Under the pieces are notes generated by a model. The model was not told the DNA's origin and did not search any database. It saw only the letters and a list, made by a program, of their open reading frames with translations. The position numbers and the translations under genes are program-made. Shown one piece after another: positions 1-64,000 of a stretch of 64,000 bases of DNA. Within the stretch, counting starts at the first letter, position 1. Every line of letters begins with the position of its first letter. Origin of the DNA: Candidatus Goldiibacteriota bacterium HGW-Goldbacteria-1 (lineage in GTDB: Bacteria; Oederibacteriota; PGYV01); NCBI GenBank assembly GCA_002839855.1, contig PGYV01000001.1:1-64000 (forward strand), read 5' to 3'.

Positions 1-87
1 TTTGTTAAAGATATGAGAAACCTTGATTCTGAAGTTAAATACCTGTATAAAGGTGTATATGATGTCCTTCAGAATCCCTTTTTTTAA
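1..87 (+). CDS. 3' end of an unidentified protein (partial)
   Basis: Frame 1 is open from the first base to a TAA at 85-87 and encodes 28 residues ending in DVLQNPFF. The 5' part lies outside the window, so no domain can be named. The composition (charged, with aromatic residues) looks like a real protein C-terminus rather than random sequence. The hairpin at 161-190 could serve as its terminator. The call rests only on an open frame at the window edge. Confidence 0.4.
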   Translation, partial: FVKDMRNLDSEVKYLYKGVYDVLQNPFF

Positions 88-118
88 AGGCAAGAGGCAA
101 TGTCATAATATTGTATCC

Positions 119-146
119 GCGGGGCGCGCAGGAGCGCGTCCCCTAC
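119..146 (-). repeat. REP-like hairpin with GTAG head
   Basis: Read on the minus strand, this is a GTAG tetranucleotide followed by a GC-rich imperfect palindrome (GGGG.CGCGC arms with a short TCCT loop). The same design and near-identical sequence recur at 23021-23047. It matches the layout of REP elements moved by RAYT-type Y1 transposases, but no such transposase is visible here. Confidence 0.6.
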
Positions 147-160
147 AAAAACATAAATAA

Positions 161-190
161 AAAAAGGGCGGCATTTCTGCCGCCCTTTTT
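161..190. terminator. Bidirectional rho-independent terminator
   Basis: A 13-bp perfect stem (161-173 with 178-190) carries a TTTC loop, five A on the left and five T on the right. It lies between the partial plus-strand gene ending at 87 and the minus-strand barrel gene ending at 218, so it can end both transcripts. Confidence 0.85.
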
Positions 191-217
191 GAAAATACAG
201 TTTTTTGTATTACTAAA

Positions 218-826
218 TTACCATGCATATCCTAAATTAAGCCCCGGGCTAAATCCAACTCCGCCGAAACCTGATGCTTTTACGCCATTAATTTCAACAG
301 AGCTGCCAATGTTGTAACTTAAAGCCACCTGCAGGTCAAGCGTAAATCCATTATCCCATATCCATCTATATCCGCCATGACCACCAAGACCAAACATAAT
401 AGCAGAACCCGTTCCTGTTTTTTCTACAAGTTCAGTAAAAGTATCATTCCATTCTGTATATGTATAACTTACCATAGACATCGTTACCTGTGCCTGAGGT
501 CCTGCAAACCAGCCATTTAAAGCGTGATTCTGAAAATACCAGTTATATTCTGCTCCTGCACCAATTGTTGTCCAGCTCCAATCTCCGATAGCTAACCAAT
601 TAAACAGCGCGTTAAATCCAAGTCCATTTGTCTTTCCCATTGCCATTTCATAATGTGCACTTAAAATACCAATAAAAATAAGCGGGTTTACTGTTAAAAC
701 GTTCTGCTGTGTTGCCCAGTCTACCCCTTCCCCTTTAACTGCCTTTTCAAAACTGTTTGACTTTGCTGCAAATGCCGGTGCTACAAGAAGTGAAACTACT
801 GCCAAAACAATTAACAATTTCTTCAT
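218..826 (-). CDS. Secreted outer-membrane beta-barrel-like protein
   Basis: The 202-residue product starts with a clear signal peptide (MKKLLIVLAVVSLLVAPAFA, cleavage after AFA). The rest is rich in Gly, Trp, Tyr and alternating hydrophobic residues, as in small eight-stranded outer-membrane barrels (OmpW/OmpX or PF13505-like), and ends in an aromatic residue (Trp), typical of a barrel signature. The start is supported by a GGAGGG ribosome site. A consensus promoter at 881-908 drives it and a strong terminator at 161-190 ends it, so it is a monocistronic, probably well expressed surface protein. The specific function cannot be told from sequence. Confidence 0.7.
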   Translation of the reverse strand: MKKLLIVLAVVSLLVAPAFAAKSNSFEKAVKGEGVDWATQQNVLTVNPLIFIGILSAHYEMAMGKTNGLGFNALFNWLAIGDWSWTTIGAGAEYNWYFQNHALNGWFAGPQAQVTMSMVSYTYTEWNDTFTELVEKTGTGSAIMFGLGGHGGYRWIWDNGFTLDLQVALSYNIGSSVEINGVKASGFGGVGFSPGLNLGYAW

Positions 827-880
827 TTAGACCCTCCAAAATATTTTTTAACTTCCTCTTCCTTTATGATTTGTGTTAAC

Positions 881-908
881 ATATTATCACAAACATCAGT
901 TTTGTCAA
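881..908 (-). promoter_or_regulatory. Sigma70-type promoter of the barrel gene
   Basis: On the minus strand TTGACA (908-903) is followed after 16 bases by TAATAT (886-881). The predicted start near 874 leaves a leader of about 48 bases before the ATG at 826. Confidence 0.7.
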
Positions 909-923
909 TATGCAGGAGGGTTT

Positions 924-1820
924 ATGCGCGTTTATCTGACAGGCGGAACGGGTTTTATTGGCAGTTTTACAGCTATGGAACTGGCCAAGGCCGGCCATGA
1001 AGTTATAATTCTGGCAAGAAACCCACAAAAAGCCCCTGCATTGGGAAAGATAAAAAACATAAAGATTGTTAAAGCGGATATGAAGGATTTTAAAGCGCTT
1101 TCAGCGGCAATAAAAAAACCTGACGCCCTTGTACACATTGCCCTTTGCTGGGGTGACACCGGGCCGGAAATAATAGAAAACGAAACCTTAAATTCTGTCC
1201 GCCTTATTGAACTTGCAATTAAAAAAGGCGCGCAGAAAATACTTTATACTTCTTCCACCGCGGCTTCCGGATATTACCAGAAACGCATAACCGAAGATTG
1301 CCGCCTTATCCCGGCGGATTTTTACGGCGCCACCAAAGGCGCAGTTGAACTTTTTATTTCGGCTTATTCCCATTATTACCCCAAACTGAAATTTAACATA
1401 ATCCGCCCAGGTTACACCTTTGGAAACCCCGTGGTGCCGGGTTCTTCAATGCAGCCCGATAACAGGTTCCGCCAGATATGCGCGGACGCGAAAGCCGGCA
1501 GGACAATACAGGTAATTAAAAATGACGGCACACAGTTTATATGGGCCGGCGATCTGGCCGTATTATACAGAAAAGTCCTTGAATCAAACCTTAAACAGGA
1601 AACCTTTTACGGTTTAAGCAGGAATTTTTTAAGCTGGGAACAGGCGGCAAAGTGGGCCATAAAATATTCCAACAGCAAAAGCAAACTGGAAGTATTTGAC
1701 TGCGGCTATTCCGAAGACCCTGTTATGTTCTCTGTGGAAAATATGAACAAACACTTTGGGCTTACTTTTAACTCACAGGAAAAGGTAAAGGAACACATAA
1801 AATATATCCTTTCCCTTTAA
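924..1820 (+). CDS. NAD-dependent epimerase/dehydratase (extended SDR)
   Basis: The 298-residue product begins with the Rossmann motif TGGTGFIG at residues 7-14 and carries the YGATK form of the YxxxK catalytic pair together with a Ser-Thr (TSSTAA) stretch before it, the arrangement of extended short-chain dehydrogenases such as nucleotide-sugar epimerases and dihydroflavonol reductase-like enzymes. The start at 924 is chosen over an upstream ATG at 873 because AGGAGG sits at 914-919 and the Rossmann fold starts right after it. The substrate is unknown; a sugar-nucleotide or related keto substrate is likely. The gene stands alone on the plus strand and converges with the small Cys-rich gene, whose stop overlaps its last four bases. 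Confidence 0.8.
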   Translation: MRVYLTGGTGFIGSFTAMELAKAGHEVIILARNPQKAPALGKIKNIKIVKADMKDFKALSAAIKKPDALVHIALCWGDTGPEIIENETLNSVRLIELAIKKGAQKILYTSSTAASGYYQKRITEDCRLIPADFYGATKGAVELFISAYSHYYPKLKFNIIRPGYTFGNPVVPGSSMQPDNRFRQICADAKAGRTIQVIKNDGTQFIWAGDLAVLYRKVLESNLKQETFYGLSRNFLSWEQAAKWAIKYSNSKSKLEVFDCGYSEDPVMFSVENMNKHFGLTFNSQEKVKEHIKYILSL

Positions 1821-1990
1821 TTGCCGCCGCGGATTGTTCTTACTTTCTTTTCTTTTACATTTTCTGCCCGCGGTTTATCCGTAAATTTAAACTTGCGGCT
1901 TATCACACACCCTTTACGGCCCGGGTCGCACTTTCCCTTTAACAGCATGCACTCTTCTTTATTTTCATATTTACAGAATGACGACTGCAT
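1817..1990 (-). CDS. Small four-cysteine protein (57 residues), function unknown
   Basis: This frame reads ATG at 1990 to TAA at 1817 and gives 57 residues. Cysteines at positions 6, 14, 21 and 28 (spacing 7, 6, 6) sit in a context with KCDPGRKGC, followed by a basic tail rich in Lys and Arg. An AAAAGG site lies seven bases before the ATG, and the start is 11 bases after the stop of the Nfu-type gene, so translational coupling is likely. Regular Cys spacing suggests a metal-binding (Zn or Fe-S) knuckle, and the neighbour being an Fe-S scaffold makes a link to Fe-S chemistry possible. I do not recognise the family. Its length would escape gene callers with a 60-residue cut-off. Confidence 0.6.
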   Translation of the reverse strand: MQSSFCKYENKEECMLLKGKCDPGRKGCVISRKFKFTDKPRAENVKEKKVRTIRGGN

Positions 1991-2001
1991 TAACGCGCCT
2001 T

Positions 2002-2229
2002 TTACGGAACAGCTATAACTTCTGTGACTCCCGGTACTTCTTCTTTAAGGCGGGCTTCAACACCCTGTTTTAAAGTCATCTGTGACATAGGGCATCCCTG
2101 ACAGGCTCCCTGAAGGCGTACTTTTACAATGCCGGTTTTTTCATCCACATCTACAAGTTCTAAATCCCCGCCGTCTGCCTGAAGGTACTGCCTTAAATCT
2201 TCTATAACCGCTTTCACTTTTTCTTTCAT
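2002..2229 (-). CDS. NifU C-terminal-like (Nfu) iron-sulfur cluster scaffold
   Basis: The 75-residue protein is a stand-alone Nfu domain. It has the family's [14 protein letters not shown] block near residues 15-28 and the CxxC motif CQGC at 43-46 that holds a bridging 4Fe-4S cluster between two subunits. Nfu proteins store and deliver clusters to apo-enzymes in the cytoplasm. The length matches the single-domain family. AGGAGG precedes the ATG. The gene is followed after 11 bases by a small Cys-rich gene, probably in the same transcript. No suf or isc genes lie in the window. Confidence 0.92.
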
Positions 2230-2337
2230 GTTATTACCTCCTGAATGTATATCACTTCTTTTGTGATATTATGTCATTTTTATTCCTAAAAGTCAAGTTT
2301 CAAGAATACAATTATTTTAAACGGTTGTCAAGAAACC

Positions 2338-3225
2338 TTAACCCATTTTAGGGTTTTCTTTATATATATTCCCCTTTAAGCGTTCTATCCTTAAATCCAG
2401 CGGCGGATGTGTGGAAAAAAGCTGATCTGCCCTGAACCTGAACGGGTTTGCAAAGTACATATGCTGCATTCCTGAATTATATTCTTCTTCCGGATAACTC
2501 TCTTTTTTTATCTTCTCAAGGGCGTCAATCAGCCCCTGCGGATACCTTGTAAGCAGAACTGCTGACGCGTCCGCCATATATTCCCTTTGCCTGGAAACGG
2601 CAAATTTAATGGCCATAGCTCCAATCGGTGCAAGTATCGCAGCCGCAATTGCCAGTATGACAAAAATAATCCCAGCCCTTCCCGCGCGTCCGCGGAACGC
2701 GCTTCTTTTAATAAGGTCGGAAATCATAAAAACTGCCCCTGCCATTACCGCAGCCACAGTACTTACAAGAATGTCGTAATTTTTTACATGGCTCATTTCG
2801 TGGGCTATTACGCCTTCTAATTCCAGTTTGGTAAGTTTTTTTAAAGCACCTGTTGTAACGGCTATTGCGGAATGTTTTGGATCCCGTCCTGTAGCAAAAG
2901 CATTGATGCTTTCGCTTTGCATGACGTAAACTCTTGGCGCGGGAAGCCCGGCTGCCAGCGCCATACCCTCTGCGGCGTAATAAAGCCCGGGGTATATTTT
3001 TCTGTCCGCCACTACAGCGCCTGATGACAGTATGGCCAGCTTATCGCTGTTGAAGTACGATATAAACGTCATAACAAATGACGCAGTTACGCCTATCACA
3101 ATCCCCGAATACGGGTCGCCGTACAGCACTCCTATAATCCAGCCAAGCCCGGCGATTAGGACGCCGTAGAAAAACAACAGTATAAAAGTATTGTTTTTAT
3201 TGGCTGCTATATCTTCGTATACCAT
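2338..3225 (-). CDS. htpX: HtpX-like M48 membrane zinc metalloprotease
   Basis: The 295-residue protein has two N-terminal membrane helices (about 15-55), the zinc-binding HEMSH motif near residue 142 in the form AHEMSHVKNYD, two further helices (about 155-210), and the downstream Glu in REYMADASA that completes the zinc site. This is the M48B layout of HtpX, which degrades misfolded inner-membrane proteins with its active site facing the cytoplasm. The length equals that of E. coli HtpX. It lies 15 bases after lemA, a pairing seen in many bacteria, so the two form an operon. Confidence 0.93.
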   Translation of the reverse strand: MVYEDIAANKNNTFILLFFYGVLIAGLGWIIGVLYGDPYSGIVIGVTASFVMTFISYFNSDKLAILSSGAVVADRKIYPGLYYAAEGMALAAGLPAPRVYVMQSESINAFATGRDPKHSAIAVTTGALKKLTKLELEGVIAHEMSHVKNYDILVSTVAAVMAGAVFMISDLIKRSAFRGRAGRAGIIFVILAIAAAILAPIGAMAIKFAVSRQREYMADASAVLLTRYPQGLIDALEKIKKESYPEEEYNSGMQHMYFANPFRFRADQLFSTHPPLDLRIERLKGNIYKENPKMG

Positions 3226-3240
3226 TTATATTCCCGTTTC

Positions 3241-3795
3241 TTAGAACTTAACTGAAACCGGTTTTTTGTCCTCTTCAGGTATTTCAAAAAATTGCTTTTG
3301 GGTATGTCCGAAAATTCCCGCAAATATCACTCCCGGAAACGCCTGCTGGTATTCATTGTACACGCGCACAGTCTCGTTAAAGAACTGCCTTGCGTATGCT
3401 ATCTTGCTTTCCATTCCTGAAAGATCCGTCATAAGCTGCGTAAAATGAGCGTCCGCTTTAAGCTGAGGATAATTTTCACTTACGGCAAAAAGCGATTTTA
3501 AAGCGCCTGTTAACATATTATCAGCGGCCGCGGTCTTTGCCACGTCAGCGCCGGCTCCGGTTAAAGCAGCCCTTGCCTGAATTACTCTTTCAAGCGTGTC
3601 TTTCTCATGAGCCGCGTATCCTTTAACGGTTTCTACAAGATTAGGAATAAGGTCTGTCCTCTGTTTAAGCTGAACATCAATCTGCGCCCAAGCTTCACTG
3701 TTGCGGTTTTTTAAACCTACCAGTTTGTTGAATATGGCTATTACAAAAACAACCACAAAAAAAACAATCCCCAGAACTATCGCAGTCACTGTCAT
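3241..3795 (-). CDS. lemA: LemA family membrane-anchored coiled-coil protein
   Basis: The 184-residue product has one N-terminal membrane helix (about 4-24), then the LemA core with the family's RNSEAWAQIDVQLKQR block and the LIPNLVETVKGY segment, and the ARQFFNETVRVYNEYQQAFP stretch near residue 140. LemA proteins are helical-bundle proteins exposed outside the inner membrane; their biochemical role is not settled. The GGAGG site before the ATG supports the start. It is followed directly by htpX, the usual partner, suggesting a joint role in envelope quality control. Confidence 0.92.
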   Translation of the reverse strand: MTVTAIVLGIVFFVVVFVIAIFNKLVGLKNRNSEAWAQIDVQLKQRTDLIPNLVETVKGYAAHEKDTLERVIQARAALTGAGADVAKTAAADNMLTGALKSLFAVSENYPQLKADAHFTQLMTDLSGMESKIAYARQFFNETVRVYNEYQQAFPGVIFAGIFGHTQKQFFEIPEEDKKPVSVKF

Positions 3796-3901
3796 ATTTC
3801 ACCTCCGCGGTTTTAATTTAAAATTATTATACCATAAATAAAAGCCGAGGGACGGATGCACGGAGGATCGGAGGGTCGGAAGTAAGAACAAAACAACTGC
3901 T

Positions 3902-3926
3902 GCGCCCTAAAGGGACGCGCCTACCA
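3902..3926 (-). repeat. REP-like hairpin with GTAG head
   Basis: On the minus strand TGGTAG is followed by arms GCGCGTCCC and GGGCGC around a TTTA loop. An identical core lies 375 bases away at 4277-4302 in the same orientation. Confidence 0.65.
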
Positions 3927-4151
3927 CTGCATATACCCAAAACCCGGTAATACCGGGGACGAATGCAAAAACAAATGACGAAAATTCGAGATTCGAAAAT
4001 TGGAAGAAAACCACAGGGGTTGGGTGTGTTTTTTCAGTGCGTGCCGCGCAAGCACAGCATTTATGCGGCAGGGGCGGTTTAATGCGGCGCCGGCAAATCC
4101 GGATGTGACGCGGGCTCACGATTGCTATTGACGTTAACCAAGTGAATATTT

Positions 4152-4231
4152 CAAGTTTGTTTGACTGCAAGAATACCAATTTCGCGGTGCGTACTGAAAA
4201 AATATACCCAAGCCCTGTAAAGCCGAGGGAC
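4152..4231 (+). repeat. Dispersed 80-bp intergenic repeat, copy 1
   Basis: This block aligns over about 80 bases with 60864-60943. Both read through AATACCAATTT or ATTACCAATTT, then GTACTGAAAAAA, then TACCCAA or CACCCAA, then CTGTAAA(A/G)CCGA. A shorter inverted copy lies at 4017-4048, and related fragments at 3931-3958 and 30495-30523. It is non-coding and of unknown origin. Confidence 0.6.
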
Positions 4232-4276
4232 AGACGCACGGAGGGTCGGAAGAAAAAGCAAAAATAAATCAACTAC

Positions 4277-4302
4277 CGCGCCCTAAAGGGACGCGCCTAC
4301 CA
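4277..4302 (-). repeat. REP-like hairpin with GTAG head
   Basis: This second copy has the same 25-base core as 3902-3926, with the GTAG-type head reading on the minus strand. It sits 44 bases past the stop of the secreted glycosidase gene, the 3'-flank position common for REP elements. Confidence 0.65.
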
Positions 4303-4345
4303 GTACCAAAGCTAAAACAAGTTATTTTTTCAGAATAACATTTTT

Positions 4346-7300
4346 CTACTTCACTATTGCCAGCTTCCCTTTTTTCACGGCGCCGTCATCCGCAGTAATA
4401 ACATAAATATACATTCCCGGCGCCATCTTCATATTTTTTCTTCTGCCTTCAAGTTTCCACAGATACGTGCCGTCCGCGGAATCTGCCCGTGCAAAATGCA
4501 CAAGTTCCCCTTTAAGGTTGAATATCTGTATCTCTGAACTGCGTGTAAGTTTGGCAAACATAATGCCCTTTTGACCGTTTGTGCCGTCATAGACCGCCGG
4601 GTAAACATAAGCTTCATCCAGATTATCCGCGGCATGCACGGCAGGAAGGGGCGTATTTGTAATTGTAGCGGTTACGGTAGGCGAAGGAATTACCGCTGTC
4701 AGCGTCACGGTTATTGTACGGGTGACAGAAACCGTGACAGTCACCGTTTCACTTAAATATACCGTGGGCGTTGCGGTCATCGTTATTGTCGGAGTAAACG
4801 TTGCAGGCGGCGGCGCATTATAAAGTTCAACATCATCAACATACAGGTCAAAATCCCTGCCGTAACCCAGCACCTGCCACTGTATATCCCTTACGTTTGC
4901 AAGCACCTCTGAAAGCGGATACAAAGCGCCCCACCCTGTTTCCTGAGTAAGCGAAGAAAATGGAATCTGCATCATTTCCCACTGCGCCGGCGCGGTGAAA
5001 ACAACTTTGTAGTCATTGTATCCGGTCATTGAAGTGCCGTCAGCCCCGTTTAAATACGGTATCCTGAAAGTATACTGTCCGCCTCCTTTAACATAAAACC
5101 TTACTCCTGCAAAGGAATTTATATCAGTAACCGTGTAGGACGGCGAGCCAGAATCGGCCCTTAAATTTGTCCCTAAACCTGCCGAAGGATAAACATCGGG
5201 CGAAGGCTGCGCTGCAATATGTCCGAATATCCTTGCGCAGTAAGCTGAAGATTCCGCGCCCCCCGAAGTCATAACATAAGGCGAAGTTTTAGGAGGGCTT
5301 ATGGTGCTTAAGCTGTCCGCGTAATCATACCAGTAACCGCCAAGAAGGTTTACGCTGTCTCCGTTTTCACAGTCATCAATTAAAAGCGCCTGTAATGTGG
5401 GCGTAAACGTAACAGTGGGAGTTACCGTTTCTGTAGGGCCGCCGGGGGTTCTTGTCATAGTGGGCGTCAGCGTAAGCGTGTCCGTGGGCGCGGGGCCGGG
5501 GTAAATCTCAATTTCATACCATATAGCGCCGCGCGTACCGCTTATCTGAAACCTGGCATTGCCGGATTCATCAGACACCGGAAGCGACAGAATCCGCGCG
5601 CCCGTATTATCAAGAGAATATACTTTTACATTCGCGGCAGCATAAGGCAAAACAAATTCCGCGCCTATGCCTTCCGTTGTAGTGGGCCCGGTTCCAAATG
5701 AAACTGTATTTATATCCGCATTCGCCGCGGGAGGAAAACCCGCGGAAGCGCCTGAAGGATACAGCCTGTAATCAACACCGGTATTTGAAGAAAATCCCGC
5801 GGCCGTTATAAATATTTTTTCCGCGCCTGACGCAAAAGTTCCGCCCTGCGCCACGCTCAGCATAATTGAAGACCAGTTCTGCATTGAAGATAAGGGCCTT
5901 ATAATAACGCCTGACAAATTATATTCCACGCCGATATTATTACCTATCACCCCTTTTGTTTTGGGGGAATCAATCTTTAAAACCCTTGCGGATGAATCCC
6001 AGTTTAGCTGGTTTGTATCTGATGTATATATTCCCGAACCCGGAACAGTTATATCCGCGGGAGAAAGCGCGCCTGAAGGATTAATGCCGCCCTGCGTTAT
6101 TATGGATGTGCGGTGCATAAGCGATGCCGCAAGTGGCATGCCTGCATCCTGCGCGTCAATTAACCGCCATGGCCCGGCGCCTGTTAAAAGTTCAAGTTCC
6201 TTAGCATTATCCATTGGCACTGTCACCGCAGAAGAAGCGGGTGATATATCATTACGCCGAAACATTAAAGCCGCGTGCAGCATATTTGCCCATTTGCCCG
6301 GGTCCATATCTATGTCAAAAAAACCGTCCTGTTTGCTTTCGCTCCAGTTTATATTGCCGTCCCCGTATGTATATCCGTAAATGGCGTCCCAATCCTGAAA
6401 AGCCGCGTAAGCGCCAAGGACACTGTACGCTTCCGCGTTAAACGAGTTCGGAAAAGGATGGTTGTATTCGGTAACGGAAAAAGGCTTTCCTTCCACCCTT
6501 TTTACGGACATTGCCGAAACAGTACCGCCGTCGCTTTTTGATAAGACGGAAGAATTGTTGACCCACCACGGAGAAACCCACTGCTCGCCATCATATGAAG
6601 GATGCTGCCAGTAAGCGTGAGAATCCACCACATCAAAAACCGCCATTAAATTCGGGGTTGAATTTCCGACAACAGTCCCTGTTGTCAGCGCTTTCGCGGA
6701 AAGCGAAACTTTTATGTAATTGTTCATAGAGCCCCAGTAATGAAACTCTTTTTGCCATAAAAAATCCACCCAGTCTGTTTTTGCCGCGCCTGTCCTGTCC
6801 GACCTGTCGGCAGCTTTAAAAATCTTAACAGAATTAAAATCAGTTTCATCCGGGTTTGTCCCCGGAATTGTACCGCCCTGCCTGAAAGAAACATCGGCAA
6901 AAGAATATACCGCAATTGCTTTTGCCATATCCGTAAAATTGACCCTTGCCGATATTGTCGTTTTTGTGGCGGCAAAGACAAATTCAAACCGCTGCCAGTC
7001 GGTTGTCAGGTTTAAAGTCCGCGTAAAAAAGGTCTGCCAGCTGCCGTTTACTTCCTGCACTATGACATCCACTGTGGCAGCCCTGTCTGCTTTGGCGGAA
7101 AAGGAAAGTGTATAAGGGCTGCCAGCGGTTAAAGTGACTCCCTGATTAAGCTGCACGTGCCAGTTTATGGTGCTTGAAGCGGAAACATTGACCTGACAGG
7201 AATTTTTCCCGGGCGCAAGCCCGTTTGCAATTACCGTGAATGCGGCAGAAGCCGGAAGATTTGTCTCCCTGTTCCATGAGTTTAAACCCAAAGCAAAATC

Positions 7301-8152
7301 ACCGTTTAAAAGTTTTTCATCACCCAAAGGCGCCGACATTCCCCACACACTCTGCAGAGCGGCAAAAGAAGGGTATTTTTCCGCAAGATACGCGTCCCAC
7401 ATTCCCTGAAGCTGCGTGTTAAATTCAGCGGGCAGTACATCCATTTGGGCGTTATGCCATGCGTGTATTAATCCGTGCTCGTTGCACACTTCCACAAAAG
7501 CCACGCACGGGTCCTGCGTGTACTTAATTCCGGTATAAGGATTTACCCTGTCTAACAAATTCATGGCAAATTCCCTCTGAAGGTCAAGCATCGCCGGGCT
7601 GAACATTGCCGGCGTCTGTTTGTCTTTCCACGCCATTAAATCAATTGAAGCGGGCAGTCCGTCAGCGCTTTTAAAATCACGCCCCGCAAGAAGGTTTATG
7701 TTTGAATAAATCCCGTGTTCTTTTAACCGCGAAACAAAGTAATCAAATTTATCAAGGTTTGCGCTGTTTAAATGCCTTGAATCCGGATAACCGGTGTAAT
7801 CAATGAATGACTGCCCCCACGAAGCATCCCCCAGATGAAACCGCACAAGATTAATTCCGTATTTTGCCAACCTGCGCGCTATTTTGTCAGCGTCCGCCTT
7901 TGCCGGAAAACAATTTGTGGATGTGACATTAACCGCAAGAAATTTTATCCTTGAAGCGCCGGAATTCACGTATAAATGGCCGTCAGGCGCTGCAGTGACA
8001 TATCCGGAAACCCCGGCAGGTTTATGATTTAAATAACTAAGATTGATTACTGTGTTGGAATCATCATCCCACGGAAGGGTAAAGTTAAACATACCCGCGT
8101 ACAGCGGGTAAACGGTTAAAAATATTATAGCGGCAATAAGACACTTCTTCAT
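4346..8152 (-). CDS. Secreted multidomain glycoside hydrolase (clan GH-A type) with carbohydrate-binding modules
   Basis: The 1268-residue product has a signal peptide (1-19) and a (beta/alpha)8-type glycosidase. LVRFHLGDASWG near 103-114, the acid/base candidate Glu225 in VCNEHG, and the nucleophile candidate Glu562 in SVTEYNHP match clan GH-A (GH5-like). A CBM4/9-like beta-sandwich (about 280-425, starting LLNGDFALGLNSWN) sits between the two catalytic Glu. After about residue 885 come a Thr/Pro-rich linker, a second module like CBM11 or a related jelly roll (about 918-1110, LLIDDCENGD to DLYVDDVELY), another Thr-rich linker, and a C-terminal beta-domain (about 1180-1268) ending KKGKLAIVK, as in FlgD-like or type IX sorting tails. 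An AAGGAG site supports the start. It probably degrades plant or microbial glycans outside the cell; substrate unknown. Confidence 0.8.
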   Translation of the reverse strand: MKKCLIAAIIFLTVYPLYAGMFNFTLPWDDDSNTVINLSYLNHKPAGVSGYVTAAPDGHLYVNSGASRIKFLAVNVTSTNCFPAKADADKIARRLAKYGINLVRFHLGDASWGQSFIDYTGYPDSRHLNSANLDKFDYFVSRLKEHGIYSNINLLAGRDFKSADGLPASIDLMAWKDKQTPAMFSPAMLDLQREFAMNLLDRVNPYTGIKYTQDPCVAFVEVCNEHGLIHAWHNAQMDVLPAEFNTQLQGMWDAYLAEKYPSFAALQSVWGMSAPLGDEKLLNGDFALGLNSWNRETNLPASAAFTVIANGLAPGKNSCQVNVSASSTINWHVQLNQGVTLTAGSPYTLSFSAKADRAATVDVIVQEVNGSWQTFFTRTLNLTTDWQRFEFVFAATKTTISARVNFTDMAKAIAVYSFADVSFRQGGTIPGTNPDETDFNSVKIFKAADRSDRTGAAKTDWVDFLWQKEFHYWGSMNNYIKVSLSAKALTTGTVVGNSTPNLMAVFDVVDSHAYWQHPSYDGEQWVSPWWVNNSSVLSKSDGGTVSAMSVKRVEGKPFSVTEYNHPFPNSFNAEAYSVLGAYAAFQDWDAIYGYTYGDGNINWSESKQDGFFDIDMDPGKWANMLHAALMFRRNDISPASSAVTVPMDNAKELELLTGAGPWRLIDAQDAGMPLAASLMHRTSIITQGGINPSGALSPADITVPGSGIYTSDTNQLNWDSSARVLKIDSPKTKGVIGNNIGVEYNLSGVIIRPLSSMQNWSSIMLSVAQGGTFASGAEKIFITAAGFSSNTGVDYRLYPSGASAGFPPAANADINTVSFGTGPTTTEGIGAEFVLPYAAANVKVYSLDNTGARILSLPVSDESGNARFQISGTRGAIWYEIEIYPGPAPTDTLTLTPTMTRTPGGPTETVTPTVTFTPTLQALLIDDCENGDSVNLLGGYWYDYADSLSTISPPKTSPYVMTSGGAESSAYCARIFGHIAAQPSPDVYPSAGLGTNLRADSGSPSYTVTDINSFAGVRFYVKGGGQYTFRIPYLNGADGTSMTGYNDYKVVFTAPAQWEMMQIPFSSLTQETGWGALYPLSEVLANVRDIQWQVLGYGRDFDLYVDDVELYNAPPPATFTPTITMTATPTVYLSETVTVTVSVTRTITVTLTAVIPSPTVTATITNTPLPAVHAADNLDEAYVYPAVYDGTNGQKGIMFAKLTRSSEIQIFNLKGELVHFARADSADGTYLWKLEGRRKNMKMAPGMYIYVITADDGAVKKGKLAIVK

Positions 8153-8227
8153 AGATACTCCTTCTTGTTTAAAACGGGCAAAACTGTATCTACTTATTAT
8201 AACGCGCGAAAAAGTAAAAAGTTGCGT

Positions 8228-9247
8228 TTAAACGACAGTAACTTTTTTATTCCCTTTGGTTATATTGCCTATAAGCCACGCGCGCTCGCCTGACTTTTTA
8301 AGTGAAGAGACAACCGTTTTCGCCTTATCAGCAGGAACAATAAGAACCATTCCCACACCCATATTAAATACACGGTGCATTTCCCTGTCTTCAATCCCCC
8401 CAAGCTTCTGTATCATTTTAAATATGGGAAGTATTTCCCATGACCCTTTTTTTATAACACAGTCCACATTACCCGGAAGCACGCGGACTATATTATCATA
8501 AAAACCTCCGCCGGTTATATGCGACATTGCGTTAATAAGCCCTTTTTGTACAAGCGGATACACGGATTTTAAAAAAGACCTGTGGGGTTCTAAAAGCGCA
8601 AGCCCAAGCGTGGTCTTTAATTCCGGAATATATTTTGTATATGGTATTTTTTTGCTTTCAAATACGCGCCTTGCAAGAGAAAACCCGTTGGTTTGAAGCC
8701 CGTAAGAACCAATGCCAATAACCGCGTTTCCCGGTTTAACTTTTTTACCTGTTAATATTTTTTTCTTTTCCACTTCGCCGACTATCGTGCCCACAAGGTC
8801 GTATTCACCTTCTTTATAAACACCGGGCATTTCTGCCGTCTCTCCGCCTATTAATACCGTTCCGTTTTCCCTGCACGCTTTTGCCATTCCTGATATAACG
8901 TCCACAAGCACCTTGCCTTCAAGTTTTCCGCAGCCGAAATAATCAAGAAAAAACAGGGGCTTTGCGCCCATCACAAGTATGTCATTCACGCAGTGGTTTA
9001 CAATGTCCTGCCCCACGGTATCGTGTTTGTTTATACTCTGTGCAATTTTAAGTTTGGTGCCCACGCCGTCTGTGCTGGCAACGGTGCATTGTCCGCCGCC
9101 CATATCAAACACGCCGCCGTAACTGCCTATGTCTGTTACCACTTTTTTATTAAAAGTGGATTTTATGTGTGCTTTTGCTTTAGAAAGCGCGTCAACTGCC
9201 GCGTCAATATTTACCCCTGCTGCTTTGTATGAAAGTTTTTTTGCCAT
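8228..9247 (-). CDS. purM: Phosphoribosylformylglycinamidine cyclo-ligase (AIR synthase)
   Basis: The 339-residue protein converts FGAM to AIR with ATP in purine synthesis. It shows the PurM signatures: GVNIDAAVDAL at the N-terminus, the Gly-rich SYGGVFDM, the VASTDGVGTKLKIA nucleotide-site motif near residue 60, NDILVMGAKPLFFLDY, GGETAEMPGVY and THITGGGF-like SHITGGGFYDN. The length agrees with the family (about 345). The start is the ATG at 9247, after a TTGGAG site and directly before the conserved AAGVNID block, not the upstream in-frame ATG at 9307. It follows pheA by about 37 bases and probably ends the trpS-scpAB-rluB-pheA operon. Confidence 0.96.
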   Translation of the reverse strand: MAKKLSYKAAGVNIDAAVDALSKAKAHIKSTFNKKVVTDIGSYGGVFDMGGGQCTVASTDGVGTKLKIAQSINKHDTVGQDIVNHCVNDILVMGAKPLFFLDYFGCGKLEGKVLVDVISGMAKACRENGTVLIGGETAEMPGVYKEGEYDLVGTIVGEVEKKKILTGKKVKPGNAVIGIGSYGLQTNGFSLARRVFESKKIPYTKYIPELKTTLGLALLEPHRSFLKSVYPLVQKGLINAMSHITGGGFYDNIVRVLPGNVDCVIKKGSWEILPIFKMIQKLGGIEDREMHRVFNMGVGMVLIVPADKAKTVVSSLKKSGERAWLIGNITKGNKKVTVV

Positions 9248-9284
9248 GTGTTCTCCAATCTGTTTATTATTTAATATTTGTAAA

Positions 9285-10358
9285 TTAAAACCTTGGGTAC
9301 GAACCAAGGACTTTTACAGAGCCTGCTTCACGCGCCACGGCTTCCAGCGCGTCTTTAACATTCTTATCTTCCGCGTAACCTTCCACATCAACAAAAAACA
9401 GGTAGTCCCACGCCTTTTTTTTAGAAGGCCTGGATTCAATATTGGAAAGATTCACGTGGTAATTATCAAAGGGCTGCAGCAGCCTGTAAAGCGCTCCCGG
9501 CTTGTCCTTAATCGATACCATTATTGATGTCTTATCCCTGCCCGTCCTTTTGCTGAAAGTTTTGCCTATTATGAAAAACCTTGTATAGTTATCCGTCATG
9601 TCCTGCACGGATTTTGCCAGCACTTTTAACCCGTAAATTTCAGCGGCAAGTTCCGCGGCAATTGCGGCGCCGCCTTTAATTTTTGACGCTTCCAATGCGG
9701 CCTTCGAATTACTTGATACCTCTTTAATTACCGCGCCGGGAATATTGCTTTCTATCCATTCCCTGCACTGCCCCAGCGTCTGCGGGTGTATAAAAAGCGT
9801 CTTAACAGCAGAAAGCCTGCTTTCTTTTGACAACAGGCAGTGTTCTATTTTTAAAAGAATCTCTGAACATATTTTTAGATCAGAATCCGCGAACATATCG
9901 TAAGTGTAATTTACAGCGCCTTCAGTGGAATTTTCGATGGGAACGCATCCGTAATCAGCATTGCCTTTTTCCACTTCAGAGAAAACCTCTTTAATGCTGA
10001 CTGCCGGGGAATAATTTGTCATTTTTCCAAACCGATTTACCGCTGCCAGGTGCGAATAAGTGGCAATGGGCCCAAGATATGAAACTGTTACCCCGCGCTG
10101 AAGGTACCTAGAAACCGAAAAAATCTCGCTGTAAACAGCTTCTATGCCTTTTAACGGGAAAGGGCCCTTTTTAACTTTCTTTAAATTTTCCAGCACTGCG
10201 GCTTCCCTTGCCGGGTCATATACTTCCATACTGGCGGAGTTTTTAAGCTGCGCTATCTTTTTTACACTTTCAGCACGGCTGTGCAGAAGCGTAACTATTT
10301 CTTTATCTACCGCATCAATCTGTTTTCTGTATTGGCTAAGGTCTTTTTTTCTTTTCAC
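9285..10358 (-). CDS. pheA: Bifunctional chorismate mutase / prephenate dehydratase (P-protein)
   Basis: This 357-residue enzyme carries chorismate to phenylpyruvate in phenylalanine synthesis. Residues 1-85 form an AroQ-type mutase (QIDAVDKEIVTLLHSRAE), about 90-270 the dehydratase (VSYLGPIATYSHLAA, the PIENSTEGAV motif, and the TRFFIIG block that includes the catalytic Thr-Arg-Phe), and about 278-357 an ACT domain (KPGALYRLLQPF, NLSNIESRPSK) that binds phenylalanine for feedback control. The GALx and ESRP motifs are intact, so end-product inhibition is expected. Its start overlaps the end of rluB by 23 bases, so expression is coupled. Confidence 0.95.
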   Translation of the reverse strand: MKRKKDLSQYRKQIDAVDKEIVTLLHSRAESVKKIAQLKNSASMEVYDPAREAAVLENLKKVKKGPFPLKGIEAVYSEIFSVSRYLQRGVTVSYLGPIATYSHLAAVNRFGKMTNYSPAVSIKEVFSEVEKGNADYGCVPIENSTEGAVNYTYDMFADSDLKICSEILLKIEHCLLSKESRLSAVKTLFIHPQTLGQCREWIESNIPGAVIKEVSSNSKAALEASKIKGGAAIAAELAAEIYGLKVLAKSVQDMTDNYTRFFIIGKTFSKRTGRDKTSIMVSIKDKPGALYRLLQPFDNYHVNLSNIESRPSKKKAWDYLFFVDVEGYAEDKNVKDALEAVAREAGSVKVLGSYPRF

Positions 10359-11091
10359 GGGGCTTCACCTCTTTTTTTAGGGGGGCAAATGTATCTATTT
10401 CATCCCTTGTAAGGTACCGAAACTCTCCCGGCTTTAGGCCGGCAACACTTACTTTTCCCACACTTTCCCTTTTAAGCCTTACCACGCTTAAACCCACTGC
10501 AGCGCACATATTTTTTACCTGATGATTCAATCCCTGCGTAATAACCATTCTAAGCACATCGTTCTGTTCATTTTTATGAATTGGCGCCGCCTCTTTTGCC
10601 TTTACATATACGCCGTCAACGGTTACGCCCCTTTTCAGGCGGTCTAACTGCTTTGTATCTGCCCTGCCTTTTAATTTAACCATATATACTTTATCAACTT
10701 TATATTTAGGATGGGTAATTCTGTTGGCCCAGTCGCCGTCATTTGTAAGAAACAGGCAGCCGGTGGTGTTGTAATCCAGCCTTCCCACAGGAAAAAGCCT
10801 GCCTTTGTCAACCACATGCACAGGAAGAAGATCCAGTACTGTTCGCCTTTCTTTTTCATCCGCAACTGTACACACGCACCCTTCAGGTTTGTGCATTATT
10901 ATATATACAGGGGTCTCTTTTCTTAACAGTTTGCCATCCACTTTAACAGCATCTTTTGCCGCATCCACTTTAAAGCCTAATTCACGTATAAACTTGCCAT
11001 TTACAGTGACCCTTCCCTGTGTCATAAGTTCTTCCGCTTTTCTGCGCGAAGTAACACCACAGCGTGCTATATACTGCTGAAGCCTCATCAT
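10336..11091 (-). CDS. rluB: 23S rRNA pseudouridine synthase of the RsuA/RluB family
   Basis: The roughly 251-residue protein has an N-terminal S4 RNA-binding domain (LQQYIARCGVTSRRKAEELM) and the RsuA/RluB catalytic core with the Asp-containing GRLDYNTTGCLFLTNDG motif. RluB converts U2605 of 23S rRNA to pseudouridine; position choice versus RluE/RluF/RsuA cannot be settled here, but scpB-rluB linkage is the common rluB context. The start is placed at the ATG at 11091 because AAAGGAG lies seven bases upstream; an earlier ATG at 11112 has no such site. The C-terminus is basic (KKEVKPREKKKRP) and overlaps pheA. Confidence 0.9.
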   Translation of the reverse strand: MMRLQQYIARCGVTSRRKAEELMTQGRVTVNGKFIRELGFKVDAAKDAVKVDGKLLRKETPVYIIMHKPEGCVCTVADEKERRTVLDLLPVHVVDKGRLFPVGRLDYNTTGCLFLTNDGDWANRITHPKYKVDKVYMVKLKGRADTKQLDRLKRGVTVDGVYVKAKEAAPIHKNEQNDVLRMVITQGLNHQVKNMCAAVGLSVVRLKRESVGKVSVAGLKPGEFRYLTRDEIDTFAPLKKEVKPREKKKRP

Positions 11092-11136
11092 ATAGTACTC
11101 CTTTAAATACAAGTTAAAAAATTATATTGAATTGCC

Positions 11137-11967
11137 CTATTTGTCATCTTCATCTTCATCTTCATCTTCATCTTCATCTTCATCTTCATCTTTTATTCTA
11201 ATTTTAGTTTCATCTTCTTCGTCGTCATCAAGCGTTTCGGGGATTAACTCTTCATCAAGAACTTCTTTCTTGTCTTCACCCTGAATTTCATCAGAAGAAT
11301 TATTCTCATCACCCTCAGCAAGCATTTCTTCAGTTGACTGCCGGTGCATAAGTTTCTGCCTTTCTTCATCATCAAAATTAATCATTGTCTGATTCTTTGC
11401 CACTTCTATTTTATCTTCCCACTTTTCAATATATTCATCTTTTTCAAGTATGGTTTTAATCTCATCCAATTTTGGCAGGTCATCAAGCGTGTTAATGCCA
11501 AGATACTGCATAAACTCTTTGGTGGTGGTGTATAAAAGCGGCCTTCCCGGAGCATCCTTACGGCCGGCTATTTTTATAAGTTTGCGTTCTAAAAGCGTGT
11601 GATATACGCCGTCAGAATTAACACCCCTTATTATTTCCACTTCCTGTTTTGTAATGGGCTGTTTGTACGCCACTATCGCAAGCACTTCAAGTGCGGCGCG
11701 GGTAAGGCGTGACATCAGTTTATTTTTATAAAGTTTTTTAATGTAAGGGGCATAATCAGGAAGAGTCAACAGTTCGTACCCGCCGGCTATTTCTTTTAAC
11801 GTCACCGGAGAATCAGTTTCCTTAAGCCTTGTTGTCAGCTGTTCTACCGCAGCCACCACTTCCTTATGGGGAAGTTCCATTACCTGCGCCAGCAGCTGCA
11901 CCGGCAAAGGTTTATCGCTTGCGAATAAAAGCGCCTCTATTATCCTGTCATTGTCTATTTTTGCCAT
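11137..11967 (-). CDS. scpB: Segregation and condensation protein B with long acidic tail
   Basis: The first about 190 residues match ScpB: two winged helices starting IIEALLFASDKPLPVQLL, then VLAIVAYKQPITKQEVEIIRG. ScpB binds ScpA and SMC to make the chromosome-condensing complex. The remaining about 85 residues are strongly acidic and end in alternating Glu-Asp from a (CATCTT)8 hexanucleotide tract at 11145-11192 (plus-strand reading). Typical ScpB is 180-200 residues, so this tail is an addition. It lies directly after scpA in the operon. Confidence 0.94.
   Translation of the reverse strand: MAKIDNDRIIEALLFASDKPLPVQLLAQVMELPHKEVVAAVEQLTTRLKETDSPVTLKEIAGGYELLTLPDYAPYIKKLYKNKLMSRLTRAALEVLAIVAYKQPITKQEVEIIRGVNSDGVYHTLLERKLIKIAGRKDAPGRPLLYTTTKEFMQYLGINTLDDLPKLDEIKTILEKDEYIEKWEDKIEVAKNQTMINFDDEERQKLMHRQSTEEMLAEGDENNSSDEIQGEDKKEVLDEELIPETLDDDEEDETKIRIKDEDEDEDEDEDEDEDDK
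11145..11192. repeat. Perfect hexanucleotide microsatellite (CATCTT) x8
   Basis: Eight uninterrupted copies of CATCTT lie at the 3' end of scpB and encode Asp-Glu pairs. Because the unit is six bases, slippage changes the tail length without shifting the frame. Confidence 0.95.
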
Positions 11968-12007
11968 TTTATTACCGTCCTTATGATTTCACTTTTTTAA
12001 CCTGCGG

Positions 12008-12751
12008 CTAATCGCCCATGTTCTGCAGTACTGCCCTGTCAAAGTTCCTGTCTATAATATCTATCCTTATATCCTCGAAAGTAAAGTCCTGATAAACCCT
12101 GATAACTTTAAGCCTTAACAGTTCCAGTATGCCCATAAACAGCGCCACAATATAAAGCCTGTTATTATTTTTTTCGCACATATTGAAGAAGCTTACGTTA
12201 TCCACGGTCTGCAGCACATCCAAAAGTTCGTACATTCTGTCTTTTATCTTAATCGCTTCGCCCGGTATCACTATCAGTTTTCTTTCCTTTAACCTGTCTA
12301 AAATTGAATCCATGGCTTTTGCCAGCGCGTAAATATCCAACGACAATTCTTTGTCATCCGCGCTGATATTAAGCGGATTTAACCTTTCAAACATGTCCCT
12401 TTTTTTGGCTTCATACAGCCTCATCTTTTCCGATACTTCCTTGAACGTGTTGTATTCAAGAAGGTGCTGTACAAGTTCCATCCTTGGGTCTTCTTCATCC
12501 TGCTGCAGCAGTTCATCTTTGGGAAGCAGCATTTTGGCTTTAATATAAATAAGCGTGGCGGCAATCACAATAAATTCCGTCGCCACTTCAAGATTAAACT
12601 TGCGCATCATATCTATATATTCAAGGTATTCCTCTGTTATCTTGGCTATGGGAATATCATAAATATCTATCTGATTCTTTCTTATTAAATAAAGAAGAAG
12701 GTCAAACGGCCCTTCAAAAACCGCAAGCTTCAGCTGATAATCGCCGTCCAT
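12008..12751 (-). CDS. scpA: Segregation and condensation protein A
   Basis: The 247-residue kleisin has the ScpA N-terminal signature (LAVFEGPFDLLLYLIRKNQIDIYDIPI without gaps around residues 8-34), the helical middle with the FIVIAATLIYIKAKMLLP block, and a C-terminal winged helix (about 185-245, ending in FDRAVLQNMGD). It bridges the SMC heads together with ScpB. Length is as in the family (about 250). It starts just after the trpS stop and is followed by scpB, the standard order. Confidence 0.96.
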   Translation of the reverse strand: MDGDYQLKLAVFEGPFDLLLYLIRKNQIDIYDIPIAKITEEYLEYIDMMRKFNLEVATEFIVIAATLIYIKAKMLLPKDELLQQDEEDPRMELVQHLLEYNTFKEVSEKMRLYEAKKRDMFERLNPLNISADDKELSLDIYALAKAMDSILDRLKERKLIVIPGEAIKIKDRMYELLDVLQTVDNVSFFNMCEKNNNRLYIVALFMGILELLRLKVIRVYQDFTFEDIRIDIIDRNFDRAVLQNMGD

Positions 12752-12754
12752 TTT

Positions 12755-13732
12755 TTACCCCAGCTTCATGCAGTGCCTTACGCCTGCCATTGTTTCAACT
12801 GCGGCAGCAGCGGCCCTTGCATTTCCGTCTTTTATGATATCCCTGATTAAATCAGGTTTATTCTCGAACTGCGCGCGCGTTTCCCTTATAGGCGCCATCC
12901 TTGCGTTTAAAAATACCGTCAGCTGTTTCTTGCAGTCAACGCATCCGCGCGTGCCTTCCCTGCACTCTTTTTCTACAGTATCAATACCTTCACCGTTATA
13001 AATTTTATGAAAAGCGCACACTACGCATTCTTCAGGGTGTCCAAGGTCATTCTTTTTTACCTTTAAAGGGTCTGTAAACATCATCTTTACTTTCTTTTCC
13101 GTTTCTTCAGCGCTGTCCGCAAGATAAATAGCATTGTTGTAACTTTTGCTCATTTTCCTTCCGTCAAGGCCCGGCAGTTTGGGATACATTGTAAGTATCT
13201 CTTTTGGCTCCGGAAAAAATTCACCATAATAATTATTAAACCTTCTTACAATTTCACGCGCCAGTTCAAGATGCGGGCGCTGATCTTCGCCTATGGGAAC
13301 TTTATTCGCCCTGTAAACAAGTATGTCCGCCGCCTGCAGCACGGGATATCCTAAAAAACCAAAAGTAGAAAGGTCTTTTTCTTTAAGCTCCTGTTTCTGC
13401 TCTTTATACGTGGGATTTCTTTCAAGCCACGGCACAGGGGTTATCATTGAAAGAAGCAGGAAAAGTTCCGCGTGTTCCTTTACCGCGGACTGCACAAACA
13501 TCACGGCTTTTTTCGGATCAATCCCCACAGAAAGCCAGTCAATATACATTTCCATTGTATTTTCTGTGATATTTTTCGGTTTTTCATAATCAGTGGTTAA
13601 AGCGTGCCAGTCAGCCACCATATAAAAAGCCTTATATTTATCCTGCATTTCCACATAATTTTTTAGCACGCCTTCAAGGTGGCCAAGGTGCAGCCTGCCT
13701 GTAGGCCTCATTCCGCTTAATACACTTTCCAT
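12755..13732 (-). CDS. trpS: Tryptophanyl-tRNA synthetase
   Basis: This 325-residue class I synthetase charges tRNA-Trp. The HIGH-type motif is TGRLHLGHLEG at residues 11-21 and the KMSKS loop is intact (GRKMSKSYNN near residue 195). GEDQRPHLELAREI near 148 is the Trp-site helix region. The length fits bacterial TrpRS (about 330). Two CxxC-like pairs (CVVCAFH and CVDCKKQ) in the C-terminal part may bind metal, as in some TrpRS of this subtype. GGGAGA precedes the ATG. It lies upstream of scpA in the operon. Confidence 0.96.
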   Translation of the reverse strand: MESVLSGMRPTGRLHLGHLEGVLKNYVEMQDKYKAFYMVADWHALTTDYEKPKNITENTMEMYIDWLSVGIDPKKAVMFVQSAVKEHAELFLLLSMITPVPWLERNPTYKEQKQELKEKDLSTFGFLGYPVLQAADILVYRANKVPIGEDQRPHLELAREIVRRFNNYYGEFFPEPKEILTMYPKLPGLDGRKMSKSYNNAIYLADSAEETEKKVKMMFTDPLKVKKNDLGHPEECVVCAFHKIYNGEGIDTVEKECREGTRGCVDCKKQLTVFLNARMAPIRETRAQFENKPDLIRDIIKDGNARAAAAAVETMAGVRHCMKLG

Positions 13733-13749
13733 TTTAAATCTCCCTGTTA

Positions 13750-14382
13750 TTAAAGAATAAACGATATCAGTTTCATAATCGCATAATATATCGGCTTAAA
13801 AATCACATCAAGAATGCCAAAAGCAAGCAGCCCTATCACAATAAAAAGCCCGTAAGGTTCAAGCTTCATATAGCTGTACATCATCCTGTCCGGCATAAAA
13901 CCCATTAACACTTTGGACCCGTCAAGCGGCGGAATAGGAATCAGATTAAACGCCGCAAGAATTACATTAAGCATTATTCCGTATTTAAGAAACATAAATA
14001 ATCCCTGCGATTCCAAAGCCGGGAATAAAAGCACAGCTTTAAGTATAAGCGCAAAAACAACCGCCAATAATATATTCGAACCCGGGCCGGCAAGGCTTAC
14101 AAGCATCATATCTTTTTTATGGTTTTTAAAATATGCCGGATTTACAGGCACCGGTTTTGCGCCGCCTATTACAAATGGAGAGCCCGTAAATATAAGCATA
14201 GCCGGAAGGATAATGGACATAAAAGGGTCTATGTGGGGAAGCGGGTTTAAAGTAAGCCTTCCCATGTCTTTTGCGGTCGGGTCGCCAAGCTTGTTTGCCA
14301 CAAGGCCGTGAGAAACTTCATGCACCACCACGGCAAATATAAGCACAACAATCTGAATAATAATTTCCGAAAGCCTGTCCAT
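13750..14382 (-). CDS. Site-2 protease family (M50) membrane metalloprotease
   Basis: The 210-residue protein has several membrane helices. The first carries the zinc motif VVVHEVSHG (HExxH, near residue 20), and NLIPIPPLDGSKVL near residue 145 provides the conserved Asp that completes the zinc site. This compact four-to-six-helix form without PDZ domain belongs to the M50 subfamily often encoded beside trpS and scpAB. Substrates are unknown; related proteins cleave membrane-bound anti-sigma factors or handle membrane protein fragments. It starts the operon; AAGGAG lies before the ATG. Confidence 0.9.
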   Translation of the reverse strand: MDRLSEIIIQIVVLIFAVVVHEVSHGLVANKLGDPTAKDMGRLTLNPLPHIDPFMSIILPAMLIFTGSPFVIGGAKPVPVNPAYFKNHKKDMMLVSLAGPGSNILLAVVFALILKAVLLFPALESQGLFMFLKYGIMLNVILAAFNLIPIPPLDGSKVLMGFMPDRMMYSYMKLEPYGLFIVIGLLAFGILDVIFKPIYYAIMKLISFIL

Positions 14383-14456
14383 TTACCAATTTTCTCCTTA
14401 TAAACAATATGAAAAACGCAAATTATTATAGCATAGTTTATTCAATTCTATAATGA

Positions 14457-14487
14457 AAAAAGGCGGCCCTTAAAAGGCCGCCTTTTT
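14457..14487. terminator. Rho-independent terminator
   Basis: The stem AAAAAGGCGGCC / GGCCGCCTTTTT with loop CTTAAAA lies between the minus-strand gene ending at 14510 and the M50 gene. On the minus strand it closes the 14510-15064 gene and shields the downstream operon. Confidence 0.85.
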
Positions 14488-14509
14488 GAAAATATCCTGT
14501 ATTAAATTA

Positions 14510-15064
14510 TTACTTTTTAACTTCTTCTTTTACAGCTGCTTCAACCTTTTTTTCCACAGGGTTCTTTGTATCTTCAAGGAACTGATTTACCCAGGATATA
14601 AAATCAAGATTACTTGCTATTTTTTCCGCAGGGCCTTCTCCGCCTTCAAGTGCTTTTGCCTCTTCAAGTATGCCCTTTGCCTCATCAAGTAATCCCATGT
14701 TTGATTCAAGAATTACCGCGATGTCTTTCTGTGCGGCAAACTTTTCCTTGCTTGGAGTCATTCCTGATAACTGTTCAATTTTAGCGGAATAATCAGTATT
14801 TTTCTTAAAAACTTTAATTAACTCATACGCCGCGCTGTTAAGCTGCCATGCCTGAATTTCTTTTGTGGCTGATTTTGCCGCAAGTGAAGCCGCTTCTTTG
14901 TACTTTGCAACTGATGCTGTGGTATTGCCCTCATCTGATGCTTTTGCTGCAGCATCCTTTACAGCTTTGTAGGCTGTGTAGTCTTCATATACAGTCCACG
15001 AAGCCGCCTGAACCATTGATACCGCAAAAACAAAAGCCATAACTGCCATAACCGTTCTTTTCAT
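14510..15064 (-). CDS. Secreted Ala/Lys-rich helical protein, unknown function
   Basis: The 184-residue product has a signal peptide (MKRTVMAVMAFVFAVSMVQA). The mature part is predicted to be mostly helical, with repeated KAV/KAAA/KEA stretches and an acidic-basic pattern similar to TPR-like or coiled-coil periplasmic proteins; Asn-Ser-Ala-Ala-Tyr near residue 80 resembles a TPR helix. It ends in a Lys/Glu-rich tail (KKVEAAVKEEVKK). It is a single gene with its own consensus promoter (15119-15146) and terminator (14457-14487), so it may be abundant. I do not recognise a family. Confidence 0.6.
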   Translation of the reverse strand: MKRTVMAVMAFVFAVSMVQAASWTVYEDYTAYKAVKDAAAKASDEGNTTASVAKYKEAASLAAKSATKEIQAWQLNSAAYELIKVFKKNTDYSAKIEQLSGMTPSKEKFAAQKDIAVILESNMGLLDEAKGILEEAKALEGGEGPAEKIASNLDFISWVNQFLEDTKNPVEKKVEAAVKEEVKK

Positions 15065-15118
15065 AATTTCCTCCCCTTCTTTTCCTTTTTATTTTTCTTC
15101 CTTAATTGGCATACAACC

Positions 15119-15146
15119 ATTATATACCAATTTTCTGCAATTTCAA
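15119..15146 (-). promoter_or_regulatory. Sigma70-type promoter
   Basis: On the minus strand TTGAAA (15146-15141) is followed after 16 bases by a perfect TATAAT (15124-15119). Transcription would start near 15112 and give a leader of about 48 bases to the ATG at 15064. Confidence 0.75.
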
Positions 15147-15221
15147 GATTTTTATTGGTTTTGCCTTTATTAAGAACAATAAATTCATTATTTAATCAGA
15201 CGTAATAAATAACTTTTTAGT

Positions 15222-16316
15222 TTACATTGCCGCAATATTTTTCACAGCCTGCATAACCTCTTCTGCCGCTACCGACATGCATTCGCCGTCATCTTTTTGA
15301 AAACAATAATTTTTAAACGGCCCTATTGGCTTCCACCTTGAAAGCACGCTTGGGCCAAACACCGCCGCAACCGGGGAGACAAGCGACAACGAATGCATAA
15401 TTCCGCTGTCATTACATACCACACACGCGGCTTTTTCAGCCAGCGCCATAAGATACTGTATTTCCCTGTACGGATAATAATAAAGCCCTTTTAAATCCCC
15501 GGATATTTTCTTAAACTCTTCCATCTGTGCGTCTTCACCCATTCCGGATACCGCTATCACCGGCAAACCCGCTTCAGATGCCATTTTGGCAAACTGAACA
15601 TACCTCTCTTTTTCCCAGCGGTTATCTTTTTTCATAAGCGTTGGGTGAATGATAACCGGTTTTTCTGTCAGCCCCAGAGACAAAAAATATTTATTTACAA
15701 TAGTTTTTATCCCGTCATCAATCTCCGGGTTAATCAATACAGGTGCTTCTTCAGTGTTAATACCAAAGACCGAAAGAAGAGCGAAATTTTTCTTTGTTTC
15801 ATGCATTGCATCATCATTTAATACAATACCTTTATTGTAAACTTTGCAGGCAAGCGGAACTTTTACGTTTTCGGTTTCTTTAAAACCCACCCTGGCGGCG
15901 CAAAAGGTAAAAAGCGTAAGCATGGCGGATGTCATGGAAAAAGGATAAGAGTGAAAATTAATCACCACATCGTGTCTGAAAGCGGTTTTAATCACGCACA
16001 TCTTAAAATTTAAAATGCCTTTTTTTCTTAATATTATTCTGTCTTTAGGGAAATACATTTTCGCAATGTCCAGGCCGCGCTCCCCGCAAAGAATAGTGAG
16101 TTTTGCCCCCGGTGCAAGATTTTTCTTTAATAGCTGTATTGCGGGAACCGTAAGTATAAAATCACCCAGCCTGTCAGGCCTTATTACAAGCACCGACTTT
16201 ATCCGGTTTATGGGTTTCAGCTTTGATTTTGCGTTTTCAGGAATAACAAAAGACAGGAAATTTATAAAAAAACTTTTTATGCCTTTCTCTATTTGCCTTC
16301 CGATTTTATCAGCCAT
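15222..16316 (-). CDS. Glycosyltransferase family 9 (ADP-heptose:LPS heptosyltransferase-like)
   Basis: The 364-residue protein has the GT9 N-terminal motif VLVIRPDRLGDFILTVPA near residue 43 and the C-terminal donor-site motif VCNDSGIMHSLSLVSPVAAVFGPS near residue 300, with the conserved Asp-Ser-Gly and His. GT9 enzymes such as WaaC/WaaF transfer heptose from ADP-heptose to the lipopolysaccharide inner core at the cytoplasmic face. The length is within the family. The sugar cannot be told from sequence. It supports an LPS-bearing outer membrane. It lies just after the PorV-like gene, separated by about 50 bases. Confidence 0.88.
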   Translation of the reverse strand: MADKIGRQIEKGIKSFFINFLSFVIPENAKSKLKPINRIKSVLVIRPDRLGDFILTVPAIQLLKKNLAPGAKLTILCGERGLDIAKMYFPKDRIILRKKGILNFKMCVIKTAFRHDVVINFHSYPFSMTSAMLTLFTFCAARVGFKETENVKVPLACKVYNKGIVLNDDAMHETKKNFALLSVFGINTEEAPVLINPEIDDGIKTIVNKYFLSLGLTEKPVIIHPTLMKKDNRWEKERYVQFAKMASEAGLPVIAVSGMGEDAQMEEFKKISGDLKGLYYYPYREIQYLMALAEKAACVVCNDSGIMHSLSLVSPVAAVFGPSVLSRWKPIGPFKNYCFQKDDGECMSVAAEEVMQAVKNIAAM

Positions 16317-16369
16317 TTTATCCTTTTTACTTTCAAATGAATATTTTTAATTTCTTTGGGGGTTACCGC

Positions 16370-17281
16370 TTAAAAGTACACCGACAGGGAAAACCTGTGC
16401 TGTGCCTGAAACGATGTAAAATATTCCTCTTTCTGGAAAGCGTAATCCGCCTGTATTAAAAACGTGGAAACAGGCACTCTTGCACCCATCCCGGCGGTAT
16501 AATCAAATTCGTAACTGTCCATCCCGTATGACAAGCCGGCACGCAGGAAAAACATTTTAAATAATGACACTTCCGCCCCTGACATTACTGCCAGACCTTC
16601 AAACTCGTTCTTTTCCGCGTCAACGGATAAATTTAAAATATTATCAAATAATTTTACCTGTGTTCCAATCCGCATTAATATCGGGATATCTTCTTTATAC
16701 CCTGTGTTCCATTTTAAAAAACCCGCGGCATCCCTTAAAGAAACACCGACAGATACTATTTCACTTGCCTTCAATATCACACCCGCGTCAAAACTTATGC
16801 CACCGGCGCTGTAATCGCCAAGAGTTATCTGTAATACTTTAAAATTTGCGCCCGCGCTGAACCAGCGGGTAATCGGATAAGCATACGTTATAGAATAGGC
16901 GTTTTCTGTATCTTTTATCTCCGTGTACCCTTCCGTATCAGATGTCCTGCCTTCTATTCCGCCGATTGAGAAATTTAAGAAACTGAAGCCAAATGCGCCT
17001 GCCGGCGTCGGATAAACTATCGCCGCATAATTGTATGCCCTTTCATCGGATAACAGCGAGTACATGGTAGAGATGCCCGGCCTTCCCGTAAACGCAACAG
17101 CAGCCGGATTCCAATATCCGCACGAAGCGTCATCATACGAAGCGGAAAAAGCACCGGAAAGTGAAAGCGCCCTTGCCCCGGCTCCCGCGCGCAAAAATGC
17201 CGCTGCCCCGCCGCCTGTACCTGCCGCCTGAGCGCTGCAGGTAATAATAAAGACCATTATAATCATTATCGTTTTTTTCAA
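16370..17281 (-). CDS. PorV/PorQ-like outer-membrane barrel protein
   Basis: The 303-residue product has a signal peptide (MKKTIMIIMVFIITCSAQA) and the N-terminal signature of the PorV/PorQ (UPF0164) group: AAAFLRAGAGARALSLSGAF followed by YWNPAAVAF. The rest is Gly- and Tyr-rich beta-barrel sequence ending in an aromatic residue. In type IX secretion systems PorV carries substrates with C-terminal sorting domains to the surface; distant members in other phyla have unknown roles. The start is a TTG at 17281 with GGAG six bases upstream; this gives a complete signal peptide, which the next ATG would cut short. Confidence 0.8.
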   Translation of the reverse strand: MKKTIMIIMVFIITCSAQAAGTGGGAAAFLRAGAGARALSLSGAFSASYDDASCGYWNPAAVAFTGRPGISTMYSLLSDERAYNYAAIVYPTPAGAFGFSFLNFSIGGIEGRTSDTEGYTEIKDTENAYSITYAYPITRWFSAGANFKVLQITLGDYSAGGISFDAGVILKASEIVSVGVSLRDAAGFLKWNTGYKEDIPILMRIGTQVKLFDNILNLSVDAEKNEFEGLAVMSGAEVSLFKMFFLRAGLSYGMDSYEFDYTAGMGARVPVSTFLIQADYAFQKEEYFTSFQAQHRFSLSVYF

Positions 17282-17300
17282 TTAAATCTCCATTAAATTT

Positions 17301-17342
17301 AAAAAGCAGACAGGCGGATAAATACCGCCCTGTCTGCTTTTT
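17301..17342. terminator. Rho-independent terminator
   Basis: A 13-bp stem AGCAGACAGGCGG / CCGCCCTGTCTGCT with one bulge, flanked by A- and T-runs, lies between the FG-GAP gene and the PorV-like gene and closes the FG-GAP transcript on the minus strand. Confidence 0.8.
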
Positions 17343-17356
17343 ATACAGATAAAAAA

Positions 17357-18772
17357 CTATTTTACTATTGCAATATTTTTACTTATGACTTTTTCTTTTG
17401 TGATTACCTTAAGAATATATACGCCGTTGGAAACACCCTGTCCAATATCATTAACAAGGTTCCATGTTATGTAATTAATACCTTTTACGGCTTCTGCTTC
17501 GGATATTGTTCTGCTCCATACAAGGTTTCCCTTGATGTCCATAACCGCGATTTTCACTTCCTGTTTTTCCTGAAGAGGAAATCTGAAAGTTGTCTGTGTC
17601 TTTGCGGGGTTGGGGTAATTAAAAACAGTGGCCTTATTCATTTCGGGAATTAATACCGGCTGTTCCTCTTTCTCTTTTTCCTGATATATAACCTTTAACG
17701 TGCCCGTCCTCATGTGAGTAAAGGCAATATCCGGCAGGCCGTCTGCATTAACATCGCCAATTGCCACTTCTACCGGCCCGTAGGTTTTATTTTCATCTTC
17801 AGTTACGGATATACTCTGAGAAAGTTCAAGCTTTCCGTCTTTCTGAATAAGGATATCAATTGTGTCGCTGTCACGGTTTGCGGTTACCACATCAAGCAGC
17901 CCGTCGCCGTTAATATCGCCCACCGCTATTCCGTTAGGCCTTAATCCGTTCAGTTTATAAACCGTCTGTTCCTGCGCAATGCCATTTTTAAATTCTATAA
18001 CAGAGACAGTATTATCGTGAAAATTTGCCGCCACAATATCTTCATTACCGTCGCCCGTGACATCTGCAATTTTTACCTTGCATACCCCTGACCCCGCGGG
18101 TATGTCCGCAGTCTTGGTTATAACACCGTCCTGTTTTTTAATTACGCTAATTGTGGCTGCGGAATAATTTGCAGATAAAATAACCCTTTCATTATTAAGC
18201 CTGCCTATTGCCACGTCCGTGGGGTTTCCCGGAACCGCAATATCAATTTTTTCAATTGCGCCTTTGCTGTCCCTTACCAGCACGGATACTTTACTGTCCG
18301 CATAAACCGCCACCGCAATATCATCTTTTTTAACGCCTTCATTGTCTATTGAACCTATGGCTATACCCACCGGGTATTTTCCGACTTCAACAGTTTCGGA
18401 ATTATTTCCCTGAAACAGCATCACAGTGCCGTCTTCATAATTTGACACGGCAAAATCTGTTATCTTATCATTATTGAAGTCACCTGCAGCCAGACCCCTG
18501 GGTGTATTTCCCGCGGCAATCACGTCTTTCATGCCGTTTCTAAAAATTGATATTGACGAAGTGGGGGTGACATCGCTTCCCTGCCCGATAAGCGTATCTT
18601 CACCAAAATTAGCAACCAGAACTTCATTTTTACCGTCTCCGTTTATATCAGCTATTACAATCCCCCTTGGATAAAGCCCGGAATCATAAGTATTAATGGC
18701 CGAAAGGGTGTTAGCCGAAACCGCTGATGAAATCACAAAAGAAACCAGCATTAAGAAAAGTGTTTTTTTCAT
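17357..18772 (-). CDS. Secreted FG-GAP/VCBS repeat protein with C-terminal sorting-type domain
   Basis: The 471-residue product has a signal peptide (MKKTLFLMLVSFVISSAVSA), then about seven beta-propeller blades of the FG-GAP/VCBS type with Ca-binding loops of the form DINGDGKNE, DFNNDKITD, DVTGDGNED, DINGDGLLD and DVNADGLPD. The last about 85 residues form a FlgD-like beta-domain (VFNYPNPAKTQTTFRFPL to KNIAIVK) of the kind used as a C-terminal sorting signal. The start at 18772 is chosen because GGAGGT precedes it and the signal peptide begins there. It has its own promoter and terminator and is flanked by two PorV/PorQ-like genes. A role in surface adhesion or scaffold is likely but unproven. 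Confidence 0.8.
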   Translation of the reverse strand: MKKTLFLMLVSFVISSAVSANTLSAINTYDSGLYPRGIVIADINGDGKNEVLVANFGEDTLIGQGSDVTPTSSISIFRNGMKDVIAAGNTPRGLAAGDFNNDKITDFAVSNYEDGTVMLFQGNNSETVEVGKYPVGIAIGSIDNEGVKKDDIAVAVYADSKVSVLVRDSKGAIEKIDIAVPGNPTDVAIGRLNNERVILSANYSAATISVIKKQDGVITKTADIPAGSGVCKVKIADVTGDGNEDIVAANFHDNTVSVIEFKNGIAQEQTVYKLNGLRPNGIAVGDINGDGLLDVVTANRDSDTIDILIQKDGKLELSQSISVTEDENKTYGPVEVAIGDVNADGLPDIAFTHMRTGTLKVIYQEKEKEEQPVLIPEMNKATVFNYPNPAKTQTTFRFPLQEKQEVKIAVMDIKGNLVWSRTISEAEAVKGINYITWNLVNDIGQGVSNGVYILKVITKEKVISKNIAIVK

Positions 18773-18788
18773 ACTACCTCCATTTTTA

Positions 18789-18805
18789 TACCGCGTTTCG
18801 CGGTA
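18789..18805 (-). promoter_or_regulatory. Small hairpin in the leader of the FG-GAP gene
   Basis: A perfect seven-bp palindrome TACCGCG / CGCGGTA around a three-base loop lies in the 5' leader, ending about ten bases before the GGAGGT site. It may stabilise the mRNA or tune translation; no known riboswitch is recognised. Confidence 0.35.
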
Positions 18806-18820
18806 ATTGATTCCCATAAA

Positions 18821-18849
18821 ATTATATATTTGCCGCCCTGTATTGTCAA
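18821..18849 (-). promoter_or_regulatory. Consensus sigma70-type promoter
   Basis: On the minus strand a perfect TTGACA (18849-18844) is followed after 17 bases by a perfect TATAAT (18826-18821). This is the best promoter match in the window and points to high constitutive expression of the FG-GAP protein. Confidence 0.85.
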
Positions 18850-18883
18850 GGCACTGATACAGCCACTTTTGAATAAAAATATT

Positions 18884-19843
18884 TTAAGGCAGTTCCACCG
18901 TCATTCCGGCGGAGTGTGTTGATTCAATCATATTAAAACCGCTCATAAAAACGGGTTTATATGTGTAATTAAGCGTTACATCCACGTCAAACTGGGTGAT
19001 TTTAATCCCAAAGCCCGCGGACGCAAAAGATAATGACCTTGAATCAAACGGGGTGTTAAAACCCAGCCTTAAATAAATCATATCCAGCAGGCGGTCTTCC
19101 ATACCAAAGGCCACCCTGGGATAATCATAAAAATCGTGTATGTAATCCAGCGCAATATCAATTTTGTTGTCCTCGTCAAAATCAAACTGATACCGGGCGC
19201 CTATCCTTGCAGTTAAAGGCAGCGGCGCGGATTCGGAAATTATTTTTATGGGAGCGCCAATATTCTGTACCGCAGCCCCAACAGCGAAACCCGACTGCTG
19301 AAAGATATATTTAATCCCTATATCGCCCGCGTAAGTGGTGGCTTTATATATGCCTATATTTTCAAAGATAAGCTTGGCGGCAATTCCAAACCTTAAATCT
19401 TTATAAAATTCTTCCCTGATTATACTGTAAAAGTCATTGGCAAAAACGCCTGCCAGGACAAAATCATAAAATTCAACCGGGGCGTCCTGCGCGTCCGCGT
19501 TGGATATTGCAGGCATGTGCCTGTAAAGGACAGATATGCCCGCGCTTCCTTCTATCAGAGGAGTGTCCACATACCTGCCGAATGCAATATGTTCCACAGA
19601 CATTGAAGCGTATGAAAACATATGGCTGTAAACAAACTGTGTTTTTGTAAGCGATGAAATACCTGCCGGATTATAGAAGATTGCTTCAGTTCCGCTGCCG
19701 GCTGCCGTATACGCGCCTGCCATTCCGGCCGCCCTGTTTCCGGCTTCAACTTTAAGCACATCGCCGCCTGTTTCGCCGCCGCTAAAAATAAATACAGGCA
19801 GTGTCAGCGTGAACAGGGATAAAATTAATAATTTTTTATTCAT
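18884..19843 (-). CDS. PorV/PorQ-like outer-membrane barrel protein, second copy
   Basis: The 319-residue product has a signal peptide (MNKKLLILSLFTLTLPVFIFS) and the PorV-type start GGDVLKVEAGNRAAGMAGAY followed by AIFYNPAGISSL, the same layout as the 16370-17281 protein. Barrel strands follow, with repeated aromatic-rich segments such as FDFDEDNKIDIALDYIHDF near residue 220. GGAG precedes the ATG. It directly follows the GT2 gene and precedes the FG-GAP gene. It could shuttle or bind C-terminally tagged surface proteins by analogy with PorV; it may instead be a FadL-like or unknown barrel. Confidence 0.78.
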   Translation of the reverse strand: MNKKLLILSLFTLTLPVFIFSGGETGGDVLKVEAGNRAAGMAGAYTAAGSGTEAIFYNPAGISSLTKTQFVYSHMFSYASMSVEHIAFGRYVDTPLIEGSAGISVLYRHMPAISNADAQDAPVEFYDFVLAGVFANDFYSIIREEFYKDLRFGIAAKLIFENIGIYKATTYAGDIGIKYIFQQSGFAVGAAVQNIGAPIKIISESAPLPLTARIGARYQFDFDEDNKIDIALDYIHDFYDYPRVAFGMEDRLLDMIYLRLGFNTPFDSRSLSFASAGFGIKITQFDVDVTLNYTYKPVFMSGFNMIESTHSAGMTVELP

Positions 19844-19856
19844 CGTTCTCCATAAA

Positions 19857-20561
19857 TCAGTTTTTAATTTTTTTTACTTTCTGAATTTTTCCGTAAAGCC
19901 TGATAAGTTCCTTAAACGCCTTTAAAATTACACCGGGCTTGGCACCGGTCTGCGTTCCCGCCACCCTTGGATAGTGGTGCACGCCTATCTGCCCTATTTT
20001 ATACCCAAGCTTTTTTGTCTTTGCAAGAAGTTCCGTGGATATCATGGCGCCCTCGGCTTCCGGCTGCGCGTTGTCTATAATTTCTTTCCTGAAAAGCTTA
20101 AACGCGCAGTCAACGTCCTTAACCCAGAATCCAAGCAGGGTCTTTACCAGAAGCCCCCACATGAACGCGTTAAGTTTTCTGTTAAACGGGTCCTGCCTTT
20201 TAATCCTGTACCCATTTATAAAATCGTATTTATCCGTCATATTTACCAGAAGGGGAATTTCCGCCACGTCAAACTGAGCGTCGCCGTCAGTAAAAAACAC
20301 CCATTCAAATTTAGATGCATACAACCCGGACTTTACCGCGCCGCCATATCCTTTATTCTTTTCATGATTAATAAGTTTTATATGGCTGTCCTGCTTTATC
20401 ACTTCTTCCGCAGCTTCCTTAGTTTTGTCTTTGGAACAGTCATTTACTATTATTACTTCATAATCCTCACAGATACCGGCAAGTACCTTTGAGGTTTTAA
20501 GCGCAAGAGCGCCTACGTTTGCTTCTTCGTTGTATGCCGGAAAAAAAGCTGATATTTTCAA
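19857..20561 (-). CDS. Family 2 glycosyltransferase (dolichol-/undecaprenyl-phosphate sugar transferase type)
   Basis: The 234-residue GT-A enzyme starts ISAFFPAYNEEANV, has the DCSKDKTKE motif near residue 42 and the DGDAQFD metal-binding motif (DxD) near residue 93, then the family's DVDCAFKLFRK block. It resembles DPM1-like and polyprenyl-phosphate glycosyltransferases without membrane helices. It would move a sugar from a nucleotide to a lipid carrier or glycan at the cytoplasmic face. The start is TTG at 20561 with GGAGG seven bases upstream. It follows the FAD oxidoreductase with 12 bases between, so they share a transcript. Confidence 0.87.
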   Translation of the reverse strand: MKISAFFPAYNEEANVGALALKTSKVLAGICEDYEVIIVNDCSKDKTKEAAEEVIKQDSHIKLINHEKNKGYGGAVKSGLYASKFEWVFFTDGDAQFDVAEIPLLVNMTDKYDFINGYRIKRQDPFNRKLNAFMWGLLVKTLLGFWVKDVDCAFKLFRKEIIDNAQPEAEGAMISTELLAKTKKLGYKIGQIGVHHYPRVAGTQTGAKPGVILKAFKELIRLYGKIQKVKKIKN

Positions 20562-20573
20562 GTATTACCTCCG

Positions 20574-21878
20574 TTACGCTTTATTATCTTCCATCATTAT
20601 ATTGCTTACTTCGTTGCCAAGTTTTACGCTGTAGCTCATACCCCTGTCTTCGGGATATACCTGCGTCATATTGGCGGAATAAAGCCCTTTTATGGGCGTC
20701 CTGTAATCAAGCTTGATTTTTGAAAATTCAAGCCCCACTATAGGCTGGGAATAAGGCGCCCTTTTCACCCTGTATTCAAGCACATCATCCGAGCTGAACT
20801 CCGGAAATATCTTTTTAAGATAGTCAAAGAACGTGTCTTTAACCTTTTCATCTGAAGCTTTATAAAGTTCATCTTCGGTATTAAGATACTTGCTTAAATA
20901 TACAACCGTGTCGCCGCCGTAAAATTCCCCGGGCACAAGGTTGGTGTGTTCAATTACCGCCACAAACGGGCTGTCTTTTTCCGCCACATTAAGCCAGTAG
21001 GTTTTGCTTAGCGATTTTTTTGTCCTCATAATTAAATTCATCGCGCCGTGATATTTCATCTTTGAAAGCCTTTCGTCATACTCTTTATCAAAAGATACAA
21101 GTTTGCGCGAAATAGCCGGAGCGCAGGTTAAGACAACAGAATCCATTATATGTTCCTGCCCGTTTACCACAACACCCTTTACTTTGCCGTTGTCCAGCAC
21201 CACTTTACTGATAGGGGTGTTTTTCATTATTCTGGCGCCCTCTTTTAATGCAGCGTTTTCAAGGGTGTCCACAAGCACCTGATAACTGCCTTTCATGTAA
21301 CCCAGAACTTCCTTGGCCCCGCCGCCTTCACGCGACGCCACCCTTGAATGAATCCTGCCGTACAGCCACGTCATTGCCACTGTGTCCGCAAGCGGCCCAA
21401 ACTTCTGGTTCATTAAAGGGCCCCATACTTTATCATAAACATTCTTTGACACATATTTAGAGACCCACTCTTTTGCTGTAATTTTTTCATATTTTTTCCA
21501 ATCATTTACGCGCTGAAGGTAAAGCGCCATAAGCCCAAGTTTTATCCTGTCAATAATAGGAAGTACAGGGAATGATAAAAGGTCCATAGGGGTGGTAAAA
21601 GGATATGTTTTTCCGCCGGTATAAAAACCCACTTTTGATTCTATCCACATCATCTGCGATTCAAGCTGAAGTTCATCAATTAAATTTACTATATCAAGGT
21701 CGCTCTTGAAAATATGCCTGTAAAACATGTCAAGTTTTGTGCCGGCAAAATCCATACTTTGCGCAAGCCCGCCAAGTTTTTCTTCCGCTTCAAAAACAAA
21801 TACCTGGTGCCCTGCCTTTGATAATCTGTATGCGGCGACCAGCCCTGCTATGCCTCCGCCAACCACGCCTGTCAACAT
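20574..21878 (-). CDS. FAD-dependent amine-oxidase-like oxidoreductase
   Basis: The 434-residue protein begins with the FAD-binding VVGGGIAGLVAAYRL motif and the FEAEEKLGGLAQS second dinucleotide motif, then the protoporphyrinogen oxidase/amine-oxidase-like fold, ending in GLYSANMTQVYPEDRGMSY that closes the FAD site. Such proteins next to glycosyltransferases are common in polysaccharide clusters, where they may act on sugar or lipid substrates, like UDP-galactopyranose mutase relatives; haem synthesis is less likely here as no hem genes are near. AAAGGAGG precedes the ATG. A second member of the family lies at 43189. Confidence 0.82.
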   Translation of the reverse strand: MLTGVVGGGIAGLVAAYRLSKAGHQVFVFEAEEKLGGLAQSMDFAGTKLDMFYRHIFKSDLDIVNLIDELQLESQMMWIESKVGFYTGGKTYPFTTPMDLLSFPVLPIIDRIKLGLMALYLQRVNDWKKYEKITAKEWVSKYVSKNVYDKVWGPLMNQKFGPLADTVAMTWLYGRIHSRVASREGGGAKEVLGYMKGSYQVLVDTLENAALKEGARIMKNTPISKVVLDNGKVKGVVVNGQEHIMDSVVLTCAPAISRKLVSFDKEYDERLSKMKYHGAMNLIMRTKKSLSKTYWLNVAEKDSPFVAVIEHTNLVPGEFYGGDTVVYLSKYLNTEDELYKASDEKVKDTFFDYLKKIFPEFSSDDVLEYRVKRAPYSQPIVGLEFSKIKLDYRTPIKGLYSANMTQVYPEDRGMSYSVKLGNEVSNIMMEDNKA

Positions 21879-21998
21879 AATTCCTCCTTTAAATACATAT
21901 AATAAGAGAGTATATCATATATGACAGCTTTCTTGGTATACGAAATTTAAACGGGAAGAAGCCCCTGAATTCCTTTTAAAATTAAGGCATTTCCCCGT

Positions 21999-22027
21999 TT
22001 GACAAATACCGCACTTTGACCTAAAAT
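21999..22027 (+). promoter_or_regulatory. Sigma70-type promoter of the CBS-GGDEF gene
   Basis: TTGACA (21999-22004) and TAAAAT (22022-22027) are spaced by 17 bases. Transcription would start near 22034, only 14 bases before the ATG, with AGGAGG in between. Confidence 0.8.
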
Positions 22028-22047
22028 CTTAACAACAGGAGGTACTT

Positions 22048-22965
22048 ATGGTAAAAATCAGTGATGTTATGATGACAGATGTTCTGACAGCCGCAAAAAC
22101 AGATACAATCCTTGATATGTCAAAGCGGCTTCAGGCGCACCGCATAGGCGCTATTGTGATTGTGGATAATAACCATTACCCTGTCGGAATAGTCTCCGAA
22201 AGGGATATAATACGCTCCATTACCGTATATAAGGAACAGACACTTAATAAACAGGCGCAGGATATTATGAGCTCCCCTGTGCTTACGCTGGAACCTGACC
22301 AGGATATTGAAACAGCAGCCACCTTAATGTCGCTTAATATGATAAGAAGAATACCCATCACAAAAAATGATAAATTAATCGGCATAATTTCCTACCGTGA
22401 TATAACAAACGCGCTCCGTAAAAGTTATTATATGCTGGAAGAAAAAACAGAGACACTGGAAGACAAAGCCAACCGCGACCCTTTAACGGGGCTCTTTAAC
22501 AAAGGGTACCTTGAAGAACAGCTTAAGTACCAGTTTGAACTTTCAAAGCGCTCCGGCAACCCGATGACAGTGATGTTTCTTGACATTGATTTCTTTAAAA
22601 AGGTCAACGATACTTACGGCCATCAGTGCGGCGACGATGTGTTAAAAAGAATAGCCGCAATACTTAAAGATAAATCCCGCGCCATAAATGTTGTGGGACG
22701 TTACGGCGGAGAAGAGTTCATGGTGATAGGCCCTGTATCCGACTACAAATCAGCTCTATATCTTGGAGAAAGGATTCGTACGGCAGTGGAAAAAGAAGAC
22801 TTTGCATGTAATAACATTAAATTCAACATTACAATCAGCATAGGAATTTCTGTGTGGAACAATACAACACCATCCGTAAAAGAACTGGTTAAATTCGCGG
22901 ATGAGGCATTGTATACGGCAAAACGCAACGGAAGAAATCAGGTAAGGATGTACGAGGGAGTTTAG
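22048..22965 (+). CDS. CBS-pair diguanylate cyclase (CBS-CBS-GGDEF)
   Basis: The 305-residue soluble protein has two CBS domains (about 1-60 and 70-130; VGIVSERDI and IGIISYRDI are their typical ends), a short coiled-coil linker and a GGDEF domain (about 137-303). The active loop is GGEEF at 220-224, a functional variant, and the metal Asp in FLDIDFFKKVND is present, so c-di-GMP synthesis from two GTP is expected. CBS pairs usually bind AMP, ATP or SAM, so output may follow energy state. The inhibitory I-site reads R211-A-I-N214, with Asn where Asp is usual. It is a lone plus-strand gene with a promoter at 21999-22027. Confidence 0.92.
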   Translation: MVKISDVMMTDVLTAAKTDTILDMSKRLQAHRIGAIVIVDNNHYPVGIVSERDIIRSITVYKEQTLNKQAQDIMSSPVLTLEPDQDIETAATLMSLNMIRRIPITKNDKLIGIISYRDITNALRKSYYMLEEKTETLEDKANRDPLTGLFNKGYLEEQLKYQFELSKRSGNPMTVMFLDIDFFKKVNDTYGHQCGDDVLKRIAAILKDKSRAINVVGRYGGEEFMVIGPVSDYKSALYLGERIRTAVEKEDFACNNIKFNITISIGISVWNNTTPSVKELVKFADEALYTAKRNGRNQVRMYEGV

Positions 22966-23016
22966 ATGCTTGGAGGGTTGGAGGGTTAGATGCTTGGATA
23001 CTTGGAGGCTTGGAAA
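22964..23016 (+). repeat. GATGCTTGGA-type low-complexity repeat
   Basis: Tandem variants of AGATGCTTGGA, GGGTTGGA and TACTTGGA follow the stop of the GGDEF gene. The same word family occurs at 60785-60833 and, inverted, at 60954-60989. Confidence 0.6.
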
Positions 23017-23020
23017 TTCT

Positions 23021-23047
23021 GCGGGACGCGCAGGAGCACGTCCCCTA
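23021..23047 (-). repeat. REP-like hairpin with GTAG head
   Basis: On the minus strand GTAG precedes arms GGGACGTGC and GCGCGTCCC around TCCT. It is nearly identical to 119-146, including the flanking TTTTTGTAG. It lies between convergent genes. Confidence 0.65.
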
Positions 23048-23089
23048 CAAAAACAAAAATTATATTGTTAATAAAACTTCTGATTTTAC

Positions 23090-23689
23090 TTAACCAACTT
23101 TCCCGTCAACAGGTTCTTCTGAGCCGCTAAGCTGCTGAGCAGCTGAGCTGCCGTCTTTCTTCGTCTGTTCAAATAAAAAATACAAAAATCCCACAGTAAG
23201 CGGGAAGGTAAGAATCCAGCCTGCCAGCATCTGTATCCCGATAAGGTTTATCAGCCAAAGGACAAGCACAATTACCACATGCCCCATAAGATTATTTGCA
23301 ATTGCCGCTTTTGCACTTAATTTCAACGAAGCCATAATCCCCTGATTTTCAAAAGCCATATAATAAGGCGCATATACAAACAAGGCCATAATAAGAAGCC
23401 CCGGAAATATAATAAAAACAAGTCCGGCTGCGGACATTATAAATATCAGCAGCCCCAGGCCAAACATGGGCGCAAGAAGATTCATAAATTTGAACAGGTC
23501 CTGAAAATCCGCTTTTTCTCCCGCGGATATTTTTATAATTACATTGGCAAGCCCCGCTGCCATAACAGGATATAAGATTCCCAGCGTCACCGAAGACAGC
23601 ATACCCGCCGTTAAACCCGCCAGCAATATAAAAACCGGTTCTTTCTTTAATGCCTGTATCGGCTTTTCAACAGCCAGTTTTATTTTCAT
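23090..23689 (-). CDS. Integral membrane protein, function unknown
   Basis: The 199-residue product has about five hydrophobic segments (about 18-40, 70-90, 92-112, 128-150, 155-175) and a Gln/Ser-rich cytoplasmic tail. The pattern, with an N-terminal amphipathic stretch IQALKKEPVFILLAGLT and long loops with YAPYYMAFENQG, resembles DUF4013-like or glycerophosphodiesterase-membrane-type proteins, but no catalytic motif is seen. Its start overlaps the ribF stop (ATGA), so it is the last gene of the rimP-nusA-infB operon. Confidence 0.6.
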   Translation of the reverse strand: MKIKLAVEKPIQALKKEPVFILLAGLTAGMLSSVTLGILYPVMAAGLANVIIKISAGEKADFQDLFKFMNLLAPMFGLGLLIFIMSAAGLVFIIFPGLLIMALFVYAPYYMAFENQGIMASLKLSAKAAIANNLMGHVVIVLVLWLINLIGIQMLAGWILTFPLTVGFLYFLFEQTKKDGSSAAQQLSGSEEPVDGKVG

Positions 23690-24630
23690 ATGGTTTTACT
23701 TCCTTTTGGCGCTTTTTTATATTTACGCCTTATATAATTTATATCCTGATTTATCTTTGCAATAAGCGCATCCTTATTCTTAAACTTCTTTTCGTCCCTT
23801 ATGTGCTCTAAAAATTCCACTTTCAGTTTTTTGCCGTAAATAACTGAATCAAAATCAAATATAAAAACCTCTATAAGCGCCGCCTTTTCCTGCTTAAGCG
23901 TCGGCGCAAAACCAATATTTGCCGCGCCTGTATATCTGTGGCCGTTATAATCCACGGCTACCGCCCACACGCCCCTTGCCGGTATTTCTTCATACTTTAT
24001 CTTAATATTGGCGGTGGGGAATCCAATGTCCCTGCCTATGTGCCGCCCTTCAATCACTTCCCCGTCAATTGTATAAGGCCTGCCAAGCATTTTATTTACA
24101 AGTTTTATGTCTCCCTGCGCAAGTTTTTCTCTTATGATTGTGGAGCTTACTTTGTAACCATCCACCATTTTATCCGGAACTATTTTTACAGAAAAGCCCA
24201 GTTCCTTTGACATTTTTTTTAACAGTGCCACATTCCCCCGGCCGCCGCGGCCAAATACAAAATCCGAACCCGCCACTATAGATTTCATATTAAGTTTTCC
24301 GCACAGGATATCTTTTACAAAATTTTCCGGTTCTACACGCGATACTTTTGAAATATCAAGCAGAACGCAGATATCAATACCGTGTTTTTCTATAATTTCA
24401 ATGTTATGTGAGTGCTTTTTTATGAGTTTAAGTTCGGTATTTTTTGAAAAATATCTGTCAGGGTGTCCGGAAAATGTAACAAGTATGCTTTTCCCATGAA
24501 TAGCGGCCGCTTCTTTTTTCACGACATTTATCAGGGATAAATGCCCGGTGTGAACGCCGTCAAAGACTCCGACTGTTACGGCGCTTTTGGTTTTTAATTT
24601 AAGGTTCTTAACAGTTTTTATAATCTTCAT
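23686..24630 (-). CDS. ribF: Bifunctional riboflavin kinase / FMN adenylyltransferase
   Basis: This 314-residue enzyme makes FMN and FAD from riboflavin. The adenylyltransferase half has GVFDGVHTGHLSLI (HxGH-type nucleotide site) and the STIIREKLAQGDI block; the kinase half (about 180-305) has GRDIGFPTANI, the typical flavokinase motif, and RHIGRDIGFPT. Length agrees with the family (about 310). It lies two bases after nrnA and overlaps a membrane-protein gene. In many bacteria truB precedes ribF and rpsO follows; neither is present here. Confidence 0.95.
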   Translation of the reverse strand: MKIIKTVKNLKLKTKSAVTVGVFDGVHTGHLSLINVVKKEAAAIHGKSILVTFSGHPDRYFSKNTELKLIKKHSHNIEIIEKHGIDICVLLDISKVSRVEPENFVKDILCGKLNMKSIVAGSDFVFGRGGRGNVALLKKMSKELGFSVKIVPDKMVDGYKVSSTIIREKLAQGDIKLVNKMLGRPYTIDGEVIEGRHIGRDIGFPTANIKIKYEEIPARGVWAVAVDYNGHRYTGAANIGFAPTLKQEKAALIEVFIFDFDSVIYGKKLKVEFLEHIRDEKKFKNKDALIAKINQDINYIRRKYKKAPKGSKTI

Positions 24631-24632
24631 TT

Positions 24633-25604
24633 TTACTTCTTTCTTGTCTTAAAGTATTTCCTTATCTCTGAAATGACAAGTTTTTCCGCTTCTTTTACCG
24701 GTTTTTTTATAAAGCATCCTGACGCGTACTTATGCCCGCCGCCGTTTAATTCCGTGGCTATCATATTGACATCAACGCCGTGTTTTGACCTGAAAGAGAC
24801 CTTTACGGAATCAGCGGTGACTTCCTTAAAAAGCACGGCGATATCAACGCCCCTTATCGACCTGATTGAATTTATGAAATTATCCGTATCGCTTTCTTTG
24901 GCGCCGGTTTCCTTAAACATCTTTTTTGTCACCACGCTCCACGCCGCTTTGCCTTCAAACTTTAAAGCGGTAAGCATTTTTGCCATAAGCCTGGTGCTGG
25001 AAAGCGTTGTGGCGTAAACTTCGCCTGATATCTGATTGGGATTTGCCCCGGCCTTAATAAGTTCCGCTGTCACCTGATGAACTTCGGGCGAGGTATTGGA
25101 ATAAGCAAAAGACCCTGTGTCTGTAACTATCGCGGTATATAAACCGCAGGCAACATCTTTGCTTATTTTCCACCCGTTGAATTGCATAAACTGATACAGC
25201 TGCATGCCTACGGCCGCGGCTTTTGGTTCCACCACATTTAAATCGCCGTACATGACGTTTCCCAGATGGTGGTCTATATTAATGGTCCGCTTTGCCTGTT
25301 TTATATGGTCAATTATATGTCCGTTTCTTGCCAGATCCGGGCATTCAAGAAAAATAGCAAGGTCATAACAGCCCTTAACCTTATTGATATTCTTAATTTT
25401 TCCGCTTGAAGGCAGAAATCTGTATATATCCGGAAGCGGATCCCTGTTGATAAAATCCACTTTTTTTCCCATCTTTGAAAGCACGCTTACAAGCGCGGAA
25501 CCGGAACCAAGCCCGTCGCCGTCAGGGTTGATATGCGTGGTAAGCAGTATACTGTGGGATTTTTTTATTAACGCGGCAATATCACTCGCCTGTTTTTTTG
25601 TCAT
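24633..25604 (-). CDS. nrnA: NrnA-type nanoRNase / pAp phosphatase (DHH family)
   Basis: The 323-residue phosphoesterase has the DHH-family motifs: NPDGDGLGSG near residue 26, DHHLGN near 112 (the DHH motif), TDTGSF near 165, and the DHHA1 signature GGGHKYASGC near the C-terminus. NrnA removes short RNA oligonucleotides and converts pAp to AMP. It sits between rbfA, which it overlaps by 23 bases, and ribF, the usual place in Firmicutes and many candidate phyla. All metal-binding residues appear intact. Confidence 0.94.
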   Translation of the reverse strand: MTKKQASDIAALIKKSHSILLTTHINPDGDGLGSGSALVSVLSKMGKKVDFINRDPLPDIYRFLPSSGKIKNINKVKGCYDLAIFLECPDLARNGHIIDHIKQAKRTINIDHHLGNVMYGDLNVVEPKAAAVGMQLYQFMQFNGWKISKDVACGLYTAIVTDTGSFAYSNTSPEVHQVTAELIKAGANPNQISGEVYATTLSSTRLMAKMLTALKFEGKAAWSVVTKKMFKETGAKESDTDNFINSIRSIRGVDIAVLFKEVTADSVKVSFRSKHGVDVNMIATELNGGGHKYASGCFIKKPVKEAEKLVISEIRKYFKTRKK

Positions 25605-25953
25605 TCTTCTTTTCCTCTTCTATCTGCCTGAAAAGGCCTTCAACCCTAAGGCGTTCTTCATAGGAATTGTCCAGTTTAAAAATAATCTCCGGAGTATAGC
25701 GTATCTTAATGGCATCGCCCACCTGGCCCCTTATAAAACCGGACGCTTTCTGCAGCCCTTCCAGTGACTTTTTTTTCTTATCTTCATCGCCCATAACGCT
25801 GATATAAACATGCGCGGACTTAAGGTCATTTGTAAGGCTGACAGAATGAACGCTTACAAAACCCACTCTTGGGTCTTTTACTTCCCTCATGATGATGGTG
25901 CTTATTTCCCTTTTCATCAGACTTTCAACTTTTTGTTTTCTTATACCCTGCAT
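25582..25953 (-). CDS. rbfA: 30S ribosome-binding factor A
   Basis: The 123-residue protein has the RbfA KH-like fold: VESLMKREISTIIMREVKDPRVGFVSV, then HVYISVMGDE and RYTPEIIFKLDNSYEERLRV. RbfA binds 16S rRNA near helix 1 and helps final maturation of the 30S subunit, mainly in the cold. Length is normal. It lies about 40 bases after infB and overlaps nrnA, in the conserved translation-initiation operon. Confidence 0.95.
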   Translation of the reverse strand: MQGIRKQKVESLMKREISTIIMREVKDPRVGFVSVHSVSLTNDLKSAHVYISVMGDEDKKKKSLEGLQKASGFIRGQVGDAIKIRYTPEIIFKLDNSYEERLRVEGLFRQIEEEKKNDKKTGE

Positions 25954-25993
25954 TTATCCGCCTTAAACCAATTCCGGCCTTCTGCCGTTTTAT

Positions 25994-28183
25994 CTACAGT
26001 TTTTTTAATTTCTGTCTTTCTTCATAGAAAATTACCATATCGCCCACAGCCGGTTCTTTATAACCTTCCACTACAACTCCAAATTCATAACCTTCCTTAA
26101 CTTCTTTTACCGTGTCTTTGAACCTCTTAAGCGTCTTAACCTCGGCCTTTAATAATTCATACCCGTTCCTTTTAACCACAGCCGTGGAATCCTGATATGC
26201 CTTGCCTTTTTTCATGTAACTTCCGGCTATATTTACGCCTTCGCTTTCAACTTTGAAGACCTGCCTTACTTCGGCCTCGCCGATTTCAACAAATTCATAT
26301 TCCGGCTCCAGCAGCCCTTCCATAGCGGCTTTTATGGAATCCACAACTTCGTATATGATATGGTATATTTTTATTTCAACGCCTTCCTGCTTTGCCAGAT
26401 CCTTGGCCGCGGGAAGCACGGATACAAAGAAACCAATTACTACCGCGTCTGACGCATCCGCTAACAGAACATCGCTTTCGGTAATGTCGCCCACATCTTT
26501 ATGTATTACCTGTACCTGTATTCCACTGTCAGTGGAAATTTTTTCAATGGCTTCGGACAGCGCTTCAACAGAACCAATACCGTCGCCTTTAATAATTACC
26601 TGAAGCTTCTTTTCCGCGCCTGATTCTATTTTCTTATGAAGGTCTTCAAGCGTCATCTTTCTTTTCTTTTTATCAACCTGGAAACGCCTTATATCAGTTG
26701 AACGTTTTGCCGCTATCTGTTTTACCTCTTTGTCATTAGGGAAAACTTTAATCTTGTCCCCGGCGTTCGGTACGTCTTCAAATCCAAGCACTTCAATGGG
26801 CATTACGGCTTTTGCGTCTTTTAACCTTTTGCCCTGATCATTGAATATAGCCCTTACTTTTCCGTACGTATAATTAGTAATAAAGGCGTCCCCTATCTTA
26901 AGGGTGCCCTTCTGAAGAAGCACAGTACCAACAGCGCCGCGGCCTTTATCAAGCCTTCCTTCTATAACCACTCCCTGCGCGTAAGTATCAGGGTTGGTTT
27001 TAAGTTCAAGCATTTCAGATTCAAGCAGGATTCGCTCAAGAAGGTCATTAATGCCTGTTTTTTTCTTGGCTGAAATTGCAACAACCTGCGTCTTTCCGCC
27101 CCACTCTTCAGGTACAAGCCCGTATTTTGTAAGTTCCTGTTTTATCTTTTCCGGGTTTGCCCCTTCTTTATCAATTTTATTTATTGCGACTATGATAGGC
27201 GCTCCCGCCGCTTTCGCGTGGTCAATAGCTTCTTTTGTCTGCGGCATTATGCCGTCATCCGCCGCCACAATAAGAATTACAATGTCAGTGGCTTTTGCTC
27301 CGCGGGCTCTCATTGCCGTAAACGCGGCATGGCCGGGCGTGTCAAGAAATACCACATCACCGTGCCCTGTGGAAACTTTATAGGCGCCTATCTTCTGCGT
27401 AATACCGCCGTGTTCGCCGCTTACAACATTTGATTCGCGTATGGCATCCAGCAGGGATGTCTTTCCGTGGTCAACGTGCCCCATAATTGTCACTATAGGG
27501 CAGCGGGGTTTTAAGTCTTCCGGTTTATCCGGAACCTCTGCAAATATGTCGTCGCCGTATATGTCTTTAAATTTCAATATCTTATTATATTCATCCGCAA
27601 TTATCTGGACTTCTTCTTCGTTTAACACCTGGTTCATTGTGGCCATTACGCCCATGCTCATAAGTTTTTTAATAAGCTCCACGGGCCTTATTTCAAGCGA
27701 GGCCGCAAATTCTGTTACAGTCATATTTTTATTTATTTCAATTGTCTCTTTAACAATTTCAACAGGCGCAGCCGGTGGTTGTGTTTCAACCGGCGCAGAT
27801 GTCTCTGCAGTTTCCAAAGGAACAACAGGTGCCGCCGAAGGTGCAGGCACAGGTGTAGGAGCAGGCGCGGCCTTTGTTTCATGTGCTTTTTTCACTTCAA
27901 CATTGGGCTGTTTTTTATCCAGAGTTTTATTTGCCGCCGCCGAAGGTGCAGGCACAGGTTTTGAAGGCACTGTAGAAGCCGAAGCTTTATCCACAGGAGC
28001 CGGAGCCAAAGGCGCAGGTGCTGAAGGCGCAACCGAAGTTCCCAGCATACTTTCAACTTTTTTTATTACCTCTTCCGGCATACTGCTCATATGGCTTTTT
28101 ACTTCTATACCCATATCAGTCAGTATCTTTATTATATCTTTGTTATCTTTGCCGTGATTTTTCGCAAATTCGTATATTCTCAT
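25994..28183 (-). CDS. infB: Translation initiation factor IF-2
   Basis: The 729-residue GTPase brings initiator tRNA to the 30S subunit. Domains: IF2_N at 1-48 ([19 protein letters not shown]), an Ala/Pro-rich linker at about 50-148, a second IF2_N at about 152-200, G domain starting GHVDHGKTS at 235-243 with DTPGHAAF and NKIDK, then domains II, III and the C-terminal tRNA-binding C2 domain. The linker contains a 24-bp perfect direct repeat (27831-27854 and 27936-27959) coding for Pro-Ala-Pro-Ser-Ala-Ala. It is shorter than E. coli IF2 but close to many other bacteria. It starts one base after the nusA stop codon. Confidence 0.97.
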
Positions 28184-29455
28184 TTATTCACCCTGCTCTT
28201 CTTTTTCGATTAGTGCCTGGGCCTTTTCTTTCAGCTTTTCCGCCGTTTTTTCATCGCAGCCAAGGACATTTATAATATCCGGAATACCGGCAGTTTCAAA
28301 ATCCAACAGGTTCTTTATTCCCGCTTTCTTAAGTTCTTTTAACTGCTTAACGGGAATGTCATCCCCAAGTTTAAACAGGTCATAAGCCACCTGCTGTTCA
28401 AAGCTGCCTTTCATCTCATCAATCTTTTCTTTGTTAAATTCGTTAATACGGAGTACGGATACTTTCCACTTTGTAATTTTTGCCACAAGCCTCATGTTAA
28501 TGCCGTTTTTGCCTATAACCTGCGAGAACTGTTCGTCAGAAACAGCAATAATTGTGTAATGATTTTCCTGGTCAATATATATATCTTTTATCTCTATGGG
28601 CGCAATGGCGCTCTGGAGATATTTTTTTATATCCTCATCATACAGTACAACGTCCACCTTTTCGCCGTGAAGTTCCCTGATAATAGTCTGTATCCGGCTT
28701 CCTTTTACGCCGATACACGCGCCTACAGGATCAATATGCGAATCATTGGATGTAACAACCACTTTCGTTTTAACGCCGGGTTCCCTGGCCACATATTTTA
28801 TTTCCACAGTCCCCTGGTCTACTTCGGTTACTTCCTGCGCGAAAATACGTTTTATAAAATTGGGATGAGTCCTTGACAGTTCCAGAATAGCGCCTTCCTT
28901 GCCGCGCACTGTCTTAAGCGCAAGCGCCCTTATTCTTTCGCCTATCCTGTACTTTTCATGCGCCACCTGTTCCCTTACCTTAAGCACGCCTTCCACGGCG
29001 CCTAAGTCCACAACCACATCGCCGTGTTCAATTGTATGAACGGTGCCTGTTACTATTTCCCCTTCTTTTTTCTTTGTATCCTGAAAAATCTGCTCTTTTT
29101 CAACTTCGCGGATTTTCTGTGTAATAACCTGTTTCGTGGTCTGTGCCGCTATCCTGCCAAACTCTTTGGGATAGAACAGCACTTCTATAATATCGCCAAA
29201 TACGGCGTCACTTTTTATTTCTTTGGCGGCATCAAGGCTTATCTCGGTAAAATCATTTGAAGCTTTTTCCACAACTGTTTTTTTCCAGAAGAATTTCAGC
29301 TCTTCGCCAAACTCCACCCTTATTTCAGGCTTAATACCGTAGACTTTCTTGGCAGCGGATGTGATGCCGCGTTCAAAAGCGTCTATAAGTTCCTTTTCAT
29401 CTATGTTTTTTAGTTTTTCCACCTGCTGAAGCATCTGTAAAATTTCGTTTCCCAT
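28184..29455 (-). CDS. nusA: Transcription termination/antitermination factor NusA
   Basis: The 423-residue RNA-polymerase-binding protein has the N-terminal domain (1-130), an S1 domain (about 137-200, starting GEIVTGTVHTIEHGDVVVDL), two KH domains (about 205-345; VGACIGVKGSRIQTIIREL and IGKNGINMRLVAK), and one helix-hairpin-helix-like C-terminal segment (about 370-415). It controls pausing, termination and rRNA antitermination. Domain order is standard and the length typical of non-gamma-proteobacteria. It lies between rimP and infB. Confidence 0.96.
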   Translation of the reverse strand: MGNEILQMLQQVEKLKNIDEKELIDAFERGITSAAKKVYGIKPEIRVEFGEELKFFWKKTVVEKASNDFTEISLDAAKEIKSDAVFGDIIEVLFYPKEFGRIAAQTTKQVITQKIREVEKEQIFQDTKKKEGEIVTGTVHTIEHGDVVVDLGAVEGVLKVREQVAHEKYRIGERIRALALKTVRGKEGAILELSRTHPNFIKRIFAQEVTEVDQGTVEIKYVAREPGVKTKVVVTSNDSHIDPVGACIGVKGSRIQTIIRELHGEKVDVVLYDEDIKKYLQSAIAPIEIKDIYIDQENHYTIIAVSDEQFSQVIGKNGINMRLVAKITKWKVSVLRINEFNKEKIDEMKGSFEQQVAYDLFKLGDDIPVKQLKELKKAGIKNLLDFETAGIPDIINVLGCDEKTAEKLKEKAQALIEKEEQGE

Positions 29456-29518
29456 CTTTTCTACCTCACTCTCTCTTTGTACCGGGCCTGCCGGCTTCTG
29501 TCTCTGTAACGAATCCGT

Positions 29519-29986
29519 CTAAAAATCAATCTCCAGATTCGCTTTTTTTATGCTTGAAAAAGGTATCTTTCTGTCGCCTTTTTTTGTTGCCAGCGTTACA
29601 TCTTCCTGTGTACTTTCCTTAATATGCCCTATCTGGCAGTTTTCATTCTCTATAGGTTCATATAACGATAATTTTGCCAGTTTACCTTCAAAACGCTTGT
29701 AATCCGCCGGGCTTTTAAGCGGCCTGTCCATCCCGGGAGAGCTTATCTCCAGATTGTAATCAGAATGCACTGTATTTTTTTCAAATAATAAATCATCTAT
29801 CATGCGGCTCATCATGGCGCATTCATCAAGGTTTATTCCGCCGGTTATCTTATCCAATTTAATGCGGATATACAACTTTCTTTGTCCCGTGGACACATCA
29901 ATGTCCACAAGTTCCATAAAGTTGTCCTTGATAAGCGGTTCTATCTCTTTTTCTATAAGTTCCCTTAATGATACCTTTTCTTCCAT
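29519..29986 (-). CDS. rimP: Ribosome maturation factor RimP
   Basis: The roughly 155-residue protein has the RimP layout: an N-terminal alpha-beta domain (LRELIEKEIEPLIKDNFMELVDID), the conserved MSRMIDDLL and YNLEISSPGMDRPLKS motif, and a C-terminal SH3-like domain. It helps 30S assembly. The start is set at 29986, where conserved sequence begins and an AGAGG site is near; an in-frame ATG at 30034 would overlap the upstream terminator at 30011-30036, which argues against it. It is the first gene of the rimP-nusA-infB-rbfA-nrnA-ribF operon. Confidence 0.94.
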   Translation of the reverse strand: MEEKVSLRELIEKEIEPLIKDNFMELVDIDVSTGQRKLYIRIKLDKITGGINLDECAMMSRMIDDLLFEKNTVHSDYNLEISSPGMDRPLKSPADYKRFEGKLAKLSLYEPIENENCQIGHIKESTQEDVTLATKKGDRKIPFSSIKKANLEIDF

Positions 29987-30010
29987 TTGATAACCTCTAT
30001 AAAAATATAA

Positions 30011-30036
30011 AAGTGGGGAAAAAAACTTCCCCACTT
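30011..30036. terminator. Rho-independent terminator
   Basis: The stem AAGTGGGGAA / TTCCCCACTT, with a T-rich run after it on the minus strand, lies after the TusA-like gene and before rimP. It separates the two transcripts. Confidence 0.75.
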
Positions 30037-30169
30037 ATGTTTAAGCACATGTGCAGGCTTTAGCTTATTGAAATTATAGCAGAAACAACAGACTTAATCA
30101 AGGCGGTATTTACCTCGCCTTTGAAAAAGCCGTTTGTTTTACAATACGGAACAAATAGCGTATGTCCTC

Positions 30170-30391
30170 CTAAAATTGAATCTTTGCTTTATATTCTCCG
30201 GATTCATTGCGGCAGGATATCAGTTTTTTGCCGGTATGCCCGCACCATTCCTTTAAATCCTTGTCAAAATTATCACAATCCGCGTTTACTTCCATCACAT
30301 CTCCGGGTTTCATATCCGGGACATATATGGCAATTCTTAAAACCGGCAGCGGATATTTCAGTCCGCTGCAATCCACATGAACCGTACCCAT
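30170..30391 (-). CDS. TusA-family protein lacking the catalytic cysteine
   Basis: The 73-residue protein is a full-length TusA/SirA/YedF fold: VDCSGLKYPLPVLRI at residues 6-20, GDVMEVNADCDN in the middle and a C-terminal EYKAKIQF strand. TusA proteins pass sulfur as a persulfide on the Cys of the CPxP motif. Here that position is Tyr13 (YPLP), coded TAT; Cys8 lies upstream and Cys39, Cys50 and Cys60 elsewhere. A different role, such as a binding or chaperone-like function, or use of another Cys, is possible. It is monocistronic with a terminator at 30011-30036. Confidence 0.85.
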   Translation of the reverse strand: MGTVHVDCSGLKYPLPVLRIAIYVPDMKPGDVMEVNADCDNFDKDLKEWCGHTGKKLISCRNESGEYKAKIQF

Positions 30392-30494
30392 AACAATTAC
30401 CTCCCCGCTTACATATCCCCTTACAGCCTGAAGAAATCACGCCTGTGTTAAGTATAGCGGAGGATTTTTATAAATCAAGTTTACCGGACAGGAC

Positions 30495-30523
30495 GCGCTG
30501 AAAAAATATACACAACCCCGGTA
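30495..30523 (+). repeat. Fragment of the dispersed intergenic repeat
   Basis: The stretch GCGCTGAAAAAATATACACAACCCCGGTA resembles the centre of the 80-bp repeat at 4152-4231 (GTACTGAAAAAATATACCCAAGCCC). It lies just after the macro-domain gene, in a gap with no other feature. Confidence 0.35.
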
Positions 30524-30552
30524 TAATTATGATAAAAACCACAGATTCTTAA

Positions 30553-31080
30553 TTAAAGCTTTCTATACCGCTCTTCAAATATTTCAAAAGCCCTTTTGGA
30601 AAAGAGGGCAAAAATAACTTTTTTTAAGTGCTTTGGCTGCGCAAGGTCAAACGCCTTCACTTCATTTATCATGATTGCCGCGCATTTTTCAATTGAAAAG
30701 CCTCCTACCCCTGTGCCTAATGCCGGGAACACGATAGAAACGCACTTTAATTTTTCCGCAAGCTTAAGCGAATTTGACACCGCCTCTTCTATTACCGCGC
30801 CGCTTGTCTTTAAATCCTGCCCCATCACCACGGCATGAATGACGTGCCTGCAGGCAAGTTTCCCGGCTTTGGTTTCTACCGCTTCCCCCAAATCTGCCGG
30901 CGCTTTACCCATAGCTTCCTGTTCTATTTCTCGCCCGCCTTTTAATTTAATCGCGCCTGCGACACCGGATCCCATCCACAATTCATTATTTGCCGCGTTT
31001 ACAATTACATCCGCCGGAACTGAAGTTATATCGCCATGCACAAGTTCTATCACAATGTGCTGAAGTTTTTTTGCCTGCAT
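30553..31080 (-). CDS. Macro domain protein (ADP-ribose binding, O-acetyl-ADP-ribose deacetylase-like)
   Basis: The 175-residue protein is a single macro domain. VIVNAANNELWMGSGVAGAI at about 25-44 holds the conserved Asn and the Gly-rich loop, and FPALGTGVGGF near 120 forms the phosphate loop. YmdB/MacroD-type members remove ADP-ribose from acidic residues or deacetylate O-acetyl-ADP-ribose. The exact activity is open; the catalytic Asp of MacroD types is not clearly present, and the family resembles the TTHA0132/AF1521-like group. It stands alone between rluD and the TusA-like gene; no ADP-ribosyltransferase partner is visible. Confidence 0.88.
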   Translation of the reverse strand: MQAKKLQHIVIELVHGDITSVPADVIVNAANNELWMGSGVAGAIKLKGGREIEQEAMGKAPADLGEAVETKAGKLACRHVIHAVVMGQDLKTSGAVIEEAVSNSLKLAEKLKCVSIVFPALGTGVGGFSIEKCAAIMINEVKAFDLAQPKHLKKVIFALFSKRAFEIFEERYRKL

Positions 31081-31122
31081 AATAACCTCCCCTTTTATTT
31101 CTTATATTCCAGCTTTAAAGTA

Positions 31123-32085
31123 TCACCTTGCCCTGGCCCTAAGAAGGCTTAGCACGCGCTTCATATCATCCGGGATTTCCGCGCTGAAAAACATTTTTTT
31201 ACCGTTAAAAGGATTTTCAAATTCAAGTTCGCTTGCGTGCAGCATCTGCCGCGGCAAAAGGTCTTCCCTGCTTTTTATATCATATCCCAGGCACCCTGCA
31301 AGATCGTTGTCCTTTGATTTATTGCCATACACAGGGTCGCCTACGACCTCGTTCTTTATGTAATTCATGTGCACGCGTATCTGGTGCGTCCTGCCGGTAA
31401 GGATTCTTACTTTCAGCAGAGTGGTGTTTGAAAATATTTCTTCAGGTTCAAAAATCGTATACGCTTCCTTGCCTCCGGAATATTTAGCGGTATATTTAAG
31501 CCTGTTGTTCGCATCACGTACAATGTGGGTATTTATGTGCCCCACCTGTTCCACCCTGCCGTGTACAATACAGCGGTATGTCTTGTTGATTTTTTTTTCC
31601 TTAAAAAGCGCGGCAAGTTTGTGATGCGCATCCCCGTTTCTTGCTATTATCATAAGCCCGGAAGTGTCCCTGTCCAGCCGGTGCACTATCCCAATCCTGC
31701 TGCTTGTGCCTTCATAATCCTCTTCATTAATATGTTTCCCGACAAGCGCATTTACCAAAGTGCCGTCGCTGTGCCCGGGCGAGGGATGCACTACAAGGCC
31801 TGCCTGTTTGTTGATTATCATCATATTATCATCTTCATATATGATGTTTAAAGGGATGTCCTGTTTTATAAGTTCAAATTTTTTTGGAAGTTCTTCCAGA
31901 TATTCCAGATAATCCCCCCGCTTTAATTTGTACCCGGGGGAACCGGTTATTTTACCATTTAGAGAGACATTTCCATTATCCATAATGTGCTTAATCTGCG
32001 ACCTTGAAAGGCCGGAAGTTTCCCTTAGAAAAACATCTATCCTCTGCCTGTCATCCGAAGTTACTTTAACTGATTTTTTTTCCAT
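31123..32085 (-). CDS. rluD: 23S rRNA pseudouridine synthase of the RluA/RluD family
   Basis: The 320-residue enzyme has an N-terminal S4 domain (IDVFLRETSGLSRSQIKHIM) and the RluA-type core with the catalytic Asp in VHRLDRDTSGLMIIARN near residue 135. RluD makes pseudouridines 1911, 1915 and 1917 in 23S rRNA helix 69; the S4-plus-core layout and length match RluD more than RluA. The C-terminal RILTGRTHQIRVHM block is intact. Its start overlaps the lgt end by about 25 bases. The lspA-lgt-rluD order is close to the common lspA-rluD arrangement. Confidence 0.92.
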   Translation of the reverse strand: MEKKSVKVTSDDRQRIDVFLRETSGLSRSQIKHIMDNGNVSLNGKITGSPGYKLKRGDYLEYLEELPKKFELIKQDIPLNIIYEDDNMMIINKQAGLVVHPSPGHSDGTLVNALVGKHINEEDYEGTSSRIGIVHRLDRDTSGLMIIARNGDAHHKLAALFKEKKINKTYRCIVHGRVEQVGHINTHIVRDANNRLKYTAKYSGGKEAYTIFEPEEIFSNTTLLKVRILTGRTHQIRVHMNYIKNEVVGDPVYGNKSKDNDLAGCLGYDIKSREDLLPRQMLHASELEFENPFNGKKMFFSAEIPDDMKRVLSLLRARAR

Positions 32086-32825
32086 TTATAAAACACAAAC
32101 GCGGCGCCTGCCGCACCTGCCGCTATCATAAAGATGCTTATGAAAGTGGAGGTTGACAGTTTCATTATCTGTCCGCGTTCCGCGTCTCCCCTGAAGATTT
32201 CCATTATAAAACGGATTATTCCGTAATTCATAAAATAAAGAAAAAAGATAACCCCGTTAATATGTTTGACCCTGCGGAAAAAAAGCAGCAGAAATAAAAA
32301 ATTCAGAAAATTTAGAGCGGATTCATAAAGCTGCACCGGAAGATGCGGAAGATTGTCGCCGATGGACGGGAAAACAACCCCGCACTTATCATCAACAGAA
32401 CCGTAGCAGCAGCCGTTAAAATAGCACCCTATTCTGCCTATAGCGTGCCCAAGGGACACAAACGGCATGCATATATCGCCAAGCCTTAGTATAGGAAGTT
32501 TTTTCAGCCTTAACCATACAAGGTCGCTTATAATAGCCCCTATCAAGCCGCCATAAAAAACCAGCCCGCCTTCCCAGACCTTGAAAATATCAGCAATATT
32601 TTTTGAATAGACATCATCCCACCATATTCCCACATATAAAAGGCGCGCGCCTATTACAGCTCCGATTATGGATACAAGGCCAATATCAGTTACAGGGTCG
32701 CCCTTAAACCCTTCTTTTTTTGCCAGCATGCCGGCAAGCAGAATTCCCGCAAGAAAACCTATAGCGGTGGACAATCCATAGGAACGAAGCTCAAAGAAAC
32801 CAAAATCAGCTATTATGGGGTGCAT
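32061..32825 (-). CDS. lgt: Prolipoprotein diacylglyceryl transferase
   Basis: This about 254-residue enzyme has seven membrane helices and moves diacylglycerol from phosphatidylglycerol to the lipobox Cys. The Lgt signature appears as GRIGCYFNGCCYG near residue 130, and HPIIADFGFFELRSYGL is the typical N-terminus. The start at 32825 is preceded by GGAGAGG, and the earlier in-frame ATG at 32873 lies deep inside lspA. It overlaps lspA by 20 bases, so the two steps of lipoprotein maturation are encoded together. Several lipoprotein candidates are in the window (39362, 40655, 48289). Confidence 0.95.
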   Translation of the reverse strand: MHPIIADFGFFELRSYGLSTAIGFLAGILLAGMLAKKEGFKGDPVTDIGLVSIIGAVIGARLLYVGIWWDDVYSKNIADIFKVWEGGLVFYGGLIGAIISDLVWLRLKKLPILRLGDICMPFVSLGHAIGRIGCYFNGCCYGSVDDKCGVVFPSIGDNLPHLPVQLYESALNFLNFLFLLLFFRRVKHINGVIFFLYFMNYGIIRFIMEIFRGDAERGQIMKLSTSTFISIFMIAAGAAGAAFVFYKWKKNQLK

Positions 32826-33294
32826 TTTTTTCCTCTCCGTGAATAAGCATAAACAATATAAAGAAGACAACACCCACGCTTATCGCGCTGTCCGCCACAT
32901 TAAACACCGGAAAATGCCAGGACTTGTGATAGACCTCTATAAAATCAGTAATGCTTCCAATTAAAAGCCTGTCTGTAAAATTACCAAGCGCGCCGCCTAT
33001 AATAAGGCCGCAGCTGAAATTATACAGAAATTTAGGGCTTCTGTATTTATACCAGTAAGTTAAAATTGCGGCCATGGCAAGCGCGACTATCCCAAGCAAT
33101 ACCCACCTTTTAGCGGGGTGGTCCACATTGCCCAGCATGCCGTAAGAAACGCCGCTATTTTCTATGTAAGTAATATTAAGAAAACCCTTTATGACAGGTA
33201 TTGACTGGTACAGTTTCATCGTAGATTTAATAAAAAACTTTACTGCCTGGTCCAGTCCTAAAATTGTAATTGCCGTTATTATCAAAGTTCTCAT
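32806..33294 (-). CDS. lspA: Lipoprotein signal peptidase (signal peptidase II)
   Basis: The 162-residue aspartic peptidase has four membrane helices and cuts before the lipidated Cys. The catalytic Asp pair is seen in GGALGNFTDRLLIGSITDFI and VFNVADSAISVG. ATG at 33294 is chosen because AAAGGAG precedes it and conserved sequence begins there. Length is normal. It follows the PAS-domain gene by about ten bases and overlaps lgt. Confidence 0.95.
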   Translation of the reverse strand: MRTLIITAITILGLDQAVKFFIKSTMKLYQSIPVIKGFLNITYIENSGVSYGMLGNVDHPAKRWVLLGIVALAMAAILTYWYKYRSPKFLYNFSCGLIIGGALGNFTDRLLIGSITDFIEVYHKSWHFPVFNVADSAISVGVVFFILFMLIHGEEKNAPHNS

Positions 33295-33304
33295 TTTTTC
33301 TCCT

Positions 33305-34231
33305 TTAAAAAACCTGTTCAACAGAACAGATATACCCTGTTATATTATTTTCCCTGTCTTTAACGTGGTATGTACTGACCAGCAGTTTTTTTATGATTCC
33401 GGCCGCCTGTATGGACACAGATACTTTTTCTGACGGCTGTCTTTTTAATATTAAATTATTTATCAGTTCGGCAGCATCACCTATTGCTTCCAAATGCTTA
33501 AAGTGCATATTTCTGGCCTTATGTCCGCGCAGGGCGAATATTTCCTCTGCCCTGGCATTAAAAACTTTTATTATTCCGGAAGCGTCCATAATAATAAATC
33601 CGCTTTTAAGCGAATCATATACCCTGGTGTGAAATTCCAGCATACCTTCAAGGTCTTCATGCGAATCTTTAAGTTTCTCGGAAAGTTCGCCGTATGCTTT
33701 TTTCATTTTCTTTTTTTCTTCAATCTCTTCATTTGCTTTTTCGGCAAGAAAACTGGCATGAAGCGATACGACAAATATAAAGGGAATATTCAGTATCTCT
33801 CTTTCCTGCATGAATCCGGCAAAGCCGGCATCATTACCTGACGACCTTATGAAAAAATACACAAGGGTCGTCACCGCGGCAATTGCCACACTTAAACCCA
33901 CAGACTGCCCTATGGCAGCCATAAATAACGCAAGGAAAATAACCATCAGCATATTAAAAGTAAGGCCTGCAAGCCAGTATGCCCCAAAAGACACCAGTAT
34001 AATATCAAGGACGAATATAATGTAATGAAGTTTCATGCCTTCATACATTTTTTCCGGCAGCAGTCCAAAAAATATATTGGATATGATAACAACGGCAATA
34101 TAGAAAAATAAGAAACCTGAAGATTCTATTATGCCGCCAAAATTATATATGCCAAGCAGTATTATTATAAGGGTTAAAACAGCCCTTATATATGTTATGC
34201 TGCGCTTATTCTGTTTAAGCCTGTCTTCCAT
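33305..34231 (-). CDS. Membrane-anchored PAS sensor without output domain
   Basis: The 308-residue protein has about six membrane helices in residues 15-165, a charged coiled-coil (about 165-203, EKANEEIEEKKKMKKAY), and one PAS domain (about 205-305, YDSLKSGFIIMDASGIIKVFNARAEEIF). This is the input half of PilS/NtrB-like histidine kinases, but the frame stops where the HisKA helix would begin, and lspA follows at once. It may signal through protein contacts or be a natural truncation. GGGGAAGTG lies before the ATG. Ligand and partner are unknown. Confidence 0.75.
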   Translation of the reverse strand: MEDRLKQNKRSITYIRAVLTLIIILLGIYNFGGIIESSGFLFFYIAVVIISNIFFGLLPEKMYEGMKLHYIIFVLDIILVSFGAYWLAGLTFNMLMVIFLALFMAAIGQSVGLSVAIAAVTTLVYFFIRSSGNDAGFAGFMQEREILNIPFIFVVSLHASFLAEKANEEIEEKKKMKKAYGELSEKLKDSHEDLEGMLEFHTRVYDSLKSGFIIMDASGIIKVFNARAEEIFALRGHKARNMHFKHLEAIGDAAELINNLILKRQPSEKVSVSIQAAGIIKKLLVSTYHVKDRENNITGYICSVEQVF

Positions 34232-34246
34232 TTTTCACTTCCCCGC

Positions 34247-34591
34247 CTACTGCGCCTGTTCTGTAATACTTTTAATATAAACAAGTATGTCCGCTATCTG
34301 CGTGCCAAACCACGGCATACCGCCAAGTTTCACAAATACACCCTTCATAATCGCCAGGATTATTGCGCCTACTACCGTTGCACCCAGCAAAAAACCAACT
34401 CCCCTGGACAAACCAATTACAAAATTCAAAAAAATAAGTTTTAAAGGCCTGCTTTTTATGTCAATAAACTCTTCTATGTTGCCTGCTTCCAGCATAGCTG
34501 CTACTTTCTGCATCAGCTTCATGTCATAGGCAAGAACCTTTTCTACTTTAGATGCCTTTTTTTCTTTTTCATTTTTTTTTGTTTTATTCAT
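34247..34591 (-). CDS. Small membrane protein, DUF5665-like
   Basis: The 114-residue product has a Lys-rich start, a helical cytoplasmic part (YDMKLMQKVAAMLEAGNIEEFIDI), and one long hydrophobic segment (FVIGLSRGVGFLLGATVVGAI, about 56-82) followed by a short amphipathic end. The RGxGFLLGATVVGA pattern resembles DUF5665 proteins of Firmicutes; that assignment is from memory. It lies between ileS and the PAS gene and is probably co-transcribed. Function unknown. Confidence 0.55.
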   Translation of the reverse strand: MNKTKKNEKEKKASKVEKVLAYDMKLMQKVAAMLEAGNIEEFIDIKSRPLKLIFLNFVIGLSRGVGFLLGATVVGAIILAIMKGVFVKLGGMPWFGTQIADILVYIKSITEQAQ

Positions 34592-34620
34592 TTTATTCTC
34601 ACAAGGATTAACAAATTATG

Positions 34621-37404
34621 TTATCCCAAATTTTCAACACATCTGGAGCAAAGCCCCGGATATTCGGAATCTTTGCCCACAGCATCAACGTATCTCCAGC
34701 ACCTTTCGCACTTAATACCTTCAGACTTTGAAGCTGTTATTTCCAGTCCAAAATCCCACTCTTTTTCTTCCAGTTTTTCGGCAGGGCTGTATGACACACC
34801 GGAAATAATTATCATCTGTTCCACTTCTTCCTTTGACAGTTTCTTTAAAATCCTGTCAAGTTTGGCGGAAGCGTATTTAATATTTACCACAGCTTCATAC
34901 GGATGGCTTATAAGCTTTTCTTTTCTTTTATCCTCTATTTTTTTCAGGGCTGCATCCCTTAATTTATTAAACGTCTCCCACTCTTCCACTGTCTGCGCGT
35001 CTAAAAGGGGCTCTTTTTCCACCGTCCACTTTTCAAGCTGAATGTGGCTTTCATTTCTTAACTCCTGCGGTATAAACTGCCACACTTCATCAGCTGTAAA
35101 CGCAAGCACCGGCGCAATGGCTTTGGTAAGGTTAATCAGCATTTTATAAATAACGGTCTGGGCTCCCCTGCGCTGTTTGCCGTCACTTTTAAACGTATAC
35201 AGCCTGTCTTTTAAGACATCAAAGTAATACGAAGACAGAAATAACGAGCAGAAATTGGAAAATTCCCTGTAAACCCTGTAGAATTCAAAATTTTCATAAT
35301 AGTTATCCAAAGAGTCCAATAATACCTGCATTTTATGAAGGGCGTATTTGTCAAATGATGACAGTTCTTCATACGGCACCATATCTTCTTTTTTAAAATC
35401 ATTTACCGCGCTTAACATATAGCGGAAAGTGTTTCTTATGCGCCTGTAAGAATCCGTAACCCTTGACATAATTTCATCTGATATCGGCTGGTCTGTTGTG
35501 AAGTCTTCAGAAGCCACCCAAAGCCTTAATAAATCAGCGCCGCCTTTTTTAATAAGGCTAAGCGGGTCAATTACGTTGCCAAGTGATTTATGCATGGCGC
35601 GGCCCTGACCGTCAACAACCCAGCCTGTGCTGATAACCGATTTATACGGTGCCTTGCCCTTAAAGCCGACAGCAGCAAGAAGCGATGACTGAAACCATCC
35701 CCTGTACTGGTCTGACCCTTCAAGATAAAGGTCGGCCGGCCAGGATAAATCATCTCTGGTTTCAAGCACGGAAAAACTTGAAGCACCGGAATCAAACCAC
35801 ACATCAAAAATATCACTTCCCCTATCCACATTATCAGAACCGCACTTGGGGCACTTGCAGTCATCACCTAAAATTTCCTTTGCCGAATGTTTAAACCATC
35901 CGTCGCTGCCTTCTTCTTTTATAAGCGCCCTTACTTTGGCTATGGTTTTTTCAGTCACTATTGATTCGCCGCAGTCTTTGCAGGTAAAAACAAAGATAGG
36001 CACACCCCACGAACGCTGGCGCGATATGCACCAGTCCGGCCTGCCGGAAATCATCTTTGTTATCCTGTCTTCTCCCCATTCATTGAACCACTTTACGTTT
36101 TTAACTTCGTTAAGCGCCTGTGCGCGGAAATTATCTTTTTCCATGGAAATAAACCACTGGTTGGTAGCCCTGTAAATAATGGGGCTTTTGCAGCGCCAGC
36201 AATGCGCGTACGAATGGGTTATCTGTTCCTGCGCAAGCAGTACATTTTTTTCTTTAAGCAGTTCAACTATTTTTTCGTTGGCGGCAAAAACATGCTCGCC
36301 TTTCATCATTTCAAATTCATTTGTGTACCGGCCGCAGGCGTCCACCGGGTTTAGTATCTGAAGGTTATATTTTAATCCCGCCACATAGTCTTCATGGCCG
36401 TGGCCCGGCGCTATATGAACACAGCCCGTACCCGTTTCTAAAGTGACGTAATCCGCGTTAATTACAAGCGAATCCCTGTCCACAAAAGGGTGCTGACAGA
36501 CCGCGCGTTCTAAATCTTTGCCCTTAAACACGGATATTTCTTTAAGTCCTGATATTCCGGTTTTTTCTTCAAACTGTGTTTTTAAACCTTTGGCTAAAAT
36601 ATATTTTTCGCCCGCACCTTCATATACCGCGTAATCAAAATCCGGATGCAATGCTATTGCCACGTTTGCCGGAAGCGTCCACGGTGTGGTAGTCCAGATA
36701 ACCACGTAAGTATCTTTACCCGGTTTTGCTTTTGACTTTGAATCATCTTTGATTTTAAATTTTACAAATACAGACGTGGATTTATGGTCGGCGTATTCCA
36801 CTTCCGCTTCTGCCAGCGCGGTTTCGCATCTGCAGCACCAGTACACAGGTTTTAAGCCCCTGTAGACAAGGCCTTTTTTATACATTTCCCAGAAAATATC
36901 AACCATCTTGGTTTCATATTCTTTATTAAGCGTAAGGTAAGGATTTTCCCAGTCGCCCATTATTCCAAGCCTTTTAAACTGGTCTCCCTGTAATTTCACG
37001 TATTTCATAGCGTATTCGTGGCACAGCCTGCGTATTTCCGGCTTTGTCATTGTCTTTGCCCTGCTGCCAAGATTCTCCGCGACCTTGTGTTCAATAGGCA
37101 TTCCGTGGCAGTCCCATCCCGGCACGTACGGAGAGTAATAACCCTTAAACGAACGGTAACGGACAACAATATCCTTTAAAACCTTGTTTAAAGTATGCCC
37201 CATATGAATATTGCCGTTGGCATAGGGCGGCCCGTCGTGAAGTATGTATGAAGGGGCGTTTTCTTTCTTTCGTTTTTCAAGCAGGTTTTCATAAACTTTA
37301 TCATCTTCCCACTTCTTATAAAACTCCGGCTCCCTCTGATTTAGGTTTCCCTTCATCGGAAAGTCCGTCTTTGGCATGTGTATGGCAGTATCTTTTTTTT
37401 CCAT
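34621..37404 (-). CDS. ileS: Isoleucyl-tRNA synthetase
   Basis: The 927-residue class I synthetase charges tRNA-Ile and edits valine. The HIGH motif is PYANGNIHMGHT (about 60-71), the editing domain (about 200-390) contains the WTTTPWTLPANVAI threonine-rich site, and the KMSKS loop reads AMHKSLGN (GQGRAMHKSLGN), so its first and third residues differ from the canonical motif. The C-terminus has a four-Cys zinc finger (CERCWRY with CSRCVENLG), and CKDC/CPKC pairs occur in the middle. The length fits bacterial IleRS. No T-box leader is apparent in the 165 bases upstream. Confidence 0.96.
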   Translation of the reverse strand: MEKKDTAIHMPKTDFPMKGNLNQREPEFYKKWEDDKVYENLLEKRKKENAPSYILHDGPPYANGNIHMGHTLNKVLKDIVVRYRSFKGYYSPYVPGWDCHGMPIEHKVAENLGSRAKTMTKPEIRRLCHEYAMKYVKLQGDQFKRLGIMGDWENPYLTLNKEYETKMVDIFWEMYKKGLVYRGLKPVYWCCRCETALAEAEVEYADHKSTSVFVKFKIKDDSKSKAKPGKDTYVVIWTTTPWTLPANVAIALHPDFDYAVYEGAGEKYILAKGLKTQFEEKTGISGLKEISVFKGKDLERAVCQHPFVDRDSLVINADYVTLETGTGCVHIAPGHGHEDYVAGLKYNLQILNPVDACGRYTNEFEMMKGEHVFAANEKIVELLKEKNVLLAQEQITHSYAHCWRCKSPIIYRATNQWFISMEKDNFRAQALNEVKNVKWFNEWGEDRITKMISGRPDWCISRQRSWGVPIFVFTCKDCGESIVTEKTIAKVRALIKEEGSDGWFKHSAKEILGDDCKCPKCGSDNVDRGSDIFDVWFDSGASSFSVLETRDDLSWPADLYLEGSDQYRGWFQSSLLAAVGFKGKAPYKSVISTGWVVDGQGRAMHKSLGNVIDPLSLIKKGGADLLRLWVASEDFTTDQPISDEIMSRVTDSYRRIRNTFRYMLSAVNDFKKEDMVPYEELSSFDKYALHKMQVLLDSLDNYYENFEFYRVYREFSNFCSLFLSSYYFDVLKDRLYTFKSDGKQRRGAQTVIYKMLINLTKAIAPVLAFTADEVWQFIPQELRNESHIQLEKWTVEKEPLLDAQTVEEWETFNKLRDAALKKIEDKRKEKLISHPYEAVVNIKYASAKLDRILKKLSKEEVEQMIIISGVSYSPAEKLEEKEWDFGLEITASKSEGIKCERCWRYVDAVGKDSEYPGLCSRCVENLG

Positions 37405-37534
37405 CAGTGTATACGCTCCTGAAATATCAAAATCTCCGTTTTATACGGGAATATACATTTTTATCATAAAACCGCGGCATATACAAGGAGTTTTGCCCCC
37501 ATATGCACAAAACCATTTTAACCCGGCCAAAATC

Positions 37535-37563
37535 TTGATAAAAAACCATAGCAGTGGTAATAT
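37535..37563 (+). promoter_or_regulatory. Promoter giving a probably leaderless rsgA mRNA
   Basis: TTGATA (37535-37540) and TAATAT (37558-37563) are spaced by 17 bases. The expected transcription start is 37570, exactly the A of the rsgA ATG, and no purine-rich ribosome site exists between them. Confidence 0.65.
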
Positions 37564-37569
37564 TTATCC

Positions 37570-38652
37570 ATGACACTTGAACAACTGGGTTGGAACAGCA
37601 GGTTTGAAGAGGACTTTGAACCTTTCAGAAAAGACGGGCTTAATCCCGCGCGCGTAATAGCGGAGCACAGGGAAAGGTATATATTACACACCGGTGAAGC
37701 CGAAATAGCCGGTGAAGTATCGGGTAAATTTATGTTTACCGCGCAGACGCCTTCGGAATACCCAAAAACAGGCGACTGGGTCGCAGCATCCGTTTTTCCG
37801 GAGGAAAGTAAAGCCATAATACACAGCCTTGTGCCGCGTCACACTTATTTTTCCAGAAAAGCCGCAGGCGCAAAAACAGTTGAACAGGTTATGGCGGCAA
37901 ACATTGACAATATCTTTATTGTCCAGGGGCTTGATAATAATTATAACCCCATGCGCCTGTTAAGATACGCGGCTTCAATTGAAGGTACGGGAATATCGCC
38001 CGTTGTTGTCCTTAACAAATCCGACCTTAATCCCGACGCCGTGCAGATACTTGAAAAAACAAAAGAACTTCTGCGCGCCATCCCTGTTATTGGAATAAGC
38101 ACGATAACAGGTAATCACATTGACGAACTTAAAAGTTTCATGCGCGACGGCATGACATCCGTCTTTGTAGGGTCATCAGGCGCGGGTAAATCAACCATAA
38201 TAAACAGCCTTGCCGGAAAGCAGGTCGCAGAGACGCACGAAGTCCGCGAGGACGATTCCAGGGGAAGGCACACAACTGTTGCCCGTCAGCTTTATTTTAT
38301 AGATAACTGCGGAATGGTAATTGACACCCCGGGCATAAGGGAGCTGCAGCTTTGGGATGATGACGGAAAATCCGCGCCCGAATTTGATATTGTCCTTAAA
38401 TATGCGCAGAACTGCAGGTTTAAAGACTGCCTTCACGAAAACGAACCGGGCTGCGCCGTTAAAGAGGCCGCGGATAAAGGATTAATACCGCCGGAAATAT
38501 TGAAAAGTTATTTTAAGTTAAAAAAAGAGATGGAATATACACGGTCAAAAATTGATGAAGCCGCGGCGCTGGAAAGAAAACAAAAAGAAAAGAAATTCGG
38601 GAAATACGTCAAAAATGTTCTTAAAGATATAAAGGAAGTAAAAGGCAGATAA
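37570..38652 (+). CDS. rsgA: Small ribosomal subunit biogenesis GTPase RsgA
   Basis: The 360-residue protein has an N-terminal OB domain (about 35-105), a circularly permuted GTPase domain with the G-motifs in the order G4 (VLNKSDL), G1 (GSSGAGKST near 205) and G3 (DTPGIREL), and a C-terminal zinc finger with CRFKDCLHENEPGC. RsgA checks late 30S maturation. The N-terminal LEQLGWN is typical of the family, so the ATG at 37570 is the real start despite lacking an upstream ribosome site. It is a single plus-strand gene ended by the hairpin at 38655-38682. Confidence 0.95.
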   Translation: MTLEQLGWNSRFEEDFEPFRKDGLNPARVIAEHRERYILHTGEAEIAGEVSGKFMFTAQTPSEYPKTGDWVAASVFPEESKAIIHSLVPRHTYFSRKAAGAKTVEQVMAANIDNIFIVQGLDNNYNPMRLLRYAASIEGTGISPVVVLNKSDLNPDAVQILEKTKELLRAIPVIGISTITGNHIDELKSFMRDGMTSVFVGSSGAGKSTIINSLAGKQVAETHEVREDDSRGRHTTVARQLYFIDNCGMVIDTPGIRELQLWDDDGKSAPEFDIVLKYAQNCRFKDCLHENEPGCAVKEAADKGLIPPEILKSYFKLKKEMEYTRSKIDEAAALERKQKEKKFGKYVKNVLKDIKEVKGR

Positions 38653-38654
38653 AA

Positions 38655-38682
38655 AAAGGCCGGAGCAAACGCTCCGGCCTTT
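38655..38682. terminator. Bidirectional rho-independent terminator
   Basis: A perfect 12-bp stem AAAGGCCGGAGC / GCTCCGGCCTTT with an AAAC loop lies between the convergent genes rsgA and the 38700-39314 gene. Confidence 0.9.
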
Positions 38683-38699
38683 AAATCTATTTTAACTTT

Positions 38700-39314
38700 T
38701 TATTCTTTTGGTTCAGGAAGGGGTTTTCCCGCCACAAGCTTTATCTCCCCTTTAAGCCTTTTCAAATTAAACTTAAGGTCCTTGTCATTCTTTTTTACTT
38801 TCCTCTTTAATTCCAGCACAGCGTCCTTGTTGTCTTTCTGATATTTAAGCGCGTCTATTAACTTATCAATATTGTCTTTTTTGGATTTAATTATTTCTTT
38901 CACCTTTTTAAAGATAACCACATCTTCGCCGGCAGTGGTCTTGTAAACTTCAAGCCACAACAGCATTTCATCCATCATTTCCTGCGCTTCATATATCTCT
39001 TCTTTGGGCTCAAAATAAAGCACCTCTTTCGAAGTTACTTCTTCGCTGCCGCTTTCGCTTTCTTTAACCCCGCGCCCTGCAAGTTCGCTTGTACGCTCGT
39101 TGTTGTAGCTGGAACTTACAATTTCCTGCCTTATAGCTTTTACGCCGTCTTCCACCAGCACGGAAACATCCTCTGATGCCGTTACCACCCTCTGGTCAAA
39201 GCCGTTCTCTTCCGTGTTTTCCGGTATGTAGGCATAAACCGCCGCCGCAGTAAGAACCGCAAGCACCGCCGTTACCGCTGTTTTTAGTCTCATTTTTCTG
39301 TTCCTCCTTTTCAT
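38700..39314 (-). CDS. Secreted or membrane-anchored Lys/Glu-rich helical protein, unknown function
   Basis: The 204-residue product has a basic start and one hydrophobic segment (about 9-28, ending AVYAY), which is either a signal peptide or an anchor. The rest is strongly charged and helical, with long Lys-rich stretches (KEIIKSKKDNIDKLIDALK) suggesting coiled coil. No known domain is seen. It is the last gene of the barrel-LpoB-COG3014 operon and ends at a shared terminator, which suggests a role in envelope or peptidoglycan upkeep. Confidence 0.55.
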   Translation of the reverse strand: MKRRNRKMRLKTAVTAVLAVLTAAAVYAYIPENTEENGFDQRVVTASEDVSVLVEDGVKAIRQEIVSSSYNNERTSELAGRGVKESESGSEEVTSKEVLYFEPKEEIYEAQEMMDEMLLWLEVYKTTAGEDVVIFKKVKEIIKSKKDNIDKLIDALKYQKDNKDAVLELKRKVKKNDKDLKFNLKRLKGEIKLVAGKPLPEPKE

Positions 39315-39361
39315 TTTTTACTTCTGTCTATTTGACGGAAGCAACCCATCTTTTGTTTACT

Positions 39362-40648
39362 TCAGTTAAAAGCATATATCGGAATTATTTTCTTTCCGCC
39401 GGCTTTCAGTTTAAGGTCATACGACTGTTCCCTCTTCCCGGATACCGTGTCAAGTTCCACCTTCACGGTCTTTTTTCCGGGTTCATAATACTTTCTTATC
39501 ATAATAAACCTTGAAGGCAGCGTCCTCCAGCTTCTGGTATCCGCCTGTTCCGACGCGTAAGTGTATATGTTCATAAGCAGGCTCATTGTGCTGTTTTTAC
39601 CGTTATTAGACAGCGCCTGCGACGCAAAATATTTGGCAGCCGCCCTTGCCACCGCTTTCGCGTATATTAGGCCGTTTTTGTGCTCCAGATTTTTCATGGC
39701 TATTGCAGATACGTTTTCCGCGTCAAAACCCGAATTAGTTCCATCCACCGACACTGAATTTACCACGCTTCCCCTTGGCACAAACGAAGGAAAAGCAACT
39801 TTAATCACATACGGTTTTCCGTTTTTATCTTTTGTCGCCGCGTTAACCTGCTTGCTTACCTTATACGGCGCCATTCCGTCATACACCACAAATATCACTT
39901 CCGCTTTTGACCTGGCTTCCGCGTGCTTTGTATATGCCTGGATACCGAATTCTTTTTTATATCTTTCCACATCATCATAAAACCTTACAGCTTCCGCAGT
40001 CCTTAAAATATCCTGCTTTACCCTGCCCGGTATTTCCGTATTATAAAGTGAAGCGTAATTCATATAGCCCTCAAGGCTTTTTTTATAATCAATATACGCG
40101 TCATTATAATCGCCTTTTAATTCAAACGCTATGGCTGACAGGTATCTTGCAAACGCATCCTGTTTATATATTGATTTGCCCTCATAGCGGTCATTTATAA
40201 GATTAAGCCTGTTGTTTACTTTTCTTGCCTCTACCTGCGCACCGGACGCGTCACCGGCGTATAAAAAATTAAGGCACTTTAAAACATTTATCATTACCTG
40301 TTCAAAATCCTCGCCTTCGTATGGAAGGCTCATATCATTTGTAAGAAAAGAACCTATATGCTGCGTGGCGCTTTTGGTATAAAGCGATTCCACCTTAAGT
40401 TCAGCCTCTTCAAGGTATTTGGTGCTTTGTTTATATTCCCCCATCATCTGCAGTATGGAGCCTTTGTCAAAATAATAAAGCAGTTCGTGTTCGCCCTTAT
40501 AATTGTTTTTTGACTCTTCAATTATTTTGTCGGCTTGTGCAAACTGCCCCGCGCCCATATGTACGTCCACTTTTTTGTAAAAATTCATCGCGGCACAGCC
40601 GCCCATAAAAAGGGCGGTAAGTGCCGCGATGACTATTAAACGTTTCAT
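39362..40648 (-). CDS. COG3014-like lipoprotein with TPR-type repeats
   Basis: The 428-residue product has a lipoprotein signal (ALFMGGC, Cys at 18) and a helical N-terminal half with TPR-like pairs (AQADKIIEESKNNYKGEHEL, QSTKYLEEAELKVESLYTKS). It continues with NRLNLINDRYEGKSIYKQDAF and a C-terminal beta-rich part from about 230. This layout matches the COG3014 family, whose members often lie beside LpoB-like genes. Function is not established; it is likely held in the outer membrane facing the periplasm. It follows lpoB by six bases. Confidence 0.75.
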   Translation of the reverse strand: MKRLIVIAALTALFMGGCAAMNFYKKVDVHMGAGQFAQADKIIEESKNNYKGEHELLYYFDKGSILQMMGEYKQSTKYLEEAELKVESLYTKSATQHIGSFLTNDMSLPYEGEDFEQVMINVLKCLNFLYAGDASGAQVEARKVNNRLNLINDRYEGKSIYKQDAFARYLSAIAFELKGDYNDAYIDYKKSLEGYMNYASLYNTEIPGRVKQDILRTAEAVRFYDDVERYKKEFGIQAYTKHAEARSKAEVIFVVYDGMAPYKVSKQVNAATKDKNGKPYVIKVAFPSFVPRGSVVNSVSVDGTNSGFDAENVSAIAMKNLEHKNGLIYAKAVARAAAKYFASQALSNNGKNSTMSLLMNIYTYASEQADTRSWRTLPSRFIMIRKYYEPGKKTVKVELDTVSGKREQSYDLKLKAGGKKIIPIYAFN

Positions 40649-40654
40649 GTTAAA

Positions 40655-41257
40655 TTAGAATCCTATTCCCGGCTTGTCTATTACTTTCTTTATCTTTTTC
40701 TGCCCTACCCACGCCTTTTCATTGCTTTCCGTGTCAAAAAGTTCAAGGTCTATCTGATAGAAAATGACCTTTTTGCCGGCAGCTGCGTCAGAGATGGATG
40801 TAATTACGCCTTTAAGCATATAGTCCGCGGCAGATTCTTTCTTGAACTTCTTTGCCGTGGTTTCTGATGAATATTCCTGCATGTCCGCGCGTTCGTCCCT
40901 TATTTCTTCCCTTTCCGATTTGCTGGCCACAAAACGCACATCGCCGGAATTGGTAAGTTCCCTTTCAATATCTTTTCTGAATGTTTCCACTTCAATATGC
41001 TCGTCCGTTTTGTTCCTGATGTCGCCCACTATTACCCTTGGTTCTTTTCCTGTTTCTTTTAAGAACCTTCTAAGCCACGGCCTTTCAAGCATCTCTTTTA
41101 CCATCTGTTCGGATACAAGCTGGGAATCAGTGTCATTCCACCTTCCGGACAAGTCCATAACAGTGTCTGTTTCCACCCTTTTAACGGATGTTCCCGCGCA
41201 TGAAATTGCCACCATGGCGACTGCAAGTACCGCAAAAATCATTGCCAACTTCTTCAT
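40655..41257 (-). CDS. lpoB: LpoB-like penicillin-binding protein activator lipoprotein
   Basis: The 200-residue lipoprotein has a signal ending VAISC (Cys at 20) and the LpoB-type core: DLSGRWNDTDSQLVSEQM near residue 33, VIVGDIRNKTDEHIEVETF near 75 and YMLKGVITSISDAAAGKKV near 148. In E. coli LpoB reaches through peptidoglycan to switch on PBP1B; in other phyla the target is unknown. GGAGG lies before the ATG. The short N-terminal linker suggests a thinner periplasm or a different partner than in E. coli. It is encoded with a barrel protein upstream and a COG3014 lipoprotein downstream. Confidence 0.85.
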   Translation of the reverse strand: MKKLAMIFAVLAVAMVAISCAGTSVKRVETDTVMDLSGRWNDTDSQLVSEQMVKEMLERPWLRRFLKETGKEPRVIVGDIRNKTDEHIEVETFRKDIERELTNSGDVRFVASKSEREEIRDERADMQEYSSETTAKKFKKESAADYMLKGVITSISDAAAGKKVIFYQIDLELFDTESNEKAWVGQKKIKKVIDKPGIGF

Positions 41258-41287
41258 AATACCTTCCTCCTTTATAAAATGTTTTAA

Positions 41288-41863
41288 TTAAAATCTGATG
41301 TGTATTCCGCCCTGAAGACCAAGGTTGTCTATTTTGTTTGTTTCGCCCCACGCTGTCTTAAACGGGTCTGCCATGTCGGAAAAACTTCTCATGTAAACCA
41401 TTCCAAGGTTTATTCCAAGAGCGTTTTCCAAAGCCACGTCAACACCCGCGTCAAAATGGCCCGCCATAACAGTTTTGTCAAGCGCGCCGACATAGGTCAT
41501 ACCGGCCGCGATGTAAGGGGTGACAGTGGTAGGCATAAAAAACCATTTTACCGATAAGTCTGCCGTGATTCCCGGGAAAAACGCACCGGCGCCAAGCGCT
41601 ATCTGGAAATTAGGGTTAATGTTGTAACCATAAGCCACACCCGCGATTAAAGGCATTCCGCCGACAATTGCAAGGTCATTCGGCCTCATATCCCTTGGGT
41701 AATAAGTCCTTTCTGTGTCCTGATTTGTGGCCATTAATTTTTCCACCTTGTCAGTTACAGAACCCTTAAATCCGCCTTCCGCATTTTCAGTCACACCCGC
41801 AAATACCGCTGCCGCAAAAACCGAGAAAACCGCTAAAAACAATACACTTTTTACTCTTTTCAT
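41288..41863 (-). CDS. Small outer-membrane beta-barrel protein
   Basis: The 191-residue product has a signal peptide (MKRVKSVLFLAVFSVFAAAVFA) and a Gly/aromatic-rich barrel sequence with PLIAGVAYGYNINPNFQIAL, TPYIAAGMTYVGAL and a final Phe (HIRF), the usual last residue of barrel proteins. The start at 41863 follows GGAGGG and begins the signal peptide; an in-frame ATG at 41905 adds a Lys/Glu-rich stretch that would spoil it. It is first in the operon with lpoB. Function unknown; an OmpW-like or structural role is possible. Confidence 0.7.
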   Translation of the reverse strand: MKRVKSVLFLAVFSVFAAAVFAGVTENAEGGFKGSVTDKVEKLMATNQDTERTYYPRDMRPNDLAIVGGMPLIAGVAYGYNINPNFQIALGAGAFFPGITADLSVKWFFMPTTVTPYIAAGMTYVGALDKTVMAGHFDAGVDVALENALGINLGMVYMRSFSDMADPFKTAWGETNKIDNLGLQGGIHIRF

Positions 41864-42060
41864 TTCCTTGCCCTCCTTTTTTTGATTGGAATTTAAATAT
41901 ATCATAAAATATTGTAAAAGTGAACAATCTAATACTGCCGGTTTTATCCTGTTACTTTACGCTTTGTATGAATATATGACGACAAAAGCCGTATTTTGGT
42001 TTACACGTAATAATAAAAAAATTTATCTATTACAGCCTGAATGCCGGCGCGCTATCCCTG

Positions 42061-43185
42061 TTATGAAAGATACAATTTATCGTGCTGTTTAACCATTAAA
42101 TCCGCGTCAAACTGAGAAAGATACTCTGCCGACTGCGGATTATACCTGCTTTTTTTGGACATTTCTTCTATTATATAAGCTGCGGCAGAATCATAATCCG
42201 AAGGTTTAAACAGATAACCCGCGCCTAACCCTTTTATAATCTCTCTATTGCCATAAACATCAGAGGCCACGCAGATTTTACCGGCAGCCGCGGCCTGTGC
42301 AAGCGTACACGGAAGCCCTTCCCACAGTGAGGTTAAAAGGAATAAATTACACGCCGCCATAAATTCTTCGGGTTTTTCCACCCATCCCGACAATTCCACA
42401 TTATTGCTTAACCCATAACGCGATATCAGTTCTTCGGCTTTTTTTCTAAGCGGGCCGTCACCCGCGAATTTAAAAAGCACTTTTGGTTTTTTTTCAATTA
42501 CCCTTTTTGCTATTTCAATAAACGCAAGCGGGTTCTTCTGTTTTTTTAAATTGCCTATCATGCCAACCACATACTGCCCGGGTTTTATACCGTATTTCTT
42601 TTTTGCCGCTTTTGCATCAGACGCGGCTTTTTTAAATTTTTTTAATTCCACACCGGCCCTTATTACCGTATATTTGCCCCCCCTGCCGACACCCATCTTT
42701 ATGCCGTAATCCGCCACATCTTCCCCGACCGCTATTAAATCATCTGTTATTGATGCCATGGATATTTCCAGAAATCTGTATATGGCGTGCATTAAAAAAT
42801 TCTGATGTTCATGAAAAGAAAAACCGTGAACTGTATGGACTATTTTTTTAACACCGGCAAGCCACGCTGCTTTTCTTCCCAGAATCCCTGCCTTGGAAGA
42901 ATGAGTGTGAACAATGTCTATTTTATTATCCCTGAAATATTTTTTTAATTTGAATAACGCCTTCGCGTCGTCAACAGGGCTTATGGGATGTTTTATCTCT
43001 TTAAACAGTTTAAATATCACAGCGGATTTTTTGGATAAAACCTCTTTATCCAGATACCCGCCTTCACCCGCTAATAAGTGGACGTTAAATCTCTTTTTAT
43101 CCAGATGGTCCGCAAGATAAAGCGCCACTTTCTGCGCCCCGCCCAAATCAAGCCTTGTGATTACTATTGCTATATTTTTTTTCAT
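42061..43185 (-). CDS. Family 4 glycosyltransferase
   Basis: The 374-residue GT-B enzyme has the GT4 N-terminus (RLDLGGAQKVALYLADHL), THSSKAGILGRKAAWLAG around residue 95 and the donor-site region PSLWEGLP-like LTSLWEGLPCTLAQAAAAG near 300, with the EX7E-type Glu. It adds a sugar from a nucleotide donor onto a lipid-linked glycan in the cytoplasm. It is the last gene of the nine-gene glycan operon and follows the FAD oxidoreductase by three bases. Sugar and linkage unknown. Confidence 0.9.
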   Translation of the reverse strand: MKKNIAIVITRLDLGGAQKVALYLADHLDKKRFNVHLLAGEGGYLDKEVLSKKSAVIFKLFKEIKHPISPVDDAKALFKLKKYFRDNKIDIVHTHSSKAGILGRKAAWLAGVKKIVHTVHGFSFHEHQNFLMHAIYRFLEISMASITDDLIAVGEDVADYGIKMGVGRGGKYTVIRAGVELKKFKKAASDAKAAKKKYGIKPGQYVVGMIGNLKKQKNPLAFIEIAKRVIEKKPKVLFKFAGDGPLRKKAEELISRYGLSNNVELSGWVEKPEEFMAACNLFLLTSLWEGLPCTLAQAAAAGKICVASDVYGNREIIKGLGAGYLFKPSDYDSAAAYIIEEMSKKSRYNPQSAEYLSQFDADLMVKQHDKLYLS

Positions 43186-43188
43186 AAA

Positions 43189-44457
43189 TTATCCGGCTTC
43201 CCCTGCTTTTTTTCCCGCTTCAAACCCTTCCATTATAGCGTCTTCCATGGATGAATATTCCCATCTGCCCCAGCGGCCGGCAAGAATCACGCCCTGCGCG
43301 CTTAACTTTTTTTCCAGCTCCGGCACCGTGCTGTCCCTGTAATTGTCATATATCACATACGCGTCAGGTAATAACAGCGGAAGTGTTGTTTTTATATCGC
43401 TTTTCTTTTCCAGCACTTTCATTTTTATAAGCGCGTTTATTATTTCCGCGTTAATGTTTTTTGGAACCGCGCCCTTTATTGACACTTCCGCAAATACAGA
43501 ACTTAAACCCGCAGGCGCATTATAAGGTGAAAACGTGTGCGGAAAGCCTATCCTGTAAAAAGGGTATTCAGGTTCCGGCACGTATGTCCAGTTGATATCC
43601 GTCGGTTCCTTTGATTTGAAACCCGCATTAAGCGAATACACGGTACGGGCTTTAAGCCCGGATGCGGCTTTTATATACCCGGCATTGCCTGTTATTTTTA
43701 AAAACTTCTTAAGCGGCATTGTGGAAATTAACCTGTCATACTTCATTTCGCCTGATGCGGAGTAAACAATTTTATTTTTAAGGTCAACTTTTTTAACAGC
43801 GGTGTTTAAAATCACTTTTTCTTTAACCGGCTCATAGATGCCGCGGACTACAGATTCAATGCCGCCTTGTTCAGGATAATAAAAATACGCGTTGTATCCC
43901 GCACCCTCTTTTCCGGATTCCTCTATGCCTTTCATTATGTCTTCAATTTCCGGCCTTGGCACAAATCTGCCAAGCCATGACAGGGATACTTTGTCCAGCG
44001 GATGCTTTAACAGTTTATAGTTATAAGGAAGCATAAAGTTTTTTGATATGCCTTCCCCCATTACTGACATGCACCAGTTTTTAAAATTACTTTTATCTTC
44101 TTTGCCGGCAAGTTTTGCCCTGATAAAACCGGTAAGGTTTTCTTCTATTGTTGCCGGGGGAAGCCCGTAATTATTTGCCTGGTATGGGTATTTTGTATAT
44201 ACCCCTTTGCTGAAAATTACCGACTTGCGGGAAAGCCTGTTCATTTTTACGCGAGTGTGTTTTAAGATGAATTTTTCTGTTTCTTTATGCCTAAGATGCA
44301 GCAGGTGCCCCGTGTAATCAAATGTAAAACCGCCTTTTATCTCTGTTTTACAAAGTCCGCCCGGCCTTGAGGCGGCTTCAAGTATAATATAATTATCTTT
44401 AAGCACATGCGCCGCGGACAGCCCCGCCAAACCCGCTCCTATTATGACAGTTTTCAT
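43189..44457 (-). CDS. FAD-dependent amine-oxidase/UDP-galactopyranose-mutase-like oxidoreductase
   Basis: The 422-residue flavoprotein begins VIIGAGLAGLSAAHVL and LEAASRPGGLCKTE, the FAD-binding pair, followed by FTFDYTGHLLHLR, a motif shared with UDP-galactopyranose-mutase-like and protoporphyrinogen-oxidase-like proteins from polysaccharide clusters. The closing GRWGRWEYSSMEDAIMEG completes the FAD site. It could isomerise or oxidise a nucleotide sugar. It overlaps the WecA-type gene by four bases (ATGA), so the two are translated together. Confidence 0.83.
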   Translation of the reverse strand: MKTVIIGAGLAGLSAAHVLKDNYIILEAASRPGGLCKTEIKGGFTFDYTGHLLHLRHKETEKFILKHTRVKMNRLSRKSVIFSKGVYTKYPYQANNYGLPPATIEENLTGFIRAKLAGKEDKSNFKNWCMSVMGEGISKNFMLPYNYKLLKHPLDKVSLSWLGRFVPRPEIEDIMKGIEESGKEGAGYNAYFYYPEQGGIESVVRGIYEPVKEKVILNTAVKKVDLKNKIVYSASGEMKYDRLISTMPLKKFLKITGNAGYIKAASGLKARTVYSLNAGFKSKEPTDINWTYVPEPEYPFYRIGFPHTFSPYNAPAGLSSVFAEVSIKGAVPKNINAEIINALIKMKVLEKKSDIKTTLPLLLPDAYVIYDNYRDSTVPELEKKLSAQGVILAGRWGRWEYSSMEDAIMEGFEAGKKAGEAG

Positions 44458-45482
44458 CTTTTCTTGTGCACGACCTTATGGTAGTTTTTCATATCAACCG
44501 ACGCTATCAGCATTGCCAGCATCATTCCCGCCACCGCCACACCCAGATATAATAACGTGGCAGAATTGATTTTCATAAAAGTACCCGCTATGGCAAGCGC
44601 GGACAGCAGAACCGTCATGCCAATCATAGCAAGCACAGCGCCCTGTTTTGAAAATCCCATCACTAATAATCTTTGCGCGGTGTGGTCATTGCTTCCATAA
44701 ATAGGAAGTATGCCTTTGCCCATACGTATCATCATTACAAGGAAAGTATCAAAAATAGGCACACCCAGAATTAAAAGCGGGCTTAAAACAGATACAAAGT
44801 TTGTCTTTGAATAACTTTCATTTAATGCCAGTGACGCCATCATAAAACCAAGAAAAAGCGACCCCGCGTCGCCCATGTATATTTTTGCCGGTTTCCAGTT
44901 ATAAACAAGAAAAGCGCACAACGCGCCGAAAAGTGCTATAGCGGGTATCATATTATTTGTCCTACCCGCAAGATACGCCGCTATGAAAAACGCCACAGAC
45001 GCCGCCGCCGCAACCCCGCCGGCAAGGCCGTCCATAATATCAAGAAGGTTCATGGCATTGGTTATTCCCACAACCCATATCACGGTCAGCATCATGTTTA
45101 ATATATTATTATCCATAAATTTTATGTTCATGTTTACTTTTATAATTATAAGGGCGGTTACCAGCTGAACCGCAAGCTTTACATAAGGGGTAAGCCCTTT
45201 TATGTCGTCAATAAGTCCCATCACCACCATTATTGTCGCGCCCGCCATTATTCCCACAACACCAATTATCGACTGGTGCAGAATAAGCTTTGCGGCAATT
45301 ACCGGTATGGCAAAAGCCAGAAATATCGCAAGCCCGCCCAGATACGGCACCGGTTTTTTATGTTTTTTAAGGTTTCCTCCGGGTTTGTCCACAACGCCGT
45401 ATACGCCGGCTATTTTCATGGCCAGCGGCACAAGTATAAGCCCAAGAATAAAAGAAGCGGTTCCAATTACAAAATATTCCAT
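44454..45482 (-). CDS. Polyprenyl-phosphate N-acetylhexosamine-1-phosphate transferase (WecA/MraY family)
   Basis: The 342-residue protein has about ten membrane helices and the conserved cytoplasmic motifs of the family: KPGGNLKKHKKPVPYLGG near residue 35, VVMGLIDDIKGLTPYVKL near 86, NLLDIMDGLAGG near 145 and the MYMGDAGSLFLGF-like IYMGDAGSLFLGFMMA near 203, plus the HIGNDH-like SNDHTAQRLL loop. It starts glycan assembly by linking a sugar-1-phosphate to undecaprenyl phosphate. Similarity is closer to WecA/TagO than MraY. GGAGG precedes the ATG. Confidence 0.92.
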   Translation of the reverse strand: MEYFVIGTASFILGLILVPLAMKIAGVYGVVDKPGGNLKKHKKPVPYLGGLAIFLAFAIPVIAAKLILHQSIIGVVGIMAGATIMVVMGLIDDIKGLTPYVKLAVQLVTALIIIKVNMNIKFMDNNILNMMLTVIWVVGITNAMNLLDIMDGLAGGVAAAASVAFFIAAYLAGRTNNMIPAIALFGALCAFLVYNWKPAKIYMGDAGSLFLGFMMASLALNESYSKTNFVSVLSPLLILGVPIFDTFLVMMIRMGKGILPIYGSNDHTAQRLLVMGFSKQGAVLAMIGMTVLLSALAIAGTFMKINSATLLYLGVAVAGMMLAMLIASVDMKNYHKVVHKKR

Positions 45483-45521
45483 ATTGCCTCCATAAATTAA
45501 GTAATAAGCGGTTCTTAAATG

Positions 45522-47444
45522 TTACTTTTTAAGTTCAAATATTCCCCAATTGTTATCACTATATATACTTTCAAAATTTTTGTCCATAATATTCTTAAAA
45601 ACAGAAGAATTAACAGCTTCATATATGTCGCCAAAGCCGCCGTCTTTCAGCCTTTGCAGTTCTACCCTGTTAACAAATACATATCCCACGTTTTTTTCCT
45701 TTAAATAAGTTATAAAGTTTTTTTCTTCCAGCGGCAGGTACTCCCTTGTGTTAAAAACCGTATGCGCTATAACCGGTTTTTCACAGTAAAAAGTCCTTGC
45801 CTCTCCCAAAAATAATACCCTTCCATTTTCAGGTAACGCGTTTATTTTTCTGCACGGCTCATAATAAGAAAGTTTACCTGCCAGATAGCTTTCCCTGTCC
45901 TGAGTAAAAAACGACAGCGGAGATAAATATTTTTCCGCAAAATACAAGGTCATTGAGGCCTGAGAAATTACAAGAAGAACAGCCAGAATTTTCAGAAATG
46001 CCCCTTTATTACGCTCCGCAAAACGGGCGTATGAAGCGGCAATTATAAACACCGCAGCCGCCTCTACAGGCGCCATAAACCTTAAAACGCCTGCGGTAAA
46101 AAACCATACCGTATAATAAAAAACCGCGAAAGCCGCTGGAAACCACATATTCTTTATTCCGCTTACAAGCAAGGCAAGCGGAGCTATTACAAGCGCCGCA
46201 GAAACCGCATCGCCTCCAAACGCCATATTTTTAAACACGGCAATAAACGGCGAAATTAAAAACTCTTTTATTCCTGTTCCAATACCAAAATCTGATACAT
46301 GTTTTATGTAATTCTGCGCGTCTGACAACATATAGCCGTTAACGCCAAAAAGTCCCGCAAAAAACGGATACACGGGGTCTCCCGTTAAAACAAAATTTTT
46401 TGCCAGGTACGGCACAGTTATAAGCGCCCCTACCGCAAGATAAATCAGCAGCCGCAAAGCTTTTTCCCTTCGTTTTAAACCTTCATAAACAAAATAAAAC
46501 GCGGTAAAAACATATATATAAATACCTGTGTATTTTACAGCCATGCATGCCCCCGCAAACAGCGATGCCAGCAGATAGCGTTCTTTATTGCCGGAATATA
46601 CGGCATAAATAATTAAGGCGGTAAAAAATACCATTGGAAATTCCGCGCCGGTCCTTGTCGCGTTTATTATTACCAAAGGGGCGGTAAAAAACAGCGCTGC
46701 AAGCACTTTTTGATTACCTTTAACCGCTTTTACGGCGCTTCTTAATGCCAGAAACGAAAAAACAAGCATGGCAAAACTTATTATTTTAACCGTCAGCTCA
46801 TAGGCAAAAAATGATATAAAAAGATTATTCATCATGTGCAGCTGCGGGAAGAATGAAAAGATGTTTTCGGGAGTGCTTACAAACCCGCCTTCCGCGGCAT
46901 ACCTTGCGGGTATTCCCTGATGATAAACAAGCTGGTCATAATAAGTCCCGGGTGTAATCACGGTAAGAAAAACCAGCAGCACTGCCGCGCCGATAAAAGC
47001 GCCAAATACAATATCTGCCGCGGTAAACTTTGATGCTTTTATCTCCAAGTACTTCTTTTTTAAATTTTCTAAAAGCTCCGAAGCCATCGGGGCAAAAAAC
47101 GCGCACATTACAATTGCATACCCGTAGGCAAAATATATGTTATAGAGATGAAAAAAACCCGCGGCAAAGAAAATAGTACCGGTAAGTATGTAAGATATTC
47201 CGAATGCCGCGGCGTAATCCCCGCCCGTTTTAACTTTTGCCCCGAAAAGTTTCATTATTCCCGCACCGGTCAAAATGTAGATAATAATAATTACCGCGGC
47301 CCCGGCCGCAGAAGAAAAGTGGTATAAAATATTTTTAGGTACGGGATATGCCGCGTAATAAAGCACAAGCGCCGCAAGTACCGCGCCTGCCGCTGTCAGA
47401 TTTAAGGCTTTGCGCCAAACCGCTGTATTCTTATCTGCTCCCAT
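45522..47444 (-). CDS. Membrane glycosyltransferase of the ArnT/PMT (GT-C, GT39-like) type
   Basis: The 640-residue protein has about 12-14 membrane helices and a C-terminal soluble part (about 510-640). The first large loop contains TPGTYYDQLVYHQGIPARYA with the acidic residue of GT-C enzymes, followed by PENIFSFFPQLHMMNNLF. Such enzymes use polyprenyl-phosphate sugars on the periplasmic side to modify lipids, glycans or proteins. It overlaps the upstream TPR gene by 43 bases; GAAGGGA before the ATG at 47444 supports this start. Confidence 0.8.
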   Translation of the reverse strand: MGADKNTAVWRKALNLTAAGAVLAALVLYYAAYPVPKNILYHFSSAAGAAVIIIIYILTGAGIMKLFGAKVKTGGDYAAAFGISYILTGTIFFAAGFFHLYNIYFAYGYAIVMCAFFAPMASELLENLKKKYLEIKASKFTAADIVFGAFIGAAVLLVFLTVITPGTYYDQLVYHQGIPARYAAEGGFVSTPENIFSFFPQLHMMNNLFISFFAYELTVKIISFAMLVFSFLALRSAVKAVKGNQKVLAALFFTAPLVIINATRTGAEFPMVFFTALIIYAVYSGNKERYLLASLFAGACMAVKYTGIYIYVFTAFYFVYEGLKRREKALRLLIYLAVGALITVPYLAKNFVLTGDPVYPFFAGLFGVNGYMLSDAQNYIKHVSDFGIGTGIKEFLISPFIAVFKNMAFGGDAVSAALVIAPLALLVSGIKNMWFPAAFAVFYYTVWFFTAGVLRFMAPVEAAAVFIIAASYARFAERNKGAFLKILAVLLVISQASMTLYFAEKYLSPLSFFTQDRESYLAGKLSYYEPCRKINALPENGRVLFLGEARTFYCEKPVIAHTVFNTREYLPLEEKNFITYLKEKNVGYVFVNRVELQRLKDGGFGDIYEAVNSSVFKNIMDKNFESIYSDNNWGIFELKK

Positions 47445-48292
47445 TTATCCGCTTCCCTTCCCATTTTATTTTTTCTAAGGCTTATAACAAGATTGTAATA
47501 AGATGCCTCATGTTCCGGATCAAGCCTTATCGCTTTCTTAAAAGAATCCTCCGCGTCATACCAGTTTCCCACTTTCATAAAAGTATTGCCAAGGTTATAA
47601 AAAACACCCGGATCTTTTACTTCCATTGCCGCCGCCTGATTATACGCGTCAATGGCATTTATATACTGCCCTATTTCATCATAAACCACGCCCAGGTTAA
47701 AAAACGCGGAACTGTAATTAGGCCTTAGGGTTATGGCCCGCTTGTACATTTCTATGGCTTTTGTATGATTTCTCCTGTCTTCATAACAATTGCCCAGAAT
47801 ATTATACCCGCCGGCGTATCCCGGATTTATTTTAATGGCTTTTAGTATAGTTGAAACCGCAGCCCCTGAATTTCCCATTTCCCTGTAAGCCATGGCAAGA
47901 GCGCCGTACGCTTCTGTATATTCAGGGGAAATCTTTATTGCTTTCTTGTAAAAAGGAATGGAATTTTTGTATTCCCCTTTATAATAGTAAGCCAGCCCTA
48001 TGTTGTAATATATATCCGCCATTTTGGGCGAAATAACCGCCGCCTTCTTATAATATGATATCGCTTTGTCATTGTCATTCATCTGCCTGTAACATATTCC
48101 CAGATTAAGGTATATACCCATAAGCAGATTATCAGGCGCGGTTTTTTCCGCAATTAAATATGAAGCCGCGGCTTCGCTGAACATTCCCTTTTCCATCAGT
48201 ACATCAGCGCGGTTAACCATTTCTTCCGCCGGCGAACAAAACCCGCTTACCGCCGCAAAAAGAAAAACAAACGCAAAAAGAAACCGTTTCAC
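47402..48292 (-). CDS. Secreted TPR-repeat protein
   Basis: The 296-residue product has a signal peptide (MKRFLFAFVFLFAAVSGFC) and about seven TPR units of 34 residues, for example YYNIGLAYYYKGEYKNSIPF and YNILGNCYEDRRNHTKAIEM. TPR arrays bind proteins or peptides, so it probably scaffolds the membrane enzymes of this operon from the periplasmic side. The start overlaps the end of the upstream TPR lipoprotein by four bases. A lipoprotein-type Cys in SGFCS near 19 is possible but uncertain. Confidence 0.82.
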   Translation of the reverse strand: MKRFLFAFVFLFAAVSGFCSPAEEMVNRADVLMEKGMFSEAAASYLIAEKTAPDNLLMGIYLNLGICYRQMNDNDKAISYYKKAAVISPKMADIYYNIGLAYYYKGEYKNSIPFYKKAIKISPEYTEAYGALAMAYREMGNSGAAVSTILKAIKINPGYAGGYNILGNCYEDRRNHTKAIEMYKRAITLRPNYSSAFFNLGVVYDEIGQYINAIDAYNQAAAMEVKDPGVFYNLGNTFMKVGNWYDAEDSFKKAIRLDPEHEASYYNLVISLRKNKMGREADKWEQIRIQRFGAKP

Positions 48293-49338
48293 TGTTTGTT
48301 TCCCTCTGAAACGGGCTTGCCCGTGCCGGTGACAGGTTCAGCCTGCGTTTTGGTTTTTGCGCCAAGCTGTTTTAATTTTGCCTTTATCTCTTTCTTTCTT
48401 TTGTTAACCGGAAGAAGCCTGTCGTACCTTGTCCAGTACTTGATTGCTTTTTCATTCTGCCCCAGTTCTTCAGCCAGTATAGCAGCGTTAACATACGCCG
48501 CCATATCCCACGGTTCTATATCTATGGCGGTTTCAAAAGCTTTCAGCGCCTGCGGATACCTTTGAAGCCTTAAATTCGCAACACCCAGGTTGAAATAGGC
48601 ATTTTCCAGCGTGATGTCATCTTCAGGATTCATTGCAATAACTTCATTAAGCTGCTGTATCGCCTCTTCATATTTATTCTGCAGAATATATATGGCGGAA
48701 AGGTTCTGCCTTGCGTCCACATCGCTGCCGTTTAAAGAAAGAGCTTCCATATAATTTTTTTCCGCGTCATCAAGGTTGCGTTCTTTATAATTAATTATGC
48801 CAAGGTTAAAATGGCCGGTTTCAAAGTCCGGTTTTGCGGTTACAATATTGGTATAAACCTTCTTCGCGTTCTTATAATCTTCCGTATCAATCAGCGAATT
48901 GCCAAGGCTTGCCTGCAGAAGGGGATTTTTAGGCTGAAGTTTTAACGCCTGTTTTGCCGTCTTTAACGCCTGTGTAGGATTGCCTTTTTCGCCGTAAACA
49001 ATGCTTAGGTTGTACATCGCTTTAATATTTTTAGGGTCATGTTTAATGGCATTTTTAAAGGATTCAATAGAATAGTCAAGCTGATTTATCTGCGCGTACG
49101 CGCTGCCAAGCTGGCTCCAGTATTTGGGATTCTTTGGGTCTTTTTTTAACAGCGCCCTTAAATTATCTATAGCTTCGGGGTATTTTCCGTCTTCATAATA
49201 GTTTTTAGCCTGCGTTTCAAGGCTTACCTCTTCCTGCTTTGTCTTGGGTTCCGGAACCACTTTATGTTTCTGCATGGTGGTGCACGAAGAAGCCGTAAAA
49301 ACCGCCGCAGCGCATACCGCTATCACTAATCTTTTCAT
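48289..49338 (-). CDS. TPR-repeat lipoprotein
   Basis: The 349-residue product has a lipoprotein signal (VFTASSC, Cys at 19) and about seven TPR units starting near residue 45 (AKNYYEDGKYPEAIDNLRAL, YWSQLGSAYAQINQLDYSIE, AYFNLGVANLRLQRYPQALK). The tail is Gln/Lys/Pro-rich. It resembles PilF/NlpI-like periplasmic TPR lipoproteins. It overlaps the GT4 gene before it and the TPR gene after it by four bases each, so all are translationally coupled. Confidence 0.82.
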   Translation of the reverse strand: MKRLVIAVCAAAVFTASSCTTMQKHKVVPEPKTKQEEVSLETQAKNYYEDGKYPEAIDNLRALLKKDPKNPKYWSQLGSAYAQINQLDYSIESFKNAIKHDPKNIKAMYNLSIVYGEKGNPTQALKTAKQALKLQPKNPLLQASLGNSLIDTEDYKNAKKVYTNIVTAKPDFETGHFNLGIINYKERNLDDAEKNYMEALSLNGSDVDARQNLSAIYILQNKYEEAIQQLNEVIAMNPEDDITLENAYFNLGVANLRLQRYPQALKAFETAIDIEPWDMAAYVNAAILAEELGQNEKAIKYWTRYDRLLPVNKRKKEIKAKLKQLGAKTKTQAEPVTGTGKPVSEGNKQ

Positions 49339-50498
49339 TTTTTTCTCCGTACCGCATTTTTAATTTCACGTTCAATTATCAGCGCTGATTTGTCCCAGCT
49401 GAAATTTCTTTTTAAAGTAACTCTGCCGCCCTTTGCCAGTTTTGAGCCAAGGGTTTTATTACGCCTTAACTTTTCAACCGCCTTTGCAAAGCCTTCCGGC
49501 GAAGCAGCGGATAAAAGGTTTATGCCGTCTTTACCAAGCACGCCTTTGGCGGCGAAATCGGACGCAATTACCGGCACTCCGCACGCCCAGGATAACAGCA
49601 CTTTATTCTGCCTGCCAGCCCCGTAAAATACGGGGGCTATGGACGCGTCCCAGCTTTTTATCTCTTTTTCCATATCGGATATATAGCCTTTTACCAGGAT
49701 ATTATTACCCGTAGAACACAGAGCTTCAGAGTTTTTTCCGGCTATTATTAACCTTATACTTTTATCAGATTTATAATATTTTTGCCATACCTTTTTAAGC
49801 AGTATTTTAAGCCCGTCTTTGTTGGGTGCGTAATTAAAGTCGCCAAAAAAACCAAGGGTAAATACGCCTTTATTTTTAACCTGCGTTTTTTTCGCGCCGT
49901 ATAAGTCCGCGCCATTTGGCGCCGGAATTACATCTGTTGGTTTTAGAAACTGCGCATCCTCTTCATAGTTGATAAATACTTTTTTAAACTTTTTACCAAG
50001 ATTTTTTTCAAACTTTAACACCCTGTTTTTATCCAGGGCCGCATATATTTTTCTTATCAGTCCTGTGCTTTTTTTTGACTGCCTCTGAAGGTATAACCCC
50101 AGCGAATCCACAACATCAATTACAGCAGGTATATTATAAAGCGCCGCATAAGGGGCGGTTCTTATCCGGTGGCAGTAAATCACATCAGGGTTGAATTCCG
50201 CCACGGCTTTTTTCACGGCCTTTCTCATGTCTGCGGAATCATACGCCGCCACATTCATCGGCTTGCCTGTAAAAAAAGCCCGTATTACATTTGACAGTAT
50301 GGCAAACCTGCCTATCCGCACCACATCTGTTTTTTCACACTTAAAGTCCACCGGCTTTGTAAGTTCATTAATACCCGCAAAAGTGACAATCCTTATCGTA
50401 TTTGACTTTGCCAGCCTTTTTAAAATACTGTTTACGCGGATCCTGTCGCCATCATGCGGCGGATAAGGATACACTGGTGAAATCACAAGAATTTTCAT
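49335..50498 (-). CDS. Family 4 glycosyltransferase (exopolysaccharide type)
   Basis: The 387-residue GT-B enzyme starts ILVISPVYPYPPHDGDRIRV and has HRIRTAPYAALYNIPAVIDVVDSLGLY in the acceptor half, plus GFFGDFNYAPNKDGLKILL and APVFYGAGRQNKVLLSWACG in the donor half. This follows the WcaI/PssG-like pattern of GT4 enzymes in exopolysaccharide clusters (sugar-transferase, PEP-CTERM/EpsH-linked type). It acts in the cytoplasm on a lipid-linked glycan. It starts one base after the DUF2723 gene. Confidence 0.85.
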   Translation of the reverse strand: MKILVISPVYPYPPHDGDRIRVNSILKRLAKSNTIRIVTFAGINELTKPVDFKCEKTDVVRIGRFAILSNVIRAFFTGKPMNVAAYDSADMRKAVKKAVAEFNPDVIYCHRIRTAPYAALYNIPAVIDVVDSLGLYLQRQSKKSTGLIRKIYAALDKNRVLKFEKNLGKKFKKVFINYEEDAQFLKPTDVIPAPNGADLYGAKKTQVKNKGVFTLGFFGDFNYAPNKDGLKILLKKVWQKYYKSDKSIRLIIAGKNSEALCSTGNNILVKGYISDMEKEIKSWDASIAPVFYGAGRQNKVLLSWACGVPVIASDFAAKGVLGKDGINLLSAASPEGFAKAVEKLRRNKTLGSKLAKGGRVTLKRNFSWDKSALIIEREIKNAVRRKK

Positions 50499-50499
50499 G

Positions 50500-52638
50500 T
50501 CATCTACCGCCGGCTTCTTTTTTTATTATTTCCAGATTCTGCCTTGTCATTGCGCTTTGAGGATTAAGCGAAAGTGATTTTGACAGCAGTTCAACCGCTT
50601 TTTGCTTATTCCCCTTGTAATAATACGCTATACCCATGTTATTGTAAACCTCTGCAAACGAGGGGTTCTGCCGTATTCCCTTTTCACATATATCAATTGC
50701 CTTGTCATACTCTTTTATGTTGTTATAAACCCCTGCAAGGTTTGAATACGCCTCTATGACGGATGGTTTTATCAATATTGCTTCAAGATAAACTTTTATG
50801 GAGTCATGATATCTTAGCATCTTTGAATACTGCACGCCCAGATGAGTAAGAGTTTCCGCTTTCGTGGGCGATGTCGCAAGCTGTACGGCCTGTTCCAGAT
50901 AATATGCCGCTTTCTCATCCATATTATAATCCCTGAAAGCGTTGCCAAGTTCGGTATAAGCGCTGGAATAATTGGACACGCAGAATTCGGTGGTGTTGTT
51001 CATATACAGCCTGTCATAATAAACATTTCTGTATGAAAGTTTTTTTAAATTTGCCTCTGCTTTTTTTAAATTACCTTTTCTGTCCGGGGTGAATTTCATC
51101 ATAAGCCCGTTAGGCGCCAGCATATTATTACCTGCCGGATAAAATTCTTCAAAAGCTTTCCTGAAAACAGAGACATAAATATCAGAAGTACGGTAATTGT
51201 TGGCCATAAGGTTATCTATTTTCTGCGAGTAGTTGAAATCCTTGCCGGGATTTAAAAGCACGCCGGGGCATTCCCTCTTTAAATTATCAATACCCCATGG
51301 CACATAAAGAAAAAGCGTTGTAACCGGGCAAAATTCCGTTTTATGCGCCACGTATTTAAAATACATCTGCGGCATCACGTTAAAATCACCTTCTAAAAGC
51401 GCGATTCCCGGAGTATCCACGGACTTTATTATGTTCATTCCAAAATCATAATTATAATAATACCGGGACTGGTCAGCTTTTCTGTATGTCGATGACGCCA
51501 TGGCAAAAGGAAGTATAAAAAAAATGCAGATGACTAGTACCGCTTTTCTGCCGGCTTTGTCAGCCAGCCACAAAACCGCCCCGGCTGCAAAAACAGCCAT
51601 TGACGCATAAACAGGAATCATAAAAACATCCATTATCCATATCATCTCATCCTTAAGGTTAAAATATAAAGCCAGCGCGCCGCAGACAGAAATAAGAATT
51701 ACCCCGAAAAGCGCAAGTTCTTTTCTTCTTTTAGATATATAAAGGACAACAGCCCCTGTTATGGCCAGAAGCAGCCCTGCCGGTGTCATTTCATTTATAA
51801 GGTGCGACACCACCCTTGCCGACTGTTTTATGATTACAGCCAAATCCCTGGCTTTTTCCATGTCCGTGTACTGCGCCCTGAAGATTACCCATAAAAGCTG
51901 TTTTAAATCCGCGGGATTTCCCCAGTTTAATAATGCGCCGGAATTGGACCTTATTATCAGGTACATATAAAGAAAAATGCCCGGCACCACGAATACAAAA
52001 GCGGTGCCAAGTTTTTTTATTATCTGTGTAATATTTAATTTCATTTTTTTAAAAACAAGCAGCACATAAACAAAAATTCCCGGCAGCACAACCGCCATAC
52101 TTTCCCAGTGATTTCCCAAAGAGATGCCGTATATAAGGGAAGCCGCGTAAAAATACCGGTTCTCTGCCGTCTTATCCCATTTAAAAAGAAAATAAACAAC
52201 CAGTAAAAACAGCATCGCGTTTAAAGTATAAATTCCGCCTTTGGAGGACAGGGATTCCGACCATACGGTATATGTCATTGCAAAAACAAATGCTGCCGCG
52301 GCTGATACAGCGTAAACGGAAAGCATCTTTTCTTTTCTGCGGAAAATTCCGGCAATAATCAGAAATATCAGAACAGCGCCTGACGCGCCGCAGAAAGCAG
52401 CCAAAAGATTAACCCGAAACCCGGGACTTCCCGCGGGGATAAAGGTAAATATTTTTCCCGCAAGGGAAAAGAGCGGATAGCCGGGCGGATGCTGAATACC
52501 AAGAGTAACCGCGCATGCCGCGGTTTCAGGCGAATCATTGGCATGAAATACCGGATTTAAGGTATGCAGGTACATAAAAAATACCGCGGTAAAAACAAAC
52601 GCTGCTATGACGGCTTTTTTATCAGGCATCACTGCCAT
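50500..52638 (-). CDS. DUF2723/TMEM260-type membrane glycosyltransferase fused to TPRs
   Basis: The 712-residue protein has about 12 membrane helices in residues 8-400, with the DUF2723 signature near the start: HANDSPETAACAVTLGIQHP followed by PGYPLFSLAGKIF. A soluble part follows, then four or five TPR units at about 565-705 (AYTELGNAFRDYNMDEKAAY, AYSNLAGVYNNIKEYDKAID, VYNNMGIAYYYKGNKQKAVE). The animal homologue TMEM260 is a protein O-mannosyltransferase, so a bacterial member could glycosylate exported proteins with TPRs choosing the target. That is inference. It lies between the ligase and GT4 genes. Confidence 0.83.
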   Translation of the reverse strand: MAVMPDKKAVIAAFVFTAVFFMYLHTLNPVFHANDSPETAACAVTLGIQHPPGYPLFSLAGKIFTFIPAGSPGFRVNLLAAFCGASGAVLIFLIIAGIFRRKEKMLSVYAVSAAAAFVFAMTYTVWSESLSSKGGIYTLNAMLFLLVVYFLFKWDKTAENRYFYAASLIYGISLGNHWESMAVVLPGIFVYVLLVFKKMKLNITQIIKKLGTAFVFVVPGIFLYMYLIIRSNSGALLNWGNPADLKQLLWVIFRAQYTDMEKARDLAVIIKQSARVVSHLINEMTPAGLLLAITGAVVLYISKRRKELALFGVILISVCGALALYFNLKDEMIWIMDVFMIPVYASMAVFAAGAVLWLADKAGRKAVLVICIFFILPFAMASSTYRKADQSRYYYNYDFGMNIIKSVDTPGIALLEGDFNVMPQMYFKYVAHKTEFCPVTTLFLYVPWGIDNLKRECPGVLLNPGKDFNYSQKIDNLMANNYRTSDIYVSVFRKAFEEFYPAGNNMLAPNGLMMKFTPDRKGNLKKAEANLKKLSYRNVYYDRLYMNNTTEFCVSNYSSAYTELGNAFRDYNMDEKAAYYLEQAVQLATSPTKAETLTHLGVQYSKMLRYHDSIKVYLEAILIKPSVIEAYSNLAGVYNNIKEYDKAIDICEKGIRQNPSFAEVYNNMGIAYYYKGNKQKAVELLSKSLSLNPQSAMTRQNLEIIKKEAGGR

Positions 52639-52671
52639 AATGGACTGCCTCTCATTAAATTTAATTACGTA

Positions 52672-54684
52672 TTATTTTGCGGCTTTTATAAAATCTTCCG
52701 CTTTCTGTTTTTCGTCCGGAAACATTCTGATAAGGTCGCGCGCTATTTTTACCGCCTGTATTTTATTTCCGGTTTTATAGTAAGCCACCGCAAGGTTAAA
52801 AAGCGCGCCTGAATGGTTTGGCGCCATAGCCACGGCTTTGGACGCGTATGACAGCGCCTTTTCATTATCACCCATTGACCCGTATACCGCGGATGCCTGG
52901 TAAGGAAAATCATAACTGTCCGGCCACATTGCCATTCCTTTTTCAAAGACCACAGATGCTTCCTGCAGTTTGGAATTTACAAACAGCGAATATCCAAAAG
53001 CGCCTATCGCCCTGGGCGAATACGGTGAAACCATATATAACGAAGCTGCCGGAGGAAGCATTTCCGCAGTCATACGCCTTAGAACGTATTCTTCAAACAA
53101 TTTCATACTGTAATCCCAATCGCCCCTGTTTAAATCAAATGCTTTTTTAAAATACTCCATAGATACATTTGAATCTTCAACCAGCCTTGCGGCAGTACCG
53201 GCATAATACAGGTATTCGTGGCCTTGGGGGAAAACACGGACAGCGTCTTTGGCATATTCAAAAGAGCCGTTAAGATTTCCGTAATGCTGCGCTTCTTTCG
53301 CCTTCCTCAAATAATCATCCGCCGTTAACCTTTTGGACCCGTAAGCTGCCATAACAATTATCAGCAGTGCAATTATCCATAGGATAAAACCCTTTTTATT
53401 AATCTCTTTTTCTTCAAATTCAGCCCTGCCGGATAAAACACATGCATACGCGGCCATGGCAAAAAAAGACGCGCACGTGGGCACGATCTGAAAAGGAAAA
53501 TTAAAAAACGCGTGAACCATTAAGCCGGATATGCCGGCAAATATTCCCGCGGCAACAAAACGGCCTTCTTCATTTTCTTTATATGCAATAAACACATTCC
53601 TGAAAAATATAAAAATAAACATAAAAAACAGACCTGCCGCGGGCAGCCCGTATTCAGCCGCAAACTGAATAAAATCATTGTGCGCGTGGCCGGATTTGTA
53701 ATAATCCGCCTTTTCAAAATCCGCAGGCTTCATATTGGCCGACTGATAAAAGGGATAGGTAATGGGAAAGTTTCCCGCGCCTGTCCCGAATATTGGCTTT
53801 TCTGAAATCAGTTTGATTGAATTCTTCCAAAGTATCACGCGTATTCTGCCGGATTCGTCTTCCATTGAAGCCGCGCTTTTTATCCTGTCAAGAGCTGATG
53901 GGTTCATTACAATAAACAAAAGGCCTGCAAAAATAAGCGCTGCCGATAATGTAAGTACCAGCCTTTTTTTAATTACCTTCATCTTTAATAACAGTATTGC
54001 GGCGGCAATAACCGAAACCGACCAGCCAAGATAAGCACCCCTTGTCTGTGTCAGAAAAAGAGCCGCGGTAAAAACCGCCGCCATTAAACCGTATATCAGC
54101 CTTTGAAGCCCGTTTTTTTCCAGGGTAAACATATAAGCAACGGGTATAAAAATCAGCAGGTGCCCTGCAAGAAAATTGGGATTTCCAAGCGTGGAAGATG
54201 CCCTACGGTCAAAGTTGGTAGACCACGGCATAAAATCCATTCCGGCAGACTGCATTATCCCGTAAAGCGCGGCAATAAATGCCGATAAAAGGTATACTGA
54301 CAGCAGTTTTTCAAAAAAGCTCCCCTTTTCATCCGCCGCTGAAGCGGCAATGATAAGGTACATAAATATGATGTAACAGAGGTTTAGGAATAACCTGTCA
54401 AAAAATTCATGCGTGTTAAAAACAGCAAAAACACCAAAAAAACTTACCGCCATAAATATAAACAACGGGAATCCATAAGGGGAACGCGGGATTATCACCC
54501 TGCGCGATAAAGCACAGGACGCGGCAAAAAAAGCGGCTGACAGCATAACAGACGCCGTAAAGAAATATTTTTCAGCCACCCAAAAAGGGTCAGAACCGGC
54601 AGGATTAACCACCAGCACAGACATAAAAGCGGTTAATAAAACAGATATTTCAAATCCCTTTTCCGCAAGTTTCGCGTATTTCAC
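52672..54684 (-). CDS. O-antigen-ligase-like (WaaL/PglL, Wzy_C) membrane protein fused to TPRs
   Basis: The 670-residue protein has about 11-12 membrane helices (1-450) with the Wzy_C core, including STLGNPNFLAGHLLIFIPV near 165, TQTRGAYLGWSVSVIAA near 218 and FGTGAGNFPITYPFY near 306 before the large HAHNDFIQFAAEYGLPAAGL loop with the catalytic-type His. The last about 210 residues form TPR units. WaaL joins glycans to lipid A, PglL to proteins; TPR fusions are known in the PglL-like group. The start is GTG at 54684 with GGGG before it. It is the first gene of the operon. Confidence 0.85.
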   Translation of the reverse strand: MKYAKLAEKGFEISVLLTAFMSVLVVNPAGSDPFWVAEKYFFTASVMLSAAFFAASCALSRRVIIPRSPYGFPLFIFMAVSFFGVFAVFNTHEFFDRLFLNLCYIIFMYLIIAASAADEKGSFFEKLLSVYLLSAFIAALYGIMQSAGMDFMPWSTNFDRRASSTLGNPNFLAGHLLIFIPVAYMFTLEKNGLQRLIYGLMAAVFTAALFLTQTRGAYLGWSVSVIAAAILLLKMKVIKKRLVLTLSAALIFAGLLFIVMNPSALDRIKSAASMEDESGRIRVILWKNSIKLISEKPIFGTGAGNFPITYPFYQSANMKPADFEKADYYKSGHAHNDFIQFAAEYGLPAAGLFFMFIFIFFRNVFIAYKENEEGRFVAAGIFAGISGLMVHAFFNFPFQIVPTCASFFAMAAYACVLSGRAEFEEKEINKKGFILWIIALLIIVMAAYGSKRLTADDYLRKAKEAQHYGNLNGSFEYAKDAVRVFPQGHEYLYYAGTAARLVEDSNVSMEYFKKAFDLNRGDWDYSMKLFEEYVLRRMTAEMLPPAASLYMVSPYSPRAIGAFGYSLFVNSKLQEASVVFEKGMAMWPDSYDFPYQASAVYGSMGDNEKALSYASKAVAMAPNHSGALFNLAVAYYKTGNKIQAVKIARDLIRMFPDEKQKAEDFIKAAK

Positions 54685-54844
54685 TTATCACCCCGCGCAT
54701 TCAGCTGCTTCCTCATATTTACCATATATATGAATACTATAATAACATTATGGGGGATGGTTTTCAAGGCAGGTATAGTTTAATACTATTTCACAGCCAT
54801 GGTTATCCGCTTCAACGTGCGGCAGTTCGTCGGGGTGTAGGTTT

Positions 54845-54871
54845 GGTAGACGCGGATCATTAGCCCGCGCG
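54845..54871 (+). repeat. REP-like hairpin with GTAG head (opposite orientation)
   Basis: GGTAG is followed by the arms ACGCGGATC and AGCCCGCGCG around a short loop. It is the only plus-oriented copy recognised and faces the three copies that follow. Confidence 0.5.
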
Positions 54872-54897
54872 TTTTAATTAGTGCTGTCAAATCAACT

Positions 54898-54923
54898 GCC
54901 GCACCTTAAAAGGTGCGCCTACC
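54898..54923 (-). repeat. REP-like hairpin with GTAG head
   Basis: On the minus strand TGGTAG precedes GCGCACC / GGTGCG arms around TTTTAA. The stem sequence differs from the other copies but pairing is kept, which suggests the structure rather than the exact bases matters. Confidence 0.6.
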
Positions 54924-54947
54924 AATACTAAAACTCAAAATAAACTG

Positions 54948-54974
54948 CCGCGGGCTGAAGACCCGCGTCTACCA
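54948..54974 (-). repeat. REP-like hairpin with GTAG head
   Basis: On the minus strand TGGTAG precedes arms ACGCGGGT and GCCCGCGG around CTTCA; compensatory changes relative to its neighbours keep the stem. Confidence 0.6.
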
Positions 54975-54992
54975 CTACATAATTCTAAACAA

Positions 54993-55017
54993 CGCGCCTT
55001 AAAGGGATGCGGCTACC
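54993..55017 (-). repeat. REP-like hairpin with GTAG head
   Basis: On the minus strand TGGTAG precedes CCGCATCCC / GGCGCG-type arms around TTTAA. The stem is weaker than in the copies at 3902 and 4277, which share the CCCTTTA core. Confidence 0.5.
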
Positions 55018-55064
55018 AGAACATAACTATTATTATTAAAATAAATAAAAAGACAACATCAATA

Positions 55065-55092
55065 TTTACATGATTAAATTTTATGATATAAC
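55065..55092 (+). promoter_or_regulatory. Possible promoter of the antitoxin gene
   Basis: TTTACA (55065-55070) and TATAAC (55087-55092) are spaced by 16 bases; a perfect TATAAT lies at 55095-55100 but without a well-placed -35 box. RHH antitoxins usually repress their own promoter here. Confidence 0.4.
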
Positions 55093-55115
55093 TATATAAT
55101 ACATGGAGGTGAGAA

Positions 55116-55382
55116 ATGAAAAACACACAGACAATAAGCGTTACGATCCCAACAGAACTGGCGCGCTCTCTGAAACAGCTTCAAAAACACAAAACAAAAA
55201 ATTGCAGCGCCATAGTGACAGAAGCTGTGCGGGAATATGTACTTAGGGAAGAGTATGAGGAACTGGCTGCTTTTGGGGGTAAAAAAGCAAAAGCCGCATC
55301 CATTATGACCAAAGAAGATATCAACAAAGCGGTACATAGGGTTAAAAGAAGTGCAAAACAAACGCGGCCGGAGTCAATTTAG
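55116..55382 (+). CDS. Ribbon-helix-helix (CopG-type) antitoxin
   Basis: The 88-residue protein has an N-terminal ribbon-helix-helix domain: the strand NTQTISVTIPTELARSLKQL, then helices with SAIVTEAVREYVLREEYEEL. The C-terminal about 35 residues, basic and probably disordered until bound, would cover a toxin. A strong GGAGGTGA site lies before the ATG. It would bind DNA as a dimer and neutralise a PIN-type ribonuclease, but the downstream toxin gene is reduced to its last codons (55379-55480). It is therefore an orphan antitoxin. Confidence 0.85.
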   Translation: MKNTQTISVTIPTELARSLKQLQKHKTKNCSAIVTEAVREYVLREEYEELAAFGGKKAKAASIMTKEDINKAVHRVKRSAKQTRPESI

Positions 55383-55480
55383 ATTATATAGTGTCCGGAG
55401 ATAAGCATCTTTTGAACCTTAAACACTATAATAAGATTAAGATAATAAAACCCGCCGAACTGTTAAGGTTATTTCCTTAA
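55379..55480 (+). pseudogene. Remnant of a PIN-domain toxin (C-terminal 33 codons)
   Basis: The frame runs without a usable start through DYIVSGDKHLLNL and IKIIKPAELLRLF to a TAA at 55478-55480. The VSGDKHLLNL segment is the last conserved acidic block of COG1569/PF13470-type PIN toxins (usually V-T/S-GDKDLL), and the ending KIIKPAELL is also typical. The catalytic N-terminal about 100 residues are absent, so the toxin is dead. It starts within the last codons of the RHH gene, where the intact toxin start would be expected. Confidence 0.72.
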
Positions 55481-55495
55481 ATTATAAATTCAAAA

Positions 55496-55954
55496 CTATT
55501 TCTTTTCTTTTGCCTTTTCCCTTAAAGCCTTGCGTTCTGCGGGCGACATTTTCTGATATTTTTCATATGCCTTTTTTATCTTTTCTTTTTCTTCGGGAGA
55601 CAGTTTTTTCCACTGCTCGTATTTTTCCTTTAAAATCTGCTTCATCTGAGGGGAAAGTTTTTCCCATTCTTTGTACGCTTCTTTTAACCTTTCTTTTTCT
55701 TCCGGGTCCATCTCTTTAAGTTTCTTATGGTTCTTCATTATCCACATCTTTTTTTCAGGGGAAACCTCTTCCCAGTCGCTGTATATTTTTCTTATCTTTT
55801 CTTTTTCACCGGGTTCAAGCGCGTCCCATGACTCTTTTGTTTCTTTTTTCACTGAAGCTGCGTTTTCATCACCCGCCGCGGATTTAACATCCGCCGCAAA
55901 AGTAAAAGAAGCAAAAATAACCATTACCGCCGCCAGAATAATTTTTTTATACAT
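55496..55954 (-). CDS. DUF3106-type secreted protein of six 18-residue repeats
   Basis: The 152-residue product has a signal peptide (1-20) and, after a short linker, six back-to-back units of exactly 18 residues (43-60, 61-78, 79-96, 97-114, 115-132, 133-150). The consensus is W-x-x-L-S-P-E-E-K-E-x-I-K-x-x-Y-x-x, for example WKKLSPEEKEKIKKAYEK. This is DUF3106. Each unit should form a helix capped by the Ser-Pro turn, giving an elongated basic-acidic solenoid in the periplasm. It follows the ECF sigma/anti-sigma pair and is probably under their control; a role in envelope stress or metal binding is possible. Confidence 0.85.
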   Translation of the reverse strand: MYKKIILAAVMVIFASFTFAADVKSAAGDENAASVKKETKESWDALEPGEKEKIRKIYSDWEEVSPEKKMWIMKNHKKLKEMDPEEKERLKEAYKEWEKLSPQMKQILKEKYEQWKKLSPEEKEKIKKAYEKYQKMSPAERKALREKAKEKK

Positions 55955-55979
55955 TTATACCTCCATAAAAAATCTTTTA

Positions 55980-56453
55980 TTATGCTCCGTTTGCCCTGCT
56001 TAAAGATTCGTAAAAATCAAGCCTTTCAAGTATTTCAATGTTCTGTATTATTTCCATTTTTTCTCTGATTTCCGCCTGGCTGCGCAGGTTATCCTGCGTC
56101 CTTACGTACTGAAAAGCCGCTCCCGCCACAAAAACCGCCATTATAGTGGCTATGCCTGCCCTCTTAAACGTGCTGGAACGGAACAAATCGGTTATAAACG
56201 CGAACTTTCTATTTTTCTGCGCTTCAATCTTTTCGTGAATCCCTTTCCTGTGCATGGCCCATACCGAATCAGGAAAATCCACTTTTATTTCAGAAGCCGC
56301 ATCCGCTATTTTTTTATATGACGCGTAAACAGCCGCGCAGTCCGCACAGGTTTCTATGTGTTTCTTTACTTTTGAAACCTCTGCAGCGTCATGAATCTCG
56401 CCGTATATATAATCCAGAATCAGCTCTTTTTTATCATTACACTCTTTGTTCAT
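55980..56453 (-). CDS. Anti-sigma factor with zf-HC2-type zinc finger
   Basis: The 157-residue membrane protein has an N-terminal zinc-binding anti-sigma domain with HIETCADC (His-x3-Cys-x2-Cys, about 32-39), a linker with basic residues, one membrane helix (about 95-113, RAGIATIMAVFVAGAAFQYV) and a short periplasmic tail ending with the ILERLDFYESL pattern seen in related anti-sigma factors. It would hold the upstream ECF sigma factor inactive at the membrane. Its start overlaps the sigma gene stop (ATGA). The small outer part suggests regulation by proteolysis or by a helper such as the DUF3106 protein. Confidence 0.88.
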   Translation of the reverse strand: MNKECNDKKELILDYIYGEIHDAAEVSKVKKHIETCADCAAVYASYKKIADAASEIKVDFPDSVWAMHRKGIHEKIEAQKNRKFAFITDLFRSSTFKRAGIATIMAVFVAGAAFQYVRTQDNLRSQAEIREKMEIIQNIEILERLDFYESLSRANGA

Positions 56454-57025
56454 TTTTGATTACCTCCTTCTGTAGCATTCTTTATCTTTTCCATCGCTCT
56501 GTTTAAATGGGACTTTACAGTACCTTCTGATATTCCGATAATTCCTGAAATTTCCCTTATCTTATACCCTTCAAGATTCTTTAACATGAACACCTGCCGC
56601 TGAATATCTGTCAATCCCTGCATGGCGTCAGTTATATTCTCTTTTAGTGATTTTTTTTCGTAATCTTCTTCTATATTAACGCAGTCCTTTATGTCAAACC
56701 CGCGGTCATCCGGGTCATCACTTTCCATATCTGTCATATTCCTGAACCGTGACTGCACTTTCTGTTTTCTGCCGTTGTCATAAAAAGCGTTCATTGTAAT
56801 ACGGTATAAATATGTCCAGAAAGAACTGTCGCCCCTGAAAGAGCCTATATTTCTTATGACTTTAATGAACACTTCCTGGGAAATATCCCAGGCTTTATTG
56901 TAATCAGCCGTCAGGCCAAAAGCCATATTATATACCCTTTTCTGGTATCTTATAATAAGCTCATCTGCCGCGCCCTTTTTGCCGGACTTTATATCCATTA
57001 TAATTTCCAGATCCGCTCTGTCCAT
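56450..57025 (-). CDS. ECF RNA polymerase sigma factor (RpoE-like)
   Basis: The 191-residue protein has sigma2 (about 22-92, with YQKRVYNMAFGLTADYNKAWDISQEVF, the region that binds core polymerase and the -10 element) and sigma4 (about 125-185, ending GYKIREISGIIGISEGTVKSHLNRA, the helix-turn-helix for the -35 element). Sigma1 and sigma3 are missing, as in group 4 factors. The acidic linker (about 95-120) is longer than usual. It is encoded with its anti-sigma factor and a DUF3106 protein, so it probably answers an envelope signal. The target promoter motif was not found. Confidence 0.93.
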   Translation of the reverse strand: MDRADLEIIMDIKSGKKGAADELIIRYQKRVYNMAFGLTADYNKAWDISQEVFIKVIRNIGSFRGDSSFWTYLYRITMNAFYDNGRKQKVQSRFRNMTDMESDDPDDRGFDIKDCVNIEEDYEKKSLKENITDAMQGLTDIQRQVFMLKNLEGYKIREISGIIGISEGTVKSHLNRAMEKIKNATEGGNQK

Positions 57026-57118
57026 TTAGTATCCTTTCTTAAAAATTAGACGCCCGTAACCGTTTTTTTGATTACACCTTATTTTATAGCAAAAACAGAC
57101 CCTGTCAACCGGTATAAA

Positions 57119-57571
57119 TTAAAGCCTTTTCCACATTATAAGGCCGTCGTATTTATCCTCATAGAATTTAGGCCGTCTGCCCTTAATTTCGTACCCGAAT
57201 TTTTTATACATTTCAAGCGCAGCTTCATTATTTTCCCTTACTTCAAGGGTCAGCGAAGACAGCCCGGCAGCAAACACCTGCCTTTCCACCTGCTTTAAAA
57301 GCCCTGTGGCTATGCCGTTTTTTCTGAATTCCGGCGCGACAGCCACGTTTGAAATATGTGCGTAATCCGCAATTTTATCAGCAATTATATAACCCAAAAG
57401 CCTGTCTGACGCCTTATCCCTGGCGGCAAAGAAAAATGAAAGGGCGCTGAAAAACTTTGAAATTTCCACATTAAAAGCTTTTTCATCCCACGGCCTGGCG
57501 TGGCATACCTTTTCAATTTCCAGTATTTCAGCAAGGTCATTCTTGGATACATTCTTTATATAAAAATCCAT
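57119..57571 (-). CDS. rimI: Ribosomal-protein-alanine acetyltransferase-like GNAT enzyme
   Basis: The 150-residue protein has the GNAT core: HISNVAVAPEFRKNGIATGL (the acetyl-CoA loop Q/RxxGxA variant RKNGIA) and LEVRENNEAALEMYKKFGYE near residue 120, characteristic of RimI. RimI adds acetyl to the N-terminus of ribosomal protein S18. Length matches (about 150). No tsaB or tsaE partner lies nearby. It starts three bases after the phosphodiesterase gene stop, so it belongs to the same transcript. Confidence 0.88.
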   Translation of the reverse strand: MDFYIKNVSKNDLAEILEIEKVCHARPWDEKAFNVEISKFFSALSFFFAARDKASDRLLGYIIADKIADYAHISNVAVAPEFRKNGIATGLLKQVERQVFAAGLSSLTLEVRENNEAALEMYKKFGYEIKGRRPKFYEDKYDGLIMWKRL

Positions 57572-57574
57572 ATA

Positions 57575-58345
57575 TTAAACTGTGTACTCCTTTTTTTCCT
57601 GCAAAGGCGTCACTTTAAGCCCCGGTATGGCGGCAAGTTCTTTTTTTACTTTTTTAAAGTATTCCGGTTTAATGTGGTACACGTAAATTTTAGGTTTTAA
57701 ACCGCCAAGTTTTTTTAAGTCCTCGTGCAGCGTTTTTGGCACATAATGCCCGCTGGTTTCCGCAAGCGCTTTAAGGTCATTTGGAAAAGATATTTCCGCG
57801 AAAACAGTTTTAAGCTTATCGCCAAGTTTTACGGCTTCCGCCCAGATATTATCGGTGGTTTTTGTGTCCCCCGTATACATTATATAATGGTCATCTTTTC
57901 CTATCAGGAATCCAAAAGTGGGAACCGTATGATTAACAGAAACCGCTTTTATTTTATATCCTCCCAGTTCAAACCATTCATTTTCTTTTACCGGCATATA
58001 TGAAAAAATATCCTGACTTCCAAAGTTTTTTATTTTTGTAAAATCCGGCCATACCACGCCGTTTAACAGGTGTTTTTTAATAGCGTCAATTGTGAATTCC
58101 GACGCTGCAATTTTAACCGTGTCCGCTTTATTGCTTACAATATTTACCGCAAAAAACGGAAGCCCCCCGATATGGTCCATGTGCGAGTGCGAAATAAGCA
58201 CATTGCGTATACCGCGCTGTTCTTCAATGGTTGAATTAAGCGCTATAGTCCCCGCGTCTATTAAAAGCTCCCCGTTTAAAATAAAACCCGAATTGTGTTT
58301 TTCCGGTAACTGCCCGCCATAACACCCCAGAACTTTTATCTTCAT
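57575..58345 (-). CDS. Class II 3',5'-cyclic-nucleotide phosphodiesterase-like MBL-fold enzyme
   Basis: The 256-residue metallo-beta-lactamase-fold protein has LGCYGGQLPEKHNSGFIL at the start, the zinc motif SHSHMDHIGG (HxHxDH at about 53-58), then NGVVWPDFTKI, MYTGDTKTTDNIW, EISFPND, the Ser-Gly-His SGHYVPKTLHEDL and a late His in YHIKPEYF. The NG-xWPDF, EISFPN and SGHxxP blocks fit the class II cAMP phosphodiesterase group (PDE1/CpdP) better than RNase Z. The ATG at 58345 is preferred over GTG at 58351 because GGGGAGG is seven bases before it. It follows a CHASE2/cyclase-like gene. Confidence 0.72.
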   Translation of the reverse strand: MKIKVLGCYGGQLPEKHNSGFILNGELLIDAGTIALNSTIEEQRGIRNVLISHSHMDHIGGLPFFAVNIVSNKADTVKIAASEFTIDAIKKHLLNGVVWPDFTKIKNFGSQDIFSYMPVKENEWFELGGYKIKAVSVNHTVPTFGFLIGKDDHYIMYTGDTKTTDNIWAEAVKLGDKLKTVFAEISFPNDLKALAETSGHYVPKTLHEDLKKLGGLKPKIYVYHIKPEYFKKVKKELAAIPGLKVTPLQEKKEYTV

Positions 58346-58347
58346 TT

Positions 58348-60033
58348 TCACGCCTCCCCGCGCAGCCCCGCCAGATTAAAAAACTTTGAGTTTTCATAAC
58401 CCGGTATCTGCTGAAACTTTGTTATATTAACGTACTGTTGTATCTCTTTTTCCGCCACAAGCATATATTTTTTCAAAGGCAGAATATAAGCTTTTTTTCT
58501 GATATCGCCATCCTTTTCCAGAAAGGCCAGTTCTCCGCCCCTGTCAAACACATAAACTTCGGTGGTGTTAATCAGAATATTAAAATCGCCTGATTTTATT
58601 TCATCCCTTACCGTTCCCAGAATTTCAACAACCTTTTTTCTGTCCGCTTCCCCAAAAATAATCGCCGTCAGTTCCCCGCTTCCGGAAGCGCTTGTAAGCA
58701 CGTCCTTAAAGGCCGCATGCAGCGTTTTCTGAATAAACTGAAAATCCTTCTTTAAATCGGCGGGATCATCATGCGACAAGCCAAAACTAAAGTAAACAAC
58801 ATCCGCTTTCAGCCATGTGTTTCTTAATTTTATATCGCTGTTCCTTTTTACAAAGCGCTCCGCGGCGCCTTCAGGCATTGCCTGCCGCAGAAAACTTTTT
58901 CTTTTTTCCATTTCCCTTTTTTTGCTTCCGGCCTTATACCCGTAAATCAGTACAAAAGCCATTATGTTGCCGAATGAAACCGCAGGATAATCGCCATAAA
59001 TCCCCGAAACATAGAGCCAATAAAAAGCGGCTGCAGAAGCAAACTGTATAAAAATAAAAAGCGGAAATCCCGCCCCTATTCCAAATTTGAAATACGCCCC
59101 TGCTGCCAGCAGCATAATAAGCGCGGCGGCAATATAATTAATTACCCTGTCAAAAGTTATCTTGCCCCGGTCAAGCATCATTGAAACGGCAGCCCCAACC
59201 GCCTGCATTGAATACGCATCGGAATTGCTGTCAGAAACTATTATTATCCTGTTATCCGCTTCCTGCGGGTCCATTGATATAAATTTATTCAGTGCCATAA
59301 CTTCAGGTTTCCCGGCATAAACAGGCACAGCCATTTCACCCGAAGAATTAAGGGCAGCCCCTGTAATGTCGCCTATTTTCAATTTCCCGTCTTCAATGCC
59401 TATCCTGCTTCTGGGAAGCTTATAATATTTTCTTAAAGCTTCCGCGGGCGCGGATATTATGATACCGCCTTTTACCGAATATAAAGCGGGTATTTTAAAA
59501 GGCGTGTATTTAAACCCGCTGAAAAAACCGGTATTCCTGGAAGAAAGCCACAGCCTTTTATTTTCTATTTTCCCGGCCGAAAACCCGCGCGGGCTGCCTT
59601 TATACTTTGCCCCGCTAAAATAAACGTATTGGGAAATATCCTCTCCTGCCGCGCCTGTTTTACCGTATCTGTTAAAAACAACGGGCACAAACCCTTCCGC
59701 TTCCGCCACAAGAAAAGAAAAATCCTGATATTTTTTCTGCGCGTTTTCAAGCCCGTTAAAATCCTCGCCCGCCATGAAATCACCCGGCGTTTTTGAAAAG
59801 ATATCCGGCATAAACAAAGTGACGGAATTTTTAAGTTCCCCTGTTTTTTTAATAAAAGCCGCGGAGGATTCCGCGTTGAAATTCCCGTTGATAAAAATTA
59901 CTTTTTCATTAACCGCGGTTCCGGAAGCACCGCTTACAGCCTTAAGCGAAAGCGATAAAAGATAATCCGCCGAAAGGACATATAGCACAACCGCAATAAC
60001 GGCAGCAGCCGCATAAATGATTTTTTTAGACAA
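58348..60033 (-). CDS. CHASE2-like receptor with degenerate class III cyclase domain
   Basis: The 561-residue membrane protein has a first helix (about 5-28), an extracytoplasmic CHASE2-like domain (about 40-290), three further helices (about 297-315, 322-343, 350-366), and a cytoplasmic domain (about 405-540) at the place of a class III adenylate cyclase. ADVVYFSFGL aligns with the usual VxVLFxDIxGF: the metal Asp is Phe at about 417. GELTAIIFG aligns with GDxxLAxFG: Asp becomes Glu454. The base- and transition-state residues are not apparent. It is likely inactive or strongly altered. The start is TTG at 60033 with GGGGA upstream. It is coupled to the phosphodiesterase gene. Confidence 0.65.
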   Translation of the reverse strand: MSKKIIYAAAAVIAVVLYVLSADYLLSLSLKAVSGASGTAVNEKVIFINGNFNAESSAAFIKKTGELKNSVTLFMPDIFSKTPGDFMAGEDFNGLENAQKKYQDFSFLVAEAEGFVPVVFNRYGKTGAAGEDISQYVYFSGAKYKGSPRGFSAGKIENKRLWLSSRNTGFFSGFKYTPFKIPALYSVKGGIIISAPAEALRKYYKLPRSRIGIEDGKLKIGDITGAALNSSGEMAVPVYAGKPEVMALNKFISMDPQEADNRIIIVSDSNSDAYSMQAVGAAVSMMLDRGKITFDRVINYIAAALIMLLAAGAYFKFGIGAGFPLFIFIQFASAAAFYWLYVSGIYGDYPAVSFGNIMAFVLIYGYKAGSKKREMEKRKSFLRQAMPEGAAERFVKRNSDIKLRNTWLKADVVYFSFGLSHDDPADLKKDFQFIQKTLHAAFKDVLTSASGSGELTAIIFGEADRKKVVEILGTVRDEIKSGDFNILINTTEVYVFDRGGELAFLEKDGDIRKKAYILPLKKYMLVAEKEIQQYVNITKFQQIPGYENSKFFNLAGLRGEA

Positions 60034-60060
60034 TCTGATGTCCCCGTATGCCGTCAGAAA

Positions 60061-60699
60061 TTATATTTCTCCAAAGGCTTTTTTCATTTCAAGATACTGT
60101 TTGTATTTTCCGATATTATCAGCGCTGCTTACAGTTATGGAATCTCCGTTAATCACTATAACTTTTGCTTTTTCCATAGCCCCAAGTATTTCCAGCAGTT
60201 TGGGTTTATTTTCATCCATGCCGGTCTCTGTTACAAGCGAACTAAGCGAAGTGACAGAGTTGTCGCCGCTTTTAGAAACATGCATTAAAAGAGTATTTAC
60301 CACGCGCATATTAAAGTCCTTGGTGGTAAGATTTTTAAGCTGTTCGTTCATCAGGCGGATTCTGGAGCTCATGTTCTTTAAAATCTTTTTTACTATCTTC
60401 GCGTTTCGCTGCATCTGCTGTTCAAAAAGTTCTTCGTTTAAAGCTATACATACCGTATCCGCAGCGGCAATGGCGGATGCCGAACGGACATCCTTGTCTA
60501 TTACAGCCATTTCGCCGAAGAAATCCCCCGCGCCAAGAGTAACAAGCGTTTTTTCGCCGTCATCCGTTTTTTTTGTTATTTTAACCGAGCCTGTATGGAT
60601 AATAAACATTTCTTCGCCTACCGCGCCTTCTTTAAATATATATTCTCCCGCTGCAAACTGCCTTCCATAACGCCCTAATATATCATCTTCATTTGACAT
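60061..60699 (-). CDS. CRP/FNR-type cyclic-nucleotide-binding regulator
   Basis: The 212-residue protein has a cNMP-binding domain (about 8-115): AAGEYIFKEGAVGEEMFI, TLGAGDFFGEMAVI and the phosphate-binding cassette Gly62-Glu63 with Arg72-Ser73-Ala74, the residues that bind the ribose and cyclic phosphate in CRP. A long dimer helix (about 105-135) and a divergent winged helix (about 150-205, LSSLVTETGMDENKPKLLEIL) follow. Thus it can probably bind cAMP or cGMP, though DNA binding is less sure. AGGAGG precedes the ATG. It lies 27 bases upstream of the pseudo-cyclase gene and starts the operon. Confidence 0.85.
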   Translation of the reverse strand: MSNEDDILGRYGRQFAAGEYIFKEGAVGEEMFIIHTGSVKITKKTDDGEKTLVTLGAGDFFGEMAVIDKDVRSASAIAAADTVCIALNEELFEQQMQRNAKIVKKILKNMSSRIRLMNEQLKNLTTKDFNMRVVNTLLMHVSKSGDNSVTSLSSLVTETGMDENKPKLLEILGAMEKAKVIVINGDSITVSSADNIGKYKQYLEMKKAFGEI

Positions 60700-60784
60700 A
60701 ACAACCTCCTGAATTCTTAAATCATTTTAGTCTTGTATTTAAAGTATTTTACTATAAAAAAGACGGGGGTGTCAATGGAAGACA

Positions 60785-60833
60785 GGATGCTTGGACAGGA
60801 TGCTTGGATGGTTAGATGTTTGGATGCTTGGTT
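60785..60833 (+). repeat. GATGCTTGGA-type repeat
   Basis: Four or five variants of GGATGCTTGGA and TTAGATGTTTGGA occur in tandem. An inverted counterpart lies at 60954-60989, so the two arms flank the 80-bp repeat at 60864-60943. The same words are at 22964-23016. Confidence 0.6.
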
Positions 60834-60863
60834 AAAGCAAAACTGCGAAGCGGAAATCCCCGT

Positions 60864-60943
60864 GCAAACTTGTTCGGATACAAGATTACCAATTTGCGGC
60901 GTGTACTGAAAAAACACACCCAATCACTGTAAAACCGAAGGTC
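60864..60943 (+). repeat. Dispersed 80-bp intergenic repeat, copy 2
   Basis: Alignable with 4152-4231 across the whole length, including ACCAATTT, GTACTGAAAAAA, ACCCAA and CTGTAAAACCGA. It lies between the inverted GATGCTTGGA arms, in a gap of about 290 bases that holds no gene. Confidence 0.6.
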
Positions 60944-60953
60944 GTCGCTTTAG

Positions 60954-60989
60954 CCAACCTTCCAAGCATCTAACCTTCCAAGCATCCAG
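60954..60989 (-). repeat. GATGCTTGGA-type repeat, inverted arm
   Basis: On the minus strand this reads GGATGCTTGGAAGGTTAGATG... and matches 60785-60833. It ends directly at the 3' end of the cardiolipin synthase gene. Confidence 0.6.
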
Positions 60990-60991
60990 TC

Positions 60992-62464
60992 TTAAAGGTA
61001 CGGGCTGAACAGCCTGGCAATATTATTTCTGAACCTTTTAATAAACGGGCCGGATCTTGATTTAACAAGGGTCAATTCATGTGCATCCGCTACTTTTCGC
61101 AGAAAAATTTTATCAAGTTCATGCGCCAGCTCTTTATCATAACATTCCGCGTCAAATTCAAAATTAAGCCTCATGCTTCTTGCGTCCCAGTTGGACGACC
61201 CCACATATGACCAAAGCCCGTCAACCGTCATAATTTTAGAATGGTCAAAAACACCGTCATACCTGTATACGCGGCACCCTTTTTCTATGACACGCCACAG
61301 CGTGCCATCCATAGCCCACTGCACATACTTTAAATTGCCGCTGTGGGGAACAAGTATTTTCACTTCTATCCCCTGAAGAGCGGCAAGCGAAAGCGCGCTT
61401 ATTACCTGCGGGTCCGGAATAAAATAAGGCGTCTGAATATGAATGCTTTTTCTTGCGTTTGCTATGGCGTTCATCATCACCCACATATTTTTTTCCAGAT
61501 TCCGGTCAGGCCCGCCCGGAACAGGCCTTACATGAACAGTACCTTTTCTCTTAACGGGTAACACCCACCCTTTTCCATTAAGCTGTTCATGCGTTGTGAA
61601 TTCCCAGTCTTCCGCGAATACTTTTTGAAACTCTGATGCTATAGGCCCCCTGAACATAAAATGAATATCTTTAAGCTTTACTTTGCCGTCTGCCCCTGTC
61701 TGTTCCCTTATATTCGCCCCGCCGATATACGCTTCCTGCCCGTCCACTGCCATTATTTTTCTGTGCGACCTTAAATTATAAAACAGAAGGCTTATGGGCA
61801 TATTGGCTTTCATAAAAAAAGCGTGCGGTATCTTTTTTTCCTTAAGCAGCATGCCTATGGTGGGCTTTGAATAATGCGCGCCGACATTGTCTATCAGAAC
61901 CCTAACCAGCACGCCCCTTTTAACGGCTTCTGCCAGCGCGGCCACAAAAAGTTTCCCTATTCTGTCATTGTCAAAAATATATGTCTGCAATGTTATTGTT
62001 TTTTTAGCGCGCCTTATACCCCTAAGCATAGCGGCAAAAGCAGCTTCGTTTTCAAGGACAGTCACGCAGTTGCCCGGCACCAGCGGCGTCGCCAGCACGG
62101 CATCCCCGCTTCTTATCAAATCAAGGATATTATGCGGCATCTTTCTGGGAAGCGCGTATGAGATTCTTTTGCGGATATATTCCGTATCGCCAAGTTCCGG
62201 TTTAAGCCAGCTTAAAAAGAAACGGTCTCTTTTTAACTGGCTGGCCTTTCTTTGAATTCTATTGACCCCAAAAAGATAATACAATATCGCGCCAAAAAGC
62301 GGCGAAAGGATGATAACGGCAAGCCAGGACGCGGCTGACCGCGAATCACGTTTATACATTATAACGTGTATAATCGCCCAGGCGGAAATAATGACAAGGA
62401 AAATCAGCCCAAGTTCCGCTAACAGCAATACAGAAATATGAAGTTTATCCAGCAGTTCCGCCAT
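60992..62464 (-). CDS. cls: Cardiolipin synthase (phospholipase D family)
   Basis: The 490-residue enzyme has two N-terminal membrane helices (about 12-35 and 42-66) and two HKD phospholipase D motifs: HRKIMAVDGQEAYIGGANI near residue 235 and DHSKIMTVDGLWSYVGSSN near 415. It joins two phosphatidylglycerol molecules into cardiolipin and glycerol in the inner membrane, as Cls (ClsA). Length matches ClsA (about 486). GGGGAG precedes the ATG. It stands alone before the tRNA cluster; repeats lie at its 3' end. Confidence 0.94.
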   Translation of the reverse strand: MAELLDKLHISVLLLAELGLIFLVIISAWAIIHVIMYKRDSRSAASWLAVIILSPLFGAILYYLFGVNRIQRKASQLKRDRFFLSWLKPELGDTEYIRKRISYALPRKMPHNILDLIRSGDAVLATPLVPGNCVTVLENEAAFAAMLRGIRRAKKTITLQTYIFDNDRIGKLFVAALAEAVKRGVLVRVLIDNVGAHYSKPTIGMLLKEKKIPHAFFMKANMPISLLFYNLRSHRKIMAVDGQEAYIGGANIREQTGADGKVKLKDIHFMFRGPIASEFQKVFAEDWEFTTHEQLNGKGWVLPVKRKGTVHVRPVPGGPDRNLEKNMWVMMNAIANARKSIHIQTPYFIPDPQVISALSLAALQGIEVKILVPHSGNLKYVQWAMDGTLWRVIEKGCRVYRYDGVFDHSKIMTVDGLWSYVGSSNWDARSMRLNFEFDAECYDKELAHELDKIFLRKVADAHELTLVKSRSGPFIKRFRNNIARLFSPYL

Positions 62465-62605
62465 AACTCCCCGCCTTTTTATTTATACGTATATAATAAC
62501 AGAAAAAACGAATATCATAAAGACATGTTCTTAAATTTTTCTTGCTTTAATCATACCCATCTTGTAAAATTATCTCTGCTTTATGTTTCATTCAGTTCCG
62601 GCAAT

Positions 62606-62681
62606 GGGGCAGTAGCTCAGCTGGGAGAGCGCGGCGTTCGCAACGCCGAGGCCGGCGGTTCGATCCCGCTCTGCTCCACCA
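62606..62681 (+). tRNA. tRNA-Ala (anticodon CGC)
   Basis: The 76-base sequence folds into a full cloverleaf: acceptor GGGGCAG/CTGCTCC, D stem GCTC/GAGC, anticodon stem CGGCG/CGCCG with loop TTCGCAA (anticodon CGC, codon GCG), and T loop TTCGATC. CCA is encoded. Downstream lies a terminator. Confidence 0.96.
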
Positions 62682-62692
62682 ATAGAAACAAC

Positions 62693-62712
62693 AGCCCAAA
62701 AGGGCTTTTTTT
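62693..62712 (+). terminator. Rho-independent terminator after tRNA-Ala
   Basis: AGCCC-AAAA-GGGCT followed by seven T. The stem is short but compact, 11 bases after the tRNA 3' end. Confidence 0.7.
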
Positions 62713-62750
62713 ATTAAATACCGGTTATAGGTTTTGATAGTCCATTGTAC

Positions 62751-62838
62751 GGAGAGATGTCCGAGCGGTTGAAGGAGCACGCCTGGAAAGCGTGTAGGCT
62801 GAAAGGTCTCGTGGGTTCGAACCCCACTCTCTCCGCCA
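62751..62838 (+). tRNA. tRNA-Ser (anticodon GGA)
   Basis: The 88-base class II tRNA has acceptor GGAGAGA/TCTCTCC, anticodon stem CACGC/GCGTG with loop CTGGAAA (anticodon GGA, codons TCC/TCT), a long variable arm (about 13 bases) typical of Ser, G73 and an encoded CCA. Confidence 0.96.
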
Positions 62839-62876
62839 TTTAATTTAAACAAAAGCGAAAATCGGAAAGCCAGTAC

Positions 62877-62966
62877 GGAGAGGTGGCAGAGCGGTTGAAC
62901 GCGCCTGATTCGAAATCAGGTGTCCTCGCAAGGGGATCGGGGGTTCAAATCCCTCCCTCTCCGCCA
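62877..62966 (+). tRNA. tRNA-Ser (anticodon CGA)
   Basis: The 90-base class II tRNA shares its acceptor arm with the preceding tRNA-Ser. The anticodon stem CCTGA/TCAGG encloses TTCGAAA (anticodon CGA, codon TCG); the long variable arm contains GTCCTCGCAAGGGGAT. CCA is encoded. It lies 38 bases after tRNA-Ser(GGA). Confidence 0.96.
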
Positions 62967-62997
62967 TTTAATTAGCGCCTTCAGATATAACTAAAAT

Positions 62998-63462
62998 TTA
63001 TTTATTCTTACTTAATCTTTTCCCTTTAAAAAAACTCTTTAAAATATCACCACACGCTTCTTCAAGCACTCCGCATTCCACGTTTACTTTATGATTATGC
63101 TTTTCATGCTGCAGCAGGCTTGTCATGCTTCCACAAGCGCCTGTCTTGGGGTCTTTTGTTCCATAAATAACAAGATTTATCCTTGAAAGGACAATAGCCC
63201 CGGCACACATGCTGCATGGTTCTAAAGTGACATACAAGGTACACCCGTTCAACCTTTCGTTGTCCATTTTTTTTGCGGCTTTTTTTATCGCAATCATTTC
63301 AGCGTGAGCGGACGGATCCTTTTTTGAACGGATAAGGTTATGTCCGCGGGCGATTATTTTACCGCTGGATACTATGACGGCTCCCACCGGGACTTCATCT
63401 TTTTTTGCGGCTTTTGCCGCTTCTTTCAGCGCCTCTTTCATATAATACTCATGCTGTTTCAT
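62998..63462 (-). CDS. tadA: tRNA-specific adenosine deaminase
   Basis: The 154-residue zinc enzyme converts the wobble A34 of tRNA-Arg(ACG) to inosine. It has the cytidine/deoxycytidylate deaminase motifs HAEMIAI (catalytic His-Ala-Glu) and PCSMCAGAIV (two zinc Cys), and DPKTGACGSMTSLLQ, typical of TadA. Length agrees. Its start overlaps the stop of the upstream MFS gene (ATATGA). The two tRNA-Ser genes just downstream are on the other strand; tRNA-Arg is not in the window. Confidence 0.95.
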   Translation of the reverse strand: MKQHEYYMKEALKEAAKAAKKDEVPVGAVIVSSGKIIARGHNLIRSKKDPSAHAEMIAIKKAAKKMDNERLNGCTLYVTLEPCSMCAGAIVLSRINLVIYGTKDPKTGACGSMTSLLQHEKHNHKVNVECGVLEEACGDILKSFFKGKRLSKNK

Positions 63463-64000
63463 ATAACCTTCCTTTTGTGAAGTTCAAGTATGACAAATAT
63501 AAATATTATTATATACGAAATTCCAAGAAAAAGGTGGGCACATCCAAGTGTATATAAATCCATAATGTACCCTGTTAAGACAGCTGCCAGCGAGAATAGC
63601 AGCCCTTTTGCCATACCCGCAACCGATAATACAGTGGCGCGGATTGAACTTTCTGTCAGGTCATTGATATACGTAATAATTATTGTGATTCCATATCCCA
63701 AAAAGAATCCATTTGCCATTATAAAGGGTAATGATACTACTAAGTCTGCGTAAGCCATAACAAGAAACGATATACCCGGAAATATCAGGAAATATAAGGA
63801 CACTTTTTTACCGGCGCTTTTTTCAAGTTTGTGCGCCACAAAAGAACCAAGCCCGCTTGCCAGACCAAAAACAGCATGCAGTATGCCAAACCAGACTGTT
63901 GTTATCCCATGCTGTTTATAAAAGAAAAAATATGTCCATATGCCCACAACACCAAGCCCTAATACAACCGCGAACAAAACCGACAGTGCCCGTATTTCGG
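63459..64000 (-). CDS. Major facilitator superfamily transporter, C-terminal part (partial)
   Basis: The frame stays open to the window edge; the apparent start at 63977 is only an internal TTG and upstream codons (Glu-Ile-Arg-Ala-Leu-Ser) read on. About 180 residues with six membrane helices are seen, including the helix pair around GLASGLGSFVAHKLEK (an MFS loop with basic residues between helices) and SSIRATVLSVAGMAKGLLFS, a common pattern of MFS drug or sugar carriers. The substrate is unknown. It is followed by tadA with overlap. Confidence 0.85.
   Translation of the reverse strand, partial: EIRALSVLFAVVLGLGVVGIWTYFFFYKQHGITTVWFGILHAVFGLASGLGSFVAHKLEKSAGKKVSLYFLIFPGISFLVMAYADLVVSLPFIMANGFFLGYGITIIITYINDLTESSIRATVLSVAGMAKGLLFSLAAVLTGYIMDLYTLGCAHLFLGISYIIIFIFVILELHKRKVI

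Follow-up and report, generated by a model that had tools for sequence, protein, structure and literature searches.

A membrane receptor built like a CHASE2 adenylate cyclase, with a probable but degenerate cyclase domain, is encoded in the window (the whole 64,000-nucleotide stretch of DNA that was analysed) between the genes for a CRP-type cyclic-nucleotide-binding protein and a class II-like phosphodiesterase. That a cyclase-like sensor is kept beside these two proteins with its active site lost suggests a disabled enzyme retained as a signal switch. Judged from its sequence, the receptor would derive from a CHASE2 adenylate cyclase, would have lost catalysis and would act as a signal-dependent regulator of a pre-existing pair of cyclic-nucleotide (cNMP)-binding protein and phosphodiesterase; we put the probability of this reading at about one in two. 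Pseudokinases are well known. For bacterial class III cyclases, a limited literature search turned up no description of a pseudo-cyclase receptor that is retained alongside a cyclic-nucleotide receptor and a phosphodiesterase of its own.

Organisation of the locus

The CRP gene, the receptor gene, the MBL/phosphodiesterase gene and a rimI-type gene run head to tail, in that order, on the minus strand. The features of the locus are as follows.

60746..60775, minus strand: sigma-70-like promoter match 5' of the CRP gene, TTGACA-N18-TAAAAT, 11/12 consensus positions (a consensus match only)
60061..60699, minus strand: CRP-type cyclic-nucleotide-binding protein, 212 aa; Pfam cNMP_binding, PF00027, 1.2e-25
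58348..60033, minus strand: CHASE2-type membrane receptor, 561 aa, carrying a putative pseudo-cyclase (degenerate class III) domain; TTG start
57575..58351, minus strand: MBL protein resembling class II cyclic-nucleotide phosphodiesterases, 258 aa; GTG start
57119..57571, minus strand: RimI-type GNAT acetyltransferase, 150 aa; TIGR01575 103 bits, cut-off 86.4
56450..57025, minus strand: ECF sigma factor, Sigma70_r2/r4; neighbour kept in 11 genomes
55980..56453, minus strand: putative zf-HC2 anti-sigma factor, PF13490 E 0.003, under its cut-off; position kept in 10 genomes
55496..55954, minus strand: DUF3106 protein, PF11304 E 9.2e-22; position kept in 10 genomes

The receptor and MBL genes overlap by 4 nt and rimI begins 3 nt downstream of the MBL gene, followed by the sigma factor, anti-sigma factor and DUF3106 genes, the first two of which also overlap by 4 nt. 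The first-pass annotation had described an operon of three genes. Its open reading frames lie where it placed them and on one strand, and the possibility that they were spurious was considered and rejected, but the unit is larger, extending to rimI and then to the sigma, anti-sigma and DUF3106 genes. The ECF sigma gene is itself preceded by a promoter-like match (TTGACA-N16-TAAAAT at 57108-57081). The matches before the CRP and sigma genes make two transcripts, of four and three genes, likelier than one, and the sigma gene probably has a separate transcript of its own; the scan that found them returned about as many sites as it did in shuffled sequence. RimI, whose gene is adjacent in 11/11 genomes, belongs to the same tight operon, though it may be a mere passenger.

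The receptor

The receptor consists of an N-terminal transmembrane segment, an outside domain, hydrophobic segments at about 297-370, linker helices at 374-399 and the degenerate cyclase domain at 405-561. Used directly as a query against Pfam, NCBIfam and PDB sequences it matched nothing, its homology being seen only with profiles. By hhalign it was aligned with CHASE2 cyclases (97.3%, E 1.9e-11, 239 columns) over the C-terminal part of the sensor, the transmembrane segments and the linker. The window receptor gave no match to Pfam CHASE2 (PF05226) above the curated cut-off; four of the 11 orthologs did give CHASE2 matches, the best with an E of 4.7e-4.

In local mode, hhalign against non-CHASE2 cyclases aligned the linker only, and global mode with shuffle controls was therefore used. 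The cyclase domain together with the linker scored 24.2, compared with 11.8 or less in 60 column shuffles. The core alone scored 11.3, barely above the shuffle maximum of 9.5, and when the linker was kept and the core shuffled, one of 60 shuffles nearly tied (23.6 vs 24.2). A full-length AlphaFold model (two sequences) was unusable, with a pLDDT of 37.7. Foldseek with a model of residues 377-561, itself of low confidence (pLDDT 51), gave a list dominated by class III cyclases at a probability of about 1.0 and E of about 2e-3, no match reaching E 0.001.

The receptor lacks the pair of metal-binding Asp residues of class III cyclases, both of which had been reported as replaced. The first metal column is Phe (F417) in 11/11 receptor orthologs, as claimed. 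The second replacement, Glu454 of the window protein, was also read correctly, but every one of the 11 has either Glu or Asp in this column, which thus remains acidic throughout; of the two positions, just the first has truly been given up. Neither the substrate Lys nor the transition-state Asn and Arg are found, their aligned columns being variable in a part where the alignment is uncertain. New conserved residues appear at D400, N405, W407, R476 and N485. Taken together, profile alignment, the Foldseek list, the shuffle-controlled score and the catalytic columns support the earlier description of the protein as a receptor of CHASE2 type whose cyclase-shaped domain is catalytically degenerate, and on this evidence the C-terminal domain is probably a class III cyclase that has degenerated.

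The CRP-type protein

The phosphate-binding cassette residues Glu63, Arg72 and Ser73, correctly read in the window protein at the outset, are invariant in 20 CRP orthologs across the phylum. In the alignment, the positions of the E. coli CRP adenine contacts, Thr127-Ser128, do not hold Thr-Ser. HTH_Crp_2 was detected in 0/11 orthologs inside the order vs 13/13 outside it (six of those above cut-off); the negative result comes from a single profile, and divergence may account for it. The label CRP-type implies a transcription factor; it holds for the intact cNMP-binding site and not, within the order, for a detectable Crp helix-turn-helix of the kind found in orthologs outside.

The protein could still act as a transcription factor, binding DNA through a winged helix that has diverged, in which case receptor, phosphodiesterase and regulator would form an ordinary cAMP loop. 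Its C-terminal region aligns throughout, with 56-94% identity within the order, NtcA and FNR models give a weak full-length alignment, and an atypical recognition helix is common to the whole family. We nevertheless regard this as doubtful, although it is the alternative that survives best, given the distribution of HTH_Crp_2 and a stretch before the helix-turn-helix that is about eight residues shorter than in orthologs outside the order. A CRP-type partner without a recognisable DNA-binding domain makes protein-protein output likelier than direct promoter binding.

Conservation and assembly of the locus

The receptor is present in 12 of the 14 genomes examined of the same order, an uncultured one. 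Conservation of the gene order in relatives, which the first-pass annotation had proposed as a check, was borne out: CRP-receptor-PDE-RimI is kept, with tight spacing, in 11/11 genomes with an uncut locus, from at least five families, so that the gene set is not a matter of chance. No orthologs of the CRP, receptor or phosphodiesterase genes were detected in two genomes, G007 and G009; a third, fragmented genome (G006) has a partial receptor, with no CRP or phosphodiesterase detected. A dN/dS of 0.06 for the receptor against its nearest relative indicates purifying selection and rules out a decaying pseudogene.

In other families of the phylum the CRP gene adjoins the phosphodiesterase gene with no receptor between them. 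On this comparison of sequences the CRP-PDE pair is probably the older, and the receptor was probably inserted into it later.

It is unlikely that the genes share an operon and serve separate pathways, with rimI and the phosphodiesterase doing housekeeping and the receptor acting as an independent sensor. RimI does score above the ribosomal S18 acetyltransferase cut-off, and several families keep the CRP gene without the phosphodiesterase; against this, the receptor sits exactly between CRP and PDE in an order fixed across families, and all three genes are absent together from two genomes.

The phosphodiesterase-like protein

The MBL protein matches Pfam PDEase_II (PF02112) with 71.9 bits, the cut-off being 23.7, and its best solved relative by profile is yeast PDE1 (E 1.9e-13). 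The class II blocks noted earlier are kept: H55, H57, D59 and H60 of the HxHxDH zinc motif, H141, D162, H226 and N97/W101-P-D-F104 are invariant in 16 orthologs. The motif reads HSHMDH in the window and mostly HxHLDH in the orthologs, the latter being the motif of class II cNMP phosphodiesterases (PMC4222275).

Whether the protein might be another RNase Z-like hydrolase, and not a cyclic mononucleotide phosphodiesterase, was considered. The best raw NCBIfam match is indeed RNase Z, and Apyc1 and YhfI are likewise relatives; but that raw match, at 48.9, is far short of the cut-off of 293. RNase Z itself was rejected as the identity, and with the PDEase_II score, the PDE1 relationship and the invariant WPD-F block common to PDE1, the broader alternative is also improbable. 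The initial assignment as class II PDE-like therefore stands. A Pycsar or anti-Pycsar role was rejected, Apyc1 giving 21.5 bits against a cut-off of 50 and the conserved cluster containing no effector gene.

A proposed role for the receptor

The proposal builds on features that can be read directly: the architecture, the loss of catalytic residues, the conserved cNMP and metal sites, the linkage, the purifying selection and the receptor-free CRP-PDE pair. The CHASE2-type domain would sense an extracytoplasmic cue, and a change of shape would run via the transmembrane helices and cyclase linker into the dead cyclase domain. That domain would then dock on, or release, the phosphodiesterase and/or the cNMP-binding protein, giving local control of cyclic nucleotide made by intact class III cyclases encoded elsewhere. 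Such cyclases are present in the genome, one of them with a true CHASE2 domain. We infer the identity of the ligand, its hydrolysis, the physical interaction, the direction of control and the non-transcriptional output.

More tentatively, and at rather less than even odds, the locus may be a non-transcriptional module: the receptor with its pseudo-cyclase domain, a cNMP-binding protein derived from CRP but devoid of a DNA-binding domain, and a dedicated phosphodiesterase would form one membrane-linked switch, and a single bacterial order would have lost catalysis and DNA binding in linked events. The families with a receptor-free CRP-PDE pair and a helix-turn-helix can be set beside the receptor-bearing order without a detectable one, which offers a testable case of a signalling enzyme turning into a switch.

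The receptor might instead pair with the intact CHASE2 adenylate cyclase as the non-catalytic subunit of a heterodimer, supplying or blocking half of a shared active site. Class III cyclase sites form at the dimer interface, an intact CHASE2 cyclase is kept in this genome and its relatives, the receptor linker is conserved and the second metal position remains acidic. However, the intact cyclase family also occurs in G007, where the receptor is absent, and the catalytic Asn and Arg, which a complementing subunit might have contributed, are lost as well, which leaves this reading with a low probability. It is very improbable that the receptor has become a cyclase of altered product, with a different nucleotide or chemistry, despite the purifying selection, the one retained acidic metal position and the newly conserved residues, since Phe replaces the first metal Asp in 11/11 orthologs and Lys, Asn and Arg are lost together.

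Comparison with known systems

A limited search of the literature on pseudo-cyclases, CHASE2 operons and cNMP-regulated acetyltransferases gave no matching system. The individual proteins have known counterparts. Like the receptor, CHASE2-class III adenylate cyclases (eg G000:C4:99943, in the same genome) have an N-terminal transmembrane segment, an outside domain, transmembrane segments and a cyclase linker; in the receptor, however, the catalytic domain is degenerate and under Pfam detection, and the outside domain is very diverged. The CRP-type protein shares the cNMP-binding domain, the C-helix and the phosphate-cassette Glu and Arg-Ser with the CRP/FNR family (E. coli CRP, GlxR), but has no detectable helix-turn-helix within the order. 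The MBL protein has the fold ligands and HxHxDH of yeast PDE1 (PDB 4ojv) and of Rv1339, YhfI and C. glutamicum CpdA, which are atypical bacterial class II phosphodiesterases (PMC9293780); it shares the WPD block with PDE1 and is shorter than that enzyme.

The earlier statement that no described system has this set of genes was too strong. The closest known locus is cyaD1-clr-spdA of Sinorhizobium meliloti, with the CHASE2 adenylate cyclase CyaD1 (alongside CyaD2 and CyaK), the CRP-like Clr and the phosphodiesterase SpdA (PMC4222275, PMC13001267). That locus, too, encodes a CHASE2 receptor together with a cNMP receptor of the CRP family and a phosphodiesterase for cyclic nucleotides. The S. meliloti cyclases are active, whereas the cyclase here is degenerate; Clr is a cAMP-dependent DNA-binding regulator, whereas the CRP-type protein has no detectable helix-turn-helix; and SpdA, which acts on 2',3'-cNMP, belongs to the class III metallophosphoesterases, whereas the phosphodiesterase of the present locus is class II-like.

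Gene layout and conservation

The set of a CRP-type cyclic-nucleotide-binding protein, a CHASE2-type receptor and a class II-like phosphodiesterase (PDE) is real, conserved and unusual, and its anatomy is well supported. The first-pass annotation had placed these three genes in one transcript; their order held, but the spacing favours a putative transcript of four genes, with the rimI-type gene included, followed by a second of three.

60699-57575, minus strand, first of three genes: CRP-type protein, 212 aa
60699-57575, minus strand, second, between the CRP and MBL genes: membrane receptor, 561 aa
60699-57575, minus strand, third: MBL protein (PDE), 258 aa
57571-57119, minus strand, 3 nt past the PDE gene: rimI-type gene
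55496-57025, beyond a 93-nt gap: ECF sigma factor, putative zf-HC2 anti-sigma factor and DUF3106 protein, in that order

The CRP and receptor genes are separated by 27 nt, and the receptor and PDE genes overlap by 4 nt. Promoter-like matches occur 5' of the CRP gene (TTGACA-N18-TAAAAT) and inside the 93-nt gap after the rimI-type gene, but are weak evidence because the region holds about as many as shuffled sequence. RimI may be a passenger in the operon, since it scores above the ribosomal acetyltransferase cut-off. At 60781-60991 is an intergenic inverted repeat with 45-nt arms, 87% complementary and 108 nt apart. With up to 2 mismatches allowed, the 2.86 Mb genome holds 77 occurrences of the core, GGATGCTTGGATGNTTAGAT, and none of a reversed control pattern, which makes this a dispersed repeat family.

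The receptor was sought in 45 genomes of the phylum. It was found in 12 of the 14 from the window's order, once as a partial copy at a contig end; outside the order no genome yielded more than the TM/linker part, and those matches sit in ordinary CHASE2-type cyclases. Retention of the gene order in relatives, which the first-pass annotation had proposed as a check, was borne out: CRP-receptor-PDE-RimI-sigma is identical in every one of the 11 genomes where the locus is uncut, and these come from at least five families. The anti-sigma and DUF3106 genes are also kept in all ten genomes of the order whose contig extends that far, the sigma/anti-sigma/DUF3106 genes forming a second conserved set directly downstream. 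Ratios of dN/dS against the nearest relative are 0.04 (CRP), 0.06 (receptor) and 0.05 (PDE), values that show purifying selection on each of the three genes. The receptor is the fastest evolving: between families it keeps about 27-30% identity, CRP about 70% and the PDE about 55%.

The receptor

Single-sequence searches with the receptor gave no match. Its likeness to CHASE2 receptors was nevertheless upheld: Pfam CHASE2 is matched by 4 of 11 orthologs (best E 4.7e-4), and the receptor profile matches CHASE2-type cyclases of the phylum with 97.3% probability (E 1.9e-11) over 239 columns, which span the sensor-domain end, TM segments and cyclase linker. The profile also matched the TM-linker region immediately before the catalytic domains of cyclases in genomes G015, G016 and G026. 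By hydropathy, the protein has a single N-terminal segment and a group of further segments around residues 297-370, which is the arrangement seen in CHASE2 receptors.

The cytoplasmic domain was aligned end to end, as a profile, with 29 cyclases, using 60 column shuffles as control. Residues 370-561 score 24.2 (best shuffle 11.8), and residues 405-561, without the linker, 11.3 (best shuffle 9.5); with the linker retained and the core shuffled, one of 60 shuffles reaches 23.6. An AlphaFold model of 377-561 from two sequences is of low confidence (pLDDT 51, core about 55-74). In a Foldseek search of the PDB with this model, class III cyclases are the commonest class in the top 50 (3et6, 5o5k, 4ni2, 1cjv, 7yz9 and others; probability about 1.0, E 2e-3 to 1e-2), and the list also holds ACT-type and PII-like ferredoxin folds. 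Each fold test is modest when taken singly. Combined with the CHASE2-TM-linker homology directly N-terminal, they make a degenerate class III cyclase domain the likely reading (probability about 0.85).

Judging from the aligned residues, the domain is very unlikely to act as a cyclase. Replacement of both metal Asp residues, as first described, proved only half right, because Phe417 is invariant at the first position but position 454 is Glu in five orthologs and Asp in six. The substrate Lys position (450) is occupied by S, H, I or N, and no conserved Asn or Arg was found at the aligned positions of the Asn/Arg region (505-516), where the alignment is less certain. New invariant residues (D400, N405, W407, Y414, R476 and N485) mark a family-specific function.

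The phosphodiesterase and the CRP-type protein

Assignment of the MBL protein to the class II PDEs rather than to RNase Z was supported by Pfam PDEase_II (71.9 bits, cut-off 23.7) and by a 16-member profile, which among solved structures matches yeast PDE1 best (E 1.9e-13), above RNase Z and YhfI. The metal ligands and N-x3-WPDF block are invariant; EISFPND and SGHYVP are conserved only in part (F184, E186, H202). The class II motif is HXHLDH (PMC4222275) and that of an atypical bacterial group [T/S]HXHXDH (PMC9293780); the window PDE has SHSHMDH.

The phosphate-binding cassette of the CRP-type protein, noted earlier as kept, is invariant in 20 orthologs across the phylum. The Crp helix-turn-helix is matched by all 13 orthologs scanned outside the order, six above the curated cut-off, and by none of 11 inside it, searched at E up to 1. 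Compared with the outside orthologs, the cNMP domain is 61-65% identical and the C-terminal part 31-42%. Elsewhere in the genome (locus L172, 5306-7739) is a canonical CRP with a strong helix-turn-helix (1.4e-14), one gene away from a class III cyclase that is intact; the genome therefore has an ordinary cAMP-CRP pair at another site. Locus L174 (5772-7375) of the same genome holds a further short cNMP-binding protein (148 aa) near another MBL-fold gene.

Origin and proposed working

In families outside the order (genomes G014, G034, G037, G028 and G040) CRP adjoins the PDE with no receptor between, the pair sitting downstream of an rpsA-like gene; other families retain CRP without the PDE. 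The simplest history would be that CRP and PDE formed an old pair and that the receptor came in between them later, in one order. Two genomes of the order, G007 and G009, yielded no CRP, receptor or PDE ortholog and no close sigma ortholog, a joint absence as expected for a unit. The exception is the fragmented genome G006, in which CRP and PDE were not found and the partial receptor, at a contig end (locus L029, 1-2269), has a different upstream neighbour.

At least three class III cyclases encoded in the genome are intact, and one of them carries a true CHASE2 domain. In the likeliest mechanism these would make the cyclic nucleotide, which the CRP-type protein would bind and the operon PDE remove. 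By inference, the receptor, unable to make the nucleotide, would couple an outside signal to the CRP/PDE pair through its dead domain.

The closest known system is the S. meliloti cyaD1 locus, with a CHASE2 cyclase, Clr and SpdA (PMC4222275, PMC13001267). SpdA is a class III PDE, whereas the window PDE is class II-like; it acts on 2',3'-cNMP and not 3',5'-cAMP (PMC4222275, PMC13001267), and is therefore a warning that a cyclase-adjacent PDE need not act on 3',5'-cAMP. Clr binds DNA, whereas the window CRP has no detectable helix-turn-helix, and the S. meliloti cyclase is active, whereas the cyclase domain of the window receptor is degenerate.
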